Assembly: GCF_023051145.1 (NCBI RefSeq)
Contig: NZ_JALKFS010000005.1
Coordinates: 1,860,001-1,924,000 of the forward strand
DNA: 64,000 nt
Direction of reading: 5' to 3'
From: Williamsia sp. DF01-3
GTDB lineage: Bacteria; Actinomycetota; Actinomycetes; Mycobacteriales; Mycobacteriaceae
Shown: positions 1 to 64,000 of the stretch, piece after piece
Numbering within the stretch: position 1 is the first letter of the stretch
Layout of the letters: every line of letters starts with the position of its first letter
The notes under the pieces: generated by a model
Database searches by the model: none
Told to the model about the DNA's origin: nothing
What the model saw: the letters and a program-made list of their open reading frames with translations, nothing else
Translations under genes and position numbers: made by a program

Positions 1-1663
1 CTCCGCGAGCGGTGAGTTCTACCTCGGTCAGGTCGTCTGGCAGGTAAGCATCGATGAGCAGCATGGAGCTGTCGAAAAACTCCCGGCGCTCCTCCCAGTG
101 AGCCGCGGATGCCAAACCTTTCGGCCGCGGAGTCGATATCAGTGAGAGGTTCCCGATCGACCCCCGCGAATCGTCGGAAACCGTTCCGTCTGCCACCAGT
201 AGCGGCACCACGTCATGGTTGATCAGGTCAGTGGGTGCGGTTGTGCCCGCGTCGATTCGCAGGCCGTGTTCACATCCGCGAAGGATCAGTCGAGTCCGGG
301 CTCGCGTGAGTTGTTTGAAGATCGGAGCGGTAACCAGCGCCTCACGAATTTCGTCATCGGTGGGCCAGCGCCCGGATTCGGAGGTGTTCGAGAGCAGGAA
401 CTCCCGAACCGCGGGCGCGTATGGAGCTTCGGACCGTTTGAGTACCTGCAGCAGGTCGAGGAGCATGCGGTTGTAGTTCTTGCTTGTCGAGCGGAGCACC
501 GCCCGTCGCACCAACCACGATTCGATGTACCCGAACGCTTGCGTCCGGTCTTCCCTGGCTGCGTGGTGGTCGAGAAACAGCACCACCGGCGAGATGACCG
601 ATGTGTCCAGCACGTCGGCGGTCTCGAGTAGTTGGTTGTGCTCGCCGTCCGCCGATCGGTCGACTATCTCGCGGTAAAGATCGCTGTTTTCCGCGATCTC
701 GCGGGTCAGGTCGACCAGCTGATCACGGGTCATTCCACCGGCGAGTTCCTTGAATCGGGTGAAGAGCGACGTGGCCAAGACTTCGTTACCGGTTCGCATG
801 GTGAGAAAGTGAGCGAAGAAGGCGTCCAGGCGCGACCTGATCAGGCGACCTTGGCGTATGTCTTGCTGCCAGAAGGGTGTCTCCAACCGGCGCCAGTGCT
901 CGTCGAAAATGCGTTCAACGTCTGCGCCGTGACGCTCGAGCATCTGGAAGAGGGAGTTCTTCACCAGATCACTGGGCAACAGCGGAGTGCCCCGGTCGTT
1001 CAAACTCTCGAAGATGACTTGTGCGTTGTCGTTACCGGTGAGTTCGATGACGACCAACTGCAGACCGACACGTAAGACCTTGACCAGGTTGGTGACCCGC
1101 TGGGGATCTGTTTCTGCTTCGTCGAGCCACACCATGGCGGCCTCGTAGAAGTAGTCGAAGGCATCACGCAACCGAGAATCGCCATCGATGGTGTTGTCGT
1201 CGCCGGGTTCAGCGCTGTCGACAATGGATTTCAGGGCGGCACGATCGCGGAGCGTCGGCCAGACCTTGTACGAGGCGTATTCAGCGTCCGAGAGCGCGTC
1301 CTCGTTGCGCGTCATCCGGGTCAGAGTTGCTACCTGCTTGGTGTCGGCTCCGGCCGTCACCAGTGCGTCACGAACTGCGCAGAGGACAACCTGGAGCGTG
1401 GTAACCCGTTGTTGTCCGTCGATCACCTGCCGAATACTGAGGTCCGCGGAGTCCTTTTCGCTGCTGTCGAGGACGACCGCACCCAGGAAATGCGGTTCTG
1501 AATCCGGGTCAGTCGAAAATGCGTCGACCATTGTGAGGATGTCAGCCCATAGCGGTTCCCAATTCTTGACGCGGTTCCACACGTAGGGTCGCTGGAATAC
1601 GGGGACCACAAGGCACTGCTCGCCTTCGAACAGCTGGCGGATGCGTTGCGCCCGAGCTTCCAT
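1..1663 (-). CDS. DUF262 (GmrSD/ParB-like) protein, partial
   Basis: The gene starts at an ATG at 1663 and stays open to base 1, so the C-terminus lies outside the window (at least 554 residues seen). The N-terminal DUF262 signature is clear: FQRPYVW at residues 23-29 and IDGQQRVTTL at 81-90. DUF262 is a ParB/sulfiredoxin-fold NTP-binding domain found in GmrSD-type (type IV) restriction proteins, usually followed by a DUF1524 HNH domain; that second domain would lie beyond the window and is not seen. The gene diverges from the helicase at 1746 across an 82-bp gap, which suggests a shared promoter region. A defence role is inferred from the family and the neighbourhood. Confidence 0.85.
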   Translation of the reverse strand, partial: MEARAQRIRQLFEGEQCLVVPVFQRPYVWNRVKNWEPLWADILTMVDAFSTDPDSEPHFLGAVVLDSSEKDSADLSIRQVIDGQQRVTTLQVVLCAVRDALVTAGADTKQVATLTRMTRNEDALSDAEYASYKVWPTLRDRAALKSIVDSAEPGDDNTIDGDSRLRDAFDYFYEAAMVWLDEAETDPQRVTNLVKVLRVGLQLVVIELTGNDNAQVIFESLNDRGTPLLPSDLVKNSLFQMLERHGADVERIFDEHWRRLETPFWQQDIRQGRLIRSRLDAFFAHFLTMRTGNEVLATSLFTRFKELAGGMTRDQLVDLTREIAENSDLYREIVDRSADGEHNQLLETADVLDTSVISPVVLFLDHHAAREDRTQAFGYIESWLVRRAVLRSTSKNYNRMLLDLLQVLKRSEAPYAPAVREFLLSNTSESGRWPTDDEIREALVTAPIFKQLTRARTRLILRGCEHGLRIDAGTTAPTDLINHDVVPLLVADGTVSDDSRGSIGNLSLISTPRPKGLASAAHWEERREFFDSSMLLIDAYLPDDLTEVELTARG

Positions 1664-1745
1664 CTTTTGTCATCCCCGTCGGTATCTATTGATCTAATGG
1701 CTTGAAGATCAACCTATCGGACCAGGACGACATGGGAGGCCCGGA

Positions 1746-4706
1746 TTGGACACGCTCGCGATAGCCATGCTGCGTGAGTTGAGGCGTGTCGGCGCGCTCG
1801 CCTCGGAAGACTTGGCCGCGCGACTCCAACAGCCGCTCGAACTGGTCCAGCGCGAATTGCTCGGCAACGACTTCGTGTTCTCGCCGAGCGGGGGAGAACG
1901 GAAGTGGTCGGTGATCGGCCCGGCCGAGTTCGCCGCAGCTCTGCAGATGCGCCGGCAACTGCGACCATGGCAAGTGGACGCAATGCAGGAATGGTTGGTC
2001 AACGACCGTTACGGTGTGGTCGAAGCCGTCACCGGGTCGGGAAAGACCGATGTCGGCGTGGCTGCGATCGCAGACGCGCGTCGGCGCGGAGTCCCGACAG
2101 TGGTGTTGGTCCCCGATCGTGAGTTGGTCGATCAGTGGACGCGAGTCCTCGAAGAAGCGTTTCCAGGCGTCGCCATAGGCAGACTCAGCGCTGTCGAAGG
2201 TTCGTCGGTGTCGCAACGGATGGTGGTCACGACCGTGGCAGACATGGAGGGGCGCACATTCACCGGTTTCGACCGTGGAGGTCTGCTGGTTGCGGACGAA
2301 ATACAGCGTTTCAGCGTCAGCGACTACTCCCGAGGCATGCTCCCGCTCAGGTCATTCGAGGAAAGGCTCGGACTCACTGCCGCCTATGAATGGCCGGCCG
2401 AGGCATCAGAACGTCTGCTGAGGCCGTTCTTCGGACGAACCATCGCGGGCTGTGATTACCAACGCGCGATCAGTGAGTCGATTCTTGCGCCGCCCAGTGT
2501 CCTCACCGTCGGAGTCAGCTTCCGTCGTGCGGAAAAAGAGGAATACGACCGCTTGTCGAAGCGTGTCGACCGGGCCGTCCGCAAGCTCGTCGATGATGGA
2601 GTGGACACAGCGAACGGGATCTACGCTGCCGCTCGGACCATTGCAGCAGATTCAGAGGTCGGCTCAACAAAGTTCCTGGCACGTGAGTACCTAGAGGCCC
2701 ACCACGCCCGCAGTCGCGTCATGGCGGAATGCCAGGCCAAAGCCGCGGCGGTGGGCGAGTTGGCCCACGGGCTCGACCAGGCGCACCGGGCGACGATCTT
2801 CACGCAGAACGACCAAGCCTCGAAAAGTGCGGTCACAGCTGTGCAATCCGCGGATGTCCCTTCGTCGGCGATCTACGAGAATGACGACGCAACCGAGCTG
2901 ATCGGGATGTTCTCAAGCGGAGCTCTCCGAGTACTCGCGACGTCGAGATTGCTCGACGAGGGCGTCGCTGTTCCGACATCGCAGGTTGGAATCATCATGT
3001 GCGCGAGCAGGAATAGGGGACAGATGGCGCAACGGATGGGGCGTGTGATCGCACCTGCCGGATGGAAGCGTCGTGCCGTGGTCGTGGTGATCTACGTCAA
3101 CGGGACCATCGAAGATCCTCTCGTCCATGCCGAAGACACCTACTTCGAGACACTTCGCGACGCGGCAGAGGTGGTCGAAGACGTCGATCCGGCAACTGCA
3201 GCAGCCATGTTGAGGGAATGGCTGGCGGACGGCGTCGAACCCACTCCGGAAGAGCCTGAATCCCTCCATCAAGACGATTCGGCCGTGATCCGCTCCGACG
3301 ACTGGTCGATCGACCAAGCGATTCTCGATGTATTCGACGAATATGCCGGCTTTCCGACATGGGGCGAGCTACGGGAGGTCCTGCCCGACCTCGAAGTCGA
3401 AGAGCGATTGATGAACGGTCTCGACGGTGTCAACTGGATGCGGGTGGGCGGTCATCTGGTCGGTGCCGGCGGCCGGGAAGGTTCGCAGCCGGAGGAGCGC
3501 ATTTCGGCTCTGGACCGATTGGCGGCAACGTTCAAGCGCCTGAACGATCGAACGCTCACGCCGGTGGAACTCGGGCAAGCCCTGTCTGTTTCGGGTCTTC
3601 TGGCCCATCGCTTGTCCAGTCGGCGAATGGTCGAACTGTGGACCACACTTGGGGGCCGACTATCAGAAGATTCGGCGCCCCAGCCTGATTCGGGAGCGGT
3701 GATCGATGCCGTCGAGCTTCCTGATGGGCCGGTCAGCGATGTTCGTCCTCCGGCTTCACGCCCGAACTGGGAGCGCCGCCAGAAGTCCGCGCCGTCAATG
3801 CCAGGGATCGTTGGACGTGGCCCGACACGGCCACGGCCGACCGTCGCGCCACGCCAGGTCGTCGATGTCGATCGAACACAGGAAGATGCACTCAAGGCGT
3901 TCGTTACTGCCGTTGTCGGGCGCGGCGGGAAGAGTTCGCCGTACGCGGGGTCGCACAGGCACGTCGTCACCGTCACCGACAAAACCGGTGTAGAGCACGT
4001 GGTGCGTGTACGAGGTGGCGCCGTGGGAGTATGGAAAGGTCTGCGGCGCGACGAGATCCGGCAGAACGAACCGGCGGACGTTTGCGCGTTCGTAGACACG
4101 TCCTCGGACCCATCGCGGTACTACTTGATTCCGGCCTGGATATACGCAGATCGCGTCCGTCACGCAGTCGATCGATGGGTTGCGGAAAAGCGCGGACGAC
4201 CACGTGTGGGCCCGTTGGAGGTGAACCTCGAGTTCGTGGCGGACGGGCTCAACGCCTGGGGGTTGTTGGGCCTGGCGTCTGACGAAGAAGAACCTTCGTC
4301 CGTGGCTACCTCGGTCCCGGGCACGGACGAAGTAGCCACGACCGATGTGAAGCCGGTCGACGAATGCCCCAGGCGATCTTCTGTCCCCGAGTCGACGAAG
4401 TCAGTGAAGCAGCCGGATCTGATTGAAGGGGTGAAACTTTCGGCCGATGGCGAGATCCGTGCGACTCTGGACTACCACGGAAACGAGTACGTCGGATTTC
4501 ACAACCCCCAAACCGGTATGTTCCGGGTTGCCAGGGCGCCGGGCGCAGCCAACCTTGTCGACAGACCGTTCAGGAACGCGGCAATGGCTGCCGCATCCCT
4601 GAAGTCAACAGTCGCAGGCAAACTTGTCTTCGGTATCGGAGGTACGGAGTGGGTTGTCGACAAGACGAGCGGGCTCAACCTCGAGGATTACTTGGCGACC
4701 GAGTGA
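1746..4706 (+). CDS. SF2 (RadD/XPB-like) DNA helicase with long uncharacterised C-terminus
   Basis: A 986-residue protein. The start is a TTG at 1746, chosen because GGGAGG at 1734-1739 sits 6 nt upstream. Residues 1-60 look like a winged helix. Walker A (VTGSGKT) is at 95-101, motif II is DEIQ (184-187) instead of DEAH/DEAD, motif III is reduced to LGLTAA without the usual TPxR, and motif V/VI-like segments are ATSRLLDEG and QMAQRMGRV. Residues from about 480 to 986 match nothing I can name. A segment in the last third (YYLIPAWIYAD) resembles text often seen in nuclease-like proteins, but no catalytic triad is evident. It is divergent from DUF262 and convergent with the methyltransferase, which suggests a nucleic-acid remodelling role in defence. 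Confidence 0.85.
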   Translation: MDTLAIAMLRELRRVGALASEDLAARLQQPLELVQRELLGNDFVFSPSGGERKWSVIGPAEFAAALQMRRQLRPWQVDAMQEWLVNDRYGVVEAVTGSGKTDVGVAAIADARRRGVPTVVLVPDRELVDQWTRVLEEAFPGVAIGRLSAVEGSSVSQRMVVTTVADMEGRTFTGFDRGGLLVADEIQRFSVSDYSRGMLPLRSFEERLGLTAAYEWPAEASERLLRPFFGRTIAGCDYQRAISESILAPPSVLTVGVSFRRAEKEEYDRLSKRVDRAVRKLVDDGVDTANGIYAAARTIAADSEVGSTKFLAREYLEAHHARSRVMAECQAKAAAVGELAHGLDQAHRATIFTQNDQASKSAVTAVQSADVPSSAIYENDDATELIGMFSSGALRVLATSRLLDEGVAVPTSQVGIIMCASRNRGQMAQRMGRVIAPAGWKRRAVVVVIYVNGTIEDPLVHAEDTYFETLRDAAEVVEDVDPATAAAMLREWLADGVEPTPEEPESLHQDDSAVIRSDDWSIDQAILDVFDEYAGFPTWGELREVLPDLEVEERLMNGLDGVNWMRVGGHLVGAGGREGSQPEERISALDRLAATFKRLNDRTLTPVELGQALSVSGLLAHRLSSRRMVELWTTLGGRLSEDSAPQPDSGAVIDAVELPDGPVSDVRPPASRPNWERRQKSAPSMPGIVGRGPTRPRPTVAPRQVVDVDRTQEDALKAFVTAVVGRGGKSSPYAGSHRHVVTVTDKTGVEHVVRVRGGAVGVWKGLRRDEIRQNEPADVCAFVDTSSDPSRYYLIPAWIYADRVRHAVDRWVAEKRGRPRVGPLEVNLEFVADGLNAWGLLGLASDEEEPSSVATSVPGTDEVATTDVKPVDECPRRSSVPESTKSVKQPDLIEGVKLSADGEIRATLDYHGNEYVGFHNPQTGMFRVARAPGAANLVDRPFRNAAMAAASLKSTVAGKLVFGIGGTEWVVDKTSGLNLEDYLATE

Positions 4707-4741
4707 TTCACCAAATGTCGGTAGTGCGATGTCGCTAAAGA

Positions 4742-5857
4742 CTAAAAGTCTTGTGTCTTAGAACGATAACGATCGTCCAGGACGAGGTCAGCGATGCCGT
4801 TTCGCGAGTCCGTCCACTTCATCTTGACGACTTCGTCCAGCCGAGACGAAGACAATCTCCGACCGATCGCGGCAGCCAGAACATGGGCCGCGAGCCTTGG
4901 CGGTACGGCGTTTCCGATCTGCTGGCCGACATCTTTTCCAGACCATGGATAGTCCGCTGGGAAGGTCTGCAGGATTCCGGCTTCACTTGGCGTGAAACGA
5001 CTCAGAGTTTGGCCGTGTCCGGTGATCCGATTGCGAGTTACTTTGCCTGTAATCGTGGCGGCTGGTTCGTTCGAAGTTCGCTGACCGCGATTTTTGGGAT
5101 CCCCACCGCTACCGTAATTCGATACGACCGTGAATGCCGTCTTGCGGTCGAGCGCGTCTTCCATGGCGACCCATCGAGCACGCATTGGTTCTACCGCTGG
5201 TTTAACTCCCTTTCGGTAGGCCGCGTGCGTTGGTTCAGGAAACACAACATTGGTCTGCCATCGAGCAATCAGAAATGCGCGTCGGCGAGTCTGAGGGACC
5301 CCGAATTGCTCAGATTTGAGAATCTTGGTCTCGACCCCGTACCCCAGCTTGTCCAGTACGTCTCCAATTGCATTCCAGATCGGCAGGACCGCGGGAACCT
5401 GCTCCAAAACTATCGATTCGTACGGGTTTTTAGACTCGTATGCCGCCAGCGCCCAGCGAAGCGGTTGAAGCACCAGACCAGTACGCTCATCTTCGAGGGT
5501 TGCGAGAGTTTTCTCGATGTCTGCGTCCCTCGCCATTTTGCGGACGAGTTCCATCACAAGATTGATCGACCTACGGCCGCTCCCAGTGCCTGCCACTGTG
5601 TACGTCTGACAAGGCGGACCTCCAGCAAGAATCGATGCACCCGGAAAGTGTCCAGGGACCAAGTCGCGGACGTCGCTCTGCTTGGTCATCAGGCCGGCGG
5701 ACGCTCGCGTGGCGCATGCGTTGTCGTCAAACTCAACGCCAGTCGTCGTCAGGCCAAGCCAGTGGGCCGCGACGTCAAGTCCCCCGGGCCCTGCGAACAG
5801 GTCGATTACTTCCGGCGTCCCTGGTTTGACAGTGGCGGCGGGGACTATAGCGGGCAT
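4742..5857 (-). CDS. DNA (cytosine-5) methyltransferase
   Basis: A 371-residue Dcm/HhaI-type enzyme that transfers a methyl group from SAM to cytosine C5. Motif I is DLFAGPGGLDVAA near residue 19, motif IV is GGPPCQTY with the catalytic Cys, motif VIII is QFGVPQTRRRAF, and motifs IX/X include LQTFPADYPW and QQIGNAVPPRLA. Motif VI reads LEQVP rather than the usual ENV: the Glu is kept and the Asn is replaced. The gene is tail-to-tail with the helicase (35-bp gap, containing a short AAGACT/AGTCTT stem that runs into the stop codon) and head-to-head with the kinase. No cognate type II restriction enzyme sits directly beside it, so it may be a solitary methylase or part of the DUF262/helicase locus. 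Confidence 0.93.
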   Translation of the reverse strand: MPAIVPAATVKPGTPEVIDLFAGPGGLDVAAHWLGLTTTGVEFDDNACATRASAGLMTKQSDVRDLVPGHFPGASILAGGPPCQTYTVAGTGSGRRSINLVMELVRKMARDADIEKTLATLEDERTGLVLQPLRWALAAYESKNPYESIVLEQVPAVLPIWNAIGDVLDKLGYGVETKILKSEQFGVPQTRRRAFLIARWQTNVVFPEPTHAAYRKGVKPAVEPMRARWVAMEDALDRKTAFTVVSNYGSGGDPKNRGQRTSNEPAATITGKVTRNRITGHGQTLSRFTPSEAGILQTFPADYPWSGKDVGQQIGNAVPPRLAAHVLAAAIGRRLSSSRLDEVVKMKWTDSRNGIADLVLDDRYRSKTQDF

Positions 5858-6197
5858 AGTGCAATATGGTAGCCGGCCAGGGGGCTCTACTTGGCTCTCG
5901 GTATCGGCGAAGGCTGCAGTCGCTCGTACGCGCCTGTCCTGCAGTCACGAACCGGGGCAGCAAGGATTGACGCCCGGGCAGAATCGTTGTTCGAGGTTGC
6001 CTATGTTTGTGGATGGGTCGGTGCGCGCGGAGTTCACGTCTGGGCACATATTTGACGCGTCTCGCGGCGTGGTGTGTACAGACTGACCGCCAGGGTGCAA
6101 AGCTAAGGATCAGGCGCGCCTTTGACGCGCTACCGTTGCACTACTGAATTGAGACCCTACGCAACCACGCGTTTGGTTGGCATTAAGGAGTCGGTCA
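5858..6197. other. Divergent intergenic region, methyltransferase/kinase
   Basis: These 340 bp separate two divergent genes and must hold both promoters. I see no convincing gene here. TTTGACGCG occurs twice (about 6051 and 6121), and GGCGCGCC forms a short palindrome near 6113. AAGGAG at 6185-6190 is the ribosome binding site of the kinase gene. On the minus strand 6126-6146 resembles a tRNA D-arm but has no anticodon or T-arm. Confidence 0.5.
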
Positions 6198-7316
6198 ATG
6201 GCGAAGGGAAAAGGTCGGCGTCTGCGGCCGGATCAGACCATTCGCGACTATTCCGGTGTGACCTATCGGATTGAAACGCTGCTCGGCGAGGGCGGTTTTG
6301 GCAGGGCGTATCTAGCTTCCAGAATGTCGCGCGATGGCAAGCGGCCGACACGCACCGTCTGCCTTAAAGACTGCGGGTTGGCAGTAAATTGGCACGGCGA
6401 GGCTTTCTTGGGGAAGCTCCTGGCCGATCAACCTGAAGTGGTTCGCTTGATTGACGCATTCGTCGGCGTGGCGGGGATGCCTGAAACCCGGCGTCAGTTC
6501 TTGATATTTGAGTATATGGAAGAGGGGACAGTCGATGACTGGCTTGAAAATACGAAGCCTAGCGCCCCGTGGGCTGAACATCGGGTTCGCAAAGAAGTCC
6601 GACGGCTCCTGCTTCTCCTCGCAAAGATGCACAGTGTCGGGATAACCCATCGCGACATAAAGCCGGCGAACGTCTATTTGAGGAATGGTCGGTTGGTGCT
6701 AGGCGACTTCGGAATCTCACGCATGGTGCTGGATCCAAAGCAGGCTGCGATTACGGAATACACCCCGGCGTACACACCGAACGATGCGTGGGTCCGGAAC
6801 CGGTGGGGGCCATCGGAAGATATTTTCCAACTCGGACTCCTTGCCTGTACTTTGCTGACGGGCGAGTCTTGGACGAAGGACGAACTTTCCTCTATAAGAA
6901 CGCTCGACGTAGATGATGATTTCAAGTGTTGGATCTGGCACGCAACCGCGGCCAAGGCGAAAAAGTATGTTGATGGGGCGGACGCGTTAGAAGCCCTGGA
7001 CACCCTGGCTGATGTTGACATGCGTAACGGCCGAGCTCCGACTCGAATCAGGGGTCAGGTTGTGACCCTCACCGGGAAACTCGAAAGCGGGACACGCGCG
7101 GAGGTGACGCGCGAACTGCGTTCTGCGGGCGCCGTTGTACAGGATGCTGTCGGGGACTCGACAACCCTTGTGGTGCGTGGCACCCTGCGAAACGCGCTCA
7201 GTGAGGTCGAAGGGCGGAAGCTCTTTGCTACCCGTGAGCGAAAGCGCCTCGGGCAGAAAATAACCCTGATTAGTGAGACGCAGTTGCTCCGACTCTTGGC
7301 TGACAAGACCAGTTGA
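6198..7316 (+). CDS. Ser/Thr protein kinase with C-terminal BRCT domain
   Basis: A 372-residue soluble protein. The ATG at 6198 is preferred because AAGGAG ends 7 nt upstream. The kinase domain shows the glycine loop GEGGFGRAY (about 30-38), the catalytic loop HRDIKPANVYL and the metal-binding DFG in LGDFGISR. There is no transmembrane or PASTA segment, unlike PknB-type housekeeping kinases. The last ~90 residues (VVTLTGKLESGTRAEV, then GAVVQDAVGDSTTLVV) form a BRCT domain of the type at the C-terminus of NAD-dependent DNA ligase. BRCT domains bind DNA ends or phosphopeptides, so a kinase acting at DNA damage or phage DNA is an inference. It is divergent from the methyltransferase. Confidence 0.88.
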   Translation: MAKGKGRRLRPDQTIRDYSGVTYRIETLLGEGGFGRAYLASRMSRDGKRPTRTVCLKDCGLAVNWHGEAFLGKLLADQPEVVRLIDAFVGVAGMPETRRQFLIFEYMEEGTVDDWLENTKPSAPWAEHRVRKEVRRLLLLLAKMHSVGITHRDIKPANVYLRNGRLVLGDFGISRMVLDPKQAAITEYTPAYTPNDAWVRNRWGPSEDIFQLGLLACTLLTGESWTKDELSSIRTLDVDDDFKCWIWHATAAKAKKYVDGADALEALDTLADVDMRNGRAPTRIRGQVVTLTGKLESGTRAEVTRELRSAGAVVQDAVGDSTTLVVRGTLRNALSEVEGRKLFATRERKRLGQKITLISETQLLRLLADKTS

Positions 7317-7389
7317 GTTGGCCCCGCTAATATTCGCCGGGCGGCATCGGCGTGCGTTTACCGATGCAGACCCAAGCGTCAAGTATTGC

Positions 7390-8148
7390 CTACCAGCTGT
7401 GATCGCAGGCCTGGCAAAGGTACGACGAAACTTCCGGACCAATAATGCACCCACCGAGCTCAGTCCCGTGCGGCGGCGGACCGGGTGGGAATCCCATTAT
7501 CAGCTTGAATGTCTTCTGAGCGTTGCACCTTGGACACGCCGGCCGATGACTGAACATCAGCTGGTCGAATGCCGGACCCAGCGGCTGATGCAGGATGTCG
7601 TGACAGGACGGGCACACGGCGAATGCCTCGTGGAAAGGCCAGTCATTGCCCGGTTCCCGATGAACCTGCAGCCGAGGCTTGTACGGTGTCTCGTTACGGC
7701 TGCCACAAGCGTTACAACCCCACACTGTTGCGGCCTGAACGACTTCCGAGTCGCGAGGATCTAGACATCGATGCGGCAGTGCGGTCCACGGGGTCGGGGA
7801 TGCGACCTCCGTTGCGATCGCACTAAGAACACTCGCAGCGGCTTGGTTTGTCAGCGTTCGCGGTTCGATTGGGAAATGCTCGTCAAGCCTGCGCTCTAAC
7901 GCTGCCATCGCGATGCCGTCCCCGACGTGTGGCTGAGCACTACTGAACCCCCAGTTGTCGTCGTCCTCCATCCACAGAGTCCTGACGTCGAGCACAACTG
8001 GCTGACGTGCCTCGGCAACCAAGATCACCAGGTCTCCGTCAGCTGTGCCGTCCGGGAACGTGTACCAGCTCTCGTCGTCGTCGTGCGCTGTGCCGGGCGG
8101 CACCTCAGCGAGAACAACATGTACGGGCCCCTCTGCTCTGTCGGCCAC
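7390..8148 (-). CDS. Hypothetical protein with multiple zinc-ribbon CxxC pairs
   Basis: A 252-residue protein with no family I can name. The second half carries four CxxC-like knuckles, CNAC, CPSC, CPRC and CQAC, arranged as two probable zinc ribbons, the last one close to the C-terminus. The N-terminal half is acidic and lacks obvious motifs. It lies 4 nt downstream of the YbjN-like gene on the same strand, so the two are almost certainly co-transcribed. It is convergent with the kinase gene. The knuckles suggest nucleic-acid or protein binding, not catalysis. Confidence 0.75.
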   Translation of the reverse strand: MADRAEGPVHVVLAEVPPGTAHDDDESWYTFPDGTADGDLVILVAEARQPVVLDVRTLWMEDDDNWGFSSAQPHVGDGIAMAALERRLDEHFPIEPRTLTNQAAASVLSAIATEVASPTPWTALPHRCLDPRDSEVVQAATVWGCNACGSRNETPYKPRLQVHREPGNDWPFHEAFAVCPSCHDILHQPLGPAFDQLMFSHRPACPRCNAQKTFKLIMGFPPGPPPHGTELGGCIIGPEVSSYLCQACDHSW

Positions 8149-8152
8149 GAAC

Positions 8153-9319
8153 TCACCTCACCCCGTCTAGCCGGCCCGACAGAACTACGAATCGCAGTGC
8201 GGCACGCAGGCTCTTTGTGGTCGCTGCCCACGCCTTCTCTTCGTGTTCACACGCGGCCGCTTGCTCTTCGTCCTCGCGCTCGAGTGCGTCGTAAATCGAA
8301 TTCCGCCAGGAGAATCGCTGCTCCTCGCACACCTTGATGTAGTGGAGGATGGCATCGCGGTCGAAGTCGCAGACCGTCGCAATCTCACGAATTGTCAGCG
8401 GACCGACATCGTCGTCATCGAGCTGAAGCAGGCACATGAGTCCGGCCGGCAGGCTTTCGTCCGCGTCCTTGGCTGCCGAGCGGGCGTCGGCGACAACGGC
8501 AGCCACATCAGCGGAGCCCTCCGTCAAGAAGTCGAACCACTTCGTCAGCGTTGACTGCAGAACCGCGTCGGTGAAGACGGTCGCATCCATCCGAATCGAC
8601 ACCCGAACGTAGGAGTCGACGAGGACGAACTTGATGTCCGGCCACTTGCGAGAGAAGTCCATGATCGCTGCACTGGCGGCAGCCGAGTCATCCACATCGA
8701 CAGCAAGATTCGTGAACATCTCGATGACGGGATCGTTCACGTCGACGCACAGCCACGACGTCTCGTCGTTGACGGTGAAGGTGATGTCGCCGTCGTCGTC
8801 TTTGCGCGGCGCGCATCCGGTCATGCGTTCGAGGGCAGCATCGACTAGATCCTGAAGCTGCGTCTGGCCGACGGGCTCAAAACCCTTGTGCTGAATGGGT
8901 TCAGCAGGCTGCTCTTCGACCGTCATGAGAAAGCTCGGGTGAAGCACCTGCCACAGTTCCTGCATCACACCGGTGGCGGCCACGACCACGTGCTCGGCCT
9001 CGTCCCGGCAGCGCTCGACTATGCACTCATCCTCGGAAATCGAATCCCACTCGAGCTCCATGAGCAACGAGAGTTCGTTGTCGGACAGCTCGCGGTCCTG
9101 CCCGGGGATCGTAGGGCTGACGTGGCACCGCACTTCGTCGTCGGCGGTGATAGTGAAAACCGCGGTCGGACCAACGCCGTCGACCTCGCTGTTCGGGGCG
9201 GTCACTCGCACCGATCCGTCGGCATGCAGGCCGGTCAGGCAGGTTGTCAGCTCGTCACGAAACGCGGCCCATCCATCGGAAACGGAAGCGTCGAAGTCGA
9301 AGATGTTGGACATGGTCAC
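8153..9319 (-). CDS. Hypothetical protein with YbjN/TY-Chap-like segments
   Basis: A 388-residue, strongly acidic protein. The segment WLCVDVNDPVIEMF followed by VLVDSYVRVSIRMD resembles YbjN/TY-Chap chaperone-like folds, which often accompany effector or secretion genes; this is a tentative likeness. The ATG at 9319 (or a second ATG at 9313) starts the gene. Its stop codon is 4 nt before the start of the zinc-ribbon gene, giving a two-gene unit. No transmembrane segment or signal peptide is seen. Confidence 0.7.
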   Translation of the reverse strand: MTMSNIFDFDASVSDGWAAFRDELTTCLTGLHADGSVRVTAPNSEVDGVGPTAVFTITADDEVRCHVSPTIPGQDRELSDNELSLLMELEWDSISEDECIVERCRDEAEHVVVAATGVMQELWQVLHPSFLMTVEEQPAEPIQHKGFEPVGQTQLQDLVDAALERMTGCAPRKDDDGDITFTVNDETSWLCVDVNDPVIEMFTNLAVDVDDSAAASAAIMDFSRKWPDIKFVLVDSYVRVSIRMDATVFTDAVLQSTLTKWFDFLTEGSADVAAVVADARSAAKDADESLPAGLMCLLQLDDDDVGPLTIREIATVCDFDRDAILHYIKVCEEQRFSWRNSIYDALEREDEEQAAACEHEEKAWAATTKSLRAALRFVVLSGRLDGVR

Positions 9320-9434
9320 CCGCTCTCTCTTGTCCTGTCAAAGGAAGGGTAACGAGGGGGTCTGACATTTTCGGGGCACTCAAGAGTGACTCGATCATGC
9401 GTTCGAAATTACATTGCTGTTCTTATAAGCCTCT

Positions 9435-9466
9435 GTGGCGCAACGGAATTCGTTGTCTTAGGCCAC
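9435..9466. promoter_or_regulatory. Nested inverted repeats upstream of the LuxR-type gene
   Basis: GTGGC (9435-9439) pairs with GCCAC (9462-9466), and inside it CAACG (9441-9445) pairs with CGTTG (9451-9455) around GAATT. This gives a two-tier hairpin or a compound operator about 70 bp before the gene at 9535. It may act as a protein-binding site or a leader structure; no function can be assigned. Confidence 0.35.
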
Positions 9467-9534
9467 CGCTACCTTTCGGTCCGTTGCAGACAGTCAACTT
9501 CCCGGCTGTCGATCAGGGAGAGATCGGATCAGTG

Positions 9535-9795
9535 ATGGACACAATGGATGATGCGGTAGCCAGGGCCACAGTGCCGGCGTTGACCGCGCGTGAGATCGAG
9601 GTTCTGCGGACCTGGTTGATGTGCGACACCAAAGAGGCCGCGGGGCGTTTGTTGTACGTCTCGGCTGCGACGGTCAACACCCACATTTCGCGGATCCGCG
9701 GCAAGTACGAGGCAGTCGGTCGTACCGCCGGCACGAAGGCGTTGCTCCTGGCGCGGGCGCTGCAGGATGGACTGATCCTCGTTGACGAGATCTGA
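9535..9795 (+). CDS. Stand-alone LuxR/GerE-type HTH regulator
   Basis: A small protein of 86 residues that is almost only a LuxR C-terminal DNA-binding domain: LTAREIEVLRTWL, then KEAAGRLLYVSAATVNTHISRI. There is no receiver or ligand-binding domain. The start is uncertain. ATG 9535 and GTG 9532 lie directly in tandem, and AGGGAG at 9515-9520 fits GTG 9532 slightly better. A hairpin followed by a T-rich stretch (9801-9825) ends the unit. A regulatory role follows from the fold; the target genes are unknown. Confidence 0.8.
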   Translation: MDTMDDAVARATVPALTAREIEVLRTWLMCDTKEAAGRLLYVSAATVNTHISRIRGKYEAVGRTAGTKALLLARALQDGLILVDEI

Positions 9796-9800
9796 CCTCA

Positions 9801-9825
9801 GGGCAATCGATTGGCCCTTCGTTTT
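9801..9825 (+). terminator. Probable intrinsic terminator after LuxR-type gene
   Basis: GGGCAATCG and ATTGGCCC form a near-continuous stem that is followed by TTCGTTTT. It lies 6 nt after the LuxR-type stop codon and before the convergent nuclease pseudogene. Confidence 0.55.
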
Positions 9826-9832
9826 GTCACGG

Positions 9833-10434
9833 CTAGGGCCGTTTCGATCGTCCAGCATCCTCAACAGCGGCCAGCAGGCCGCCGAAGCCTGTCTCAAGTG
9901 GCTGGACGCGACTTCGCAGGCTGGCCAACGTGATGGTCTTCTGTTCGCCAATCGCTGCGTTGATGTGGGTGGTCGACGCGACGTAGAAGGTCCACTGGTC
10001 TACGTCGAGGGGGTCGGCCACGGCTCGATCTGCGGTGGTGAACAGACAGAATACGGAGACATCTGCAGAACGTTCGCGGACTTCGGCGTAGGAGTTCGTT
10101 TCGGCGAACCACGCCGTCGCCGGACCGACAGCGAACTTGATTGCCGAGGCCGACTTCTGTTGCCACGACTGAAGATACGCTGACGACTTCACTTCGATGC
10201 GAAGGCCGCTGTGCGTCAGCAGGTCGAATGCATCCCATTCGCGTCTGACCGTTCCGTCTGTGCAGCTCAGGGCGATCCCACGATGTACTCAGCGAGCAGG
10301 CCGCGTGTGGTGTTACTCAACAGGTCTGACTCTGACCATGCCCAAAAATCCGCGAGGTCGCGACCCAGACCTTCAGTGCCCTTCCGCAATGGTGAAGAAG
10401 GATCTCGTCGCCGTGCTGGCTGGTACTCACTCAT
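9833..10434 (-). pseudogene. Frameshifted restriction-endonuclease-like gene
   Basis: Two frames make up one protein of about 200 residues. The first runs from ATG 10434 (MSEYQPARRRDPSSPL) to EYIVGS and hits TGA at 10267. The second frame resumes as ALSCTDGTVRREWDAFDLL and continues through LRIEVKSSAYLQSW to a stop at 9833. Adding one G at about 10272-10273 (TCG GCC instead of TCGCC) restores a single frame. The EVKSSAYLQSW segment resembles the E-x-K core of PD-(D/E)XK nucleases, a tentative assignment. The ATG overlaps the TGA of the upstream HNH gene by 4 nt, so the two were translationally coupled. The cause may be mutation or a sequencing error. Confidence 0.7.
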
Positions 10435-11569
10435 CGATAGTGACCCTGCCCCTTCAGTCTTAATCCGTCTAAGGGGGCAGTCCACCGGACCTCGTCAGAT
10501 GCGGTCGTCCATCCGAAGTCTGAGGCCAGGTATTCGAACTCGCGTGTTCGCAGCCACATCGGGGTGCCAGCAGGTTGCGTGGAGTACATGCCGCGGGCCG
10601 CTGACGCAGTTCTGTCGAACTGGCTGGGCCAGTCGATCGACGCGGCCAACGTCTCGAGCACCGTTCGACCTCGCCCCAGAGCGGTCGTGACGTGAACCGG
10701 AGCCGGGAGAAGATTCGACTTGTCGCCGTTGCATTGCGTGCAAGCCAGAACCAGATTGCTGAGTCCGTCGATGCCGACTCGCGACCATGGCAGTACATGG
10801 TCAACATGGCAGCCGGCTCCAACCCTCACGCCGCAGTAGAAGCACGTGGCGCCGAATTTCTTCATCAACACTTCTCTTACTCGGGAGAGCGAGACGCGAT
10901 CCATGCCGAAGAGATGCGCCGCCAGATCCGGAGCATCCTCTTTCAAGAACGCGTTGTGCCTGCGGACATCTCCGACCCACGCGATCTGAAGAGCGGGCTT
11001 CAGTAGTGAGGAGAGCCGCGCTAATGCGAAACCGACCCCTGGATAGAGTTCAATGACGTTGCCGCGTCTCGCAATGGATGCCAACGAGGTCCTGTCGAAC
11101 ATCCAGCTGTCGTCGTACAGGAAGCATGTATGCGTCTCTGCTTTGGTCAGTCGTTGCAGCCGGGGGAGAGGTTGTTGCACCAGCGTGAGTTTTACCTCGT
11201 TGCGCAGTTCCCGGAATGGTTCGGGGTTGCGACGCTTGCAGACGTCAAGAGCCACCTCGCCGACGGACGATGCCCGCTTGAACGCCCGCACGGCGTCCGG
11301 AATGCGAGCCTTCGGCTGGGAGGACTGTTTGAGGTCGTGTCCGTCAAGAGGGCGAATTGACGCCAATAGAGGCCAATTACACGCTCCGCAAGGTCATCGA
11401 GATCGACGGAGACAGCCGCGTCAGGGTCAACGGGTGTGTTCTCCACTGCGTAGTCGAGAAGTGCGAGGAGAGTTGCGAGCTTGTACGTAGCGGTACGGCG
11501 CCCGCCCTCGAGCACGCTCACGAGCTGCTGGCCGAGGGCCAACGGGTCTCGAGCGTCGAGGTTGTGCAT
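10431..11569 (-). pseudogene. Frameshifted HNH endonuclease gene
   Basis: The N-terminal frame begins at ATG 11569 (MHNLDARDPLALGQQLV; a GTG at 11587 is the alternative) and reads YKLATLLALLDYAVE and RVIGLYWRQ. The continuation, IRPLDGHDLKQSSQ, is in another frame and runs to 10431. One missing base at about 11357 (CAATT for CAAATT) explains the shift. The C-terminal part has an HNH core: CFYCG, HVDHVLPWSR, LVLACTQCNGDKSN, with zinc-binding CxxC pairs around the His residues. A TTG at 11366 could start a shortened product. The gene is coupled to the downstream restriction-like gene by ATGA and diverges from the GIY-YIG gene. Confidence 0.75.
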
Positions 11570-11676
11570 ACCTCGACGGTAGTGCACCGGGGGTGGGTGG
11601 GAACGGAGTTGAGAACTGGATACGGAACCGGAAAATCAACGGTCTCCAACGCGAAGAGTCGGTAGCGTTGACGGCC

Positions 11677-12267
11677 ATGTCAGAGCACGAGTTCCACGCG
11701 CAGTACCTTGCCGCACCCGTGCGTCGCCGGGACGAAGTACTCGCCAAGCCGTACCCGGTTCCCGCGCAGCCTGGCGTGTACGGGTGGTGGTTCAAGACCA
11801 TCCCCGCCGACATCGACACGGCGAATTGCGTCCGCCGAGACGACGGTTTGGTCTTGTTGTACGCAGGGATCAGTCCGAGCAAGCCGTCCGCCGCCGGGGT
11901 TGCCAGCAAACAGAACATCAGGCGGCGGATCAAACTCCACTACGCAGGAAATGCTTCGGTGTCGACACTGCGAAAGTCTCTTGGGTGCCTGCTGTCTCAG
12001 GAACTCGGTATCGAACTCCGCCGTGTCGGCCCCAGTGAGCGATGTACCTTCGGCGCCGGTGAAGCGCGCCTGTCGGAGTGGATGGCACGCAACGCCCTCG
12101 TTTCTTGGATTACGCACCCGCGACCCTGGGTGTTGGAGGACGAACTGATCGAAACCCTCGTTCTGCCGCTGAACATCGACGGCGCGCACAACGCGTTCAC
12201 CCCTGTTCTGCGGCAAGCGCGCAGATCGGCTATGGCGAGAGCGACAGAGCTGCCGCCGCTACCTTGA
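11677..12267 (+). CDS. GIY-YIG nuclease family protein
   Basis: A 196-residue protein. The N-terminal GVYGWWF and LLYAGISPS form the GIY and YIG strands of a GIY-YIG fold, followed by the helix IRRRIKLHYAGN and by LGIELRRVG. Further conserved text is RLSEWMARNA and a C-terminal PLNIDGAHNAFTPVL. This matches a small actinobacterial family of single-domain GIY-YIG proteins. GIY-YIG enzymes cut DNA, but the role of this family is not established. The ATG at 11677 is chosen over upstream in-frame starts because conservation begins there. It is divergent from the HNH/restriction-like pair. Confidence 0.85.
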   Translation: MSEHEFHAQYLAAPVRRRDEVLAKPYPVPAQPGVYGWWFKTIPADIDTANCVRRDDGLVLLYAGISPSKPSAAGVASKQNIRRRIKLHYAGNASVSTLRKSLGCLLSQELGIELRRVGPSERCTFGAGEARLSEWMARNALVSWITHPRPWVLEDELIETLVLPLNIDGAHNAFTPVLRQARRSAMARATELPPLP

Positions 12268-12340
12268 GGCTGCGAACCAATCGCGACTTGTCTACGGGGA
12301 CATTGCGGAAACCGTCACGGCGTCGCGAGAGTTAAATCAC

Positions 12341-13291
12341 TCAGTGCGCGGCCACGTCCTTCTTCTTCCGCATTGGAACCACATGCATGATCGCCACAAT
12401 GATCGCACCAACAATGAGACCGATGACCGCAGAAGCAGCAGTACCAAGCACCCACGACAGCACGCCACCGAACCAACCGTGGACAAGTTCTTCACCCCAG
12501 TGTTCGAGGTGGTGGAGTTGATCTGTCGGCCAATGGAACCCGGCCTCGCCGACGTTGATCAGCAGGATGTGTCCGCCGACCCACAGCATCGCGGCGATAC
12601 CGACGACCGTGAGGATGCTCATCAGCTTGGGCATCGCTGAGACGAGCCCGCGACCGACCTTCTGGCTCACCGTGGAGTTGCGCTTGGCCAGCGCCAGGCC
12701 GAGGTCGTCCATCTTCACGATCAAGGCGACGACGCCGTAGACGAGTGCGGTGATGAGGAACGCCACGGCGATGAGCACCAGTAGGCGCGTGACGAAGGGT
12801 TCGTCCTCCACCGACGCCAACGAGATGATCATGATCTCCGCCGACAGGATCAGGTCGGTGCGGATGGCGCCGCTGACCATCGTCTTCTCGAAATCGGGGC
12901 CACGCTCGCTGGGCTCCACCACCTCTTCGTGGTGTCCGGCAAACGCCTCGTAGACCTTCTCGGCTCCCTCGTAGCAGAGGAACGCGCCGCCGACGATCAG
13001 CAGATACGGCAGCGCTCCCGGCAGGAACTGGCTGAGGATCATGGCCACCGGCAGGATGATCAGCAGCTTGTTGCGGATCGACCCCAGCGCGATCTTGCGG
13101 ATGATCGGCAGCTCGCGGTCGGGGGTAAACCCGTGCACGTAGCGGGGAGTCACGGCGGTGTCGTCCACCACCACGCCCGTTGCCTTCACGCTCGCCTTGC
13201 CGGCAGCGGCAGCGACGTCGTCGAGAGTCGCCGCAGCAGCCTTCGTGATCGCAGCGACGTCATCGAGTAGAGCTACGAGACCACCAGCCAT
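12341..13291 (-). CDS. DUF808 (YedI-like) membrane protein
   Basis: A 316-residue protein starting MAGGLVALLDDVAAITKAAA, the hallmark opening of DUF808 (E. coli YedI). Several hydrophobic helices follow (KLLIILPVAMILSQFLPGAL, LLVLIAVAFLITALVYGVVA, and two near the C-terminus), so it is an integral inner-membrane protein of unknown function. RC positions 13295-13305 hold a GAGGAGG-type ribosome binding site before ATG 13291. It stands alone, convergent with the GIY-YIG gene. Confidence 0.9.
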   Translation of the reverse strand: MAGGLVALLDDVAAITKAAAATLDDVAAAAGKASVKATGVVVDDTAVTPRYVHGFTPDRELPIIRKIALGSIRNKLLIILPVAMILSQFLPGALPYLLIVGGAFLCYEGAEKVYEAFAGHHEEVVEPSERGPDFEKTMVSGAIRTDLILSAEIMIISLASVEDEPFVTRLLVLIAVAFLITALVYGVVALIVKMDDLGLALAKRNSTVSQKVGRGLVSAMPKLMSILTVVGIAAMLWVGGHILLINVGEAGFHWPTDQLHHLEHWGEELVHGWFGGVLSWVLGTAASAVIGLIVGAIIVAIMHVVPMRKKKDVAAH

Positions 13292-13552
13292 TGCAGACGC
13301 CTCCTCAGGTCAACGGTGTAGTTCAGAACAATACGTCGTGGCTGCGCGCTGTCCGGTCTGAAGACGCGGCGACCTGGCCGCAACTCGTCAGAACCGTGCC
13401 TTCAACCCGCACAACTCACGATGTCTGTGTTCACACGCGACGTCATCGTCCCGATGCCACATGCTGCTGTACCCCGACTCGCCGAAGCCAAACGGTCCGC
13501 GCTGGATCTACAAATACCGGCGTAACGGTCACCCCACTCATCCACTGACGTT

Positions 13553-14902
13553 TTAGTCGAGCTCGTTCGCAAACTCCCTGATCAACGACCGCGCGGTAAC
13601 AATCCCTGACTCGATGGCCCCGTCCACCACCACGCCGTTCCATCCGCGGGCGAAGTCGGCGCCGGCAAAGCGCAGTCGTGAATCGCTCGACAGGAACTTG
13701 CTCCATCCGTCGAAGAACTGTCCCGACCGCAACGTCGCCCAGGTCTGCCCCGACCACTTGTCGGCCACCCAATCGTGGCCGCCGCAGTCCAGCACCTTTA
13801 GATCGTCGCGCCAGACGTTGACGGCCTTCTGTGCCGAGTCGACGTCCTGGAGGTCGATGGCGTTGTGGTCGGATCCGAAGCCCACCAGGATGGTGGCGTC
13901 CTCGTCGTCGAGAAAGTACTCGCTGCGCAGGAGCGAGATCGGGTTGTCGCCGGGAGCGCCCGCGATGATCGAGTGCCGTCCGGCCACCTTGATCCAGATC
14001 TTGAACCCCACCGAGTTGGTGCCCTCGGCGATCACCTTCTGCTGACCGGCCAGCAGCGGCGGGTCGAACTCGATGTTCGAGAGGGCGCCGATGGGTGCGG
14101 TGACGATCACCGCGTCGGCACGCTCGGTAGTTCCGTCCGCCAGCTCCACCTTCACCGCTGTCGACGAATGGGTGATGCGGTGGACGGGGATGTCGAGCAG
14201 GATGTCGCCGCGCACGTCCCCGGCGATGGATTCGTAGAGCCCCCGCATGCCGTCGACGAGCTTGAAGCGCAGCGTTTGCTCATCCATCAGCGAGCTCCGG
14301 TGATCGCTTAGCGCGGCCCAGTGCTTTGCCATCAGCGGCGACGCCGTGGCCGTCGAACCCTGGTATCCGGCGGACCAATATGCATCGGCGATGTCAATCT
14401 CCGCCTTGGTGAAGTCGCCGTCGCGGAGGCAGTCGAGCACGCTGCCGGTGTCGGCGTGGAGGAATCGCTGCCGCACCGCCGGGTCGGTGTTGGGATCGTC
14501 GAGGATCCCCAGTGGGTCATGCGGGTTCGGGAAGAACTCCCGTGAACCCTCGAAGATCCTCTCTTGCACGCGGGCCAGTGCGGAGTCGAGGTCGTGTTCG
14601 GTGCCGTGATAGACGGTTCCGCCGCTCACCCAGTAGGCATCGTCGATGTCGGGGCTGGGATAGATCTTCTGCCCGTATCGCGTGATCTCGGTCCACACAA
14701 ACGGCTGCATCCAATGCACCCACGTCGCACCCATCTCCAGGGTGTGCCCGCCCAGGCGTTCGTCAGTCCAGGCGCGCCCGCCGATGCGGTCCCGGGCTTC
14801 GAGGATCTTCACGGTGTGTCCGGCGGCTTCGAGCTCGCGAGCCGCGATCAGACCGGAGAAACCCGCTCCGACAATGAGAATGGACTTGGTGGTCGGGGAC
14901 AT
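13553..14902 (-). CDS. Flavin-containing amine oxidase
   Basis: A 449-residue FAD enzyme of the monoamine/putrescine oxidase family, which oxidises primary amines to aldehyde, NH3 and H2O2. The dinucleotide-binding motif is SILIVGAGFSGLIAARELE at the N-terminus, followed by LEARDRIGGRAWTDE and the substrate-side motif MGATWVHW. The C-terminal FAD motif includes RLRFAGADFARGWNGVVVDGAIESG. AGGAGG precedes ATG 14902. It lies 34 nt downstream of the permease on the same strand, and with the aldehyde dehydrogenase at 17245 it forms an uptake-oxidation-aldehyde oxidation route. The exact amine is not predictable. Confidence 0.9.
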   Translation of the reverse strand: MSPTTKSILIVGAGFSGLIAARELEAAGHTVKILEARDRIGGRAWTDERLGGHTLEMGATWVHWMQPFVWTEITRYGQKIYPSPDIDDAYWVSGGTVYHGTEHDLDSALARVQERIFEGSREFFPNPHDPLGILDDPNTDPAVRQRFLHADTGSVLDCLRDGDFTKAEIDIADAYWSAGYQGSTATASPLMAKHWAALSDHRSSLMDEQTLRFKLVDGMRGLYESIAGDVRGDILLDIPVHRITHSSTAVKVELADGTTERADAVIVTAPIGALSNIEFDPPLLAGQQKVIAEGTNSVGFKIWIKVAGRHSIIAGAPGDNPISLLRSEYFLDDEDATILVGFGSDHNAIDLQDVDSAQKAVNVWRDDLKVLDCGGHDWVADKWSGQTWATLRSGQFFDGWSKFLSSDSRLRFAGADFARGWNGVVVDGAIESGIVTARSLIREFANELD

Positions 14903-14936
14903 ACGTCCTCCTGTCGTGTCAGGTGTTGCTTGGGAG

Positions 14937-16382
14937 TTATGGAGTGGTCGGGGTGCGGTCGCCGCGGTGGTCCCGCGAGCGAATCACGAAGTGTCCGCAC
15001 ACTGTCGCCGCGACGAACGTCGCCGCGATGACCGCGAGGAAGACGTTGGCCAAGACTCGCGAGCCGCCGATGAGGGTGGTGAAGTTCGCGATGACCAGCG
15101 CGGTGATGGCACAAAGGCCCAGGCCACCGAAGATGGGAGCAATCTTGGTGTGCCACAGCCGGTTGTCGACGTCCGAACGCGCGAAGAAGGCCACGATCGC
15201 GATGCTGGTGAGCACCATGACCACCAGCATCGCCACGGTGGCGACGCCCGCCATCCACGTGAACAGCTCGAGCACGGGGTCGGCGCCGGCCAGTGCGAAG
15301 ATTCCGACAAGGACAAATGCGCATGCGGTCTGGACGAGTGAACCGACGTGAGGTGAACCGTGCCGGGTGTGCACTGCCATCAGCCCTCGAGGAGCAAAGC
15401 CACTGCGCGAGAGTGCGTGGGTGTACCGCGAGATCGCGTTGTGGAAAGCGAGCAGGGCGGCAAACAGACTCGTCACCAACATGACCATCATGACGTCGGA
15501 GGTGACGCTGCCGAGATACTCCGTGGCGGCGATGAAGGTCAGGTCGGCGGTGTTCTCCAGCGCGACAGCCTGCACGTTGTCGGATCCAAAGGCCAGCACG
15601 ATCGCCCAACTGGCCACCGCATACAGAACTCCGATGGTGATCACCGCAACGTACGTGGCAATCGGCACCGTCCGCCGCGGATTCTTCGTCTCCTCGCCGT
15701 AGATGGCTGTCGCCTCGAAGCCGATGAATGAGCCGATGGCGAACATCAACGCGATGCCTGGCGAGCCCTCCATGAAAGTCGAAGGGCTGAAGGACGATAC
15801 GTCGATACCCTCGGCGCCGCCCTGCCCGAGAATCGAAGCCGACAACACGACGATGAGCGCAATCTCGGCAATCAGCAGAACGCCGAGCACCTTTGCGCCC
15901 AGGTTGATACTCCGGTAGCCGAGTACAGCGACCAAGGCCATCAGAGCAAACGCCCACACCCACCACGGCAGATCGGGCCCACCGAAACGCTCCATCACCG
16001 CGTCCACGGTTGATGCGGCCAGACCGTAGATCGCCGCTTGGATGGTGGTGTAGGCGAGCAGTGCAAGAGCCGCCGCGCCGAGCCCAGGGGAGCGGCCCAA
16101 CCCCTTGGTGACGTATGCGTAGAACGCGCCAGTTTCGGTGACCGAGCCACTCATCGTCGCGTAGCCGACGCTGAAGACCAGGAGAACCGCAGCGGCGACG
16201 ATGTAGGTCAGGGGAGCTCCCGCGCCATTCCCCAGCGCGATCATGACAGGCAGTGAGCCCGCCACAGCGGTGAGAGGCGCGGCCGCCGCGATCACCAGGA
16301 AGACGATGCCGGACACCCCGATGGATCCGCGGAGTCTGTGCGTAGGAGCAGAAGTCGATGTCGAGACTGCTTGTTCGACCAT
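14937..16382 (-). CDS. APC-family amino acid/amine permease
   Basis: A 481-residue protein with about 12 membrane helices. The N-terminal GVSGIVFLVIAAAAPLTAVA and the segment IGSFIGFEATAIYGEETKNP (the FE..A.YGEE signature) are typical of the APC superfamily. The ATG at 16382 is chosen because an AGAAAGG site lies upstream; an in-frame start at 16424 would run into the operator region. It is the first gene of a unit with the amine oxidase and probably imports the amine. The palindromic operator at 16444-16459 lies about 60 bp upstream, so control by the divergent TetR protein is likely. Confidence 0.9.
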   Translation of the reverse strand: MVEQAVSTSTSAPTHRLRGSIGVSGIVFLVIAAAAPLTAVAGSLPVMIALGNGAGAPLTYIVAAAVLLVFSVGYATMSGSVTETGAFYAYVTKGLGRSPGLGAAALALLAYTTIQAAIYGLAASTVDAVMERFGGPDLPWWVWAFALMALVAVLGYRSINLGAKVLGVLLIAEIALIVVLSASILGQGGAEGIDVSSFSPSTFMEGSPGIALMFAIGSFIGFEATAIYGEETKNPRRTVPIATYVAVITIGVLYAVASWAIVLAFGSDNVQAVALENTADLTFIAATEYLGSVTSDVMMVMLVTSLFAALLAFHNAISRYTHALSRSGFAPRGLMAVHTRHGSPHVGSLVQTACAFVLVGIFALAGADPVLELFTWMAGVATVAMLVVMVLTSIAIVAFFARSDVDNRLWHTKIAPIFGGLGLCAITALVIANFTTLIGGSRVLANVFLAVIAATFVAATVCGHFVIRSRDHRGDRTPTTP

Positions 16383-16443
16383 GATTGACCTTTCTCTGGG
16401 CGCCCCGCGGGATGCTGCTCGCACCGATGCTGATGGGCTGTGA

Positions 16444-16459
16444 TTCTACGAACGTAGAA
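16444..16459. promoter_or_regulatory. Palindromic operator (TetR site), permease/regulator
   Basis: TTCTACG-AA-CGTAGAA is an inverted repeat with 7-bp arms (9 bp with the flanking GA/TC). It lies between the divergent permease and TetR genes. The same core recurs at 18734-18749 before the aldehyde dehydrogenase, so it is very likely the binding site of the TetR protein at 16601. Confidence 0.8.
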
Positions 16460-16509
16460 TCATGATGTGACGAACGCTACACCGCGCTCGCGCGATGTGC
16501 AGGGTTGTT

Positions 16510-16530
16510 GGTGTGCAGGAATCTTTACCT
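16510..16530. promoter_or_regulatory. Second conserved promoter element (copy 1)
   Basis: The 21-bp element reads GGTGTG, then C, then AGGAATCTTTACCT. It recurs with two substitutions at 18802-18822 at nearly the same distance from the operator (66 versus 68 bp). It may be a second factor site or part of a duplicated promoter. Confidence 0.5.
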
Positions 16531-16600
16531 CGACGGCAGCGGCGGTCACGTGTTCGTAGAGGTGATTGGTACTGTCGCAACGTCGAATGAAGGAGTGCGG

Positions 16601-17179
16601 GTGCCGAAGCTGGTGGACCACGTCGAGAGGCGTCGTGCAATCATCGCCGCCGCGTGGCGAATCATTGCTGACCGTGGAATCGACGGCATCAACATGCGCG
16701 ACCTTGCCACCGAAGCCGGCTACACGAACGGCGCTCTGAGCCATTACTTTTCGGGTAAAGACGAGATCCTGCGTACGGCCTTCGACTTTGTCATCGAGTC
16801 CACCAACGAGCGCATCGAGCGCTCTATTGAGCGTCGACACGGCCGGAAGGCGCTGCGGCGCATGTGCTTCGAAATCATGCCGCTGACGGACGAGGCAAAG
16901 CTCGAGGCACGCATCGCGGTCTCCCTGTGGCAACGGGCCATCACCGATCCGCAGATGGTCACGGTCAACAACACCGCGGTGGCCGCCTGGAAGGTGCGCC
17001 TTGCCGAATTGTGGAGGGACGCCATTGCCGCTGGTGAGCTGCCGGACCGCGACGTCGAGGTGGGGGTGGAGGCTCTGATGACCATGATGATCGGTCTGCA
17101 GGTGACTGCTGCCCTCAGTCCGGACGGCATGACTCGCAAAGCGCAATTGGCGATGCTCGACTCCGTCCTCGGTGACTAG
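16601..17179 (+). CDS. TetR-family regulator of the amine locus
   Basis: A 192-residue protein starting at GTG 16601, which has AAGGAG 5 nt upstream (16590-16595). The N-terminal helix-turn-helix reads RRAIIAAAWRIIADRGIDG, then MRDLATEAGYTNGALSHYFSGKDEI, a standard TetR/BetI-like domain. The C-terminal part is a ligand-binding region resembling TetR_C_6 (BetI) proteins. It diverges from the permease-oxidase unit and converges with the aldehyde dehydrogenase. The shared palindrome in front of both units supports its role as local repressor; the inducer is probably the amine or its aldehyde (inference). Confidence 0.88.
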   Translation: MPKLVDHVERRRAIIAAAWRIIADRGIDGINMRDLATEAGYTNGALSHYFSGKDEILRTAFDFVIESTNERIERSIERRHGRKALRRMCFEIMPLTDEAKLEARIAVSLWQRAITDPQMVTVNNTAVAAWKVRLAELWRDAIAAGELPDRDVEVGVEALMTMMIGLQVTAALSPDGMTRKAQLAMLDSVLGD

Positions 17180-17202
17180 CCGGAAAGACATCGAGGTGGA
17201 AT

Positions 17203-17240
17203 CGCGGTGGTGGCAGTTGTCGCAACCCGCCACCACCGCG
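17203..17240. terminator. Hairpin between convergent TetR and ALDH genes
   Basis: A perfect 12-bp GC-rich stem (CGCGGTGGTGGC with GCCACCACCGCG) around a 14-nt loop fills the gap between two convergent genes. It lacks a T-run, so it is best seen as a bidirectional terminator of the actinobacterial type. Confidence 0.65.
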
Positions 17241-17244
17241 AGGT

Positions 17245-18699
17245 TCACAGGATGATCGTGATCGTCTTGGGCTCGGTGTAGGAGAGGATTCCCTCGTAAC
17301 CCAATTCACGGCCCACCCCACTGGCTTTCACCCCACCCCAGGGAAGCTGTGGAGCCAGCGGTGACCAGCCGTTGACGCCGATTGCGCCGGCCTCGATCTG
17401 TGCCGAGATGGTATGCGCGCGAGTGACATCGCTGGTCCACACGGTGGCCGACAAGCCGTACTGATTGTCGTTGGCCATCGCGACGGCCTCGTCGTCGGAA
17501 TCGAACGGGATAACAACGCCCACTGGCCCGAAAATCTCTTCGCGAGCGACGGACATGTCGTTGCGGCCGGCCATCACTGTGGGGTTGACGAAGAAGCCTG
17601 GCCCATCGGGGGCGGTGCCGCCGGTGATGACGTCGGCGCCTTCGTCCGTGCCCTTGCGCATGTAGCCCAGCACCCGGTCGCGTTGTCGTGCATTGACCAA
17701 CGGTCCCATGGTGGTGGCCGAATCAAAGGGGTCGCCGATGGTCTGCGCCTCAGCCGCGCCCTTGAGTCCTTCGAGGACCGTCTCGTACACCTTGCGGTGA
17801 GCGATGATTCGGGTGCCTGCGGCGCACACCTCGCCCTGGTTGAAGAACAGTCCCATCGCCGAACCTTGGATTGCCGCTTCAAGATTGGCGTCGTCGAAGA
17901 TGATCTGGGGTGCTTTGCCCCCGAGTTCGAGCGCTGTGCGTTTGAAGTTGACTGCCGAGTTCTGCAGGATGCTCCGGCCGACCTCGGTGGAACCGGTGAA
18001 GGAAATCTTCTGGATGCGGGGATGTCGGGCAAGGGCCTCGCCGGCGACCTTGCCCGCGCCGGTCAGCACGTTGACGGTACCCGGAGGGAAGCCGGCTTCG
18101 TCGATGAGCTCGGCCAACCGGAGAATCGACAGCGACGCGTCTTCCGACGGCTTGATGATGACCGCGTTGCCGCAGGCCAGCGCCGGCGCGAGCTTCCACC
18201 CAAGGATCATCAGGGGAGCGTTCCACGGCACGATGGCCGCGACCACGCCGAGCGGATCGCGGCGGGTGTATGCGTGAGTGGGAACCGGCCCTCCGAGATA
18301 GCCGTCGTTGGCGATGAGCTCGCCGTTGATCTTGTCGGCCCAACCCGCGTAATAGCGCAGCGTGGCAATGAAATTCGGGATCATCAGCGCCGCTCCCATG
18401 CCCACTGGCCTGCCCATGTCCAGTGACTCCAGCGCTGCCAGCTGGTCGAGGTCGCGTCCGACCAGGTCGGCCAGCTTGTGCAGCATCGCCCCCTTGCGTG
18501 ATGGGGCGAGCGCACCCCAGTCGCCGCGGAAGGCTGCGGCGGCCGCGTCCACCACAGCGTCGACGTCGTCGGCCCCGGCAGCGGCGAGTTCTGCCAGCGG
18601 TCGCCCGGTCGCGGGATTCAGGGTGGTGAAGGTGTCGCCGGCGTCTCGCCATTCCCCGCCGATGAACAGGCCGGTGTGCAGGTTCGAGATATCGATCAT
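17245..18699 (-). CDS. NAD(P)-dependent aldehyde dehydrogenase
   Basis: A 484-residue ALDH-superfamily enzyme that oxidises an aldehyde to its acid. Recognised motifs are FIGGEWRDA at the N-terminus, PWNAPLMILGWKLAPALACGN, the cofactor loop ISFTGSTEVGR, the catalytic Glu in LELGGKAPQ and the catalytic Cys in NQGEVCAAGTR; EEIFGPVGVVIPF lies near the end. AGGAG precedes ATG 18699. Its promoter carries the same operator as the permease/TetR promoter, so it likely removes the aldehyde made by the amine oxidase. Confidence 0.93.
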   Translation of the reverse strand: MIDISNLHTGLFIGGEWRDAGDTFTTLNPATGRPLAELAAAGADDVDAVVDAAAAAFRGDWGALAPSRKGAMLHKLADLVGRDLDQLAALESLDMGRPVGMGAALMIPNFIATLRYYAGWADKINGELIANDGYLGGPVPTHAYTRRDPLGVVAAIVPWNAPLMILGWKLAPALACGNAVIIKPSEDASLSILRLAELIDEAGFPPGTVNVLTGAGKVAGEALARHPRIQKISFTGSTEVGRSILQNSAVNFKRTALELGGKAPQIIFDDANLEAAIQGSAMGLFFNQGEVCAAGTRIIAHRKVYETVLEGLKGAAEAQTIGDPFDSATTMGPLVNARQRDRVLGYMRKGTDEGADVITGGTAPDGPGFFVNPTVMAGRNDMSVAREEIFGPVGVVIPFDSDDEAVAMANDNQYGLSATVWTSDVTRAHTISAQIEAGAIGVNGWSPLAPQLPWGGVKASGVGRELGYEGILSYTEPKTITIIL

Positions 18700-18733
18700 G
18701 GTCGAGGGCTCCTGAGGCTGAGGGAAGCTGTAA

Positions 18734-18749
18734 TTCTACGTGCGTAGAA
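18734..18749. promoter_or_regulatory. Palindromic operator (TetR site), ALDH promoter
   Basis: TTCTACG-TG-CGTAGAA repeats the arms of the operator at 16444-16459 exactly and lies 35 bp upstream of the ALDH start codon. Confidence 0.8.
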
Positions 18750-18801
18750 CCATCGGGTGTGACGTACGCTACTCCTCGTCGGGTCGCTCGGGAAGATGTG
18801 T

Positions 18802-18822
18802 GGTGTGAAGGAACCTTTACCT
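18802..18822. promoter_or_regulatory. Second conserved promoter element (copy 2)
   Basis: GGTGTG, A, AGGAACCTTTACCT matches the element at 16510-16530 at 19 of 21 positions and lies at a similar distance from the operator. Confidence 0.5.
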
Positions 18823-18833
18823 GGGGGGCGTCG

Positions 18834-19097
18834 GTGTCGCTCTGGGTTTTGGTCGTTGCTCGATCTGCGGGGCGAGCGTCTCCGGGTTTGGTGAGCGCGA
18901 TGCGGTGGCCGCTCGCGATACCGGCCGCCGCGCGGTCTGCGGAGCGAGCGGTTGGCGGTTTGGTGAGCGGGTCGGGAGGGTCGCTCGGGGTTCTGGCGAA
19001 CGCGCGGTCCGTGGAGCGAGCTTCCTCGGGTTTGGCGAGCGCGATTCGGAGGCCGCGCGCCGTACTGGCCAACGCTCGGTCTACAGGGCGAGCAACC
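18834..19097. repeat. 72-bp degenerate tandem repeat
   Basis: About 3.5 copies of a 72-bp unit start near 18858, 18930, 19002 and 19074 (partial), with another partial copy before 18858. Read on the plus strand, the unit encodes a 24-residue block beginning A-R-S and containing ERAxxGLxSxxxxxLxVLAN. Because 72 is a multiple of three, several frames stay open on both strands, but no start or ribosome binding site makes a convincing gene. With the promoter elements, this accounts for most of the 18700-19261 gap; the rest (19098-19261) shows no gene. Confidence 0.65.
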
Positions 19098-19261
19098 ACC
19101 AGGAGTGCAAGCGGCCCGAACTCTGGCCTCCTCAACTTCGCACCTGACCACCTGAAACACGCTGTCCCGAAACAAGTTCACGGTCAACACTTGCCAACTC
19201 CGGCTCGGAGTGTCACTCTGGGAAACATGACTACAGGAAAGGCGGATCCCGCCACCGTCGC

Positions 19262-20472
19262 GTGAGCGCCGCATATGTGCCCTCGGTTCTTGACCACCGA
19301 GCGCCGCAAGACCACCATTCTCAGTTCGATCTCGAGCATTCCCGCACCATCGCTGACATTCACGCAGCGTGGCTTGCGCACGCACTGGCCACCGGGCCGA
19401 GCGACCGAAGTTCCGCGGAAACCGCTGTGGCACAGCTATATCGGCTGGCTGACCGTCCGCAACCAGACTTCGTCTGGGTGCCGTCACCCCTGCAGGGGCC
19501 GACTTGATCATCTCTGAAGGCCTCGCGTCTTCGGTGCCGGTCGTCCACGGCATGCGGCAGTCCGCACATTCTGACGTGGCGGCGGTGATCACCAGGTCGA
19601 AAGCGCGAATGTCTGCGCGAATCAATCCTCACCGCAGTGTTCATCGTTTCGGGTGGTGGCAAGCCCCGATTCCTCCGCCGGACCCCAATCCGGGGCCAAG
19701 GGAACGAGCGCGCCGGGAAATCCGGGATTGGTTGCACACCAGCGTCTCTGGCGGAGTCGCCACGGCCATCCGTACCCTGACTTCGCCTATCGCCGGCTAC
19801 GTCACCTGGTACGGACAGCACGAAGCCCCGTGGTTGGCGCACTGCGTCGCTGGGCCGCAGCTTGGTCTGGCCCGATACTCGCCGGAAGACGCCGAGATCC
19901 TCGACATCAACTGCGCGTTGGCGCGAGCGACGGGATGGTGGTGGCCATTCGACGACGTCTGTGTCATGGCCGAGCGACCCACAACCATGTACACCGAGCC
20001 CACCCCGGACGCGAAGTTCAGCCAACGTCGCCTGCACCATGACGAAGCGCCGGCTGTCCAATTCGCCGATCGGAAAGCACTTTACGTGCTCCATGGCACT
20101 GTCGTTCCCGAATGGGTGATGCATGATCCGACCGTTGAACGTATCGCTCGCGAACGCAATGTAGAGGTCCGTCGGTGCGCGATCGAGCGCCTCGGCTGGG
20201 ACGTCTACATTTCAGAAGCTGGGATGACACTGATCGACCAGGCCGATGACCCTGGGAACGTCGACGGCACGTTGGCGCTGTACGCAACTCCGTCCAGTGT
20301 GCGCCGGAGTGGACGAATACTGCTCGTTCTCAACGGTTCCCGCGAACGCGATGGTACCCGCCGACGTTATGGGCTACCCGTGCCCGACGGGATGTCTTCC
20401 GCTCTCGACGCCGCGGGTTGGACCTATGGCATCAGCGGTGACGATTATTCGCGGCTCGTCCGCCGCACCTGA
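19262..20472 (+). pseudogene. Frameshifted DUF6745-family gene
   Basis: The first frame starts at GTG 19262 and reads IADIHAAWLAHAL and DFVWVPSPLQG before a TGA at 19505. The second frame carries on as ADLIISEGLASSVPVV to 20472. One extra G in the GGGG run at 19495-19498 would join them. The body has the DUF6745 hallmarks: DDVCVMAERPTTMYTE, ALYVLHGTVVPEWVM and IERLGWDVYISEAG. The family's function is unknown. A TTG at 19504 could start a truncated protein of 322 residues. The following gene (20520) is a likely partner. The cause may be mutation or a sequencing error. Confidence 0.7.
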
Positions 20473-20519
20473 AAACCATTCAACAACATCTACCCCACAC
20501 ACAATCACAAGGTGATCAC

Positions 20520-21008
20520 ATGAACTCCACCATGACCCTGTCCGATCTCACCGCGCTCTCAGGCCTCGAGGTCTTCGACTACCTCGACACAGAGATGTCG
20601 ATTCCCATCGTCGACGGACTCCAAGCGCAAGGCGACCTTCTCGTCACTCCCGCCGCCATCTTGCCGATGGTCACGTCCTACCCGAGTACACGTCCCGAAC
20701 CGGTTTCACGGGCGGGAATTGAACTGCTGCGCAGCGCAGTCGGCGGAAACCCGCACAGCCTTGTCTCTGAAGCAGGCCATTGCATGTGGATGGCGCGTGT
20801 AATCGATCCGAGAGGTCTGGCGCTCGGCATCCTCGACACTCAAGTGGTTGCGTACTTGATCCATCCCGAGCACGGAGCCACGGGGATTGCCCCTGGTCGT
20901 TACGTGATCGGGCGCCAGCAGGAGTTCGACATGACTGTCCGTCGGACACCGCCGGCCTGGACGACGAGCGATTCCCTCTGGGGGAGTGGGCGGCTCGTCG
21001 CTGACTGA
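20520..21008 (+). CDS. Conserved hypothetical partner of DUF6745
   Basis: A 162-residue protein starting at ATG 20520, 47 nt after the DUF6745-like gene and on the same strand. Recognisable text is NPHSLVSEAGHCMWM, LGILDTQVVAYLIHPEHG and APGRYVIGRQQEFDM; I recall similar small proteins next to DUF6745 genes, but no function is known. No signal peptide or membrane segment is seen. A strong hairpin (21093-21128) follows. Confidence 0.7.
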   Translation: MNSTMTLSDLTALSGLEVFDYLDTEMSIPIVDGLQAQGDLLVTPAAILPMVTSYPSTRPEPVSRAGIELLRSAVGGNPHSLVSEAGHCMWMARVIDPRGLALGILDTQVVAYLIHPEHGATGIAPGRYVIGRQQEFDMTVRRTPPAWTTSDSLWGSGRLVAD

Positions 21009-21092
21009 CATTGGTGTCAGGGACTCTGGTCGCGCTCATCGGCCATCGGCCATGAAGTGCTTGTGAACGGAATGCAATGCGTATGAGCGAAG

Positions 21093-21128
21093 TTGGCAGA
21101 ACCACCGCTATGACGGTGGTTCTGCCAA
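21093..21128. terminator. Strong bidirectional hairpin terminator
   Basis: A perfect 15-bp stem (TTGGCAGAACCACCG with CGGTGGTTCTGCCAA) closes a 6-nt loop CTATGA between two convergent genes. There is no long T-run, as is common in high-GC actinobacteria. Confidence 0.8.
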
Positions 21129-21135
21129 GGACCGA

Positions 21136-21693
21136 CTACTCGTCGTCTGCGTCACCCGAGCAACTAGCAGTTGCTCCCGGGCCGGAAGACGTGTTGGTCA
21201 CAATTACCCGATCGCCCTGCTTGATCGTGCAGGTTATCGACCCCTGGGCTTCAATACCGTTGGTGGCAATGAGGGATACGGACTTCAGGATCCCAGTGAC
21301 CTCGACCTGCTTGGTCCAGGGGATAGCGATGTCCGTCTCTTGGGCAGTATCAAGTTCCCCGGTGGTGAACGTCGCCGAGCCGGTCGGCCCGTCGCCGGTG
21401 ATCTCGTAGGTCACCTGGACGACTTCGTTCGATTCTTTGTCGACCTCGTTGACGGCGCCGCTTATCAGCGCGGCGCAGCTGGCGATGCCCGCGATGATGA
21501 CGATGATGATCGCAAGAAGCACCCAAGGCCAGATCTTACGTTTCTTAGGTGGCTGCGGCGGGGCGTAGTAACCACCTTGCTGGGGGTACTGACCTTGCGG
21601 GTAGGGTTGTCCGCCCTGGTACGGATTGTTCTGCTGCCCATCCTGATACGGGTTGTACGGCTGTCCTGGATTGGGTGGTTGCTGGTCAGGCAT
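21136..21693 (-). CDS. MmpS-family-like membrane protein
   Basis: A 185-residue protein. ATG 21693 (MPDQQPPNPGQPYNPYQ) is preferred over an upstream in-frame start. Residues 1-60 are a Pro/Gln/Gly/Tyr-rich cytoplasmic tail, KKRKIWPWVLLAIIIVIIAG begins a single transmembrane helix, and the rest is an extracytoplasmic beta domain (VVQVTYEITGDGPTGSATFTT, then WTKQV, ITCTIKQGDRV and a final Cys). This layout matches MmpS/transport-accessory proteins, which assist MmpL exporters, but the only MmpL gene in the window lies 20 kb away. Confidence 0.75.
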   Translation of the reverse strand: MPDQQPPNPGQPYNPYQDGQQNNPYQGGQPYPQGQYPQQGGYYAPPQPPKKRKIWPWVLLAIIIVIIAGIASCAALISGAVNEVDKESNEVVQVTYEITGDGPTGSATFTTGELDTAQETDIAIPWTKQVEVTGILKSVSLIATNGIEAQGSITCTIKQGDRVIVTNTSSGPGATASCSGDADDE

Positions 21694-21971
21694 TAACTGC
21701 GTGCTCCTCGTGCGGTGGTTTGTATCAACGTAGATAACCACACAGGATTCAGGAATTGATCAAGTCGGAAATATCTGCAGCAGAATGGTTTTCACCTGGC
21801 TAGGTGCATCTATTCGTAGGATAGACAAATGCAACTGGCTGCCGTAGATGCGTCTACTTCGGTGGAGCGACTGCCGACTGAGTGAACGGAGGGGACGTGA
21901 GTGAGGTGAGCCGAGTCGTCGGGGCGGATTGCTGGGCTACTCATTGACTCGACATGTAAGACTTCGTACCC

Positions 21972-22466
21972 ATGAGTCGTCTTAAGCTGCATCAGCTTTC
22001 CCGTATCACCGGCCATGTCGCCTGGTGGGTGTTTGTGGTTGCGACATTGTTTGCCGGGGGCATCACCTGGCTCGGCAACGATCACGAGTACCAACACCCG
22101 CCGTTTCTTCTTCGGTCAGACGAATGGATGGTGTACTCGACGGTGCCGGAGTCATCGCAGGCCACGGCAGAGTATGTCGATGTGGCCGTGGCCCTTCCGT
22201 ACGAGTGGTGGAGGGATGGTGAATCACTCTCCGCGGCAATGTTTATGGTGGTGATGATTGCCGCTGTGGTTGAGGCGGCCTCAGCTCGTCGGCTGTGGCG
22301 AGGGTTGATCACTGTAGGGGCACCATGCGTTGCCTTGGGCCTGCTTGTAATTGCGACTCCCGGCACCGACGCCGAATCGGACATGACGACCGCGCTGGTT
22401 CTGGTACTCGTGGCCGTCGCCGTGCGTGAGGTCTGGGCGCGTTGCTTCGCGCCTCGCAAGGTCTGA
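21972..22466 (+). CDS. Small integral membrane protein, unknown
   Basis: A 164-residue protein with hydrophobic segments near residues 13-33 (HVAWWVFVVATLFAGGITWL), 90-105, 112-130 and 140-155. An acidic extracytoplasmic loop lies between the first and second. No family is recognised. ATG 21972 is used. The preceding 278-bp gap holds no gene I can support. Confidence 0.6.
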   Translation: MSRLKLHQLSRITGHVAWWVFVVATLFAGGITWLGNDHEYQHPPFLLRSDEWMVYSTVPESSQATAEYVDVAVALPYEWWRDGESLSAAMFMVVMIAAVVEAASARRLWRGLITVGAPCVALGLLVIATPGTDAESDMTTALVLVLVAVAVREVWARCFAPRKV

Positions 22467-22695
22467 ACAAGCCGGAGCAATCGCTGGGCTCCCGTCCCCG
22501 GCGATTACCTCGGCGCGGCCGTGCAGGGTCAGGCCTGATCGTCAAACGCGCTCAAAGCGTCGGGACCCGCCGCAGGCGCTCGGAATGTTGCGATCCCGCG
22601 GGGTGAGGGTGCCCCTAATCGATCGCATCGCCTGGCTGTCAGTCCATGGAACCGCGGTCTGGGCGTGAGCGTCAGAGAGCGAGGGGGTGGTGCAC

Positions 22696-22956
22696 ATGAC
22701 CGGTGCAGTCAGGGAATCGTGGTCGTCTCGCGCCGCGCGGATGGTTGGCGGCGTTGTTCTGGGTGTCGGGGTGTGGATACTGCTGGCGTTGGTCATGTAC
22801 TTCACGCCGGTGCTATGGCTCTTCGGACCAGCGCTGGCCAGCTTGACCTGCGTGGCCGGGGGAGCGTGGGGCTACCGCATCTATGAAAAAGACGATGTTG
22901 CCGTTGGGTTCATGCTGGTCGGCCTTGTGGGCTTCGTGGTAGCCAGCAGTCTGTGA
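22696..22956 (+). CDS. Small membrane protein, unknown
   Basis: An 86-residue protein with three hydrophobic stretches (VGGVVLGVGVWILLALVMYF, ALASLTCVAGGAWGY and VGFMLVGLVGFVVAS). ATG 22696 fits GAGGGGG at 22681-22687; an in-frame GTG at 22687 is the alternative. No homologue comes to mind. Confidence 0.55.
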   Translation: MTGAVRESWSSRAARMVGGVVLGVGVWILLALVMYFTPVLWLFGPALASLTCVAGGAWGYRIYEKDDVAVGFMLVGLVGFVVASSL

Positions 22957-23028
22957 CTGTCAAGCCTCCTTAAGTGGAGCAGGACGGCTTGTGCAAGCAG
23001 CCCGATCGCGTCTCCGACTCCGAGGTCC

Positions 23029-23228
23029 TCACGCAAAAGTGGTGCTACTCAACACCGCAACAACCACACCCGCGACCACCAACACACCCACAACCGTGGC
23101 CATGATCCAGGCCAGTCGGCGCCGGTGTTTGGTGGCGGCGTTGATGCCGACTCCGATGCCGACCAGGATCGCCATCGTATACAACGAGATACCAAGTGTC
23201 AGTGCTGCGGGGGAAATGGCGCACTCAC
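23029..23228 (-). pseudogene. Small membrane protein behind OPT, probably frameshifted
   Basis: Immediately after the OPT gene, one frame encodes ISPAALTLGISLYTMAILVG, a basic loop (KHRRR) and a second helix VVGVLVVAGVVVAVLSS before TGA at 23029. The only well-placed start is a GTG at 23228 that overlaps the OPT stop codon (GTGA), but it is in another frame. One extra G at about 23220 (GCGGCC for GCGCC) would join them into a protein of about 66 residues. A shorter product from ATG 23175 is possible. Confidence 0.5.
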
Positions 23229-25240
23229 CCCTTGTCGAGCTTGACTGATTCGCCCTCGGCCGGCTTCGCCGCGATCTGCTGGGTCTTCTTGTACAGCCAC
23301 GCGATAACGGCGACGAAGACGATCACACCGAGGTACTCGGAGATCTTCTCGAATCCGCTGCCGACAATGGCAAGCGGACTCTCGTCGTCGGTTGCGGCAA
23401 CGATGCCGGCGAACACCACACCGAAGAGGCTCTCACCGACGATGAGGCCGGTGGCCAACAGAACGCCCATGCGCTTCTTGCGTTCCACCTCCACACCGGA
23501 CTTCTCGGCCCACTTGTTGTAGAAGGTGCCGAGGATGGCGCCGATCGGGATGACCAACGTCAGCGAGATGGGCAGGTACATACCCATTCCCACCGCTAGC
23601 GGCGGCAGACGGAACTTACTGTTTGTAGTCCGGGTCAGCACCTCGTCGACAACGATGATGGCGATACCGATGAGCGCACCGACGCCGATCAGGTTCCAGT
23701 CCAGGTCGGAACCGAAGACGCCCTTGGCGAGTGAGGAGATCAGCGCGGCCTGCGGGGCCGCCAGAGCGTCGTCGGTGGCGCCCGGGGCGCCGACGAATCC
23801 GAAGGCCGTCTGCATCAGCTGCAGGATCGGCGGGATCACGGCGGAACCGAACAGCACACCGATCACCAACGCCACCTGCTGCTTCCAGGGCGTGGCACCC
23901 ACGAGCTGGCCGGTCTTGAGGTCTTGGAGGTTGTCGTTGGAGATGGTCGCAACACCGAAGATCACGGCCGTGGTGAACAGTGTGAACGCGATCAGAGCGG
24001 TGTTCTGCGCATCGGTGGCATCGCCGTACACCATCTTGATGAGCAGGGCGGCGATGAGAACAACAAGAATGCCGACGCCGGAGATCGGGCTGTTGGACGA
24101 CCCGATGAGACCGGCCATGTATCCACAGACCGCGGCGACCACAAGTCCGATCACGAACACCAAAATGATGCTGACGGCGATGATTCCGGTGGCCGTACCG
24201 TGCAAGGCGGTGTTGTGCACGAAGTCCCAGAGAAGTAGCCCGATGGGGATGAGGGCCACCAGGATCACGAGCCCGACGTAGGTGATGGGGATGTCCTGCT
24301 CGGTCAGCTCGACCGACGATCCCTTGCGGCGACTGCTGGCCGACACCATCGCTGTCTTGATGCCCTTGATGATCGGGCCGATGATCTTGAGCAGGGTCCA
24401 GATCGCGGCGACCGCGATGGCTCCGGCGCCCACGAACCGGACGTCGGACGAGAAGATGCTGCTGACCCCGTCGAGCAGAGCCTCGCCCGCGGGCAGGTTT
24501 CCGTTGCTCTGGATGGGCAGGATGATGCCGAACGAGATGACCAGACCGATGAGCATGGCGATACCGACGGTCAGTCCGACGAGATGACCCACGCCGATGA
24601 GGGCCAGCGACAAGCTGGCGCCCCACATCGTCCCGCCTGCACCGACTTTGACCGCACCGGCCAACGAGTTGCTGATGAGTTTGAGGTTCGCGAGAAGGTT
24701 GAACGCAGCGGCAACCACCGAGCCGATCAGAATGATCCGCAGCCCGCCCCTGTTCTCTTCGGCGCCCTGGGTGGTGTCGCCTACCCGCAGAACCTCGGCC
24801 GCCGCGACCCCCTCGGGATAGGGCAGATCAGATCCCGTCACCAACGCTCGGCGCAGGGGGATCGAGTACATGACGCCGAGGATGCCGCCGATGGCGCACA
24901 CCGCCACGGTGATCCAGTACGGGAAGCCGGTCCACCAGCCGACCATGATCAAGCCGGGTAGCACAAAGATGATGGCCGAGAGAGTGCCCGCGGCCGATGC
25001 AATGGTCTGCACGATGTTGTTCTCGACAACGGTGTGGTTGGCGAAATAGCGCAGGATGCTCATCGAGATGACGGCCGCGGGGATCGCCGTGGCGAAGGTG
25101 AGACCCACCTTCAAGCCGAGATACACGTTGGCGGCCGTGAACACGAGGGTGATCAGTCCGCCCAGGATGATCCCCCGGACGGTCAGTTCCCGCAGGCCGG
25201 GCGACTTCTTGGCCGTTGCGGTTGCGTCCTCTGTGGACAT
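23225..25240 (-). CDS. OPT-family oligopeptide/metal-chelate transporter
   Basis: A 671-residue protein with about 15 membrane helices. The N-terminal ELTVRGIILGGLITLVFTAA then NVYLGLKVGLTFATAIPAAV, and later DLPYPEGVAAAEVLRVG, are signatures of the OPT family (EspB-like branch). It imports oligopeptides or metal complexes; the substrate cannot be told. ATG 25240 is preferred over 25255 because GAGGGG lies about 8 nt upstream of it. It is followed by a small membrane gene overlapping its stop codon and preceded by a 230-bp gap with no recognisable gene. Confidence 0.9.
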   Translation of the reverse strand: MSTEDATATAKKSPGLRELTVRGIILGGLITLVFTAANVYLGLKVGLTFATAIPAAVISMSILRYFANHTVVENNIVQTIASAAGTLSAIIFVLPGLIMVGWWTGFPYWITVAVCAIGGILGVMYSIPLRRALVTGSDLPYPEGVAAAEVLRVGDTTQGAEENRGGLRIILIGSVVAAAFNLLANLKLISNSLAGAVKVGAGGTMWGASLSLALIGVGHLVGLTVGIAMLIGLVISFGIILPIQSNGNLPAGEALLDGVSSIFSSDVRFVGAGAIAVAAIWTLLKIIGPIIKGIKTAMVSASSRRKGSSVELTEQDIPITYVGLVILVALIPIGLLLWDFVHNTALHGTATGIIAVSIILVFVIGLVVAAVCGYMAGLIGSSNSPISGVGILVVLIAALLIKMVYGDATDAQNTALIAFTLFTTAVIFGVATISNDNLQDLKTGQLVGATPWKQQVALVIGVLFGSAVIPPILQLMQTAFGFVGAPGATDDALAAPQAALISSLAKGVFGSDLDWNLIGVGALIGIAIIVVDEVLTRTTNSKFRLPPLAVGMGMYLPISLTLVIPIGAILGTFYNKWAEKSGVEVERKKRMGVLLATGLIVGESLFGVVFAGIVAATDDESPLAIVGSGFEKISEYLGVIVFVAVIAWLYKKTQQIAAKPAEGESVKLDKG

Positions 25241-25472
25241 GTTGCTACCCCTCATCTTGAACGGGTCTGGTGATCATTAGCCGCCGAAACAAAAGCATCG
25301 TTGACCGTGACACTGTAATCCCGAACCCGCGGCTGCGAACCACCTGTCGGCGAAAACCCCGCAGGCATCAAGAACGTGCTGGTTGAACGGCCCGGTCTGT
25401 GCTCGTCAGAGATCGGACGCTGCGTCTTTAGAAACGGTCCCGGAGCCTGGTTCTGCTGGTAGTTTCCGCAAG

Positions 25473-26765
25473 ATGGGACCCACCGTCGCACGCCTGGCCC
25501 GCCTGTTCCCGAGCATCCTGATGACGGCGGTCCTCGTCGCCGCAGCTGGGTTCTCCGGCGCGGGAGGTGCAGGTGCGGCACCGGGCTTCTATCAGCCACC
25601 CGGCGACATCCCCGACCGCCCTGGGATTGTCTTGCGGACCGAGCCGTCGCAGCTGGCGTTCAGCATCCCCGCAGGCGGCGGCGCGTTCCCGGCTACCGGC
25701 ACCCGCCTGATGTACAGCAGCACCGACCTCAACGGTGCGCCCATCGCTGTGACTGGCACGTACTTCGAGCCGGCCGCCGCGTGGAACAAGCCCGGGCCCC
25801 GCCCGATCATCAGCATGGCCGTCGGCACCCACGGCCAGGGCGATCAGTGCGCGCCGTCGCATCTGTTCAACTCCGTCATCTCCTACGGTGGCGGACTCGA
25901 CGTGATGGTGCAGTACGAGATCGCCGCGGTATACGCGGCGGTTGCCCAGGGCATCGGCGTGGTCGTCACCGATTACCAGGGTCTGGGCACCCCGGCCGTG
26001 CACGGCTACCTCAACCGGGTGGCGCAAGCGCACGCAGTACTCGACGCCGCCCGCGCCGCCATCGACCTCAAGTCCCTGCCCGCGGACACCCCGGTCGGCA
26101 TGTGGGGTTATTCGCAGGGCGGGGGAGCGGTGGCCGGTGCCGCCGAGTTGCAGGCTTCCTATGCGCCCGAACTCAACGTTCGCGGTACCTACGCCGGCGC
26201 ACCACCTGTCGATCCCCTGAAGACCCTGGGCCTCGCTGAGGGCGGAATCCTCACCGGCGCAGTCGGATACGCTTTGAACGGCGTGTACAACGATTACCCG
26301 TCGGCGAGGCCCGAACTCGATCGACTGATCAACCCGGCAGGCAAGGCGCTGATGCGCGACACGGCAAACCAATGCGTTCCGGAGACGTTGGCGCGCTACG
26401 CATTCCAGCGAACCAGTCAATGGACCACCAGTGGCCGACCACTCGCCGAGGTCGCGACGGACAACCCGGTTCTGAAATCGGTCTTCGACTAACACCGCAT
26501 CGGCACGCTCACACCCCAGGCGCCTATCCTCATCGTCGCTTCCGACAACGATGACGTGGTTCCGTGGAGCACATCGAGGGACGTCGCTCGCGAGTGGTGC
26601 GGCCGCGGCGCCACCGTCCAGTTCACCACCTTTCCGCTGCCGCCGATTCTTCCCGGTACGGCCGCGGCGCACGGCATTCCAGAGTTTTTCGGCATCCCGA
26701 CCGCGTTGGGTTGGATGATCGACAGATTCACCGCAGTGCCGCAGCCACGGTGCGTCATCGCGTGA
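25473..26765 (+). pseudogene. Secreted lipase gene with in-frame stop
   Basis: From ATG 25473 a signal peptide (LARLFPSILMTAVLVAAAG, cleavage likely after GAGAA) leads into a secretory-lipase (LIP, alpha/beta hydrolase) domain: TRLMYSSTDLNGAPIAVTGT, VVTDYQGLGTP and the nucleophile elbow MWGYSQGGGAVAG. A TAA at 26490-26492 interrupts SVFD/HRIGTLTPQAPILIVASDNDD in the same frame, and the open frame then continues for about 90 codons to 26765. That tail carries the DNDD segment with the probable catalytic acid and later His residues. One base (TAA for GAA) would restore the gene. The truncated product probably lacks part of the triad. Confidence 0.8.
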
Positions 26766-27129
26766 TGTTCGTGGAACCGCCGAAGTAAACGAATTGGCCA
26801 GGCCAGACTCATGTCTTTGATTCGGTATTCGGTCGGCTGACAAACGACAGGTTGTCCAGATTGAGCCGGGTGTGTGACGGCCTATTAGGAGGCCAGTTGT
26901 ATCGAATTCGAGGCAACTGAAATCTTATTCTAGGCAACCTGTCACCACCTCTGATCTGGTGTTCTGCGTAGTCAGATGCAGATCCGGACATATCGGATAA
27001 AGGCCAGATGTGTCATTTACCATGATCAATGAATGGTCAATTTTAAGAAATCGCATGTTGTCCGGATAGTTACTTGATTTTCGTATTGAAAAGACCATGC
27101 AATACATTTGATTTTCGTATGGTGGCCTC
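26766..27129. promoter_or_regulatory. AT-rich regulatory region upstream of narG
   Basis: These 364 bp hold no gene and are clearly more AT-rich than the surroundings, above all from 26890 on. A 13-bp sequence TTGATTTTCGTAT occurs twice in direct orientation (27074-27086 and 27108-27120), 34 bp apart and just before narG. Further upstream ATCCG and CGGAT face each other around 26982-26998, and TCCGGA recurs near 27060. These are plausible sites for an oxygen- or nitrate-responsive regulator, but no factor can be named. Confidence 0.55.
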
Positions 27130-30100
27130 ATGGCCCGGTCAACGGATATGAAGCCAAACGGGGTTCAGGGCGAGGCAGCAAAGGCCCTCCTCGACGTCGG
27201 CAGGTTCTTCACCCGGTGGGATGAGAGCGACGACGGCCGCATGGTGTTCCGGGAGGGCGGCCGTGCGGGTGACGTGTTCTACCGCGACCGATGGAGTCAC
27301 GACAAGATCGTCCGATCCACACACGGCGTGAACTGCACGGGATCGTGTTCATGGAAGGTGTACGTCAAGGACGGCATCATTACCTGGGAAACCCAGGAGA
27401 CCGACTATCCATCGGTGGGCCCGGACAGGCCCGAGTACGAGCCTCGCGGATGCCCCCGAGGTGCCGCGTTCTCCTGGTACACGTATTCGCCCACACGGGT
27501 CCGGCATCCCTACGCCCGCGGCGTGCTCGTGGAGATGTACCGCGCCGCGAAGGCCCGGGTGAGCGACCCGGTGCTCGCCTGGGCCGATGTCGTTGGAGAC
27601 CCGATGCGTCGGAGGTCCTATCAACAGGCACGGGGCAAGGGCGGCCTGGTCCGGGTGTCGTGGGACGAGGCCATCGAGATGGCAGCCGCGGCGCACGTCC
27701 ACACCATCAAGACCTACGGCCCCGACCGCTGTGCCGGCTTCTCGCCCATCCCGGCGATGTCGATGGTGTCGCACTGTGTGGGCACCCGTTTCATCCAGCT
27801 CATCGGCGGCGTGATGACGTCGTTCTACGACTGGTACGCCGACCTCCCGGTCGCCAGCCCGCAGGTGTTCGGCGACCAGACCGATGTGCCCGAATCCGGC
27901 GACTGGTGGGACGCCACCTATCTGATGATGTGGGGCTCCAACGTTCCGGTGACCCGCACGCCTGATGCGCATTGGATGGCCGAGGTGCGTTATCGCGGAA
28001 CAAAAGTCGTCACCGTCAGCCCCGACTACGCCGACAACAGCAAGTTTGCCGACGAATGGCTACCAGCGCAGGCAGGTACGGACGCGGCGCTCGCCATGGC
28101 GATGGGTCACGTCATCCTCACCGAGTTCTTCGCTCGAGACTCGGTGCCGTTCTTCAACGACTACATCAAGACGTACAGCGACTTACCGTTCCTCATCCAC
28201 CTCGACGAGCACGACGGCGCGTACGTGCCCGGAAAGTTCGTCACCGCAGACGAACTCGCGGCGCTGCCCGACGGTGCCGCGGCCGAGGACGAGGTGTGGA
28301 AAACGGTTGTCCTCGACAGGAACACCGGTGAGCCCGCGGTGCCGAACGGATCCCTCGGCTTCCGGTTCTCGACATCGGGAGAGGGCCGGTGGAATCTCGA
28401 CCTCGGCGACATCGAACCGATCCTCACCCTGCTCGGTCATGACGGCACCGACGCCGTCGAGGTATTGCTCCCGGCCTTCGATGCCCCGGATGGCTCCGGA
28501 AAGGTCCTGCGACGGGGTGTTCCGGCGACGAGGGTGAACGGAGCGCTGGTCACCACCGTCTTCGATCTGATGTTCGCCCAGTACGGCGTTGCTCGCGACG
28601 ACCTGCCGGGGGAGTGGCCCACCGGCTATGACGACGTCAGCACTCCGTACACACCCGCGTGGCAAGCCGAGATCACCGGAGTGCCCGCCGAAGCGGCGAT
28701 CCGGGTGGCCCGTGAGTTCGCCACCAACTCGATCGATTCGGGTGGGCGCTCGATGATCATCATGGGAGCCGGCATCTGTCAGTGGTTCCACGGGGATGCC
28801 ACCTACCGCGCCATCCTGTCGCTGCTGATCCTCACGGGGTGCATGGGCCGCAACGGTGGTGGCTGGGCTCACTATGTCGGACAAGAGAAGTGCCGGCCCA
28901 TCACCGGATGGATCTCGCTGGCCAATGCGCTCGACTGGTCACGGCCACCGCGCACCATGACGGGAACGTCGTACTGGTACATGCACACCGACCAGTGGCG
29001 CAACGACGGCTATTCGGCGGCTTCACTCGCTTCACCGTTGTCCCGAGGGACACTCGACCACGAACACACCGCCGATGCCATTGCGCAGTCCGCCCGTCTC
29101 GGCTGGATGCCGTTCTACCCTCAATTCGACCGCAACCCACTGGACCTCGCCGATGAGGCGAATGCTGCGGTGGACGCCGGAACTGCAGACTCGGTCGGTC
29201 GTTATGTGGCTGAGAAGCTTCACGACGGTGGGCTCACCCCGGCGATCACTGACGTCGACGCACCGGAGAACTGGCCCCGCACTCTGGTGCTGTGGCGCTC
29301 GAACCTGATGGGTTCGTCGGCCAAGGGCAACGAGTACTTCCTGCGTCACCTGCTGGGTACACACCACAACGTGCTGGGCACCGAGAATCCCGAGACGCCC
29401 CGGCCACGCGACGTGAAGTGGCACGACGAGGCCCCCGAGGGCAAGCTCGACCTGCTGATGTCGGCGGACTTCCGGATGACATCCACAACACTGTTGTCCG
29501 ACATCGTGTTTCCGGCCGCCACGTGGTACGAGAAATACGACCTGTCGTCCACCGACATGCATCCGTTTGTGCACGCCTTCTCGCCCGCGATCGATCCGCC
29601 GTGGGAAGCCAAGTCCGACTTCGATCTGTTTCACACACTGGCAGAGAAGTTCTCGGCCCTGGCCAAGACCCACCTCGGAGTGCGGCATGACCTGGTCAGC
29701 GTTCCGATGCAGCACGACACCCCCGGTGAGATCGCGCAGCCGCACGGTCGTGTGATGGATTGGCAGGGCGCCCCGGACCCGGGAACGCCAGGCAAGAACA
29801 TGCCGAACTTCACCGTGGTGGAACGTGATTACACCGCCATCGCCGACAAGCTCGCTGCCGTCGGGCCGCTGGTGGACAAGCTCGGCTTCACGGTCAAGAA
29901 CGTCACCTACGACCTGGCCGAGCAGAGCGAACACCTGGCCTCGGTCAACGGTGTGATGCTCGGTGGTGCCGCCGACGGTCGCCCCGCCCTCGACACCGAC
30001 GTCAAACTCGCCGAAGCAATCTTGACGTTCTCTGGCACCACCAACGGCGCGGTGGCCGTCGACGGATTCGAGAAGCTGCAAAAACGTGTGGGCAAGCGCC

Positions 30101-30858
30101 TCGACGACCTCGCGGGCGGCTCGGAGGAGAAGCGGATCACGTTCGCCGACACCCAGCGCGCACCAGTTCCGGTGATCACCTCACCGGAATGGTCGGGTTC
30201 GGAAACCGGTGGCCGCCGATACGCGCCGTTCACCGTGAACATCGAGCGGCTCAAGCCTTTCCACACACTCACCGGCCGCATGCACTTCTATCTCGACCAC
30301 GACTGGATGATCGATATGGGCGAGGCACTGCCCATCTACCGGCCCCCACTCGACATGCATCGGCTGTTCGGTGAGCCCCGTTTGGGTCCCGATGGTGCGC
30401 AACAGGTGACGGTCCGCTACCTCACGCCACATTCCAAGTGGTCGATCCACTCCGAGTACCAGGACAACCTGTTCATGCTGTCGCTGTCGCGGGGTGGCCC
30501 GACCGCCTGGCTCAGCCCTGAGGATGCTGCCGCGATCGACGTGTCCGACAACGACTGGATCGAATGTGTCAACGCCAATGGTGTTCTCGTATGCCGGGCC
30601 ATCGTGAGTCACCGGATGCCGGCAGGAGTGGCGTACGTCTACCACGTGCAGGAGCGCACCATCGACGTTCCGAAGTCCGAGGCGACCGGACGCCGGGGCG
30701 GGATCCACAATTCGGCCACCCGATTACTCGTGAAGCCAACGCACCTGATCGGCGGCTATGCCCAACTGTCGTACGCCTTCAACTATCTCGGGCCGGCAGG
30801 TAATCAACGCGACATGGTGGCCACCATTCGCAAACGCAGCCAGGAGGTGACGTTCTGA
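27130..30858 (+). CDS. narG: Respiratory nitrate reductase alpha subunit
   Basis: A 1242-residue molybdopterin enzyme, the size usual for NarG, that reduces nitrate to nitrite on the cytoplasmic face of the membrane. HGVNCTGSCSWKVYV followed by EPRGCPRGAAFSWY provides the His/Cys ligands of the FS0 [4Fe-4S] cluster. Mo-bis-MGD binding text includes SMVSHCVGTRFIQLIGG and SFYDWYADLP, where the Asp is the expected Mo ligand. There is no Tat signal, as expected for NarG. It begins the operon: its TGA overlaps the narH ATG by one base. The AT-rich region before it probably carries the control sites. Confidence 0.97.
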   Translation: MARSTDMKPNGVQGEAAKALLDVGRFFTRWDESDDGRMVFREGGRAGDVFYRDRWSHDKIVRSTHGVNCTGSCSWKVYVKDGIITWETQETDYPSVGPDRPEYEPRGCPRGAAFSWYTYSPTRVRHPYARGVLVEMYRAAKARVSDPVLAWADVVGDPMRRRSYQQARGKGGLVRVSWDEAIEMAAAAHVHTIKTYGPDRCAGFSPIPAMSMVSHCVGTRFIQLIGGVMTSFYDWYADLPVASPQVFGDQTDVPESGDWWDATYLMMWGSNVPVTRTPDAHWMAEVRYRGTKVVTVSPDYADNSKFADEWLPAQAGTDAALAMAMGHVILTEFFARDSVPFFNDYIKTYSDLPFLIHLDEHDGAYVPGKFVTADELAALPDGAAAEDEVWKTVVLDRNTGEPAVPNGSLGFRFSTSGEGRWNLDLGDIEPILTLLGHDGTDAVEVLLPAFDAPDGSGKVLRRGVPATRVNGALVTTVFDLMFAQYGVARDDLPGEWPTGYDDVSTPYTPAWQAEITGVPAEAAIRVAREFATNSIDSGGRSMIIMGAGICQWFHGDATYRAILSLLILTGCMGRNGGGWAHYVGQEKCRPITGWISLANALDWSRPPRTMTGTSYWYMHTDQWRNDGYSAASLASPLSRGTLDHEHTADAIAQSARLGWMPFYPQFDRNPLDLADEANAAVDAGTADSVGRYVAEKLHDGGLTPAITDVDAPENWPRTLVLWRSNLMGSSAKGNEYFLRHLLGTHHNVLGTENPETPRPRDVKWHDEAPEGKLDLLMSADFRMTSTTLLSDIVFPAATWYEKYDLSSTDMHPFVHAFSPAIDPPWEAKSDFDLFHTLAEKFSALAKTHLGVRHDLVSVPMQHDTPGEIAQPHGRVMDWQGAPDPGTPGKNMPNFTVVERDYTAIADKLAAVGPLVDKLGFTVKNVTYDLAEQSEHLASVNGVMLGGAADGRPALDTDVKLAEAILTFSGTTNGAVAVDGFEKLQKRVGKRLDDLAGGSEEKRITFADTQRAPVPVITSPEWSGSETGGRRYAPFTVNIERLKPFHTLTGRMHFYLDHDWMIDMGEALPIYRPPLDMHRLFGEPRLGPDGAQQVTVRYLTPHSKWSIHSEYQDNLFMLSLSRGGPTAWLSPEDAAAIDVSDNDWIECVNANGVLVCRAIVSHRMPAGVAYVYHVQERTIDVPKSEATGRRGGIHNSATRLLVKPTHLIGGYAQLSYAFNYLGPAGNQRDMVATIRKRSQEVTF

Positions 30859-32522
30859 TGCGAGTCATGGCGCAGGTCGGCATGGTGATGAACCTCGACA
30901 AGTGCATCGGATGCCATACGTGCTCGGTGACGTGTAAACAGGCCTGGACCAATCGTGCCGGCACCGAATACGTCTGGTTCAACAACGTCGAGACGCGTCC
31001 CGGTCAGGGTTACCCGCGGCGGTATGAAGATCAGGAGAAGTGGCGCGGCGGTTGGCATCTGAACGCGAAAGGCAAACTGCGTCTGCGCACTGGTGGGCGA
31101 CTGCAGAAACTGTGGACCCTCTTCGCCAGTCCGGTTCAGCCGACCATCGCCGACTACTACGAGCCATGGACCTATGACTACCAAACACTCATCGACGCCC
31201 CGCTCGGCGATGACTTCCCGGTGGCCCGACCCAAATCGCTGCTGACCGGCGAGGACACCAAGATCTCCTGGTCGGCCAACTGGGACGACAACCTCGGTGG
31301 CTCAACCGCATACGGCGATCTCGATCCCATCGTCGAAAAGCTGCGTCGCGAGTCCGAAGAAGCGATCAAGTTCAGCTTCGAGCAGACCTTCATGTTCTAC
31401 CTGCCGCGCATCTGCGAGCACTGCCTCAATCCGTCGTGCATGGCTTCCTGCCCGAGCGGCGCCATCTACAAACGCAGTGAAGACGGCATCGTCCTGGTTG
31501 ATCAAGACCAGTGTCGCGGTTGGCGCCAGTGCATCACCGGATGTCCTTACAAGAAGATGTATTTCAATCACAAGTCGGGCAAGGCCGAGAAGTGCACGCT
31601 CTGCTATCCGCGCATCGAAGTCGGGCAGCCGACAGTGTGCTCGGAGACGTGCGTCGGACGTCTGCGCTACCTCGGAATCTTCCTCTACGACGCCGACGCC
31701 GTCACCGATGCTGCCTCCACACCGGACGAAAAAGACCTGTACGAAGCGCAACTCGACGTCCTCCTCGATCCCGACGACCCTGACGTGATCGCCGCCGCCA
31801 GAAGAGATGGGATCCCTGACGACTGGCTGGAAGCCGCCCGCCGGTCACCGGTCTACGCGCTGGCCAAGAAGTACCGCGTCGCGTTGCCCCTGCATCCGGA
31901 ATACCGCACCATGCCGATGGTCTGGTACGTCCCGCCGCTCTCGCCGATCGTCGACCTGCTCGCCGATCAAGGGCACGATGCGGAGAGCCCGGGCACGTTG
32001 TTCGGTGCGATCGACGCTCTGCGCATCCCGGTCGAATACCTCGCTGAACTGTTCACTGCGGGAGACACCGAGGTGATCGACAGGGTTCTCAAGCGCTTGG
32101 CCGGTATGCGCGCCTACATGCGTGACGTCACGCTCGGCCGGGAGCCGAATCCTGACATTCCGGCTGCAGTCGGTATGTCCGAAGAAGAGGTGTACGAGAT
32201 GTACCGCCTGATGGCCATCGCCAAATACGAAGACCGCTACGTCATCCCGACCGCCCATCTCGAGCAGGCCGAGCAACTCGACGAAATGGCGTGCGCTCTG
32301 GACTATGAAGAGGGTCCCGGGATGTTCGAGTCCGGCGCGTTCGGAGAGGCCAGCGGTCGCCCGGCGCCGGTGTCGGTGGAGACGTTCCACGCTCTCAAGC
32401 AACGGCAGACCACCAACACTGCGGCGGGGGAGGCGAGCATGGCAGGCCGCGTGAATCTGCTGAACTGGGACGGCAACGGTGTCCCGAACGGCATGTTCCC
32501 CGGCCCTTCGGAGCAGCGATGA
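30858..32522 (+). CDS. narH: Respiratory nitrate reductase beta subunit
   Basis: A 554-residue iron-sulfur subunit that passes electrons from NarI to NarG. Four cysteine groups are visible: CIGCHTCSVTCKQAW near the N-terminus, CEHCLNPSCMASCPSGAIY, CRGWRQCITGCPY (the Trp marks the [3Fe-4S] cluster) and CTLCYPRIEVGQP leading to CSETCVG. Length is slightly above the common ~510 residues because of a C-terminal extension. The start codon overlaps the narG stop, and the stop overlaps the narJ start (ATGA). Confidence 0.97.
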   Translation: MRVMAQVGMVMNLDKCIGCHTCSVTCKQAWTNRAGTEYVWFNNVETRPGQGYPRRYEDQEKWRGGWHLNAKGKLRLRTGGRLQKLWTLFASPVQPTIADYYEPWTYDYQTLIDAPLGDDFPVARPKSLLTGEDTKISWSANWDDNLGGSTAYGDLDPIVEKLRRESEEAIKFSFEQTFMFYLPRICEHCLNPSCMASCPSGAIYKRSEDGIVLVDQDQCRGWRQCITGCPYKKMYFNHKSGKAEKCTLCYPRIEVGQPTVCSETCVGRLRYLGIFLYDADAVTDAASTPDEKDLYEAQLDVLLDPDDPDVIAAARRDGIPDDWLEAARRSPVYALAKKYRVALPLHPEYRTMPMVWYVPPLSPIVDLLADQGHDAESPGTLFGAIDALRIPVEYLAELFTAGDTEVIDRVLKRLAGMRAYMRDVTLGREPNPDIPAAVGMSEEEVYEMYRLMAIAKYEDRYVIPTAHLEQAEQLDEMACALDYEEGPGMFESGAFGEASGRPAPVSVETFHALKQRQTTNTAAGEASMAGRVNLLNWDGNGVPNGMFPGPSEQR

Positions 32523-33166
32523 GGTGGCTACGCGGCACGCGCGGCATCGACCACCGGGTGATTTATCAGGTCGCGTCGTGGTGTCTGAGCTATCCGGATG
32601 AGCAGTTGCTGTCGAAAGTGGCACTGCTGCAAGCAGCTCTCGACGAGCATCCCGATCGGAACACCGCCACGCCGCTGCATCGTTTCGTCGACTATCTGAC
32701 CCGTGCTGACGCAGAGGCCATCCGCCGCGAGTACGTCGACGTCTTCGACCTGTCGAACAAGCGGACGTTGTACCTGTCGTACTGGACCGACGGGGACACC
32801 AGGCGCAGGGGAGCAGTGTTGGGCGAATTCAAGCAGATGTACCGCGACAGCGGGTATCTCGTCGATCTGCACGGTGAGTTGCCCGACCATCTGCCCGTGG
32901 TGCTCGAATACTGCGCACGCGCTGATCCTGTGGTTGCCCAGGAACTCCTCACCAGATACCGAGCAGCTCTCGAACTCATCCGGTTCGGCCTCCTCGATAC
33001 GGGCTCGCCTTATGTCGATGTGTTGACCGCCGTGTGCTCGACAGTGCCAGGCGCATCGCCGACGGACCGTCAGTCCGCAATGGCCATGCGACCGTCCATC
33101 CCGCTGGAAACGGTTGGCCTCGAACCGTTCGACCCCCGCCTGCTACCCATCGCGGAGACGAGGTGA
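32519..33166 (+). CDS. narJ: Nitrate reductase assembly chaperone
   Basis: A 215-residue all-helical TorD-like chaperone needed to insert the Mo cofactor and attach NarGH to NarI; it is not part of the final enzyme. The segment YVDVFDLSNKRTLYLSYWTD then GEFKQMYRDSGY, and ELPDHLPVVLEYCA, are typical NarJ text. It overlaps narH by 4 nt and precedes narI by 3 nt. Confidence 0.95.
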   Translation: MRWLRGTRGIDHRVIYQVASWCLSYPDEQLLSKVALLQAALDEHPDRNTATPLHRFVDYLTRADAEAIRREYVDVFDLSNKRTLYLSYWTDGDTRRRGAVLGEFKQMYRDSGYLVDLHGELPDHLPVVLEYCARADPVVAQELLTRYRAALELIRFGLLDTGSPYVDVLTAVCSTVPGASPTDRQSAMAMRPSIPLETVGLEPFDPRLLPIAETR

Positions 33167-33169
33167 GAC

Positions 33170-33916
33170 GTGGACATCTTCCTGTGGGGCGTCGTCCCCT
33201 ACCTGACCCTGGCCCTTCTCATCGGCGGCACCATCTGGCGCTACCGATACGACAAGTTCGGCTGGACCACACGTTCTTCGGAGTTGTACGAATCGCGACT
33301 GCTGCGCATCGGATCACCCCTCTTCCATTTCGGGATCCTGGTGGTGATCATCGGCCACGCCATCGGCCTGGTGATCCCCGAATCCTTCACTGAGGCAGTG
33401 GGTGTTACCGAAGACCTCTACCATCTGAACTCCGCGTTCTTTGGCATCATCGCGGGCGTATGCACCTTGGCCGGTCTGGTCATCTTGATCTATCGGCGCC
33501 GCACTGTCGGACCGGTGTTCATGGCCACCACACGCAACGACAAGGTGATGTATCTGGTTCTCACCGCCGCGTTGCTGCTCGGTCTGTACTGCACATTCCT
33601 CGGCGTGGTACCTGGGCAAAAGGGCGTCAACTACCGGGAAACAGTCTCGCCGTGGTTCCGTTCCATCTTCTACTTCAATCCCGACGTCGCAGCGATGAAC
33701 AACGCTCCGTTGAGGTTTCATATCCACGTTCTCGTCGGAATGCTGGTGTTCGCGATGGTGCCGTTCACCCGGCTGGTGCACATGTTCACCGCACCCGTGC
33801 ACTATCTATTTCGGCCGTACATCGTCTATCGCAGCCGTGACCAGCACTCGTCCCCTGGCAACCAACAGTATCGGCGCGGATGGGCGCCGGTCGGAGTGAA
33901 GGACCGTGAACGATGA
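33170..33916 (+). CDS. narI: Respiratory nitrate reductase gamma subunit (cytochrome b)
   Basis: A 248-residue membrane subunit with five predicted helices that oxidises menaquinol and carries two b haems. Haem-ligand His candidates are in HFGILVVIIGHAIGLVIP, and in the C-terminal helix pair around FHIHVLVGMLVFAMVPFTRLVHMF. It starts at GTG 33170, 3 nt after the narJ stop, and overlaps narK by 4 nt (ATGA). Confidence 0.96.
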   Translation: MDIFLWGVVPYLTLALLIGGTIWRYRYDKFGWTTRSSELYESRLLRIGSPLFHFGILVVIIGHAIGLVIPESFTEAVGVTEDLYHLNSAFFGIIAGVCTLAGLVILIYRRRTVGPVFMATTRNDKVMYLVLTAALLLGLYCTFLGVVPGQKGVNYRETVSPWFRSIFYFNPDVAAMNNAPLRFHIHVLVGMLVFAMVPFTRLVHMFTAPVHYLFRPYIVYRSRDQHSSPGNQQYRRGWAPVGVKDRER

Positions 33917-35136
33917 CGATGTCGACTGGGACGGAAGTGCCGGTGGACCGGCGCGCGCAGACACTCAATCTTGTTCTCGCCACCACCGCGTTCACCATCA
34001 GCTTCTGGGCGTGGAACCTGATCGGTCCGTTGGGGGTTCGGTACACCGCCGACATGGACTTGTCGTCGACCGCCAAGTCGGTGCTGGTGGCCATCCCGAT
34101 CCTGGTGGGATCGTTGGGCAGGATCCTCACCGGGGCACTGACCGATCGGCTCGGCGGACGAATCATGTTCCCGGTGTTGCTCCTTGCCTCGGTGCCGTTC
34201 GTCATTCTGGTGGCCATCGGTGGGCACTTCGACAACTACACGATCCTGGTGATCGCGGGCTTCTTCCTCGGTATCGCCGGCACCTCGTTCGCGGTCGGCA
34301 TCCCGTTCGTGAACGCCTGGTACGACAAGTCACGGAGAGGTTTCGCCACCGGGATCTTCGGCGCGGGTATGGGCGGCACAGCACTGTCGGCGTTCTTCAC
34401 GCCGCGCTTTGTCCAGTGGTTCGGATACGTCACCACCCACGTCATCATCGCCGTGGCACTCGTGGTGGTCGCCGCTGTCTGCTGGATGCTGATGCGGGAC
34501 TCACCCCGGTGGTCGGCAAATCACGATGCGGTGGTGCCCAAGCTGATCGGTGCTGCCAAGCTGCCGATTACCTGGCAGATGGGATTTCTCTACGCCGCGG
34601 CGTTCGGTGGGTTCGTCGCCTTCTCGACGTACCTTCCGACCTACCTGAACGATGTGTACGGATTCGACCTGGAGGCAGCCGGAACCCGCACCGCAGGCTT
34701 CGCGATCGCGGCGGTGGTCGCCCGACCGCTCGGTGGCATCTTGTCGGATCGCTTTGGAGCCCGTCTCATCACAGTGATCTCGTGTGCCGGCGCGTCCGTC
34801 CTGGCGATCTGGATGATCACCAAACCGCCCCTGGAGATCCCCGCCGGTCTCGACTTCGTCCTCATGGCGTTGTGCATGGGGCTCGGCTCAGGGTCGGTCT
34901 TCAGCTGGGTGGCCAAGGAGGCGCCACAGGAGCGAGTTGGCTCGGTGACCGGAATCGTAGGTGCGGCAGGCGGACTCGGGGGCTTCTTCCCGCCGCTGCT
35001 CATGGGAGCCACCTACAACGCCGAAGACCACAGCTACACGGTCGGACTGACGCTCTTGGTCATCGTGTCCGCGCTCGCTGCGGTGTACACGGCGTTCGGT
35101 ATCCGGCACCGGAAGTCGGAGAACGCCACCGTCTGA
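33913..35136 (+). CDS. narK: Nitrate/nitrite transporter (MFS)
   Basis: A 407-residue, 12-helix MFS protein of the NarK/NNP family, importing nitrate or exchanging it for nitrite. The N-terminal FTISFWAWNLIGPLGVRY and the two nitrate-signature regions GIFGAGMGGTALSAFF and GIVGAAGGLGGFFPPLL support this. Overlap with narI shows it is in the nar operon, downstream instead of in the upstream position common in Enterobacteria. No nitrite reductase is present in the window. Confidence 0.94.
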   Translation: MTMSTGTEVPVDRRAQTLNLVLATTAFTISFWAWNLIGPLGVRYTADMDLSSTAKSVLVAIPILVGSLGRILTGALTDRLGGRIMFPVLLLASVPFVILVAIGGHFDNYTILVIAGFFLGIAGTSFAVGIPFVNAWYDKSRRGFATGIFGAGMGGTALSAFFTPRFVQWFGYVTTHVIIAVALVVVAAVCWMLMRDSPRWSANHDAVVPKLIGAAKLPITWQMGFLYAAAFGGFVAFSTYLPTYLNDVYGFDLEAAGTRTAGFAIAAVVARPLGGILSDRFGARLITVISCAGASVLAIWMITKPPLEIPAGLDFVLMALCMGLGSGSVFSWVAKEAPQERVGSVTGIVGAAGGLGGFFPPLLMGATYNAEDHSYTVGLTLLVIVSALAAVYTAFGIRHRKSENATV

Positions 35137-35220
35137 GCGGTCCCCGTGTCGTATGCCGGCGCTACCGTCTCCCCACGTGTTGCCCATGGGGATGGGTGAC
35201 GTCAATCAAGGGGGAACAGT

Positions 35221-35952
35221 ATGTCGTCAGGGGTGGATGTTCGGATCGATGCGTTGGTGAACGCGTGCGAGCGCGATCTGGGAGACGAGGCGCTGTGGAT
35301 CAAGCCGAGGGCGTATCCAGAGTCGTTGGCGCTGTGCATCATCGACTCGATCTACTCGACCGGTGCGCAGTACGGTCAGGTGGCCAACATCGTCGAGCGG
35401 TACCGCACGTATCGATCGGGGCAGGGTGGGAATGCGGACCTCGACGGGCCGGCGGAGTTGCTCTCGACGTTCGACGAGCTGGGTAGCGCGCAGGCGTGGG
35501 CCGAACAGATAGGCAACCGTAGGCCCACGTCGACGACGCCAGGTGCACCGTTGAAGGCCGAAGCCGTTCGGGACGGTGCGAGCCGCCTCGTTGGGCTGGG
35601 GATCCGGTCGGTCGAAGAACTACGGCTGACGGCAGAGTCCGATGCCATCGATGTGGTCAACAAGTCGTGGCGCGAGGTGCCCGGCCAGCGGTCGGGCGTG
35701 ACATGGGCGTACGTGCTGATGCTCGCGGGAATACCGGGTGCCAAAGCCAATCGACTGGTGGTCGAGTACGTGGCCGACGTGCTCGAGCTGCCGATAGGTG
35801 AGGTCGATGCGCGATCGGTCAGCGGGTGGATCCGTGACGTGGCGAAGGCGAAGGGATGGAACAGTATTCACACCGAACACGCGATCTGGCGGTTGCAGAC
35901 CAGACGGCCGGTGAGTGAGTCGGTGGGTGAAGCGGCTGACGTGGCCGGGTAG
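35221..35952 (+). CDS. Hypothetical protein with HhH-GPD-like segment
   Basis: A 243-residue protein. The segment GVTWAYVLMLAGIPGAKANR followed by LVVEYVADVL resembles the helix-hairpin-helix part of HhH-GPD base-excision glycosylases, but the catalytic Lys/Asp arrangement is not convincing, so this is a fold suggestion only. A purine-rich AAGGGGGAA lies before ATG 35221. It is monocistronic after narK, and tandem repeats follow its stop codon. Confidence 0.6.
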   Translation: MSSGVDVRIDALVNACERDLGDEALWIKPRAYPESLALCIIDSIYSTGAQYGQVANIVERYRTYRSGQGGNADLDGPAELLSTFDELGSAQAWAEQIGNRRPTSTTPGAPLKAEAVRDGASRLVGLGIRSVEELRLTAESDAIDVVNKSWREVPGQRSGVTWAYVLMLAGIPGAKANRLVVEYVADVLELPIGEVDARSVSGWIRDVAKAKGWNSIHTEHAIWRLQTRRPVSESVGEAADVAG

Positions 35953-35996
35953 GAGGGCGCTGCAGAAGTCGGAGGGAGTGGGGCGTTTGCCGTAGT

Positions 35997-36270
35997 CCCT
36001 CCGACTTCGTGTGGTTCCTCCGGTTGCAGTCGGAGCATGTGGCTGGTGTCGGAGGGTGTGGGGCCCGGGTGTGTGTGGGGTTGTGGGCGTCGGCCGTATT
36101 CCCTCCGACTTCGTGTGGTTCCTCCGGTTGTAGTCGGAGGGTGTGGCTGGAGTCGGAGGGTGTGGGGCCCGGGTGTGTGTGGGGTTGTGGGCGTCGGCCG
36201 TGTTTCCTCCGACTTGGTGTAGTTCCTCCGGTTGCAACCGGAGGATGTGGCCGCAGTCGGAGGAAGTGGG
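35997..36270. repeat. 104-bp tandem repeat with inverted repeats
   Basis: About 2.6 copies of a 104-bp unit start at 35997, 36101 and 36205 (last one partial), with a degenerate partial copy just before 35997. Each unit starts CCTCCGACTT, contains GGTTCCTCCGGTTG and is rich in GTCGGAGG, so CTCCGACT/AGTCGGAG can pair within and between units. The third copy contains a perfect 20-bp palindrome. With the 84 bp up to the permease start, this fills the 35953-36354 gap, which holds no gene. Confidence 0.8.
36225..36244. repeat. Perfect 20-bp palindrome in repeat copy 3
   Basis: CCTCCGGTTG meets its exact complement CAACCGGAGG without a spacer. Copies 1 and 2 carry diverged versions (GCAGTCGGA, GTAGTCGGA). 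It could be a protein-binding site for the downstream NCS2 permease gene or a repeat-family core. Confidence 0.6.
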
Positions 36271-36354
36271 CCCGAACCGCGAGCCGAGCCAGGCACGCGT
36301 CGAGTTACCCGGTCAATGCACCGGCGCCGCCGGCGGTGCCTCAGACTGGTGGCC

Positions 36355-37668
36355 ATGCCGAACGAACATCTCGAGAAGAAGTCGCCGTCGCTTTTCAGCT
36401 GGCAGGTGGCCGGCAGTGGGGACGTGGTGGCTCCCCATGAACGGCTGACCTGGCCCAGGACCGTGGGCATCGGCCTGCAGCACGTGGTGGCAATGTTCGG
36501 CGCGACCTTCCTGGTCCCGGTGATCACCGGCTTCCCGCCCGCGACGACCCTCCTCTTCTCCGGAATCGGCACCATCCTTTTCCTGCTGATCACGCGCAAC
36601 CGGCTACCCAGCTACCTAGGTTCCAGCTTCGCGATCGTCGCGCCTGTCCTCGCGGCGACGGCATCGAATGGCGAATCGGCAGCGCTCGGCGGGATCGTGG
36701 TGGTCGGTGCATTGCTGATCATCATCGGCGTGGTCGTCCAGTACGCCGGCACCGGCTGGATCCAAGCGTTGATGCCCCCTGTGGTGACCGGCACGATCGT
36801 CGCTCTGATCGGGCTCAATCTTGCGCCGACGGCCAAGGCGAACTACGAGAAGGACGCCATCACGGCGACCGTGGTGCTCGTTCTGCTGATCGCGTCACTC
36901 ATCCTGTTCCGGGGACTCCTCGGACGCCTCGCCATCTTCACCAGTGTTGTGCTCGGCTATCTCTTCGCTCTGGCGAGAGACGAAGTGGACACCAGCAAGA
37001 TCGGTTCGGCGGATTGGGTTGGACTGCCGGACTTCACCACTCCGACATTCCACCTCTCGGTGTTACCGATGTTCTTACCGGTTGTGCTGGTGCTGGTTGT
37101 CGAGAACATCGGGCACGTCAAGTCGATCAACACCATGACCGGTCTCAACTACGACAACCGCATCGGCCGGGCACTCGCAGCAGACGGTGTTGCCACGGTG
37201 CTCGCCGGCAGCGGTGGCGGTTCGGCGACAACAACGTACGCCGAGAACATCGGCGTGATGGCCGCGACGAAGGTTTATTCGACGGCGGCATATTGGGTCG
37301 CCGGCGTTGCGGCAATCATCCTGGGAATGTCACCGAAGGTCGGCGCCGTGATCGCGGCGATCCCGGATGGTGTGCTCGGTGGCGTCACCACCGCGCTTTA
37401 TGGCCTCGTCGGAATTCTTGGTGTGCACATCTGGGTGACCAACAAGGTCGACTTCTCCAAGCCGGTCAACCAATTCACCGCGGCTATTGCCCTGGTGATC
37501 GGCATTGCCGACTTCTCCTGGGTCATCGGCGACCTCAGCTTCGGCGGTATCGCACTGGGCGCCGTTGCAGCCCTGTTGATCTACCACGTGATGCGCGTGG
37601 TGGGTGGCTGGCGGGGGACCGTGACCGTGGACCCGTCGACCGAGAAGACCGGGCCGACACCCAGCTGA
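36355..37668 (+). CDS. NCS2-family uracil/xanthine permease
   Basis: A 437-residue transporter with 12-14 helices that imports a nucleobase with protons. Family text: VGIGLQHVVAMFGATFLVPV, FLLITRNRLPSYLGSSFAIV, the substrate-site VENIGHVKSINTMTGLNYD and GSGGGSATTTYAENIGVMA. This is closer to uracil permeases (UraA/RutG-like) than to xanthine carriers, by my reading. ATG 36355 (MPNEHLEKKSPS) is chosen because the upstream in-frame extension is repeat DNA. Its promoter must lie in or beside the 104-bp repeats. Confidence 0.92.
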   Translation: MPNEHLEKKSPSLFSWQVAGSGDVVAPHERLTWPRTVGIGLQHVVAMFGATFLVPVITGFPPATTLLFSGIGTILFLLITRNRLPSYLGSSFAIVAPVLAATASNGESAALGGIVVVGALLIIIGVVVQYAGTGWIQALMPPVVTGTIVALIGLNLAPTAKANYEKDAITATVVLVLLIASLILFRGLLGRLAIFTSVVLGYLFALARDEVDTSKIGSADWVGLPDFTTPTFHLSVLPMFLPVVLVLVVENIGHVKSINTMTGLNYDNRIGRALAADGVATVLAGSGGGSATTTYAENIGVMAATKVYSTAAYWVAGVAAIILGMSPKVGAVIAAIPDGVLGGVTTALYGLVGILGVHIWVTNKVDFSKPVNQFTAAIALVIGIADFSWVIGDLSFGGIALGAVAALLIYHVMRVVGGWRGTVTVDPSTEKTGPTPS

Positions 37669-37686
37669 CCCACCGGCTCGACTCGG

Positions 37687-39216
37687 TCAACGCACCGACT
37701 TCGTCACCTGACTGATGTTGAATTGCCAACGTTCGACCACATGAAAGCCCATCCGTGCAGGCACGCGGTAGGCGATGGTCGGGGCCAGACGCGGGCCGGG
37801 GTCGAGCGCCGGACCCGCATCGTGTGCCGACAGGCTCTTGTCTTTCTCCGAGATGGTCCAGATGACGGTGCACGCACGAATCTGGTCACGGCGTAGATGA
37901 GGTGCCGCGTTCGTGTCCCAGAGCAGTCCCTCGGGACGCGCTTGCTGCCACAACCCGACATCGATCAGGCCCCGGTACGCCTCTGGCCGCGCGGCGAGCA
38001 GCGGCCGAATGGGGCCGGGCTCCCACGAGACGGTGTCGTCGAGCAGTAGGCAGTCCCCGGGTGACGCCTGCGCCCCGATGAGGTCGGCGACCTGGCTGTA
38101 ATCCATCTTGAACTTGGCATAGTCACCGCGCTGATCGATCCAGTTGGGCGTCGCGGCGATCGCCATGACGACGAGCACGGCGGCGATGGCCCCGGGCTTC
38201 TGCGCGATGGCCACCACACAGGCCGCGATCAGCAGAGCCATCGCAGGCGCTGTGAACGACAAATACCGATCGACGTAGATGGGTTGCGATATCAACGAAT
38301 ACAACAGCAACCCGACGGTGGGGACCACGATCCACACGATCGAGAGGACAACCACCGCGCGCATGCCGCTGATCGCGACGCGCTCTCGCCGGGCGAAGAA
38401 CAGCACCACAGCGGTGCCCAGCAAGAGAAATGCGACCACCGCGAAGGCGATCGAGAAATCAAAGTACTGGGTCAGCAGGACATTGCCGAACACACGCTCG
38501 TCGAGAGGATCGATCCAACTGAGCTGGGTGGACTTGGCGCGCATGAAGGCGAGGTAGGGGCTGAGCAGTACCACGGCAAGAACGGTCGACAGACCCCAGG
38601 CGCGGAGCTGACTCCGGTTGTTGCCGAGCATGATCAGGGCGATGAGATGAACTGGCACCAGCAACAACAGGTGGATGTTGACAAGAACCGACAACACCAC
38701 CAGAACCGCATACAGCAGCCACCAGGATGTGACCCCACGCCGGATGGCCACGAACAAGACGATGGTCAGCCACGTCGACACCGCGATGGCCAGGGCATAA
38801 GGACGAGCCTCGATGCCTGCCAACGTGACCCGCGGCAGGATCGCGAAGACGATGCCGGCGGTCACGCCGACGGCGCGGCGTGAGAGTAGTTTGCCGAGCA
38901 CCACCACGCCCGCAGCGGCGACAGCGACCGCGACGGCGCTGGGCAGCCGCGACCACGCCTCCGATTCGGGGAAGACGACGAACCAGCCGTGCATCAGGAC
39001 GTAGTAGAAGGTATGGGCCGAGTCGGTGGACGAGACGAGGTCGATCAGCTCGGAGATCGAGCGGGTGGACGCCGAGATGGTGGCGGCTTCGTCGTACCAG
39101 AAGGACGGATTGCCGATGCCGACGAAACTGACCACAAACGCAAGAACGGCAACGGCGACCGCATCCACGTTCGGGCCGACTCGAAACCTCGACCTGCGCG
39201 ACTCGGCCGGGACCAC
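37687..39216 (-). CDS. Polytopic membrane glycosyltransferase (GT-C type)
   Basis: A 509-residue protein with about 10-11 helices. The first extracytoplasmic loop has the GT-C signature NPSFWYDEAATISAS with an acidic pair, followed by YYVLMHGWFVVFP, and EARPYALAIAVSTWL in a later loop. Such enzymes transfer sugars from polyprenyl-phosphate donors in cell-envelope assembly (mannosyltransferase-like). The C-terminal 100 residues are soluble and outside the membrane. It starts at GTG 39216 and is convergent with the permease and divergent from the next gene. Confidence 0.82.
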   Translation of the reverse strand: MVPAESRRSRFRVGPNVDAVAVAVLAFVVSFVGIGNPSFWYDEAATISASTRSISELIDLVSSTDSAHTFYYVLMHGWFVVFPESEAWSRLPSAVAVAVAAAGVVVLGKLLSRRAVGVTAGIVFAILPRVTLAGIEARPYALAIAVSTWLTIVLFVAIRRGVTSWWLLYAVLVVLSVLVNIHLLLLVPVHLIALIMLGNNRSQLRAWGLSTVLAVVLLSPYLAFMRAKSTQLSWIDPLDERVFGNVLLTQYFDFSIAFAVVAFLLLGTAVVLFFARRERVAISGMRAVVVLSIVWIVVPTVGLLLYSLISQPIYVDRYLSFTAPAMALLIAACVVAIAQKPGAIAAVLVVMAIAATPNWIDQRGDYAKFKMDYSQVADLIGAQASPGDCLLLDDTVSWEPGPIRPLLAARPEAYRGLIDVGLWQQARPEGLLWDTNAAPHLRRDQIRACTVIWTISEKDKSLSAHDAGPALDPGPRLAPTIAYRVPARMGFHVVERWQFNISQVTKSVR

Positions 39217-39300
39217 CGTCTGATCGTTCAGCGCTGTCTCCTCACCGGGCCTGTTGACGCGGTCGAGCGTATCTCAGCAAGATCGCTGTAGCTTCTAGCC

Positions 39301-40014
39301 ATGTCGTTCCTCGAGGGCCTGGTAGACGACACCAGGCTGCCGATGTTGCTGCTCTTCGCCTCGTTCATGATCACGTTTGTGGTCACCCGGACCATCACCC
39401 GGATGATTCGCTCCGGGCGCGGGCCCTTCCACGACAACGTCGCCGGCGGCGTGCACATCCATCACGCGGTCCCCGGGATCATCTCCACGATCGGTGGGGG
39501 ATTCCTGTCGGTGGCCGTCCACGGTGACTCACCGTGGGCCGAGGTCAGTGCGGTGATGATCGGGGTTGGATCGTCGCTGGTGCTCGACGAGTTCGCCATG
39601 ATCCTGCACCTGCAAGACGTCTACTGGTCCGCCGAAGGCTAGCTGTCGGTGCAGGTGGTCGCCCTGACGGGCTCACTCCTCGGACTGGTGCTGCTCGGCA
39701 TCGATCCCGTCGTGTCGAACGTCGGGACGCCCGGCCACTTTGTCCTGCTCGGCACCATCCCGTTTCACATCCTCGCCCTGTTGTTGTGCGTCGAGAAGGG
39801 CAAGTACCAGACGGCTGCGATCGGCGCGTTCATCCCTCCCGTCGCCTGGATCGGCGCAGTTCGCCTCGCCAGGCCGAAGTCGAGGTGGGCACGCAAACGA
39901 TATTCCGACGTCAAGCTCGGTCGCGCGCAACAGCAGGAGAAGAAGTTCGACAACACCTTCGGACGTTGGGGCCTCGACATCGAAGACTTGGTGGCGGGCA
40001 AACCGTCGGCGTGA
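39301..40014 (+). pseudogene. Membrane protein gene interrupted by an in-frame TAG
   Basis: A single frame of 238 codons is broken only by TAG at 39640-39642. The first part (113 residues: LPMLLLFASFMITFVVTRTI, NVAGGVHIHHAVPGIISTIG, LVLDEFAMILHLQDVYWSAEG) and the second (LSVQVVALTGSLLGLVLLG, FHILALLLCVEKGKYQTAAI, ending DIEDLVAGKPSA) clearly belong to one conserved actinobacterial integral membrane protein of unknown function. CAG to TAG is the simplest explanation. No alternative start or ribosome binding site for the second half is evident. Confidence 0.75.
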
Positions 40015-40166
40015 CGAAGTTCCCTTGCAGATGCCCTGGCCCGCCAGCAATTGAGCGCGTTTGTGGTCGGGGAGTTCAGCAATGCGGCGCCACCGGTCCT
40101 TCTGGAACCGTCGAGTTCTAGCCGGCGTCCTAACGCCACTGGGTTCGGGCGAGGTTCGGGGGAACT

Positions 40167-40487
40167 GTGGGGAATCAGTCGCACACTGAGGTCGATACGA
40201 TCGGCCTTGCGCGGTGGGGTAGGGAAGCGGCGCTTCTGGGCGAAGACCTGGCCGCGGCCCTGGATCGATCGGGACGACACATTGCGCTGTGCGCCAACGG
40301 ATTCGGAACCTCGACGCAGACGGAGTTCGTCACCTACGTGACAACGCTCGAGCGACGGGCCGGTGAGATGTTGGGCGCGCTAGAAGGACTCGCCACAGGT
40401 CTGGCGGGTGCCGCGGCGTCCTATGGGTCGGTCGATGACTGCGCGGCAGGCTCTTTTCAACAACCCTCGACCGGGCTGCGGCTGTAG
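40167..40487 (+). CDS. ESX-like small protein (type VII related)
   Basis: A 106-residue, helical, acidic-amphipathic protein starting at GTG 40167 after a GGGGGAA site. It has the size and two-helix pattern of WXG100/DUF2580-like proteins, but no WXG motif at the turn. It lies 14 nt before the DUF1023 hydrolase gene on the same strand, a pairing common in Gordonia and mycobacterial relatives. Secretion is inferred; no ESX machinery is in the window. Confidence 0.65.
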   Translation: MGNQSHTEVDTIGLARWGREAALLGEDLAAALDRSGRHIALCANGFGTSTQTEFVTYVTTLERRAGEMLGALEGLATGLAGAAASYGSVDDCAAGSFQQPSTGLRL

Positions 40488-40501
40488 AGGGTGGCGTAGT
40501 C

Positions 40502-42220
40502 GTGGATCTCACCGACATCGACAACTGGGACACCGCCGCACTCGACGTGCTGGTCGCAGAACTCAACGGCCGCTTCGCATCTGTGATCGACGCCGACGCA
40601 ATGTTGCGCAAGGTCGCGGCGACTCCTGGGTGGAAAGGCGAAGGAGCAACCGCGGCCGGGGGATCGTTCCGATCCGTGTCCACATCGCTCAACGATGAGG
40701 CAGCTGCGTTGGGCGCGGCGTCGGAGTTGGCCCGCCAGACGAGTATCGCCGTCGGCGAATTGAAGTCGGCGTTGGCGCTTCTTCGCGCCGACGCATCTGA
40801 CGCCGACATGGTGATCCAACCACCGCCCAAGGTCGATGACGCGTTCGCGATGAACACGACGGGCGAAGAACGGACAGAACGGGAGAAAACGAAGAACCAC
40901 CTGTTGGTCCGTGCGCGAGCGCTTGTCGTCCAGGCCGAGGACATCGACAACGACACCGCGACTGTCCTGCGCAAGATCGTCGCCGGCGAGATCGTCTATC
41001 AAGAGTTCGGCTCGCTCACAGAGGCGTTCGAGTCCGGTCGGGCAGGTGCATCTCTCACTGCGCCCACCTGGCCGAACATGGACAAGAAGTCGCCCGAAGA
41101 GATCGACGCCTGGTGGCGGGCGCTCCCGGAGGCGCAGAAGCAGCAGATGATCGCGGAGCATCCGGGGTTGATCGGAAACCTCGACGGTGTGGACGCTGCC
41201 TCGCGCGACGTCGCCAACCGGATCGCGCTCGCGGCGCAGACGCAACGGGTGGAGGCCGAACTCGCGGCGCTCGACAGGGCGTACATCGGCGCCAGGGGTC
41301 AGTACGCACTCGCCTCAAGGCTGGCCGAAAAGCGCGAAGAGCTCGACGGTTTGCGCGCCGTCAACACGGCACTGGGCGGGGACTACCGCGTTGATCACAC
41401 CGACACCGGAGCGCGAGCATTCCTGCTCACGTTTCAGCCTGACGGGAAAGAGACGAAAGCAGCGGTCGCGGTGGGCGATCCGGACAAAGCCCGTCATGTC
41501 AGCGTGACCGTGCCCGGAGTGAACACCGAAGCGAAGTCGATCGGCACCATGACAAGCGAGGCGGGTGCCTTGCGTCGCGAGACCCTCGGCATCCTTGCCG
41601 CCACCGGCGGCGAGGGAGAAGCTGTCTCGACGGTGGCGTGGATCGGGTACGACACCCCCGACGTCAACGACGGTGCCCCGTGGGAAGCACTAGGAGATGG
41701 CAAAGCGAAAGCCGGAGCGGACAGCCTCGCCGACTTCACGCGTTCGTTGGGCCTGACCAGCGACCATTCCGAGGACGAGCAGCACCTTGTACTCAACGGG
41801 CACTCCTACGGATCGACCACGGCGTCGCTGGCCCTGCAGGGAGGAGCGCACGAGTACGTGGACGACACCGTGTTCTACGGGAGTCCTGGTGTGTACGCGA
41901 ACACGTCATCACAATTGGGACTGGAGTACGGGCACGCCTATCTGATGAACGACCCCGATGACAAGTGGATCAATCTCGCTGCCGGCGAGGGTGTTCACGG
42001 ATCCAACCCGTTTGCCTCGGACTTCATCCAGTTGTCCACCGAGGAGCGAACGACTGCGGACAACGTGCACCGCGACGGGGTGGACAGCCACGGTCAGTAT
42101 TCCCGGGCCCAGGAGGACCAGGGCATTCCGGGCACCCGCGAGAACCCACTCCGCGTCAGCGGATACAACTTGGCCGCAATTCTCGCGGGCCGTCCAGAAC
42201 TCGCCGACAGGGCTGAGTGA
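40502..42220 (+). CDS. DUF1023 alpha/beta hydrolase with ESX-like N-terminus
   Basis: A 572-residue protein starting at GTG 40502. Residues 1-150 form a helical, coiled-coil-rich domain resembling WXG100 substrates (LDVLVAELNGRFASVIDAD, WKGEGATAAGG). The centre and C-terminus form a DUF1023 alpha/beta hydrolase: STVAWIGYDTPDVNDGAPWE, then the nucleophile elbow LNGHSYGSTTASLAL with Ser, and FYGSPGVYANTSSQL. A C-terminal region contains DGVDSHGQY with a candidate His. It may be a cell-surface or secreted esterase; the substrate is unknown. Confidence 0.82.
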   Translation: MDLTDIDNWDTAALDVLVAELNGRFASVIDADAMLRKVAATPGWKGEGATAAGGSFRSVSTSLNDEAAALGAASELARQTSIAVGELKSALALLRADASDADMVIQPPPKVDDAFAMNTTGEERTEREKTKNHLLVRARALVVQAEDIDNDTATVLRKIVAGEIVYQEFGSLTEAFESGRAGASLTAPTWPNMDKKSPEEIDAWWRALPEAQKQQMIAEHPGLIGNLDGVDAASRDVANRIALAAQTQRVEAELAALDRAYIGARGQYALASRLAEKREELDGLRAVNTALGGDYRVDHTDTGARAFLLTFQPDGKETKAAVAVGDPDKARHVSVTVPGVNTEAKSIGTMTSEAGALRRETLGILAATGGEGEAVSTVAWIGYDTPDVNDGAPWEALGDGKAKAGADSLADFTRSLGLTSDHSEDEQHLVLNGHSYGSTTASLALQGGAHEYVDDTVFYGSPGVYANTSSQLGLEYGHAYLMNDPDDKWINLAAGEGVHGSNPFASDFIQLSTEERTTADNVHRDGVDSHGQYSRAQEDQGIPGTRENPLRVSGYNLAAILAGRPELADRAE

Positions 42221-42264
42221 TGGACGCTACGCCGGAACGCCCACCATCCAGAAGCAGTTGCCCG

Positions 42265-45200
42265 TCATACCTTCGCAGGCCACCAGATGCGGTTGCCGAT
42301 CGCGGCCATCGCGGCCGGAACCAGGACCGACCGAACCACCACCACGTCGAGGATGAGTCCGACGCCCACGGTGAAACCGAATTGGAGAAGATTGATCACG
42401 GTTGCACTCATGAGGGCAAACATCGTGACGGCGAAAACGACGCCGGCCGTGGTGATCACACCACCGGTCGACCCGAAGCCTCGGATGATTCCGCCGATCA
42501 TCCCGGTCTGGGATTCCTCACGAATCCTGGATGCAAACAGCATGCTGTAGTCCGCGCCGACGGCCACAAGAGCCATGAACGCCAACGGTACGACCGACCA
42601 ATCGAGGTCGATACCCAGTCCGTACTGCCAGAAGAGGATCGACAACCCAACGGTCGCCGCAAACGACAGCAGCACGGTCAAAACCAGGAGCAGTGGCGCG
42701 AGAATGCTGCGGAGCAACACGACGAGGATCAGGAACACCGCCAAGATCGCGACCACGGCATACAGTGCGAAGTCTCTGTTGACCTGATCATTCATGTCGG
42801 CGGACAACGATGTCAGGCCGGTCGAGCTCACCTCCGCACCGTCGAGAACCGTTCCGGTGGTTGCGGTCCGGGCAGTGTCGGCGATGTCGTGCACCGTGCG
42901 GATCGCTTCGTGGCCGTACGGGTTGATGCTGCGCACCACGAGCATCCGCGCGGTCTTGCCATTGGGTGACAGCAAGAGTTTTGTGCCTGCCACAAAACGC
43001 GGATCTTCGAGACCCTGTGCGGGAAGGTAGAAACCCGCCCCCGGACCCGACGTCGTGTCTCGAGCCATCGTCTGCAAGTAGTCGCCGGCTTCGCCGAGCC
43101 CGGCGGTGAGTTGCCCGGTGAGCGACACGGTTTTGTCGGTGCCGGCCTTGACCTGGCGAAGCCCTTCGGCCAGCTGTGTCATCCCCGTCGAGAGTTCAGT
43201 GACCCCCGCAGTCAGGGCACCCAGCTCAGAACGCAGCTGCTCCGGCGTTTTACCCCCGAGCCCATCGAGAAGGATCTTGACCTGACTCAGCCCGGTCTCG
43301 ATTTCAGGCAGCAATGCCTGTGCCTTGTCGATGACCTCGCCCGGCACACCCGACAAGTTCACGGCTTGTTGCAACGTTCGAGAGGCTTTCCCGCCCGTGG
43401 CCTTGTCGAACAGGCTGAACGCCGACCGCGCCGCCAGGCATGTGGGGTCAGCCTGGCACCCTGCGTCAGGCACGGTCATGAGCATCGGACCGAACACGTC
43501 GTCGAGCTGTTCGGTGGCAGCCAGCGTTTGCTCATTGCTCGTGGAAACCGCTGTGACCAAGAGACTCAGCGTGTCGGCGAGGGTTGCGAGTTCAGTGACT
43601 CCCTGGGGAAGGGAGAGGCGGCCATCAGAGGCGATCGCCACTATTCGCGATGCGGTGTCCACTGCGTCGAGCACACCACCGGCCAGTCCCACAACTTGAT
43701 TGGTCCCGTCGACCAAGAGTGGCAACTGTTCCAGCGCGGAGTCGGCACCGTCGCGAAGTGCTGTCACCCCGGATGCCAGTCGTTGCAACTCCGGTGTGGC
43801 CTCGACCATTTGCCGATGGGCATCGTCGAGCCGACTGCCGACCTGGCCCACCTGATATCCGGTGGATGCTTCGGGAATCGGTGAGCCATCGGGTCGAGTG
43901 ATCGACCGGACATAAGCGATGTCGGGCAACTTCGACACCGACATCGCCACGAGTTCAAGCGCCGCCAGATCGTTGGTGTTACGCATGTCGTGATCGGCAC
44001 GGATGATCAGGTACTCGGGCAGGATCTCGTTGACGCCATAGTGTTCGAGCACTTTGTCGTAGCCGCGCGTGGAGTCGTTGGCGTAGAGCTGAACCGACTC
44101 TTCGTCGTAACTGACGCGCAGCAGGGGAACCATTGCTGCCAACGCGACGAGAACCACCATCGACACCGCAACCAGCGGGCCCGAGTGTCGAATGATCGTT
44201 GCACCACGTCGTCGCCAGCGACGTTCGGTTGATGCCTTGGGCTCGATGTGACCGCGACGCCCGGCCACGGACATCAGCGCGGGTGTGAGCGTCACCGAGA
44301 TCGCCATCGCCAGCAGAACCCCGATCGCGGTGGGCGGGCCTGCCGTCTTGAACATCCCGACCTCGGCGAAGATCATGGCACCCGCAGCAGCAGCGATCGT
44401 CAGGGCCGAGGCAACCAGAATCGGGGAGACCCGCGCACTGGCCGTCGCAACAGCAGTGTCCGGGTCTTCACCCGCACGCCTGGCGTCGTGGTAGCCCGCG
44501 ATCTGGAAGATCGCGTAGTCGGTTCCGGCACCCAGCACCAGCGCCGTCATGATGGCGATCGAGAAGTTCGAGATCGACATCAGTTCATTCGCGCCGAGGA
44601 ACGACACGATGGGCCGCACGGCGCCGAGTCCGAAACCGATGGTCGCCAACGGAATCAGGGCTGTGATGAGCGAGCGGTAGGCGATCAGCAGCATCAACGT
44701 GATCAGCAGTACCGACACTCCCGTGATGATGAGCAGCGACAGATCGATCGAAGAGAAGAGATCGGCAAGGGTGGGCGAGGCGCCTGTGTAGTACACCGAC
44801 AGACCGTCTGGCTTGGGAATGGAGTCGATCGCCGAACGGATCGCGGCCGTGCTGTGGTGCGCACGCGTGCTGCCGACGTCGCCTTCCGCGACCACCATGA
44901 CGTTGACGGCCTTGCCGTCCGGACTGACTGCGGCGGCGCGGGTGGCGGGATTTCCGTACATGTCGAGGACGTAGGCGACGTTTTCGTGATCACCGGACAG
45001 AACCTCTACGAGGCGGCGGTAGTAGTCATCATCTGCCGTGGTGATCCCGCCGTCATCAGCAAGAACCACACTGCCCACAGCAGTCGACGCGGGAGCGCCG
45101 AAATCCGTCGACATGTCGCGCAGCGCATCGACGGACGGCATGTGTTCGGGAAGGAACGCGGCCGACTTCTCCGACACGGTCTGCTCTATCTGAGGGACTG

Positions 45201-45309
45201 CCAGGTTCAGCCCGACCACCAACGCAACCCAGAAGCCGATCACCCACCACCTATGGCGTGCGCAGAACGCGCCGGTGTTCCGGAAGAAGGCGTTGGGACC
45301 GTGTGACAT
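42265..45309 (-). CDS. MmpL/RND-family lipid exporter
   Basis: A 1014-residue protein with the MmpL layout: one N-terminal helix (RWWVIGFWVALVVGLNLAV), a periplasmic domain, five helices with GAGTDYAIFQIAGYHDARR, a second long extracytoplasmic domain (rich in LxxGLxxV heptads, two Cys pairs near GCQADPTCLAA), and a final helix bundle with VAVGADYSMLFASRIREES. These two GxDYxxF segments carry the proton-relay Asp-Tyr pairs. MmpL proteins export lipids or siderophores across the inner membrane. It is divergent from the thioesterase gene; the intergenic AT-rich 45310-45437 probably holds both promoters. Confidence 0.93.
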   Translation of the reverse strand: MSHGPNAFFRNTGAFCARHRWWVIGFWVALVVGLNLAVPQIEQTVSEKSAAFLPEHMPSVDALRDMSTDFGAPASTAVGSVVLADDGGITTADDDYYRRLVEVLSGDHENVAYVLDMYGNPATRAAAVSPDGKAVNVMVVAEGDVGSTRAHHSTAAIRSAIDSIPKPDGLSVYYTGASPTLADLFSSIDLSLLIITGVSVLLITLMLLIAYRSLITALIPLATIGFGLGAVRPIVSFLGANELMSISNFSIAIMTALVLGAGTDYAIFQIAGYHDARRAGEDPDTAVATASARVSPILVASALTIAAAAGAMIFAEVGMFKTAGPPTAIGVLLAMAISVTLTPALMSVAGRRGHIEPKASTERRWRRRGATIIRHSGPLVAVSMVVLVALAAMVPLLRVSYDEESVQLYANDSTRGYDKVLEHYGVNEILPEYLIIRADHDMRNTNDLAALELVAMSVSKLPDIAYVRSITRPDGSPIPEASTGYQVGQVGSRLDDAHRQMVEATPELQRLASGVTALRDGADSALEQLPLLVDGTNQVVGLAGGVLDAVDTASRIVAIASDGRLSLPQGVTELATLADTLSLLVTAVSTSNEQTLAATEQLDDVFGPMLMTVPDAGCQADPTCLAARSAFSLFDKATGGKASRTLQQAVNLSGVPGEVIDKAQALLPEIETGLSQVKILLDGLGGKTPEQLRSELGALTAGVTELSTGMTQLAEGLRQVKAGTDKTVSLTGQLTAGLGEAGDYLQTMARDTTSGPGAGFYLPAQGLEDPRFVAGTKLLLSPNGKTARMLVVRSINPYGHEAIRTVHDIADTARTATTGTVLDGAEVSSTGLTSLSADMNDQVNRDFALYAVVAILAVFLILVVLLRSILAPLLLVLTVLLSFAATVGLSILFWQYGLGIDLDWSVVPLAFMALVAVGADYSMLFASRIREESQTGMIGGIIRGFGSTGGVITTAGVVFAVTMFALMSATVINLLQFGFTVGVGLILDVVVVRSVLVPAAMAAIGNRIWWPAKV

Positions 45310-45437
45310 TGCGGGAGACCTCTTAATAAGTCAATGACCGTTGTTATGTTGTATGGCATAGTAGAGCACGGAGGACGCCGGATCGGAAGTCCTCGTTTGA
45401 GCGACCTGCTCGTCGATCAGCGACAAGGGAGAACAAA

Positions 45438-45953
45438 GTGGCGAACGACAACTTCGCAGAAATGACCGGATTGGAAGTCCTGCGGTGGATCAAATCCGCT
45501 GACTTGCAAGATGTTCCATCGATCGGGCGGCTGCTGGGCATGAAGTTCACCGAAGTGGATCCGGGCAAGGTTACGATGGTGCTCACCACCGCGCCTGACT
45601 TCGCCAATCCACTCGGGAGTGTGCATGGGGGTATCGCGGCGACCCTGCTCGACTCGGTGATGGGTTGTGCCGTGCACACAACTCTGCCGGCGGGGGTCGG
45701 GTACACAACCCTGGAATTGGGCGTGAATTACATTCGCTCGGTGTCGACGCAGGGCCGCACGCTGACAGCGACCGGCGAGATCATCCACGTGGGCAAAACC
45801 GTTGCGACAGCTCAGGGAAAGGTGCACGACGACGAAGGGCGCCTGGTCGCGCACGCGACCACAACATGTCTGATCCTCAACCCGCGGAAGGCCGCAGAAG
45901 CGGCAGGATCAGCCGTGGTTGCCACTGTCGGCGCGCCTGACGGGCCGTCCTGA
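45438..45953 (+). CDS. PaaI-family thioesterase (hotdog fold)
   Basis: A 171-residue enzyme that hydrolyses acyl-CoA thioesters. The hotdog signature is NPLGSVHGGIAATLLDSVMG (active-site HGG and the helix Asp), then LELGVNYIRSV and the C-terminal GRLVAHATTTCLIL. Start GTG 45438 is supported by AGGGAGAA at 45426-45433. It is divergent from MmpL and followed by a TetR gene 80 nt downstream, suggesting a lipid- or aromatic-CoA-linked unit. Confidence 0.9.
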   Translation: MANDNFAEMTGLEVLRWIKSADLQDVPSIGRLLGMKFTEVDPGKVTMVLTTAPDFANPLGSVHGGIAATLLDSVMGCAVHTTLPAGVGYTTLELGVNYIRSVSTQGRTLTATGEIIHVGKTVATAQGKVHDDEGRLVAHATTTCLILNPRKAAEAAGSAVVATVGAPDGPS

Positions 45954-46035
45954 CCGAACGATCCCGAACTCCGCGCCGCAACAGTTACGTAGTATTCATT
46001 ACGATATATGGCTGGTTGCGTCGCGGAGGAGAACA

Positions 46036-46602
46036 GTGGAGCGTCAGGGCACGCGTGAACGGATGCTGATCGGCGCCGTCGAGGTGATGCGCGAGCGCGG
46101 AGCCGCCGGTGTCACCGTGGATGCGGTGCTCGAACGCAGCGGATCGCCGCGTGGCTCGGTGTACTACCACTTCCCGCAAGGGCGTCAGCAGATCGTCGCC
46201 GAAGCGCTGGACTATGCCGGCACCACCATCAACGGCGTCATCGAATCGGCTGTGAAGCGCGGCTCGATCGCTGCCATCGACACCTTCGTTCGCTGGTGGA
46301 CCGATTTGCTCGAGACCAGTGACTTCGCTGCGGGGTGCCCGGTCGCTGGGGCCGCGGTGGGCGCGGGGCCGGCCGACGCCGAATTGGGGGAGGCGGCGGC
46401 GCGCTGGTTCAATGCGTGGATGCTCGGGCTCGAGCGGGTGATCGTCAACGAAGGTGTGTCACGAGCCCGCGCCAAACGTCTCGCCACACTGACACTGTCC
46501 GCGCTCGAAGGCGCGGTGATGCTGAGCAAGTCGACCAAATCGACAACTCCCCTCAAGCACACGGCGACCGAGTTGAAAGCCCTGTTGAAAACGCTCACCT
46601 GA
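46036..46602 (+). CDS. TetR/AcrR-family regulator
   Basis: A 188-residue protein. GTG 46036 has GGAGGAGAAC just upstream, and DNA-binding text begins at once: GTRERMLIGAVEVMRERGAA, TVDAVLERSGSPRGSVYYHFPQG. The C-terminal TetR_C-like domain reads DFAAGCPVAGAAVGAG. It is convergent with the FprB-like reductase. Upstream, CGTA and TACG face each other around 45989-46002, a possible autoregulatory site. Confidence 0.85.
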   Translation: MERQGTRERMLIGAVEVMRERGAAGVTVDAVLERSGSPRGSVYYHFPQGRQQIVAEALDYAGTTINGVIESAVKRGSIAAIDTFVRWWTDLLETSDFAAGCPVAGAAVGAGPADAELGEAAARWFNAWMLGLERVIVNEGVSRARAKRLATLTLSALEGAVMLSKSTKSTTPLKHTATELKALLKTLT

Positions 46603-46632
46603 ACTCGAGGTCTCGGCAGGACCGACGCTCAC

Positions 46633-48213
46633 TCAGCGCTTGCGTCGCCCCGCAGCCTTCACCATGTCGGGTACAGACGTGAACTTCACCCGTGGGCGGT
46701 TGAGCTCTTCGCCTCGCCGCCGTTCGGCGCGGTCGATGGCTCGGACGCCCCGGTAGCCGATCACCGGAGCCTCGCGTTGTCGCAGCAGTGCCTCGAAGTG
46801 TTTCTGGCCGTGTGATCGACCGGACAGCAGGCCCTTTTCTGCGTCGATCAAGAACTCGTCCACCGTCGCTTCGGCGCACACCTTGTTGGCCCCGATGCCA
46901 CCGGTGGGCCCACGTTTTGCCCAGCCGAGCACGTAGCTGCCCGGGATGACGTCGCCGTTCGTGTCGAGAAGGCGGCCATCATCATTGGGGAACACGCCGC
47001 GTTGCTGGTCGAACGGCAGGCCGGCGATCGGGGTGGAGCGGTAGCCGATGGATCGCACCACGAGGTCGGCAGCGATGACGTGGGAGGTGGCGCCGGTACG
47101 AACCCGGACGCCGCTCACCCAGGAGTCGCCGAGAATCTCCTCGGGAGCCGAGTGAAACCGGAAAACGATGCGACGAGCGGTCGGGTCGGCCACCCCGCTG
47201 TCGTCGGAGATGACGCCGGGATCGTTCTCCACCACCACGTCGACACCTGGAATGGAGTTCAGCGCTCGGTATTCGGCCGCGGAGTAGGCAGCGCCGGCCT
47301 GGTCGCGGCGGCCAAGGAGCACGACCTCGCGCACATTCTGGCGCCGCAAGACCTCCAACGCCCGGTCGGCGATATCGGTGGTCGCGAGAAGTTCGGGAGG
47401 CGATACGAGGATCCGGGCCACGTCCAGTGCCACGTTGCCGGTGCCGACAACCACAACGCGTCCGGTGTTGTTGTGGCGCAACACCTCAGCGTCGTCGATT
47501 GCCGGTGCGGCGTTGTACCAGGCAACCAGATCGGTGGCCGAGGTCGAGCCGTTCAGGTCTTCGCCGGGGATGCCGAGCTGCCGGGAGTCGCTGGCTCCCA
47601 CCGCATAGAAGACGGCGTCGAAATGATCGGCCAGTTCGGCGGGTGAAACCTGGCCGGCGGCAGTGTCTTCCCCGACCTCCACGTTGGTGACCAGGGTGAC
47701 CCGCGGGTCGCGGTACAGGATGTCGAACCCTCGCAGCACCTTCTTGGTACCGGGGTGGTCAGGTGCCACGCCGGCGCGCACCAGGCCGCCGGGCGTGGGC
47801 AATTTGTCGATCACCGTGATGTCAGCGGTGGTGCGGTCCAGGAGGCTGCGCAACGCGTAGCCGCCGGAGGGGCCGGTCCCGACCACCGCAATACGCTGGC
47901 CTGCAGGCAGTTTCGGGATGACGGGGTAGGTGATCGGAGTCCACCCGGAGGTCACGTCGGTGTTGTCGCGGTAGTACGAGGCGTTGATGTCGATGAACAC
48001 CTTGTCGCGGGTACCCAGCTTGTCGGCGGGGTAGATCGCGTCCACGGGGCAGGCGTCGGCGCAGGCGCCACAATCGATGCAGGCTTCTGGATCGATGTGC
48101 AGGATGTCGGAGCTGCCGAACCCGCGTTCTTCCGGGGTCGGGTGGATGCAGTTGACCGGACACACGGACACGCATGCTGCGTCGCTGCAGCAGGTCTGGG
48201 TGATGACGAACAT
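46633..48213 (-). CDS. Ferredoxin-fused ferredoxin-NADP reductase (FprB-like)
   Basis: A 526-residue protein starting at ATG 48213. Residues 1-65 form a 7Fe/2[4Fe-4S] ferredoxin: CCSDAACVSVCPVNCIHP and CIDCGACADACPVDAIYP. A pyridine nucleotide-disulfide reductase module follows with FAD motif RIAVVGTGPSGGYALRSL and NADP motif VVVVGTGNVALDVARIL, GRR, and ARGP/AKRGPTGGIG near the C-terminus. It matches mycobacterial FprB. Its start overlaps the stop of the AurF-type gene by one base, so it is probably the electron donor for that oxygenase. Confidence 0.93.
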   Translation of the reverse strand: MFVITQTCCSDAACVSVCPVNCIHPTPEERGFGSSDILHIDPEACIDCGACADACPVDAIYPADKLGTRDKVFIDINASYYRDNTDVTSGWTPITYPVIPKLPAGQRIAVVGTGPSGGYALRSLLDRTTADITVIDKLPTPGGLVRAGVAPDHPGTKKVLRGFDILYRDPRVTLVTNVEVGEDTAAGQVSPAELADHFDAVFYAVGASDSRQLGIPGEDLNGSTSATDLVAWYNAAPAIDDAEVLRHNNTGRVVVVGTGNVALDVARILVSPPELLATTDIADRALEVLRRQNVREVVLLGRRDQAGAAYSAAEYRALNSIPGVDVVVENDPGVISDDSGVADPTARRIVFRFHSAPEEILGDSWVSGVRVRTGATSHVIAADLVVRSIGYRSTPIAGLPFDQQRGVFPNDDGRLLDTNGDVIPGSYVLGWAKRGPTGGIGANKVCAEATVDEFLIDAEKGLLSGRSHGQKHFEALLRQREAPVIGYRGVRAIDRAERRRGEELNRPRVKFTSVPDMVKAAGRRKR

Positions 48214-49154
48214 CAGAGCATGTGGACTTTGCGATAGATGCGGGCCGCGGGTTTGGTGAGCAGACCCGCTTCGTCGAGGAAGCTCATCAGGTGTGCGCAG
48301 CTGCTTCGGACCATCGAATGGAAGTGTTCGTTGGATCGGCGGGTGGCAACAGCCCGCTTGGCGTCGAGACCGGCGTCGGCGTACGCCCGCGGACGGATCA
48401 TGCTCGTGAAGATGATCGCGGCGGCGATGGACACCACCAGTGCGCTCCACTGCCGGCGCAACCAGCCGACACCCTTCATCGCATCCCGGACCTCTTCGCG
48501 CGCGAACTTCATGTGCCGCGACTCTTCGAGGACGTGGATCTCGTTGACGGTGCGGATGAACGGAAGCACCTTCTCATCACGCATGCAGCCGCGCTGGAAG
48601 ACGTCGAGGATCTCTTCGGCCACCAGGATTCCGGTGTACGCGATCTCGGAACGCGCCGTGCGCATGAAGACCTTGCCCATCCATCCGACGAACTTGGAGG
48701 GGTGGTAGGACTTGCCGACCATCTTCTGCGAGGCCTTCGCGAACATGATCGAGTGCCGGCATTCATCGGCGATCTCGGTGAGCGCGAACTGGAACTCCGG
48801 GTCGTGGTAGTCGCCCAGGTACTGATCCCGGATCACCATCTCCTGCAGGATCATCTCGAACCAGATACCGATGTTCATGATCGACGCGAACTCGTGGCGG
48901 GTCAGTGCCACACGCTGCGGTTCGGTCAGCTCATCCCAGTAGTCGGTGCCGTACAGCGGCGACCACTCGGGACTGCATCCGTATTTGTCCGGGTCCATCG
49001 GCTGGTCCCAATCGATCTCGGTCATCGCATTGCGCGAGAGTCGAGCCGCCGAGGCGAGCAGACGCTTGGACACCTCGTCGGTGCCCTGATCGTGCATGCT
49101 CACCACGTTGTCGTGGGTCGACTGGTGGTGCGCTTGCGCCGCGTTCACAGACAT
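48213..49154 (-). CDS. AurF-type diiron oxygenase
   Basis: A 313-residue helical protein of the AurF (p-aminobenzoate N-oxygenase-like) family. Di-iron ligands are visible in HEFASIMNIGIWFEMILQ, FALTEIADECRHSIMF, YTGILVAEEILDVFQ and VLEESRHMKFAREE (E..H pairs). GGAGG precedes ATG 49154. The gene heads a two-gene operon with the FprB-like reductase. The substrate is unknown; some relatives are lipid or N-oxygenases. An inverted repeat 40-55 bp upstream may be the operator. Confidence 0.88.
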   Translation of the reverse strand: MSVNAAQAHHQSTHDNVVSMHDQGTDEVSKRLLASAARLSRNAMTEIDWDQPMDPDKYGCSPEWSPLYGTDYWDELTEPQRVALTRHEFASIMNIGIWFEMILQEMVIRDQYLGDYHDPEFQFALTEIADECRHSIMFAKASQKMVGKSYHPSKFVGWMGKVFMRTARSEIAYTGILVAEEILDVFQRGCMRDEKVLPFIRTVNEIHVLEESRHMKFAREEVRDAMKGVGWLRRQWSALVVSIAAAIIFTSMIRPRAYADAGLDAKRAVATRRSNEHFHSMVRSSCAHLMSFLDEAGLLTKPAARIYRKVHML

Positions 49155-49193
49155 CGGAGAACCTCCACAAACTAAGACAACGGACATTGATAC

Positions 49194-49209
49194 GACAATG
49201 TGCGTTGTC
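49194..49209. promoter_or_regulatory. Inverted repeat upstream of AurF-type gene
   Basis: GACAA-TGTGCG-TTGTC is a 5-bp-arm inverted repeat 40 bp before the start codon. A related GACAA lies 18 bp closer to the gene. It is a plausible repressor site; the factor is unknown. Confidence 0.45.
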
Positions 49210-49253
49210 ACGCTAACACGGAGGTGCGCGTCTGGAAAGGGTCGCGACCGAAA

Positions 49254-49868
49254 TCAGTGCGCGGCTTGAACCTGCGTTCCCCGGCGCCGCAGATCGATGG
49301 CCACCACCAGCGGCCACAGCATCTCCGCGGTGAAGTTGATCCTCTCGGCGAGCCCCAGCCGGTCGCCTCCGCCGGTCTCCAGAACCGTCCACCCCAGCAC
49401 TGCGCACAGGATGATCGAGGCCGTTGTCGCCACGGCCGGTCGAATGGTCAGGGCGGCAGACGGCGCGCGAGAGATCGCCAGCAGGGGCCACAGGCAGAAC
49501 AGGACCGCTGAACCTCCGGCCGCGAGGAGATGGAACGTGGGTGCGACGTCCACCGGTGACAACGCCACGGCGATCCCACACGCGCCTGCCCCCGCCAACG
49601 CGATCCGCGCCCGTGTCCTGATTCCGGTCAGACCAGCGCTCGTAACGATCTGGCAGGCCCCGCTCAGGGCGATCCCGACAACCATCACCCAGCCGCCGCC
49701 GGAGATCGTGGCCAGGTCGCTGAGCGTCTGTTTCGTGGCGTCGTACTTCTCGGTGATGATCATCGCGGCGATCACCGAGGAGCCGATCAGCAGGACGGGA
49801 GCAGCGGCAGCGCTCACCAGTGCCCAGAGTGGTACGGCCGATCGTGGTACTCGCGGCGGTGCCGGCAA
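49254..49868 (-). CDS. DUF998 membrane protein
   Basis: A 204-residue protein with six predicted helices. The N-terminal VSAAAAPVLLIGSSVIAAMI and DATKQTLSDLATISGGGWVM, then AGLTGIRTRARIALAGAGAC, are typical of DUF998. The putative start is TTG 49868. Function is unknown. It is on the same strand as the SDR gene with a 65-bp gap. Confidence 0.85.
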   Translation of the reverse strand: MPAPPRVPRSAVPLWALVSAAAAPVLLIGSSVIAAMIITEKYDATKQTLSDLATISGGGWVMVVGIALSGACQIVTSAGLTGIRTRARIALAGAGACGIAVALSPVDVAPTFHLLAAGGSAVLFCLWPLLAISRAPSAALTIRPAVATTASIILCAVLGWTVLETGGGDRLGLAERINFTAEMLWPLVVAIDLRRRGTQVQAAH

Positions 49869-49933
49869 CTGTTCGCCTTCCCGCGATCACAGGTTCGGGG
49901 CTCTCACCTCGCACCCACCAACCCCGACACCGG

Positions 49934-50671
49934 CTACCAGCGTACGGGTCCGGCCGCGTCGATGAAGGTGCCTGATTCGGCATCGTCGGGAAGCGTCGCC
50001 GCACGCAGCACAACGGCCGCTGCCTCCTCTGCGGTCAACGGCGCCTGTGTCCGGTTGCCGGGGGCGAGGTCGGTCTGCACATGACCCGGGCACACCGACG
50101 TGACCTTGACGGTGGTGCCGGCCAGCATCTTCGCCAGACCGATGGTGATGCTGTTCACCGCCGCCTTGGACGCCTGATAGGCAGGAACGACCATCGAATA
50201 GTACTGCGACTGAACATCTTTCTGATCCGCCAAGGAGCCCATGGTGCTCGATACGTTGACGATGCGGCCGCCGGCACTACGCCAGATGAGCGGCAGCATC
50301 GCCTCGACCACATTGAGGACCCCAAGGGTGTTGACACTGAAGGTCTTCGCGGCGGCCGACGGGTGACTGAAGTTGATCTCGGCCGGCTGGGTGGCCTCGG
50401 GCAGGACACCGGCGTTGTTCACCAGAACATCCAGCCGATCATGGCGGTTGGCGAGTTCGTGAGCCGCGCATCGAGCACTTTCGAAGGACTCCACGTCGAG
50501 GACCAGGCTTTCCGCGCGCAGGCCCTCCTCGCGTAGATCGGCGGCCAGGGATTCGATCCGCCCACCGTCGCGGCCACTGATGATGACGGTGTTCCCTGCG
50601 CGGCCCAGTGCCCACGCAGTGGCAAGGCCCAGGCCCCGGCTCGATCCGGTGACCAATGCGACTTTTGACAC
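49934..50671 (-). CDS. Short-chain dehydrogenase/reductase
   Basis: A 245-residue NAD(P)-dependent oxidoreductase. GTG 50671 is chosen because GGAG lies 6-7 nt upstream and the protein then opens at once with ALVTGSSRGLGLATAWAL (TGxxxGxG cofactor motif). Other motifs are DVLVNNAGVLPE, RIVNVSSTMGS with the Ser, and the catalytic YQASKAAVN (Y-x-x-x-K). PGHVQTDLA follows. Reminiscent of carbonyl reductases; substrate unknown. Confidence 0.9.
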   Translation of the reverse strand: MSKVALVTGSSRGLGLATAWALGRAGNTVIISGRDGGRIESLAADLREEGLRAESLVLDVESFESARCAAHELANRHDRLDVLVNNAGVLPEATQPAEINFSHPSAAAKTFSVNTLGVLNVVEAMLPLIWRSAGGRIVNVSSTMGSLADQKDVQSQYYSMVVPAYQASKAAVNSITIGLAKMLAGTTVKVTSVCPGHVQTDLAPGNRTQAPLTAEEAAAVVLRAATLPDDAESGTFIDAAGPVRW

Positions 50672-50831
50672 GATGACTCCAACTCTCTGTGTGTGACAAC
50701 CGCTTTCACGCTCCGGTAAGCGCAACATCAGTTCATCTCACGACCACTCGGGGGTGCTGGCGGGAATCGGACCTCGCGTCGCTGGGGAGGAGGACGTTGA
50801 CGGTGGGCCACCGCGACGGGAAGCTGGGCAG

Positions 50832-51113
50832 ATGGCCCACACGAACGGCGGGGCGCCGGACGGCACCGATGACGTTTCCCTCACGGCGAAGATTCGCGAC
50901 CTGCTGAGCGCGCGGTCGCCGGATTCGAGTATCTGCCCGTCGGATGTCGCGCGAGCGGTTGCCCCTGATGACTGGCGCCCCCTGATGGAACCGGTGCGCG
51001 CGGTCGCCCGCCAGATGATGGCGGACGGCGAAGTCCAGATCACCCAGGGCGGTGACGTGGTCGACGATCCGGCCAACGTCCGAGGCCCCATACGCATTCG
51101 CTGGACTCGCTGA
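50832..51113 (+). CDS. DUF3253 protein
   Basis: A 93-residue protein with the DUF3253 pattern: LTAKIRDLLSARSPDSSICP, SDVARAVAPDDWRPLMEPVR and QMMADGEVQITQGG. The fold is thought to be a small helix-turn-helix. ATG 50832 is used; an in-frame upstream start (50754) would add an unlike segment. Function unknown. Confidence 0.8.
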   Translation: MAHTNGGAPDGTDDVSLTAKIRDLLSARSPDSSICPSDVARAVAPDDWRPLMEPVRAVARQMMADGEVQITQGGDVVDDPANVRGPIRIRWTR

Positions 51114-51197
51114 GCCTGCCTGTCACGTTTTGTCGGGCTGTGTCGTCCTCCAGATAGGGGCGCACAGTGCGCCCGCCTGAAGTGGGAGGTTCCTCGC

Positions 51198-51785
51198 GTG
51201 GCACGTATTCCAGCAGTCAAACCGGACGAAGCAGGTCTCTTGATCAAAGGGGCGTATCGATATGCAGCCCGCAGGTTCGGATCGGTGCCCGAACCGTTTG
51301 CCGTGACCGCCCATCACCGCGGCCTGTTCCTGGCGTCGGCGATGCATGAGACGGCCGTGGACAAGGCATCGACGGTGTTGCCATCGAACATCCGGGAAAT
51401 CGCTGTGTTCCGTACGGCCTGGACCATCGGGTGCTCGTGGTGCGTCGACTTCGGCACCATGCTCCAGCGTCTCCACGGGCTCGACATCGACCGCCTGCGC
51501 GACATCGCCGACTATCAGAGTTCGCCGCACTACAGCGACGACGAACGGGCGGCGATCGCCTACTCCGATGCGATCACCGCAACGCCGACCACGGTCACCG
51601 ACGAGCAGGTGGCCGATCTGCGTGAGCGTTTCGGCGACGCCGGAGTCGTGGAACTGACCTATCAGATCGGGCTGGAGAACCAACGCGCGCGGATGTACTC
51701 GGCGCTCGGTATCACCGACCAGGGATTCTCGACCGACTCCTGCCGGGTGCCGTGGGCCGATCCCGACACAGCTGTGTCGGGCTGA
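51198..51785 (+). CDS. Carboxymuconolactone decarboxylase/AhpD-family protein
   Basis: A 195-residue protein starting at GTG 51198 (GGGAGG at 51184-51189). The core is SNIREIAVFRTAWTIGCSWCVDF, with the CxxC motif of the AhpD branch and a following helix for the conserved His. This points to peroxidase-like redox chemistry and not decarboxylation. ECF41 sigma factors often pair with such genes, but here the ECF41 gene is 10 kb away. Confidence 0.88.
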   Translation: MARIPAVKPDEAGLLIKGAYRYAARRFGSVPEPFAVTAHHRGLFLASAMHETAVDKASTVLPSNIREIAVFRTAWTIGCSWCVDFGTMLQRLHGLDIDRLRDIADYQSSPHYSDDERAAIAYSDAITATPTTVTDEQVADLRERFGDAGVVELTYQIGLENQRARMYSALGITDQGFSTDSCRVPWADPDTAVSG

Positions 51786-51854
51786 CCGCGCCGACCGTCT
51801 GACCGACCGGGCACACTGGTACCGGCAGGTGGCGCGATCTACGAAGGGACTCAC

Positions 51855-52514
51855 ATGTCGGCCGGACTTTCCGTGGTGATCGCCGACGATGATGTGTTGC
51901 TGCGGGCGGGCCTGTCGAGCCTGTTGACGCAGGCCGGGCTGGATGTGGTCGGCCAGGCCGGCGACGCCGATGAACTGCTCACGCTCGTGCGGGCGGAACC
52001 GCCACAACTGGCCATCATCGACATCCGGATGCCACCGTCGCACACCTCGGAGGGTCTCGACGCCGCGCTGCAGATCCGCAAAGAGTTTCCCTCGGTGTCG
52101 ATGCTCCTGTTGTCGGCGCACGTGGAGGTCGACCACGCTCTCGAGCTGCTCGACGGGGGCCGAGGGATCGGCTACCTGCTCAAGAGCCGGGTCACCGACG
52201 TCACCGATTTTGTCGACACCGTGGGTCGAATAGCGAACGGTGCGTCGGTGATCGACCCCGCTCTGGTGCACGAGCTGGTGGCCGCGCGACGGCGCGATGA
52301 TCCGCTCGGTGCCCTCAGCGCACGGGAACGAGATGTGCTGACGCTGATGGCCGAAGGACTGTCCAACGCCGGGATCGGCCGCCGATTGTGGATCACCGAG
52401 GGCACCGTGGAAAAACACGTCCGCAGCATCCTGACCAAGCTGGATCTGGCCGATACGTCCGACGACCATCGTCGGGTGCGGGCAGTGATCATGTATCTCG
52501 ATGCGATGAGCTGA
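51855..52514 (+). CDS. NarL/FixJ-type response regulator
   Basis: A 219-residue regulator. The receiver has the acidic pocket VVIADDDVLLRAG, phospho-acceptor in LAIIDIRMPP, and the conserved Lys in YLLKSRV. The C-terminal LuxR HTH reads LSARERDVLTLMAEGLSNAG, IGRRLWITEGTVEKHVRSIL. The partner kinase is likely the frameshifted HisKA_3 protein at 53089. Confidence 0.92.
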   Translation: MSAGLSVVIADDDVLLRAGLSSLLTQAGLDVVGQAGDADELLTLVRAEPPQLAIIDIRMPPSHTSEGLDAALQIRKEFPSVSMLLLSAHVEVDHALELLDGGRGIGYLLKSRVTDVTDFVDTVGRIANGASVIDPALVHELVAARRRDDPLGALSARERDVLTLMAEGLSNAGIGRRLWITEGTVEKHVRSILTKLDLADTSDDHRRVRAVIMYLDAMS

Positions 52515-52548
52515 TCACCACGGGCTCAGGGGGTTTGCCGACCTGGCG

Positions 52549-52971
52549 TCACCCCAGAATGCGCATGATCGACTCGGCGGACAGCTCGAACTTCGGCAGG
52601 AACCCGATCGCCGAGCTCGCCTCCACCATGTCGGCGAAGTCCTCCTCATCGTGGGTGGAGACGAGGATGACGGCGGGCGCCGGATCGGGCCGCGTCTCCA
52701 GAAGAGCCTCCACCACATCGAAGCCGCTCTCACCGCCGAGGTCGATGTCCACCAAGATCAGATCGGGCCGGGTGCCGGCGGCGGTCTGTACCGCAGCAGC
52801 AAGTGTCGCGGCCGTCCCGACCACCGTCATGCCCGCAGCCTCCAGCAACCTCTGCGCCGCAGCGCAGAAGGCGACGCTGTCATCAACGATGAGGCAGCGA
52901 TGGTCGGAGGGCTTCACCTCTTCGAGGGTGTCAGACGGACGCGCGCGGGGCATTCCCGCTAGCAGGAACAT
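52549..52971 (-). CDS. Single-domain response regulator (receiver only)
   Basis: Up to 140 residues consisting of one receiver: CLIVDDSVAFCAAAQRLLEA, phospho-Asp in LILVDIDLGGESGFDV, Thr/Ser in VILVSTHDEEDF and Lys in GFLPKFELS. There is no output domain, so it may act by protein interaction. Starts at 52971, ATG 52953 or GTG 52917 are all possible. It is convergent with the NarL-type gene and divergent from the kinase gene. Confidence 0.85.
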   Translation of the reverse strand: MFLLAGMPRARPSDTLEEVKPSDHRCLIVDDSVAFCAAAQRLLEAAGMTVVGTAATLAAAVQTAAGTRPDLILVDIDLGGESGFDVVEALLETRPDPAPAVILVSTHDEEDFADMVEASSAIGFLPKFELSAESIMRILG

Positions 52972-53088
52972 CTCGCCGCGGAATGCGGCGCGAGCCGCGG
53001 TGGCCGGCGACGAGCCGCTTGGCCGACAACGGCACTATCATCGCCGTGTGCTCGGACGAACAAGCAGGCGACACCGTAGGTCTGCACG

Positions 53089-54947
53089 ATGATCTCTGCG
53101 GCTCGTGCAGGAACGGAGTTCAGTACCGATCGCGGTTCTTGGCGCGACAGGCTCGCCACCACGGTGCTTCGGCCCAGCGCTCCACCTCTGGGGTGGGGCA
53201 TCGCGATCGCGTGCGGCTTCATCGCCACCGAGATGCTCGTGGTGCATCTGCTCGAACAGATCGCCCCCAATTCCGCGTTCGGCGCGGTCTTCCTGTTCGG
53301 TGTCCTGGTCGTGTCGGCCGGATGGGGTTTCGGCCTCGCGCTTGTCACATCGGTGGCCAGCGCAACGGCCTACGCGTACGTGCATGTCTCGGAGAACAGT
53401 GAGAGCCTGGTTCCCGCCGTGGTGGTGTTCTCGACGCTGGCAATACTGACCAACGTGCTGGTGGGCCAGTCTCGGCTTCGCGCAGTCGAATCCGATCAAC
53501 GCCGGCGGGAAGCCGACCTGCTGGCCGCGTTTGCACGCACCATGCTGCGTGAGTCTATGTCGCCGGAGATGTTCGAGAAGGCCAGTTCCCGGCTGTCCGA
53601 TGTACTCGAGCTACCGCCGCCGCATGTGGTCCTCGGCCCGGCCGAGACCACCCCGGCAGAAATCAGCAGCGAATTCTGCTGCGCGACAACGGCCTCGATC
53701 TCGGTGCGCTCCTGGTGCCCGCCACGCTCGATGCTGCCGACGCACGCCGTGTCCGGCGGATCGTGCCGGCACTCGAAGCGTTGCTGGCCGCCGCCCGAGA
53801 TCGGGAACAACTACATGAACAGACGGCCAGGCTGGCCCGCCAGCAGGCCGCGCTGCGCAGGGTGGCCACCCTGGTGGCCCTGCGTGTGGAGCCCGACGAC
53901 GTATATCCCGCCGTCGCCCGGGAACTCGGATCCGGACTGGGTGCCGAGCACGTGTCGGTGGTGCGATTCGAGGACGGGCACGGTGTTGTGCTCGCTGCCT
54001 GGGACGACGAGCGCAACGAGAACCGTCTCACACCCGGTGAGCGACTCGAACTGGGTGGGAACAACATCTGCACCACTGTTCTGACCACCGGGGAACCTGC
54101 GGCCATCGATTACACCGCGGCCACCGGGCCGATCGCCGACCGCATGCACCAACGGGGTCTCGTCTGCGGGCTCGGAGTGCCGATCATCATCGACGGCGAC
54201 GTCTGGGGCGCGGTGGTGGTCGCGTCGTCAGACCGTGCACCCGAGCTCGAAATCCAGACCAGGATGACCGATTTCGCCGACCTGGTGGCCACCGCGGTCT
54301 ACAACTGCGAGACCAGGGCTCAACTCACCCAGTCGCGTGCACGTGTCATCGCAGCAGCCGACCAGGCACGACGCACCATCGAACGCGACCTCCACGACGG
54401 CGCCCAGCAACGCATCGTCTCCCTGGGCATGGAGTTGCGGGCCGCGCAGGCCGCCATCCCCTCGGACCGGGAGGATCTACGACTTCGGCTGGACCGCAGC
54501 GTCGATGCGCTCACGCACGTACACACCGATCTTCAGGAGCTCTCGCGCGGCATCCACCCTGCGATCCTCTCCAGGGGTGGGCTCGGACCGGCACTCAAGA
54601 CCCTCGCCCGCCGATCACCAGTACCGGTGTCCCTGTCCATCGACATCCCCTGGAGACTGCCGGATCCGGTGGAAGTTGCCGCCTACTATGTTGTGGCCGA
54701 AGCGTTGACCAACACCGCGAAGTACGCCGACGCCTCCGTGGTCACGATCACTGCGGCGATCACCGATGAAGTTCTCGACCTCGCCGTGTCCGACGACGGA
54801 GACGGTGGGGCAGACACCGGTGCGGGATCAGGTCTGATCGGCCTGCAGGATCGAATCGAAGCCGTCGGAGGAACATTCACCGTGTCGAGTCCGGTGGGTG
54901 AGGGAACGAACCTCACCGTGCGGATACCCGTCGCACGCGACGCCTGA
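53089..54947 (+). pseudogene. Frameshifted GAF/HisKA_3 sensor histidine kinase
   Basis: From ATG 53089 one frame encodes a membrane region (LGWGIAIACGFIATEMLVVH, AVFLFGVLVVSAGWGFGLAL) and reads to LPPPHVVLGPAETTPAE. Then the frame breaks. Another frame continues as NQQRILLRDNGLDLGALLVP, then a GAF domain (VSVVRFEDGHGVVLAAWDDE), the HisKA_3 phospho-acceptor RTIERDLHDGAQQRIVSLGM and the HATPase EALTNTAKYADASVVTI. One missing A at 53660-53662 (GAAAT for GAAAAT) explains it. A GTG at 53715 could give a soluble 410-residue kinase. It neighbours two response regulators. Confidence 0.85.
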
Positions 54948-54963
54948 CACCTGAAGCCGACAC

Positions 54964-54987
54964 CCACTACCGGCTAGCCGGTAGTGG
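54964..54987. terminator. Perfect 24-bp palindrome after kinase gene
   Basis: CCACTACCGGCT joins its exact complement AGCCGGTAGTGG without a loop, 17 bp after the kinase stop codon. It can form a hairpin with a small loop and probably terminates transcription; an operator function for the downstream hydrolase is possible. Confidence 0.55.
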
Positions 54988-55093
54988 CACCTCCCGTCAC
55001 CATCCCCCAGGTTTGGACGCCAGCAGCGTCGACACAGCTGCCGCAGTAGACGAATGTAGATCTCACCACGTCGAAGCGACCACAGGAGACACC

Positions 55094-55915
55094 ATGCCGT
55101 ACATCACCACCACCGACGGAACCGAGATCTACTACACCGAGCAGGGCAGTGGCCAGCCGGTCATCTTGAGCCACGGATGGCCGCTGTCGTCAGACGCCTG
55201 GCAGCTCGAACTCAAGCTCCTCGCCGACGCCGGCTACCGGGCGATCGCCCATGATCGTCGTGGCCACGGCCGGTCGTCGAAGACCTACCAGGGCAACGAC
55301 ATGGACACCTACGCCAAAGATCTCTCCGAACTCGTCGAGGCACTTGATCTGCGCGACCTGGTCCTGATCGGACACTCCACCGGTGGTGGTGAAGTGGTCC
55401 GTTACGCCGCCCAGCACGGTGGAGACCGGGTCGCCAAGGTGATCACGGCCGGCGCCGTCCCGCCGGTCATGCTGAAGTCTGAGTCCAATCCCGAAGGCAC
55501 CCCGATCGAGGCTCTCGACGACATCCGCAACGGTGTGCTGAACGATCGCTCGCAGTTCTACAAGGACCTGTCCGAGCCCTTCTTCGGTGCGAACCGCGAC
55601 GATGCCAATGTCTCCCAGGGTGCAAAAGACGACTTCTGGCGTCAGGGCATGCTGGTGAACCTCGCCGCCGCATACGACTGCGTCAAGGCGTTCTCCGAGA
55701 CCGACTTCACCGAGGATCTCAAGGCACTGGACGTGCCGATCTTCATCGCCCACGGTGGCGACGATCAGATCGTGCCGATCGCCGCAGCGGCCGAGAAGAC
55801 GATCGACCTCGTCAAAGACGGCACCTTGAAGGTCTACCCGGGCGCCCCGCACGGCATCTACGGGGAGTACCAGAAGGCCCTGGACGCAGACATCCTCGAG
55901 TTCATCGCCAAGTAG
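55094..55915 (+). CDS. Alpha/beta hydrolase (non-haem haloperoxidase/perhydrolase type)
   Basis: A 273-residue protein starting at ATG 55094 (CAGGAGAC upstream). The oxyanion region is VILSHGWPLSSDAWQ, the nucleophile elbow IGHSTGGGEVVRYAAQHGG with Ser, the acid in HGGDDQIVP and the His in GAPHGIYG. HDRRGHGRSSKT is typical of the haloperoxidase/perhydrolase group, which act as esterases in vivo. The second hydrolase gene follows 51 bp later. Confidence 0.92.
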   Translation: MPYITTTDGTEIYYTEQGSGQPVILSHGWPLSSDAWQLELKLLADAGYRAIAHDRRGHGRSSKTYQGNDMDTYAKDLSELVEALDLRDLVLIGHSTGGGEVVRYAAQHGGDRVAKVITAGAVPPVMLKSESNPEGTPIEALDDIRNGVLNDRSQFYKDLSEPFFGANRDDANVSQGAKDDFWRQGMLVNLAAAYDCVKAFSETDFTEDLKALDVPIFIAHGGDDQIVPIAAAAEKTIDLVKDGTLKVYPGAPHGIYGEYQKALDADILEFIAK

Positions 55916-55966
55916 CAGCAGCCAGGCCCACCCTTTCAGCACACACCGAACCAACGGAGCTCGTTC

Positions 55967-56707
55967 ATGTCCGCAACACCCACCATCGTTCTCATCCACG
56001 GCGCATTTGCCGATGCCGCCAGCTGGACCCCGGTGACCCGCCGTCTGCTCGACAAGGGCCACACCGTTCTGGCGCCTCCGGTGCCCAACCGCAGTCTGCT
56101 CGGCGACTCGGCCTACATCCGCTCGTTCGTCGAGCAGATCGACGGCCCGGTTGTACTCGTAGGGCACTCCTACGGTGGCGCCGTGATCACCGTTGCCGGT
56201 GCCGCCGAGAACGTCGTCGGCCTGGTGTACGTCTCCGGGTACGCACTCGAAGAAGGCGAGAGCCTCGGCGAACTGCAGGGCCGGTTCCCCGATTCCGACC
56301 TCGCGGCCAACCTCGTGTACTCGCCGTTCCCGATCGAGGGTGCCGAGCCCGGCACCGACGTCTCGGTCAAGATCAGTGCCTTCCCGGCCGTCTTCGCCGC
56401 GGGTATCCCGCAGGAGGACTCCGAGGTGCTTGCCGTCTCGCAGCGACCACTGGCCGCCGCGGCATTCGGTGAAGCAGCACCGGTGGCCGCATGGAAGACC
56501 AAGCCCGCGTGGGGAATCGTCAGCAGCGACGACCACACGATCAACCCGGACGTCGAGCGTTTCGGGTACGAGCGTGCGGGCCTGAAGAAGGTTGTCGAAC
56601 TCGACGCCCCGCACCTGGTGATGCTGGCCAAGCCGGCTGAGGTGGTCGCCCTCATCGAAGAGGCCGTCACCGCGGTGAGCCAGGAAAGCGCCGCCGCGAG
56701 CGCTTGA
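55967..56707 (+). CDS. Alpha/beta hydrolase (EstC-like)
   Basis: A 246-residue protein with the N-terminal IVLIHGAFADAASWTPV, nucleophile elbow VGHSYGGAVITVAG, the acid in SSDDHTINPDVE and the His in DAPHLVMLAKP. This matches small EstC-like carboxylesterases. A strong hairpin follows directly (56715-56752), ending the unit with the preceding hydrolase. Confidence 0.9.
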   Translation: MSATPTIVLIHGAFADAASWTPVTRRLLDKGHTVLAPPVPNRSLLGDSAYIRSFVEQIDGPVVLVGHSYGGAVITVAGAAENVVGLVYVSGYALEEGESLGELQGRFPDSDLAANLVYSPFPIEGAEPGTDVSVKISAFPAVFAAGIPQEDSEVLAVSQRPLAAAAFGEAAPVAAWKTKPAWGIVSSDDHTINPDVERFGYERAGLKKVVELDAPHLVMLAKPAEVVALIEEAVTAVSQESAAASA

Positions 56708-56714
56708 TGTTCCA

Positions 56715-56752
56715 GCGCACCGCCCCCGGTCGACGTGCCGGGGGCGGTGCGC
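56715..56752. terminator. Strong GC hairpin terminator
   Basis: A 15-bp perfect stem (GCGCACCGCCCCCGG with CCGGGGGCGGTGCGC) closes an 8-nt loop, 7 bp after the EstC-like stop codon. No T-run follows. Confidence 0.75.
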
Positions 56753-56798
56753 CCACGTGCATTGACATCCACCATTGATCGACAGAGAGTCCGAGAAG

Positions 56799-57635
56799 AT
56801 GAACAGCCCCTATGTGGTGATCGGCGCCACCGGCGCGCAAGGTGGCGCAGTGGTGACAGCGCTTCTCGCGAGAACTCTGCCCGTGCGGGCAGTGGTCCGG
56901 CGCCCGGAGTCGACCCGAGCCCGCCGGCTCGCAGATGCGGGTGCATCACTCGCTGTCGCCGACCTCGACGACCCGAAGAGCCTCGCCGCGGCATTCGCGG
57001 GAGCCGCCGGAGTCTTCGCTCTCACCACACCGTTCGAACGTGGACCGGATGAGGAAGTCTCGCAGGGGATGTCGATCATCGAAGCAGCGTCGACCGCCGG
57101 TGTTCCTCATCTGGTCTTCTCCTCGGTGGCCAGTGCCGACCGCCACACCGGGATCCCGCACTTCGAGAGCAAGGCAGTGGTCGAGGCGGCGTTGATGCGG
57201 TCGGGCGTTGCCAGCACGATCGTCGGCCCCACTTACTTCTACGACAACCTCCTGGCCGGAATGGACCAGGTGCGTGGGGGAGTACTCGAGCTCGCGATCG
57301 GTGAAGATACTCCATTACAACAGCTTTCACGTCGCGACCTCGGGGAGTTCGTCGCGACGGTCTTCGAGGACCCGGCGCGCCACGTGGGCCTGCGGATCGA
57401 CATCGCGTCCGACGCGCCGACACCCGCCCAGATGGCGGAAGCGTTGGGGCAGCGGCTCGGCCGCACCGTTCGGTTGCGCACCGTCGATGCTTCCGACATC
57501 GGTTCGGCGGACATGCGGGCGATGTTCGGGTACCTCACCGACACCGGATATGCGGCCGACATCCCCGCTCTGCACACCGCATACCCGGCAGTCGGGTGGC
57601 AATCGTTCACCGATTGGCTGGATGAAACGCTGTGA
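56799..57635 (+). CDS. NmrA-family NAD(P)-binding protein
   Basis: A 278-residue protein. ATG 56799 opens with PYVVIGATGAQGGAVVTALL, the GxxGxxG Rossmann motif. VVRRPESTRARRLADAG, FALTTPFERGPDEEV and FSSVASADRHTGIPHFESK fit the NmrA/HSCARG group, which sense or use NADP and may act as redox sensors or atypical reductases. Its TGA overlaps the MFS start (GTGA), so it heads the coupled operon of four genes after the 56715 hairpin. Confidence 0.88.
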   Translation: MNSPYVVIGATGAQGGAVVTALLARTLPVRAVVRRPESTRARRLADAGASLAVADLDDPKSLAAAFAGAAGVFALTTPFERGPDEEVSQGMSIIEAASTAGVPHLVFSSVASADRHTGIPHFESKAVVEAALMRSGVASTIVGPTYFYDNLLAGMDQVRGGVLELAIGEDTPLQQLSRRDLGEFVATVFEDPARHVGLRIDIASDAPTPAQMAEALGQRLGRTVRLRTVDASDIGSADMRAMFGYLTDTGYAADIPALHTAYPAVGWQSFTDWLDETL

Positions 57636-59341
57636 CCACCACTGTGGAGTCCGCGCCCCAGGTGTCCGCATGGGCGCCGTTGCGCAACAAGATCTATCGA
57701 TATCTGTTCATCGCCCAGCTCGTCTCGAACATCGGTCTCTGGATGCAGACCGTCGGGGCCCAGTGGTTCCTGGTGGAGCACGACAGCAGCGCCACCATCG
57801 TCGCACTCGTCCAGACTGCGAGTCTGCTGCCGACGCTGTTCTTGGCCTTGCCCGCCGGTGGACTCGCCGATCTCCTGGATCGCAGGCGCCTGCTGATCGC
57901 GGTCAGTACCTACACCGCGGTCGCTGCGGGGGTCACCACATTTCTGGCCTGGACCGATGTGCTGACGCCTGTGATGCTGTTGGCGATGACGTTCCTGCTC
58001 GGATGCGGCTCGGCACTGTCGGCTCCGGCGTGGCAGGCCATCCAGCCAGAACTCGTTCCACGCGAACAGATCCCAGCGGCTTCCTCGTTGGGCAGTGTCA
58101 CCGTGAACGCGGCCCGTGCGGTGGGTCCGGCGATCGGCGGGGTGTTGGTGGCCGCGGCCGGACCGGCCGCGGTGTTCGCGATCAATGCGCTGTCGTTCCT
58201 GGCGATCATCGGTGCGCTGGTGTGGTGGCGCCGACCCGCCGACGCCCCAGGTGTGGACCGTGAGCGGCTGGGACGTTCGCTGGTGACCGGTCTGCACTAC
58301 GTGCACGCAGCACCCATCGTTCGCCGGATCATGGTGCGATCGGCGGTCTTCGCCTTCCCGGCGTCTGCCCTCTGGGCTCTGCTGCCGCTGGCGTCGAGTG
58401 AGCACCTTCATTTCGGGGCATCGGGTTACGGCCTGGTACTTGGCATGCTCGGTGTCGGGGCGGTGGCCGGTGTCGCGATCTACCCGCGCCTGCGGAAGAA
58501 GTTGTTGCCCAACGCTTTGCTGGCTGCTTCGGCGATCGCGTACGGCGTGGGGGTGGTCGCGGTCGGCGTGTTGCCGGTGTGGGCGGTGCTGCCGCTGCTT
58601 CTGGTGGCCGGAGCTGCCTGGATCGCAACTCTCACCACGCTCAACGCAGCGATCCAGCTGTCTTTGTCGCACTGGGTGCGGGCACGCGGGATGTCGATCT
58701 ACTTGCTCGTGTTCATGGGATCGCAGGCCCTCGGATCGGTTGTGTGGGGTGTGGTGGCGTCCCACACGAGCTTCGTCACGGCGTTGCTCATCTCGGCGGC
58801 CCTGCTCGTCGCCGCTGCGGCCAGCGTCACGGTGGTACCGCTGCGGCCGGAGACGGGGACACTGCCGCGAGGTGTGTCCACCGCCTGGCCCACTCCGATG
58901 GTGGTGTTCGGACCCGAACCCGATGACGGCCCTGTTGTCGTCTCGGTGGCCTATCGCGTGCGGCCCGCGGAGCTGGACCAGTTCGATCAGGCGATGGCTG
59001 CCGTGGGGAAGGCGCGGCGGCGGACCGGCGGATACTCGTGGGGCCTGTACCGCCATGGCGCCGACTCAGACCTGCGGGTGGAACAGTTCACCGTTGCCTC
59101 CTGGAGTGATTACAAGCGGCAGACCACCGAGCGCTGGACGGAGTCGGACCACCAACTGATCACCGCGGCGTTGTCGCACACGGTGACCGGCGCAACCGAA
59201 GAAGAACGTCAACTGTTCGCGGTCGGGCCCCGGACCGGCCGCCATCCGGCGCGGGCCGGCGAGCACATCGACCACGTCGGCGAACTGAACGGTACCGCTG
59301 AACGGGAGGAGTTGCGGCACGGTTCTACAGTCAAGGGATGA
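57632..59341 (+). CDS. MFS_3-type exporter with C-terminal ferredoxin-like domain
   Basis: A 569-residue protein. The first ~410 residues are a 10-12 helix MFS_3 (EntS-like) exporter: LVSNIGLWMQTVGAQWFLVE, FLALPAGGLADLLDRRRLLI and PAWQAIQPELVPREQIPAA. The last ~150 residues (VVVSVAYRVRPAELDQFDQA, YSWGLYRHGADSDLRVEQF) look like a cytoplasmic antibiotic-biosynthesis-monooxygenase/Dabb-type domain, an architecture seen in this MFS subfamily. It overlaps both neighbours by 4 nt. It could export the product of the CofH-like/monooxygenase pair (inference). Confidence 0.9.
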   Translation: MTTTVESAPQVSAWAPLRNKIYRYLFIAQLVSNIGLWMQTVGAQWFLVEHDSSATIVALVQTASLLPTLFLALPAGGLADLLDRRRLLIAVSTYTAVAAGVTTFLAWTDVLTPVMLLAMTFLLGCGSALSAPAWQAIQPELVPREQIPAASSLGSVTVNAARAVGPAIGGVLVAAAGPAAVFAINALSFLAIIGALVWWRRPADAPGVDRERLGRSLVTGLHYVHAAPIVRRIMVRSAVFAFPASALWALLPLASSEHLHFGASGYGLVLGMLGVGAVAGVAIYPRLRKKLLPNALLAASAIAYGVGVVAVGVLPVWAVLPLLLVAGAAWIATLTTLNAAIQLSLSHWVRARGMSIYLLVFMGSQALGSVVWGVVASHTSFVTALLISAALLVAAAASVTVVPLRPETGTLPRGVSTAWPTPMVVFGPEPDDGPVVVSVAYRVRPAELDQFDQAMAAVGKARRRTGGYSWGLYRHGADSDLRVEQFTVASWSDYKRQTTERWTESDHQLITAALSHTVTGATEEERQLFAVGPRTGRHPARAGEHIDHVGELNGTAEREELRHGSTVKG

Positions 59342-60462
59342 AGTTGCGATCGTCATGGGCCGCCGACCACCACATGCCGCCGGCCGTGGTGCAACCGGTC
59401 CTGCGACGGTTGGCTCGCGATCCCGGTTCGATCGACGACCTGGAGTGGAGCTATCTCCTGCAGGCCGACGGTCCTGACCTGGACGAACTGTGTGCGTTGG
59501 CCGATGCCGCCCGGCGGGAGACCACCGGTGATGACCTCACCTTTGTCGCCAACCGCAACTTCGAGACGGCAGCCGTTCTGGCCGACGGTGGCGGTGTGAG
59601 CCTGGAAGACCTCGTCGCGGAGGCCTGGGAACTCGGCGCGACAGAGATCTGCCTGCAGGGTCCGGTTCCGGCGACCGAACACGCCACCGAATACCTGGAG
59701 TTGATCAAGCGCATCAAAGCGGTCGCGCCCGAGATCCACCTCCATGCCTACCGTGCAACAGAGGTGTTCGACGCCGCGACCCGGCTCGACGTCACCGCCG
59801 AGGAGTTCCTCCGGTCGGCCCGCGAGGCGGGCCTCGACACCGTGCCCGGCACTGCCGCGCAGGTACTCGACGACCACGTGCGCCGCGCCCTCTCGCCCGA
59901 CGGCCGCGGGCTGTCGATCGCCGCGTGGGTGGACACGATCATCACCGCCCACCAGACGGGTCTGAAATCGACCGCGACGATGCTCTACGGTCACGTCGAG
60001 GACCCGATTCACCAGGTTGCCCACCTGCGTCTGCTGGCCGATATCCAGCACCGCACGTCCGGCTTCACCGAACTCATCCTCATGCCGATGCTTCCAGAGA
60101 ACGCCCCACCCCACGTCCGGGATCAAGCGGTCCAGGGCCCCACGCTCCGCGAGACCAGGGCAGTGCACGCGGTGGCACGCCTGATGATGCTCGGCACCAT
60201 CGACCACGTACAGGCAGCGTGGACCAAACTCGACGCCGAAGCGCTGCGTGCCGTGCTCCGCGGTGGTGCCGACGATGTCGGCGGCGTCCTGATGGACGGA
60301 ACGCTCCGGCCCGACGCCGGGCCCGAGAGTGGCAGACAGCTCTCGCCCGACGATGTGACGGAGTTGGGCAGAGAACTCGGCCGGACGCCGCGTCAGCGCA
60401 CGACCCTCTACGAGGACCCACCCGCCGAGCGGGTCGAAGTGTTGCGACGGGTCTTCGCGTGA
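59338..60462 (+). CDS. CofH (FO synthase)-like protein lacking radical-SAM cysteines
   Basis: A 374-residue protein whose body reads like CofH, the second half of F420-pathway FO synthase: ANRN (71-74), GATEICLQG (about 100-108), IHLHAYRATEVFDAA, PGTAAQVLDDHVRRAL, TTATMLYGHVEDP-like text, GGVLMDG and the near C-terminal RTPRQRTTLYED. Yet where CofH has the CxxxCxxC cluster motif after NRN, this protein has FETAAVLADGGG and a gap of roughly 15 residues. Only two cysteines (52 and 105) exist. It therefore cannot bind the usual [4Fe-4S]-SAM cluster. It overlaps MFS and monooxygenase genes by 4 nt each. Confidence 0.88.
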   Translation: MKLRSSWAADHHMPPAVVQPVLRRLARDPGSIDDLEWSYLLQADGPDLDELCALADAARRETTGDDLTFVANRNFETAAVLADGGGVSLEDLVAEAWELGATEICLQGPVPATEHATEYLELIKRIKAVAPEIHLHAYRATEVFDAATRLDVTAEEFLRSAREAGLDTVPGTAAQVLDDHVRRALSPDGRGLSIAAWVDTIITAHQTGLKSTATMLYGHVEDPIHQVAHLRLLADIQHRTSGFTELILMPMLPENAPPHVRDQAVQGPTLRETRAVHAVARLMMLGTIDHVQAAWTKLDAEALRAVLRGGADDVGGVLMDGTLRPDAGPESGRQLSPDDVTELGRELGRTPRQRTTLYEDPPAERVEVLRRVFA

Positions 60463-61964
60463 CCTCACCGTCCTCATTGCCACACTGCGTCGACGTGGCG
60501 ATCGTCGGTGCCGGGTTCGCGGGACTCGGCCTGGGTATCCGGCTGGCCCGGGCCGACCGGGAGAGCTTTGTCATCCTCGAACGCGGCGATTCGGTGGGCG
60601 GCACGTGGCGGGACAACCACTACCCGGGCGTCGCATGCGACGTACCCGCACATGTCTACTCGTATTCGTTCCGGCCTCCCGGTGACTGGACCTCGCTGTT
60701 CGCGTCGGGGCCGGAGATCCACGAGTATTTGACCCGTGCGGTGGACGAGGAGGGTCTGACGCCGCACCTGCATCTGAACACCGATGTGGCACAGGCTCGA
60801 TGGCTTCCGGATCAGCTCTGCTGGCTCGTGGCGACCAACGCGGGCGAGATGCGGGCCCGCGTGCTCGTCGTGGCGGTCGGCCGGTTGGCCGATCCGCTCA
60901 TGCCCGAGGTAACCGGTTCGGACACATTCTTCGGCAAGGTTTTCCACACCGCCCAGTGGGATGACGACGCTCCGATCGACGGCGCACGCGTCGGCATCGT
61001 GGGCACGGGGGCATCGGCGGTACAACTCACGCCACACCTCGCTGAGCGTGCCGGGCAGCTCGTCGTCTTCTCCCGCAGCGCGCCCTATGTGGTGCCGCGA
61101 CGTAATCGGGAATACAGCGAACCCGAGCGTGTGCAACTGCAGGTGAAGGCCAACGCAGACCGCCTGAGGGAAGAGCTCTTCACCGAGGCCGACAAAGCAT
61201 TTGCGCAGCGTCGAGGGCTCCGGCCGGACATCGATGAGATCCGGGCCCGGGCGCTGGGGCATCTGACTGCCCAGATCGACGATCCGGATCTCCGCCGGGC
61301 TCTGACGCCGGACTATGAAATCGGTTGCAAGCGAATACTTCTCAGTGACGAGTTCTACCCGGCGCTGATGAGGCCGTCGGTGACGCTGGAACCCTCTGCG
61401 CTCGCGGCGTTCGACGGTGACTCGGTGGTCGCGGCCAGCGGGCGTTCCTACGATCTCGACGTTGTTGTCATGGCCACCGGATTCGAGGCTGCCAGGCCCG
61501 CGTTCGCCGAGAGGGTCGCGGGTGTGGGCGGGGAATTGCTCTCCGACCATTGGGGTGAGGGGATGGTGTCGTACGCGTCCACCGCCGTCAGTGGCTTCCC
61601 GAACATGTTCGTACTGGACGGCCCCAATGCCGCTCTCGGCCACAATTCCGCGATCTACATGATCGAGACGCAGATCGACTACGTCCTGGGTGCTCTTGAC
61701 CACCTATGGCGCAACAGTGGGCTAGCGCTCGAGGTGTCGGCGGATGCCGAACGCGACTACACCCGTGAGATCGACGAGCGTAGTGCGTCGACGGTATGGC
61801 TCAGTGGTTGCAGCAGTTGGTATCTCGACCCCCAGAGCGGCCGGTTGACCTTGCTGTGGCCTGGTACCGGTCGCTCGTTCCGGGAACGCAACGGTACCTT
61901 CGACCCGCAGCGCTACGAGAAGGTCAGCGCGGTTGGTGTGGGCCAGGAGTGCCGGGTTTCCTGA
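60459..61964 (+). CDS. Baeyer-Villiger-type flavin monooxygenase
   Basis: A 501-residue FAD/NADPH enzyme starting at GTG 60459, which overlaps the CofH-like stop (GTGA). FAD motif VDVAIVGAGFAGLGLGIRLA, GGTWRDNHYPGVACDVPAHV, the BVMO-type fingerprint FFGKVFHTAQWDDD and NADPH motif RVGIVGTGASAVQLTPHL are visible. The fingerprint matches BVMOs in FxGxxxHxxxWD. It inserts oxygen next to ketones or acts on N/S atoms. The convergent ECF41 sigma gene starts downstream. Confidence 0.92.
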   Translation: MTSPSSLPHCVDVAIVGAGFAGLGLGIRLARADRESFVILERGDSVGGTWRDNHYPGVACDVPAHVYSYSFRPPGDWTSLFASGPEIHEYLTRAVDEEGLTPHLHLNTDVAQARWLPDQLCWLVATNAGEMRARVLVVAVGRLADPLMPEVTGSDTFFGKVFHTAQWDDDAPIDGARVGIVGTGASAVQLTPHLAERAGQLVVFSRSAPYVVPRRNREYSEPERVQLQVKANADRLREELFTEADKAFAQRRGLRPDIDEIRARALGHLTAQIDDPDLRRALTPDYEIGCKRILLSDEFYPALMRPSVTLEPSALAAFDGDSVVAASGRSYDLDVVVMATGFEAARPAFAERVAGVGGELLSDHWGEGMVSYASTAVSGFPNMFVLDGPNAALGHNSAIYMIETQIDYVLGALDHLWRNSGLALEVSADAERDYTREIDERSASTVWLSGCSSWYLDPQSGRLTLLWPGTGRSFRERNGTFDPQRYEKVSAVGVGQECRVS

Positions 61965-61972
61965 CCCTCTGA

Positions 61973-62890
61973 TCACCGGTCAGATGAGCGCACGTCCGGT
62001 ACCGCCTTCAGTTTCGCGGGGTCGGCGATGTCGTAAATGGCCGCTACACGGCCGTCGCGGACCACAAAGCAGCTGGCGCGAGCCGGAGATGCGCGACGGT
62101 CACCGGCATCGTCCCATCCGGCGCTGTACGCGCCGAGTTCGCCGTTGATGAGCACCGGGATCTGCTCGGACAGGAACGACTCTCCGTACCGTCGGACCAG
62201 ACCCAGCAGGAAACGCGCGACGCCGTCGGCGCCGTGGATGGGCTTGACCGCTGTGGGGGTGGTGCGGTTCGCGTCGCCGACGATCACGGCGTCCGGATCC
62301 AGGGCAGCCACAACGGAATCGACGTTTTTCGAGGCCAGCGCAGCAACGAGGCGCTGAACCGCCTCTGCTTGCTCGGCTTCGGACACCGGCGCCGGCACTC
62401 CCGAGACGATTCTCCTGGCACGTGAGGCCATTTGGCGGGCCGAAGCCGCGTTCACACCCAGGAGGGCGCCGATCTCGGCGAACGGCACGCCGAAACCGTC
62501 ATGCATCACGAATGCGACGCGCATCGCGGGAGTCAGGGTCTCGAATACCACCATCGCGGCGTATCGGCTGTCTTCCGCGGCGACCACCGCCTGTAGTGGA
62601 TCTTGTGAGTCGCTGGACGGTAGCGCGGTGACCACGGGCTCGGGAAGCCATTGGCCCACATACTGTTCTCGTCGAACCGCTGCTGACCGGAGTCGGTCGA
62701 GGCAGATGCGGCCGACCACGGTGGTCAGCCAGGCGCCGAGGTCGTTGATCGAGTCGACATCGACATCGGCCAGACGCAGCCACGATTCCTGCACGGCGTC
62801 CTCGGCGTCCGTGACACTCCCGGTGATCCGATATCCCACCGCGAGCAGGCGAGAGCGTTGATCCTGGAATCGATCCGCGAGACTCGGCAT
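61973..62890 (-). CDS. ECF41-family sigma factor with SnoaL-like C-terminus
   Basis: A 305-residue sigma factor. Sigma2 reads AVGYRITGSVTDAEDAVQESW, the linker WLPEPVV is diagnostic of ECF41, sigma4 reads FVMHDGFGVPFAEIGALLG, and a C-terminal SnoaL-like domain follows (LVAALASKNVDSVVAALDPD, and VRDGRVAAIYDIADPAKL near the end, the site of the usual NPDKL motif). The C-terminal domain controls activity in place of an anti-sigma factor. ECF41 genes usually sit next to their target; here the neighbour is the monooxygenase. Confidence 0.9.
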   Translation of the reverse strand: MPSLADRFQDQRSRLLAVGYRITGSVTDAEDAVQESWLRLADVDVDSINDLGAWLTTVVGRICLDRLRSAAVRREQYVGQWLPEPVVTALPSSDSQDPLQAVVAAEDSRYAAMVVFETLTPAMRVAFVMHDGFGVPFAEIGALLGVNAASARQMASRARRIVSGVPAPVSEAEQAEAVQRLVAALASKNVDSVVAALDPDAVIVGDANRTTPTAVKPIHGADGVARFLLGLVRRYGESFLSEQIPVLINGELGAYSAGWDDAGDRRASPARASCFVVRDGRVAAIYDIADPAKLKAVPDVRSSDR

Positions 62891-62921
62891 GGGGTGATGG
62901 TAGGCGGACGCCGGCCGGTTC

Positions 62922-63500
62922 TCAGCCGATGTTGACCCCGTAGTCGCGTGCGATTCCGGCGAGCCCTGATGCGTATCCCTGGCCTACTGCCCGGAACTTC
63001 CACTCGCCGCCGCGCCGGTAGATCTCGCCGAACACCATCGCAGTCTCGGTCGATGCGTCCTCGCTCAGGTCGTAGCGCGCCAGTTCCCGTCCGTCGGCCT
63101 GGTTGACGACCCTGATGAAAGCGCCGTGCACCTGGCCGAAGCTTTGACCGTGGATATCGGCCTCATGGATGGTGACCGGAAAGATGATGGAGTCGACGTC
63201 CGGCGACAGGGCCTTCAGGTCGACGGTGATCGTCTCGTCGTCGCCCTCGCCTTCACCGGTGCGATTGTCTCCGGTGTGTTCGATGGCCCCGTCGGGGGAA
63301 CGCAGGTTGTTGTAGAACACAAAAAACGAGTCGTTCAGCACCTTCCGGTTCGCGTTGATCGCAAGGGCACTGGCATCGAGGTCGTAGTCGGCCCCGGTGG
63401 TGGATCGGACGTCCCATCCGAGGCCGACGCTCACCGCGGTCAGATTGGGCGCTTCCTTGCTCAGCGAGACGTTTCCGCCTTTGGCCAGGCTCACAGACAT
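62922..63500 (-). CDS. TerD-family calcium-binding stress protein
   Basis: A 192-residue protein, the usual TerD length. ATG 63500 ([18 protein letters not shown]) is preferred since AAGGAGG lies 7 nt upstream, while ATG 63506 directly abuts it. Calcium-site and family text: [40 protein letters not shown]-like segment, [10 protein letters not shown] and [19 protein letters not shown]. TerD proteins act in stress and tellurite-type resistance; isolated copies are common in actinobacteria. Confidence 0.92.
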
Positions 63501-63582
63501 GGGCATCCTCCTTGGAGCGGGTTCTTTGGCTTGCAAACCATCCCCTCCAAGAGTACCGATGGCCGCGTCTACAGTCGGCAGT

Positions 63583-64000
63583 ATGCGTATCGATCTGAGC
63601 GGTAGAACAGCATTGGTGACAGGTTCGAGCCAGGGCATCGGAAAGGCAATCGCGAAGGGACTCGCCGAGGCGGGAGCGCGCGTTGCGGTGAACGGTCGAG
63701 ACGCTGGGAAGCTGCGCGACGCAGTGGCGGAACTGACCGCGCAGGTACCCGGAGCCGATGTCATACAGTTGGCTGCCGACGTCACCACCACCGACGGTGT
63801 GGACACGTTGCTCGCTGCCCTTCCCTCGGTCGACATCTTGGTGAACAATCTCGGCATCTTCGGGTCGCAGCCTGCGCTGGACATCTCCGACGAGGAATGG
63901 CGTCGTTACTTCGAGGTGAATGTGCTTGCCGCAGTGCGACTCATCCGCGCCTATCTGCCGTCGATGACCGATGGTGGGTGGGGACGCATACAGAACATCG
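63583..64000 (+). CDS. Short-chain dehydrogenase/reductase, partial
   Basis: Starts at ATG 63583 and runs off the window (139 codons seen). [20 protein letters not shown] has the TGxxxGIG cofactor motif, [12 protein letters not shown] is the NNxG motif and [20 protein letters not shown] the helix that follows. The catalytic YxxxK lies beyond the end. It is divergent from TerD across an 82-bp gap. Confidence 0.88.

Follow-up and report, generated by a model that had tools for sequence, protein, structure and literature searches.

What does a protein of the CofH family do once the motif for its radical-SAM cluster has gone, and how is FO, the core of F420, made in genomes that encode it? The window analysed here, a stretch of 64,000 nucleotides from the 5.59 Mb genome of Williamsia sp. 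DF01-3, raises this question through a gene that a sequence-only reading had described as a cluster-less CofH. We use CofH* as our own label for the group of cluster-less CofH-like proteins, and FMO for the Baeyer-Villiger-type flavin monooxygenase gene beside CofH* (Table 1). We consider it probable that CofH* and FMO together replace CofH in FO/F420 synthesis, with FMO as a required partner.

Table 1. Features of the CofH* locus, with positions in the window.
Feature	Position	Strand	Basis
MFS_3 transporter gene whose end overlaps the start codon of CofH* (ATGA); a neighbour, probably not part of the system	57632..59341	+	
CofH*: CofH-family barrel without radical-SAM [4Fe-4S] motif, 374 aa, ATG start	59338..60462	+	profiles, alignment, model
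NRN followed by a shortened Cys-less loop (residues 72-86), versus NRN...CxxxCxxC in CofH	59551..59595	+	alignment
GPVPA (residues 108-112), replacing the invariant G-G-I-x-P of canonical CofH	59659..59673	+	alignment
FMO: Baeyer-Villiger-type flavin monooxygenase, 501 aa; its GTG start codon overlaps the stop codon of CofH* (GTGA)	60459..61964	+	
FxGxxxHxxxW in FMO (residues 157-167)	60927..60959	+	
GCKR of FMO (residues 289-292), aligned with T-K-R of phenylacetone monooxygenase	61323..61334	+	

CofH* belongs to the CofH family and lacks the cluster motif

In hmmscan searches, the window protein scored highest against the CofGH model (366.8 bits; cut-off 1018). The CofH model TIGR03551 gave 317.5 bits (E = 8e-95), below its cut-off of 374.1, and MqnC (180 bits) and MqnE (165 bits) ranked behind both. 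Three further CofH* proteins showed the same ranking and reached 269-299 bits with TIGR03551, compared with 412-536 bits for three canonical CofH. The Pfam families Radical_SAM and CofH_C matched the window protein below their cut-offs, Radical_SAM from residue 88 onward only. The motifs NRN, GATEICLQG, PGTAAQVLDD and RTPRQRTTLY were all found, and the protein is indeed CofH-like over its length, as had been claimed. An AlphaFold2 model built from a 26-row alignment of the window protein and the named loci (pLDDT 83, pTM 0.86) had MqnE, HydE, BioB and ThiH as its top PDB matches and is thus predicted to adopt the barrel fold of radical-SAM enzymes; MqnE was the best of them (Foldseek E 1e-22, TM about 0.77). 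An identity as MqnC or MqnE is ruled out by profile scores lower than those of the CofH models. The profile and structure comparison that the sequence-only reading had proposed therefore leaves the protein in the CofH family.

The CxxxCxxC motif is a hallmark of the radical SAM superfamily (PMC5352715). In the window protein, NRN (residues 72-74) is followed by FETAAVLADGGG (residues 75-86), which contains no cysteine. The motif was present in none of the 31 aligned CofH* rows versus all 29 canonical rows, which count one gene twice (L030 and L067). The second and third cluster columns were gaps in every CofH*, and the first held a cysteine in none (0/31). This bears out the reported loss of the loop after NRN, and the two cysteines said to remain, Cys52 and Cys105, are the only ones in the 374-residue protein. 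Cys105 is invariant both in CofH* and in canonical CofH, so it is not a remnant of the cluster. As the absence of CxxxCxxC repeats in independent genomes, 31 in all, we reject an assembly error as its source.

Distribution of CofH*

In a first-pass search of 251 genomes sampled from the family, 28 had CofH*, the nine Williamsia among them. An FMO-led search added two further CofH*-FMO cassettes from the family (G206 and G035), and sampling 397 genomes of the order added one CofH* from another family (G481). The total is 31 sampled genomes: all nine sampled from the genus Williamsia, 21 more from the family and one from another family. CofH* is conserved across genera. Three named loci, two recorded under Williamsia muralis and one under Kitasatospora arboriphila, are 97-98% identical to that of the window. 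In a phylum sample of 396 genomes, no match apart from G000 and G045 scored above 387 bits, which is the level reached by canonical CofH, and the Cys motif was present in all eight loci read from this sample (L145-L152). The order and phylum searches were read by score, a reading in which a CofH* as divergent as the one in G035 might escape notice.

A CofH-like match but no CofH* was found in 187 of the 251 family genomes, with the Cys motif seen in the fetched subset; three of these genomes (G048, G118 and G229) had two CofH-like matches each. Another 36 had no match at E ≤ 1e-75, among them G206 and G035 with CofH*, and G011, G117 and G132 with canonical FbiC. The lack of overlap between the 30 CofH* genomes and the 187 others among the 251 has a probability of 2.7e-21, a value which assumes that all 187 are canonical and that species are independent, which they are not. 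Sequence set A1 covers 25 of the 28 first-pass CofH*.

FMO adjoins CofH* at every locus

The sequence-only reading had suggested searching for other cysteine-less CofH homologues with their neighbours, and had proposed the adjacent flavin monooxygenase as a possible partner. FMO lies immediately downstream of CofH* on the same strand at all 31 loci, its aligned start falling between -7 and +65 bases from the CofH* stop. Since the two are neighbours in 31/31 loci, FMO is the likely partner of CofH*. The best 31 FMO matches among the 251 family genomes comprised 30 beside CofH* and a single paralogue in G150, a genome with ordinary FbiC, where the genes around it resemble dehydrogenases on inspection by eye. 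In the FMO tree, FMO forms one group relative to this paralogue with a support of only 87/74, and the branching order is, by eye, similar to that of the CofH* tree.

The window FMO contains FxGxxxHxxxW, which we take to be the type I Baeyer-Villiger monooxygenase (BVMO) fingerprint, together with two dinucleotide-binding glycine motifs, GAGFAG and GTGAS. The F and W of the fingerprint were found in 30 of the 31 copies, G001 having Y for F, and GCKR was kept in all 31. Judged by these motifs, FMO would be a type I BVMO. Its nearest PDB relatives are phenylacetone and steroid monooxygenases (1w4x, 4ap3; phmmer).

FMO also matched the N-hydroxylase family Lys_Orn_oxgnase (E 2e-7), which would be consistent with a different role: FMO might N-oxygenate tyrosine and so bring about C-alpha/C-beta cleavage, which would imitate the aminyl-radical step in CofH, and CofH* would serve as a docking barrel. 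CofH does start at the amine of tyrosine (PMC8498797). We nonetheless regard this as unlikely, because the FMO-like and Pyr_redox_3 families outscore the N-hydroxylase family and because the fingerprint residues and GCKR, whose K-R aligns with that of phenylacetone monooxygenase, are retained as described above.

The MFS_3 transporter gene was also considered as a third component of the cassette. It adjoins CofH* in the four genomes of the muralis group, and no match was found at E ≤ 1e-20 in 17-kb stretches of four other Williamsia (G001, G002, G005 and G008), so it was dropped.

Genomes with CofH* retain the other F420 genes

We determined which other F420 genes accompany CofH*. With the CofGH model, the FbiC cut-off was passed by none of the 28 first-pass CofH* genomes versus all eight controls. 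Each of the 28 had a CofG match and a CofH* match, and the four muralis-group genomes had a third, to a decayed CofH half; G206 and G035 had CofG and CofH* only. The FbiC-model search covered the 30 CofH* genomes of the family and found no intact radical-SAM CofH in any of them. At E ≤ 1e-20, 26 of the 30 contained no CofH-family match other than CofH*, and the other four contained the decayed half. This rules out the fused protein of the muralis group as a general supplier of CofH activity, as these 26 genomes do not have it. Conversely, no CofH* was found in the 12 FbiC genomes searched (the eight controls and four more).

Both CofD and CofE were over their cut-offs in all 36 genomes examined (28 CofH* genomes and eight controls). 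CofE was also found in G481, G206 and G035, and hence in 31/31 CofH* genomes. CofC was found in all 36 and was over its cut-off in 35; the exception was G014, leaving 27 of the 28 CofH* genomes. CofE was detected in 0/21 genomes of genera g3 and g5 without a CofH-like match, which were picked from the 36 unmatched at E ≤ 1e-75 (G010 and G012 were also tried with the CofGH model). Thus, CofG, CofC, CofD and CofE occur together, with no other intact CofH, in 28 genomes, and part of this set was seen in G206 and G035 (CofG and CofE) and in G481 (CofE and an adjacent CofG).

The presence of CofC, CofD and CofE in CofH* genomes suggests that F420 assembly is kept where CofH* replaces CofH. The sequence-only reading had favoured another job for the barrel, such as binding a ligand. 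This does not agree with the retention of CofG, CofC, CofD and CofE in genomes where no intact radical-SAM CofH was seen, which indicates that CofH* most likely carries out the CofH step itself, with different chemistry, rather than merely binding a ligand. That CofH has been replaced in the FO/F420 pathway of these organisms is very likely, with strong support from the genomic data.

Fusions, gene order and phylogeny

In G177, G206 and G035, CofH* is fused in frame to CofG as the C-terminal half. In G481, CofG, CofH* and FMO are consecutive, with CofG and CofH* in different frames; a 728-aa frame there covers the stretch of CofG out of frame. The order CofH*-FMO-CofG was found in all nine g9 loci read with wide flanks, as well as in G023 and G014. 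One chromosomal place, recognised by its common flanking genes, holds a full FbiC in G016, CofG fused to the decayed CofH half in the window genome, CofG alone in G002, and CofG with an adjoining CofH*-FMO pair in G249.

The decayed CofH half differs at 43 of the 90 columns that are invariant in canonical CofH and lacks part of the barrel. It retains CxxxCxxC and, with a dN/dS of 0.17-0.36, is under weaker selection than CofH*. As the motif is kept and the sequence is not evolving neutrally, this half may have a residual role in the muralis group.

In the phylogenetic tree, CofH* forms one side of a branch with a support of 100/99. The decayed half falls with FbiC of the family, on a long branch. 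A CofG tree was made with 29 of the 31 CofH* genomes (G201 and G235 were left out). Here, the CofG of CofH* genomes is scattered among the CofG of ordinary FbiC, and supported branches force at least four label changes. On the simplest reading, CofH*-FMO is a mobile cassette that has several times taken the place of CofH, next to a CofG that was already resident; transfer of CofG is the alternative.

Conserved residues and selection

We compared the columns of CofH* with 29 canonical CofH rows and 11 Mqn rows, 10 of which were classified. Of the columns common to CofH and MqnE/C, CofH* kept 26 and lost 12. The lost columns include the two cluster cysteines that are gaps, the first cysteine, which is replaced, and neighbouring columns, together with G109, P112, E175, K191, F246, T317 and E321. 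Eight CofH-specific columns were kept (A101, C105, T172, A173, E245, K297, L318 and G332) and ten were lost. Of the 90 columns that do not vary in canonical CofH, CofH* differs at 31, and all 31 CofH* proteins carry Arg139 where CofH always has Ser. The G-G-I-x-P of CofH, which GPVPA replaces, is presumably the SAM-binding 'GGE-like' motif. Both the cluster and what is probably the SAM site have been lost. Any single residue can be assigned to SAM or substrate only tentatively, and the residue evidence for an unchanged substrate pocket is mixed.

Because ten CofH-specific columns are lost against eight kept and 31 of 90 invariant columns are changed, the product of CofH* may differ from that of CofH. 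In that case, CofH*, FMO and CofG would make a different deazaflavin, with another ring substituent or aromatic donor, and the organisms would use an F420 analogue. The Ser-to-Arg change in every CofH* and the retention of CofC, CofD and CofE beside an altered CofH step are in keeping with this. Yet the CofG proteins concerned mix in the tree with those of ordinary FbiC, and the F420 enzymes of relatives would need to accept the analogue, so we think this improbable.

A further alternative, which takes up the ligand-binding idea of the sequence-only reading, starts from the missing motif (31/31): CofH* would have no catalytic role and would bind FO or a substrate or act as a regulator, and CofH activity would come from an unrecognised enzyme. 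The CofG-CofH* fusions, which mirror FbiC, speak against it, as do the absence of any other CofH-family match (E ≤ 1e-20) from 26 of the 30 family genomes, the other four having the decayed half, and an FbiC over the cut-off in none of the 30. We consider it very unlikely.

Pairwise dN/dS among four Williamsia genomes was 0.08-0.14 for CofH*, 0.03-0.09 for FMO and 0.04-0.08 for CofG. The suggestion that the barrel is under selection is thereby upheld, and this purifying selection rules out a lone pseudogene. The decayed half of the muralis group might suggest that F420 has been lost, with CofH* and CofG relics on their way out, but values of 0.03-0.14 for all three genes, the conservation of CofH* across genera, and CofC and CofD in 28/28 and CofE in 31/31 CofH* genomes make this scarcely credible.

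A proposed replacement of CofH

Returning to the replacement of CofH by CofH* and FMO, the two-gene cassette would stand in for radical-SAM CofH in making FO, and the replacement step is, we infer, reasonably likely to depend on O2 and flavin. For its first step we hypothesise that FMO, with FAD, NAD(P)H and O2, oxidises a 4-hydroxybenzyl ketone or keto acid that derives from tyrosine, for which 4-hydroxyphenylpyruvate is our first guess. The product would be a 4-hydroxybenzyl ester, labile enough to break down to p-quinone methide. Phenylacetone monooxygenase makes benzyl acetate, and 4-hydroxybenzyl esters can expel the carboxylate to give p-quinone methide; we know of no BVMO that acts on 4-hydroxyphenylpyruvate. 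In the second hypothetical step, the CofH* barrel, lacking both the cluster and a SAM site, would bind 5-amino-6-ribitylaminouracil and direct its nucleophilic C5 onto the quinone methide, giving the normal product of CofH. CofH itself forms this product through a p-hydroxybenzyl radical (PMC8498797). In the third step, which gene retention supports, the resident radical-SAM CofG would close the ring to FO, and CofC, CofD and CofE would finish F420.

The exact chemistry, from 4-hydroxybenzyl ester to p-quinone methide and its trapping by the diaminouracil, is a hypothesis that we hold as doubtful. Slightly less tentative is the broader proposal of a radical-SAM barrel rebuilt as a cluster-free enzyme, in which a BVMO supplies p-quinone methide from a tyrosine metabolite and the same C-C bond is made by two-electron, O2-dependent chemistry, in a cassette that possibly displaced CofH several times independently.

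Relation to known systems

CofH* is homologous over nearly its full length to CofH (TIGR03551) and to the C-terminal half of FbiC (NF006687), with CofGH and CofH as its best NCBIfam models. Like these, it occurs with CofG, CofC, CofD and CofE and is fused to CofG in three genomes. Unlike them, it has no CxxxCxxC/cluster loop, has its SAM-site columns replaced, scores below the CofH cut-off and adjoins FMO in 31/31 loci. MqnE and MqnC, of the futalosine pathway, include its closest solved fold (MqnE, 6xi9/6xig), but they are radical-SAM enzymes of another pathway to which CofH* has lower profile scores than to CofH. FMO shares the fingerprint and K-R with its nearest PDB relatives, the type I BVMOs phenylacetone and steroid monooxygenase (1w4x, 4ap3), and differs from them in being tied to CofH*. 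In the pairs ThiH/ThiO and HemN/HemF, an O2-dependent enzyme substitutes for a radical-SAM one, which provides a precedent for such a stand-in. ThiO and HemF are, however, unrelated to their radical-SAM counterparts, whereas CofH* keeps the barrel without the cluster.

A 2021 review describes FO formation as proceeding universally through two SAM-radical domains, and the FO-forming radical-SAM enzymes as oxygen-sensitive and hard to work with (PMC8498797). Gordonia, Williamsia and monooxygenases are not mentioned in its text. In the open-access literature searched, we found no report of a Cys-less CofH or of a monooxygenase in FO synthesis, nor one showing F420 or FO in these organisms. We rate CofH*-FMO as a new variant of FO biosynthesis. 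If this is correct, a cluster-free, O2-using substitute for CofH would break the universal rule of two radical-SAM domains, a radical-SAM barrel would have been repurposed without its cluster, and aerobic production of F420 could become easier. For annotation pipelines, a missing CofH or a sub-cut-off FbiC need not mean that F420 is absent. One Gordonia paper lists a deazaflavin-dependent oxidoreductase.

Gene neighbourhood of the cassette

The genes flanking the cassette, which pairs the CofH-like protein without CxxxCxxC with a Baeyer-Villiger-type flavin monooxygenase (FMO), are listed in the table together with two related loci elsewhere. The Pfam MFS_3 match in the upstream transporter ends before the last 56 residues of the protein. 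On the other side, the SigJ-like sigma factor gene lies 3' of the FMO gene and is oriented toward it. Relatives of this sigma factor, identified by blastp, are likewise close to the cassette in Williamsia genomes G001, G002 and G008.

Coordinates of cassette-flanking genes and related loci
Feature	Location	Strand	Remarks
MFS_3 transporter gene	window 57632-59341		ATGA overlap with the start of the CofH-like gene, in the muralis group
SigJ-like ECF sigma factor	window 61973-62890	-	SnoaL-like domain at C-terminal end
CofG-decayed CofH half fusion	L002, G000:C5 ~3992190-3994463	-	816 aa
FMO paralogue	L126, G150:C4 240229-241680		48% identity

Related loci in other contexts

The decayed CofH half of the CofG fusion keeps CxxxCxxC and is missing one barrel stretch. 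Mild constraint persists on this half, which is perhaps a structural tail of CofG and no more.

In the FMO tree, the G150 paralogue is the closest relative outside the cassettes, on a long branch. Its neighbouring genes resemble dehydrogenases by eye, and the same genome encodes an ordinary FbiC. This paralogue is a possible lead to the ancestral FMO substrate.

The Williamsia locus was also found, at ~97% protein identity, in L033 (NZ_JNYV01000003.1), a record whose title names Kitasatospora arboriphila NRRL B-24581. Because of this identity, and because L033 encloses the locus of sampled genome G006, the genome behind the record is probably mislabelled or contaminated.
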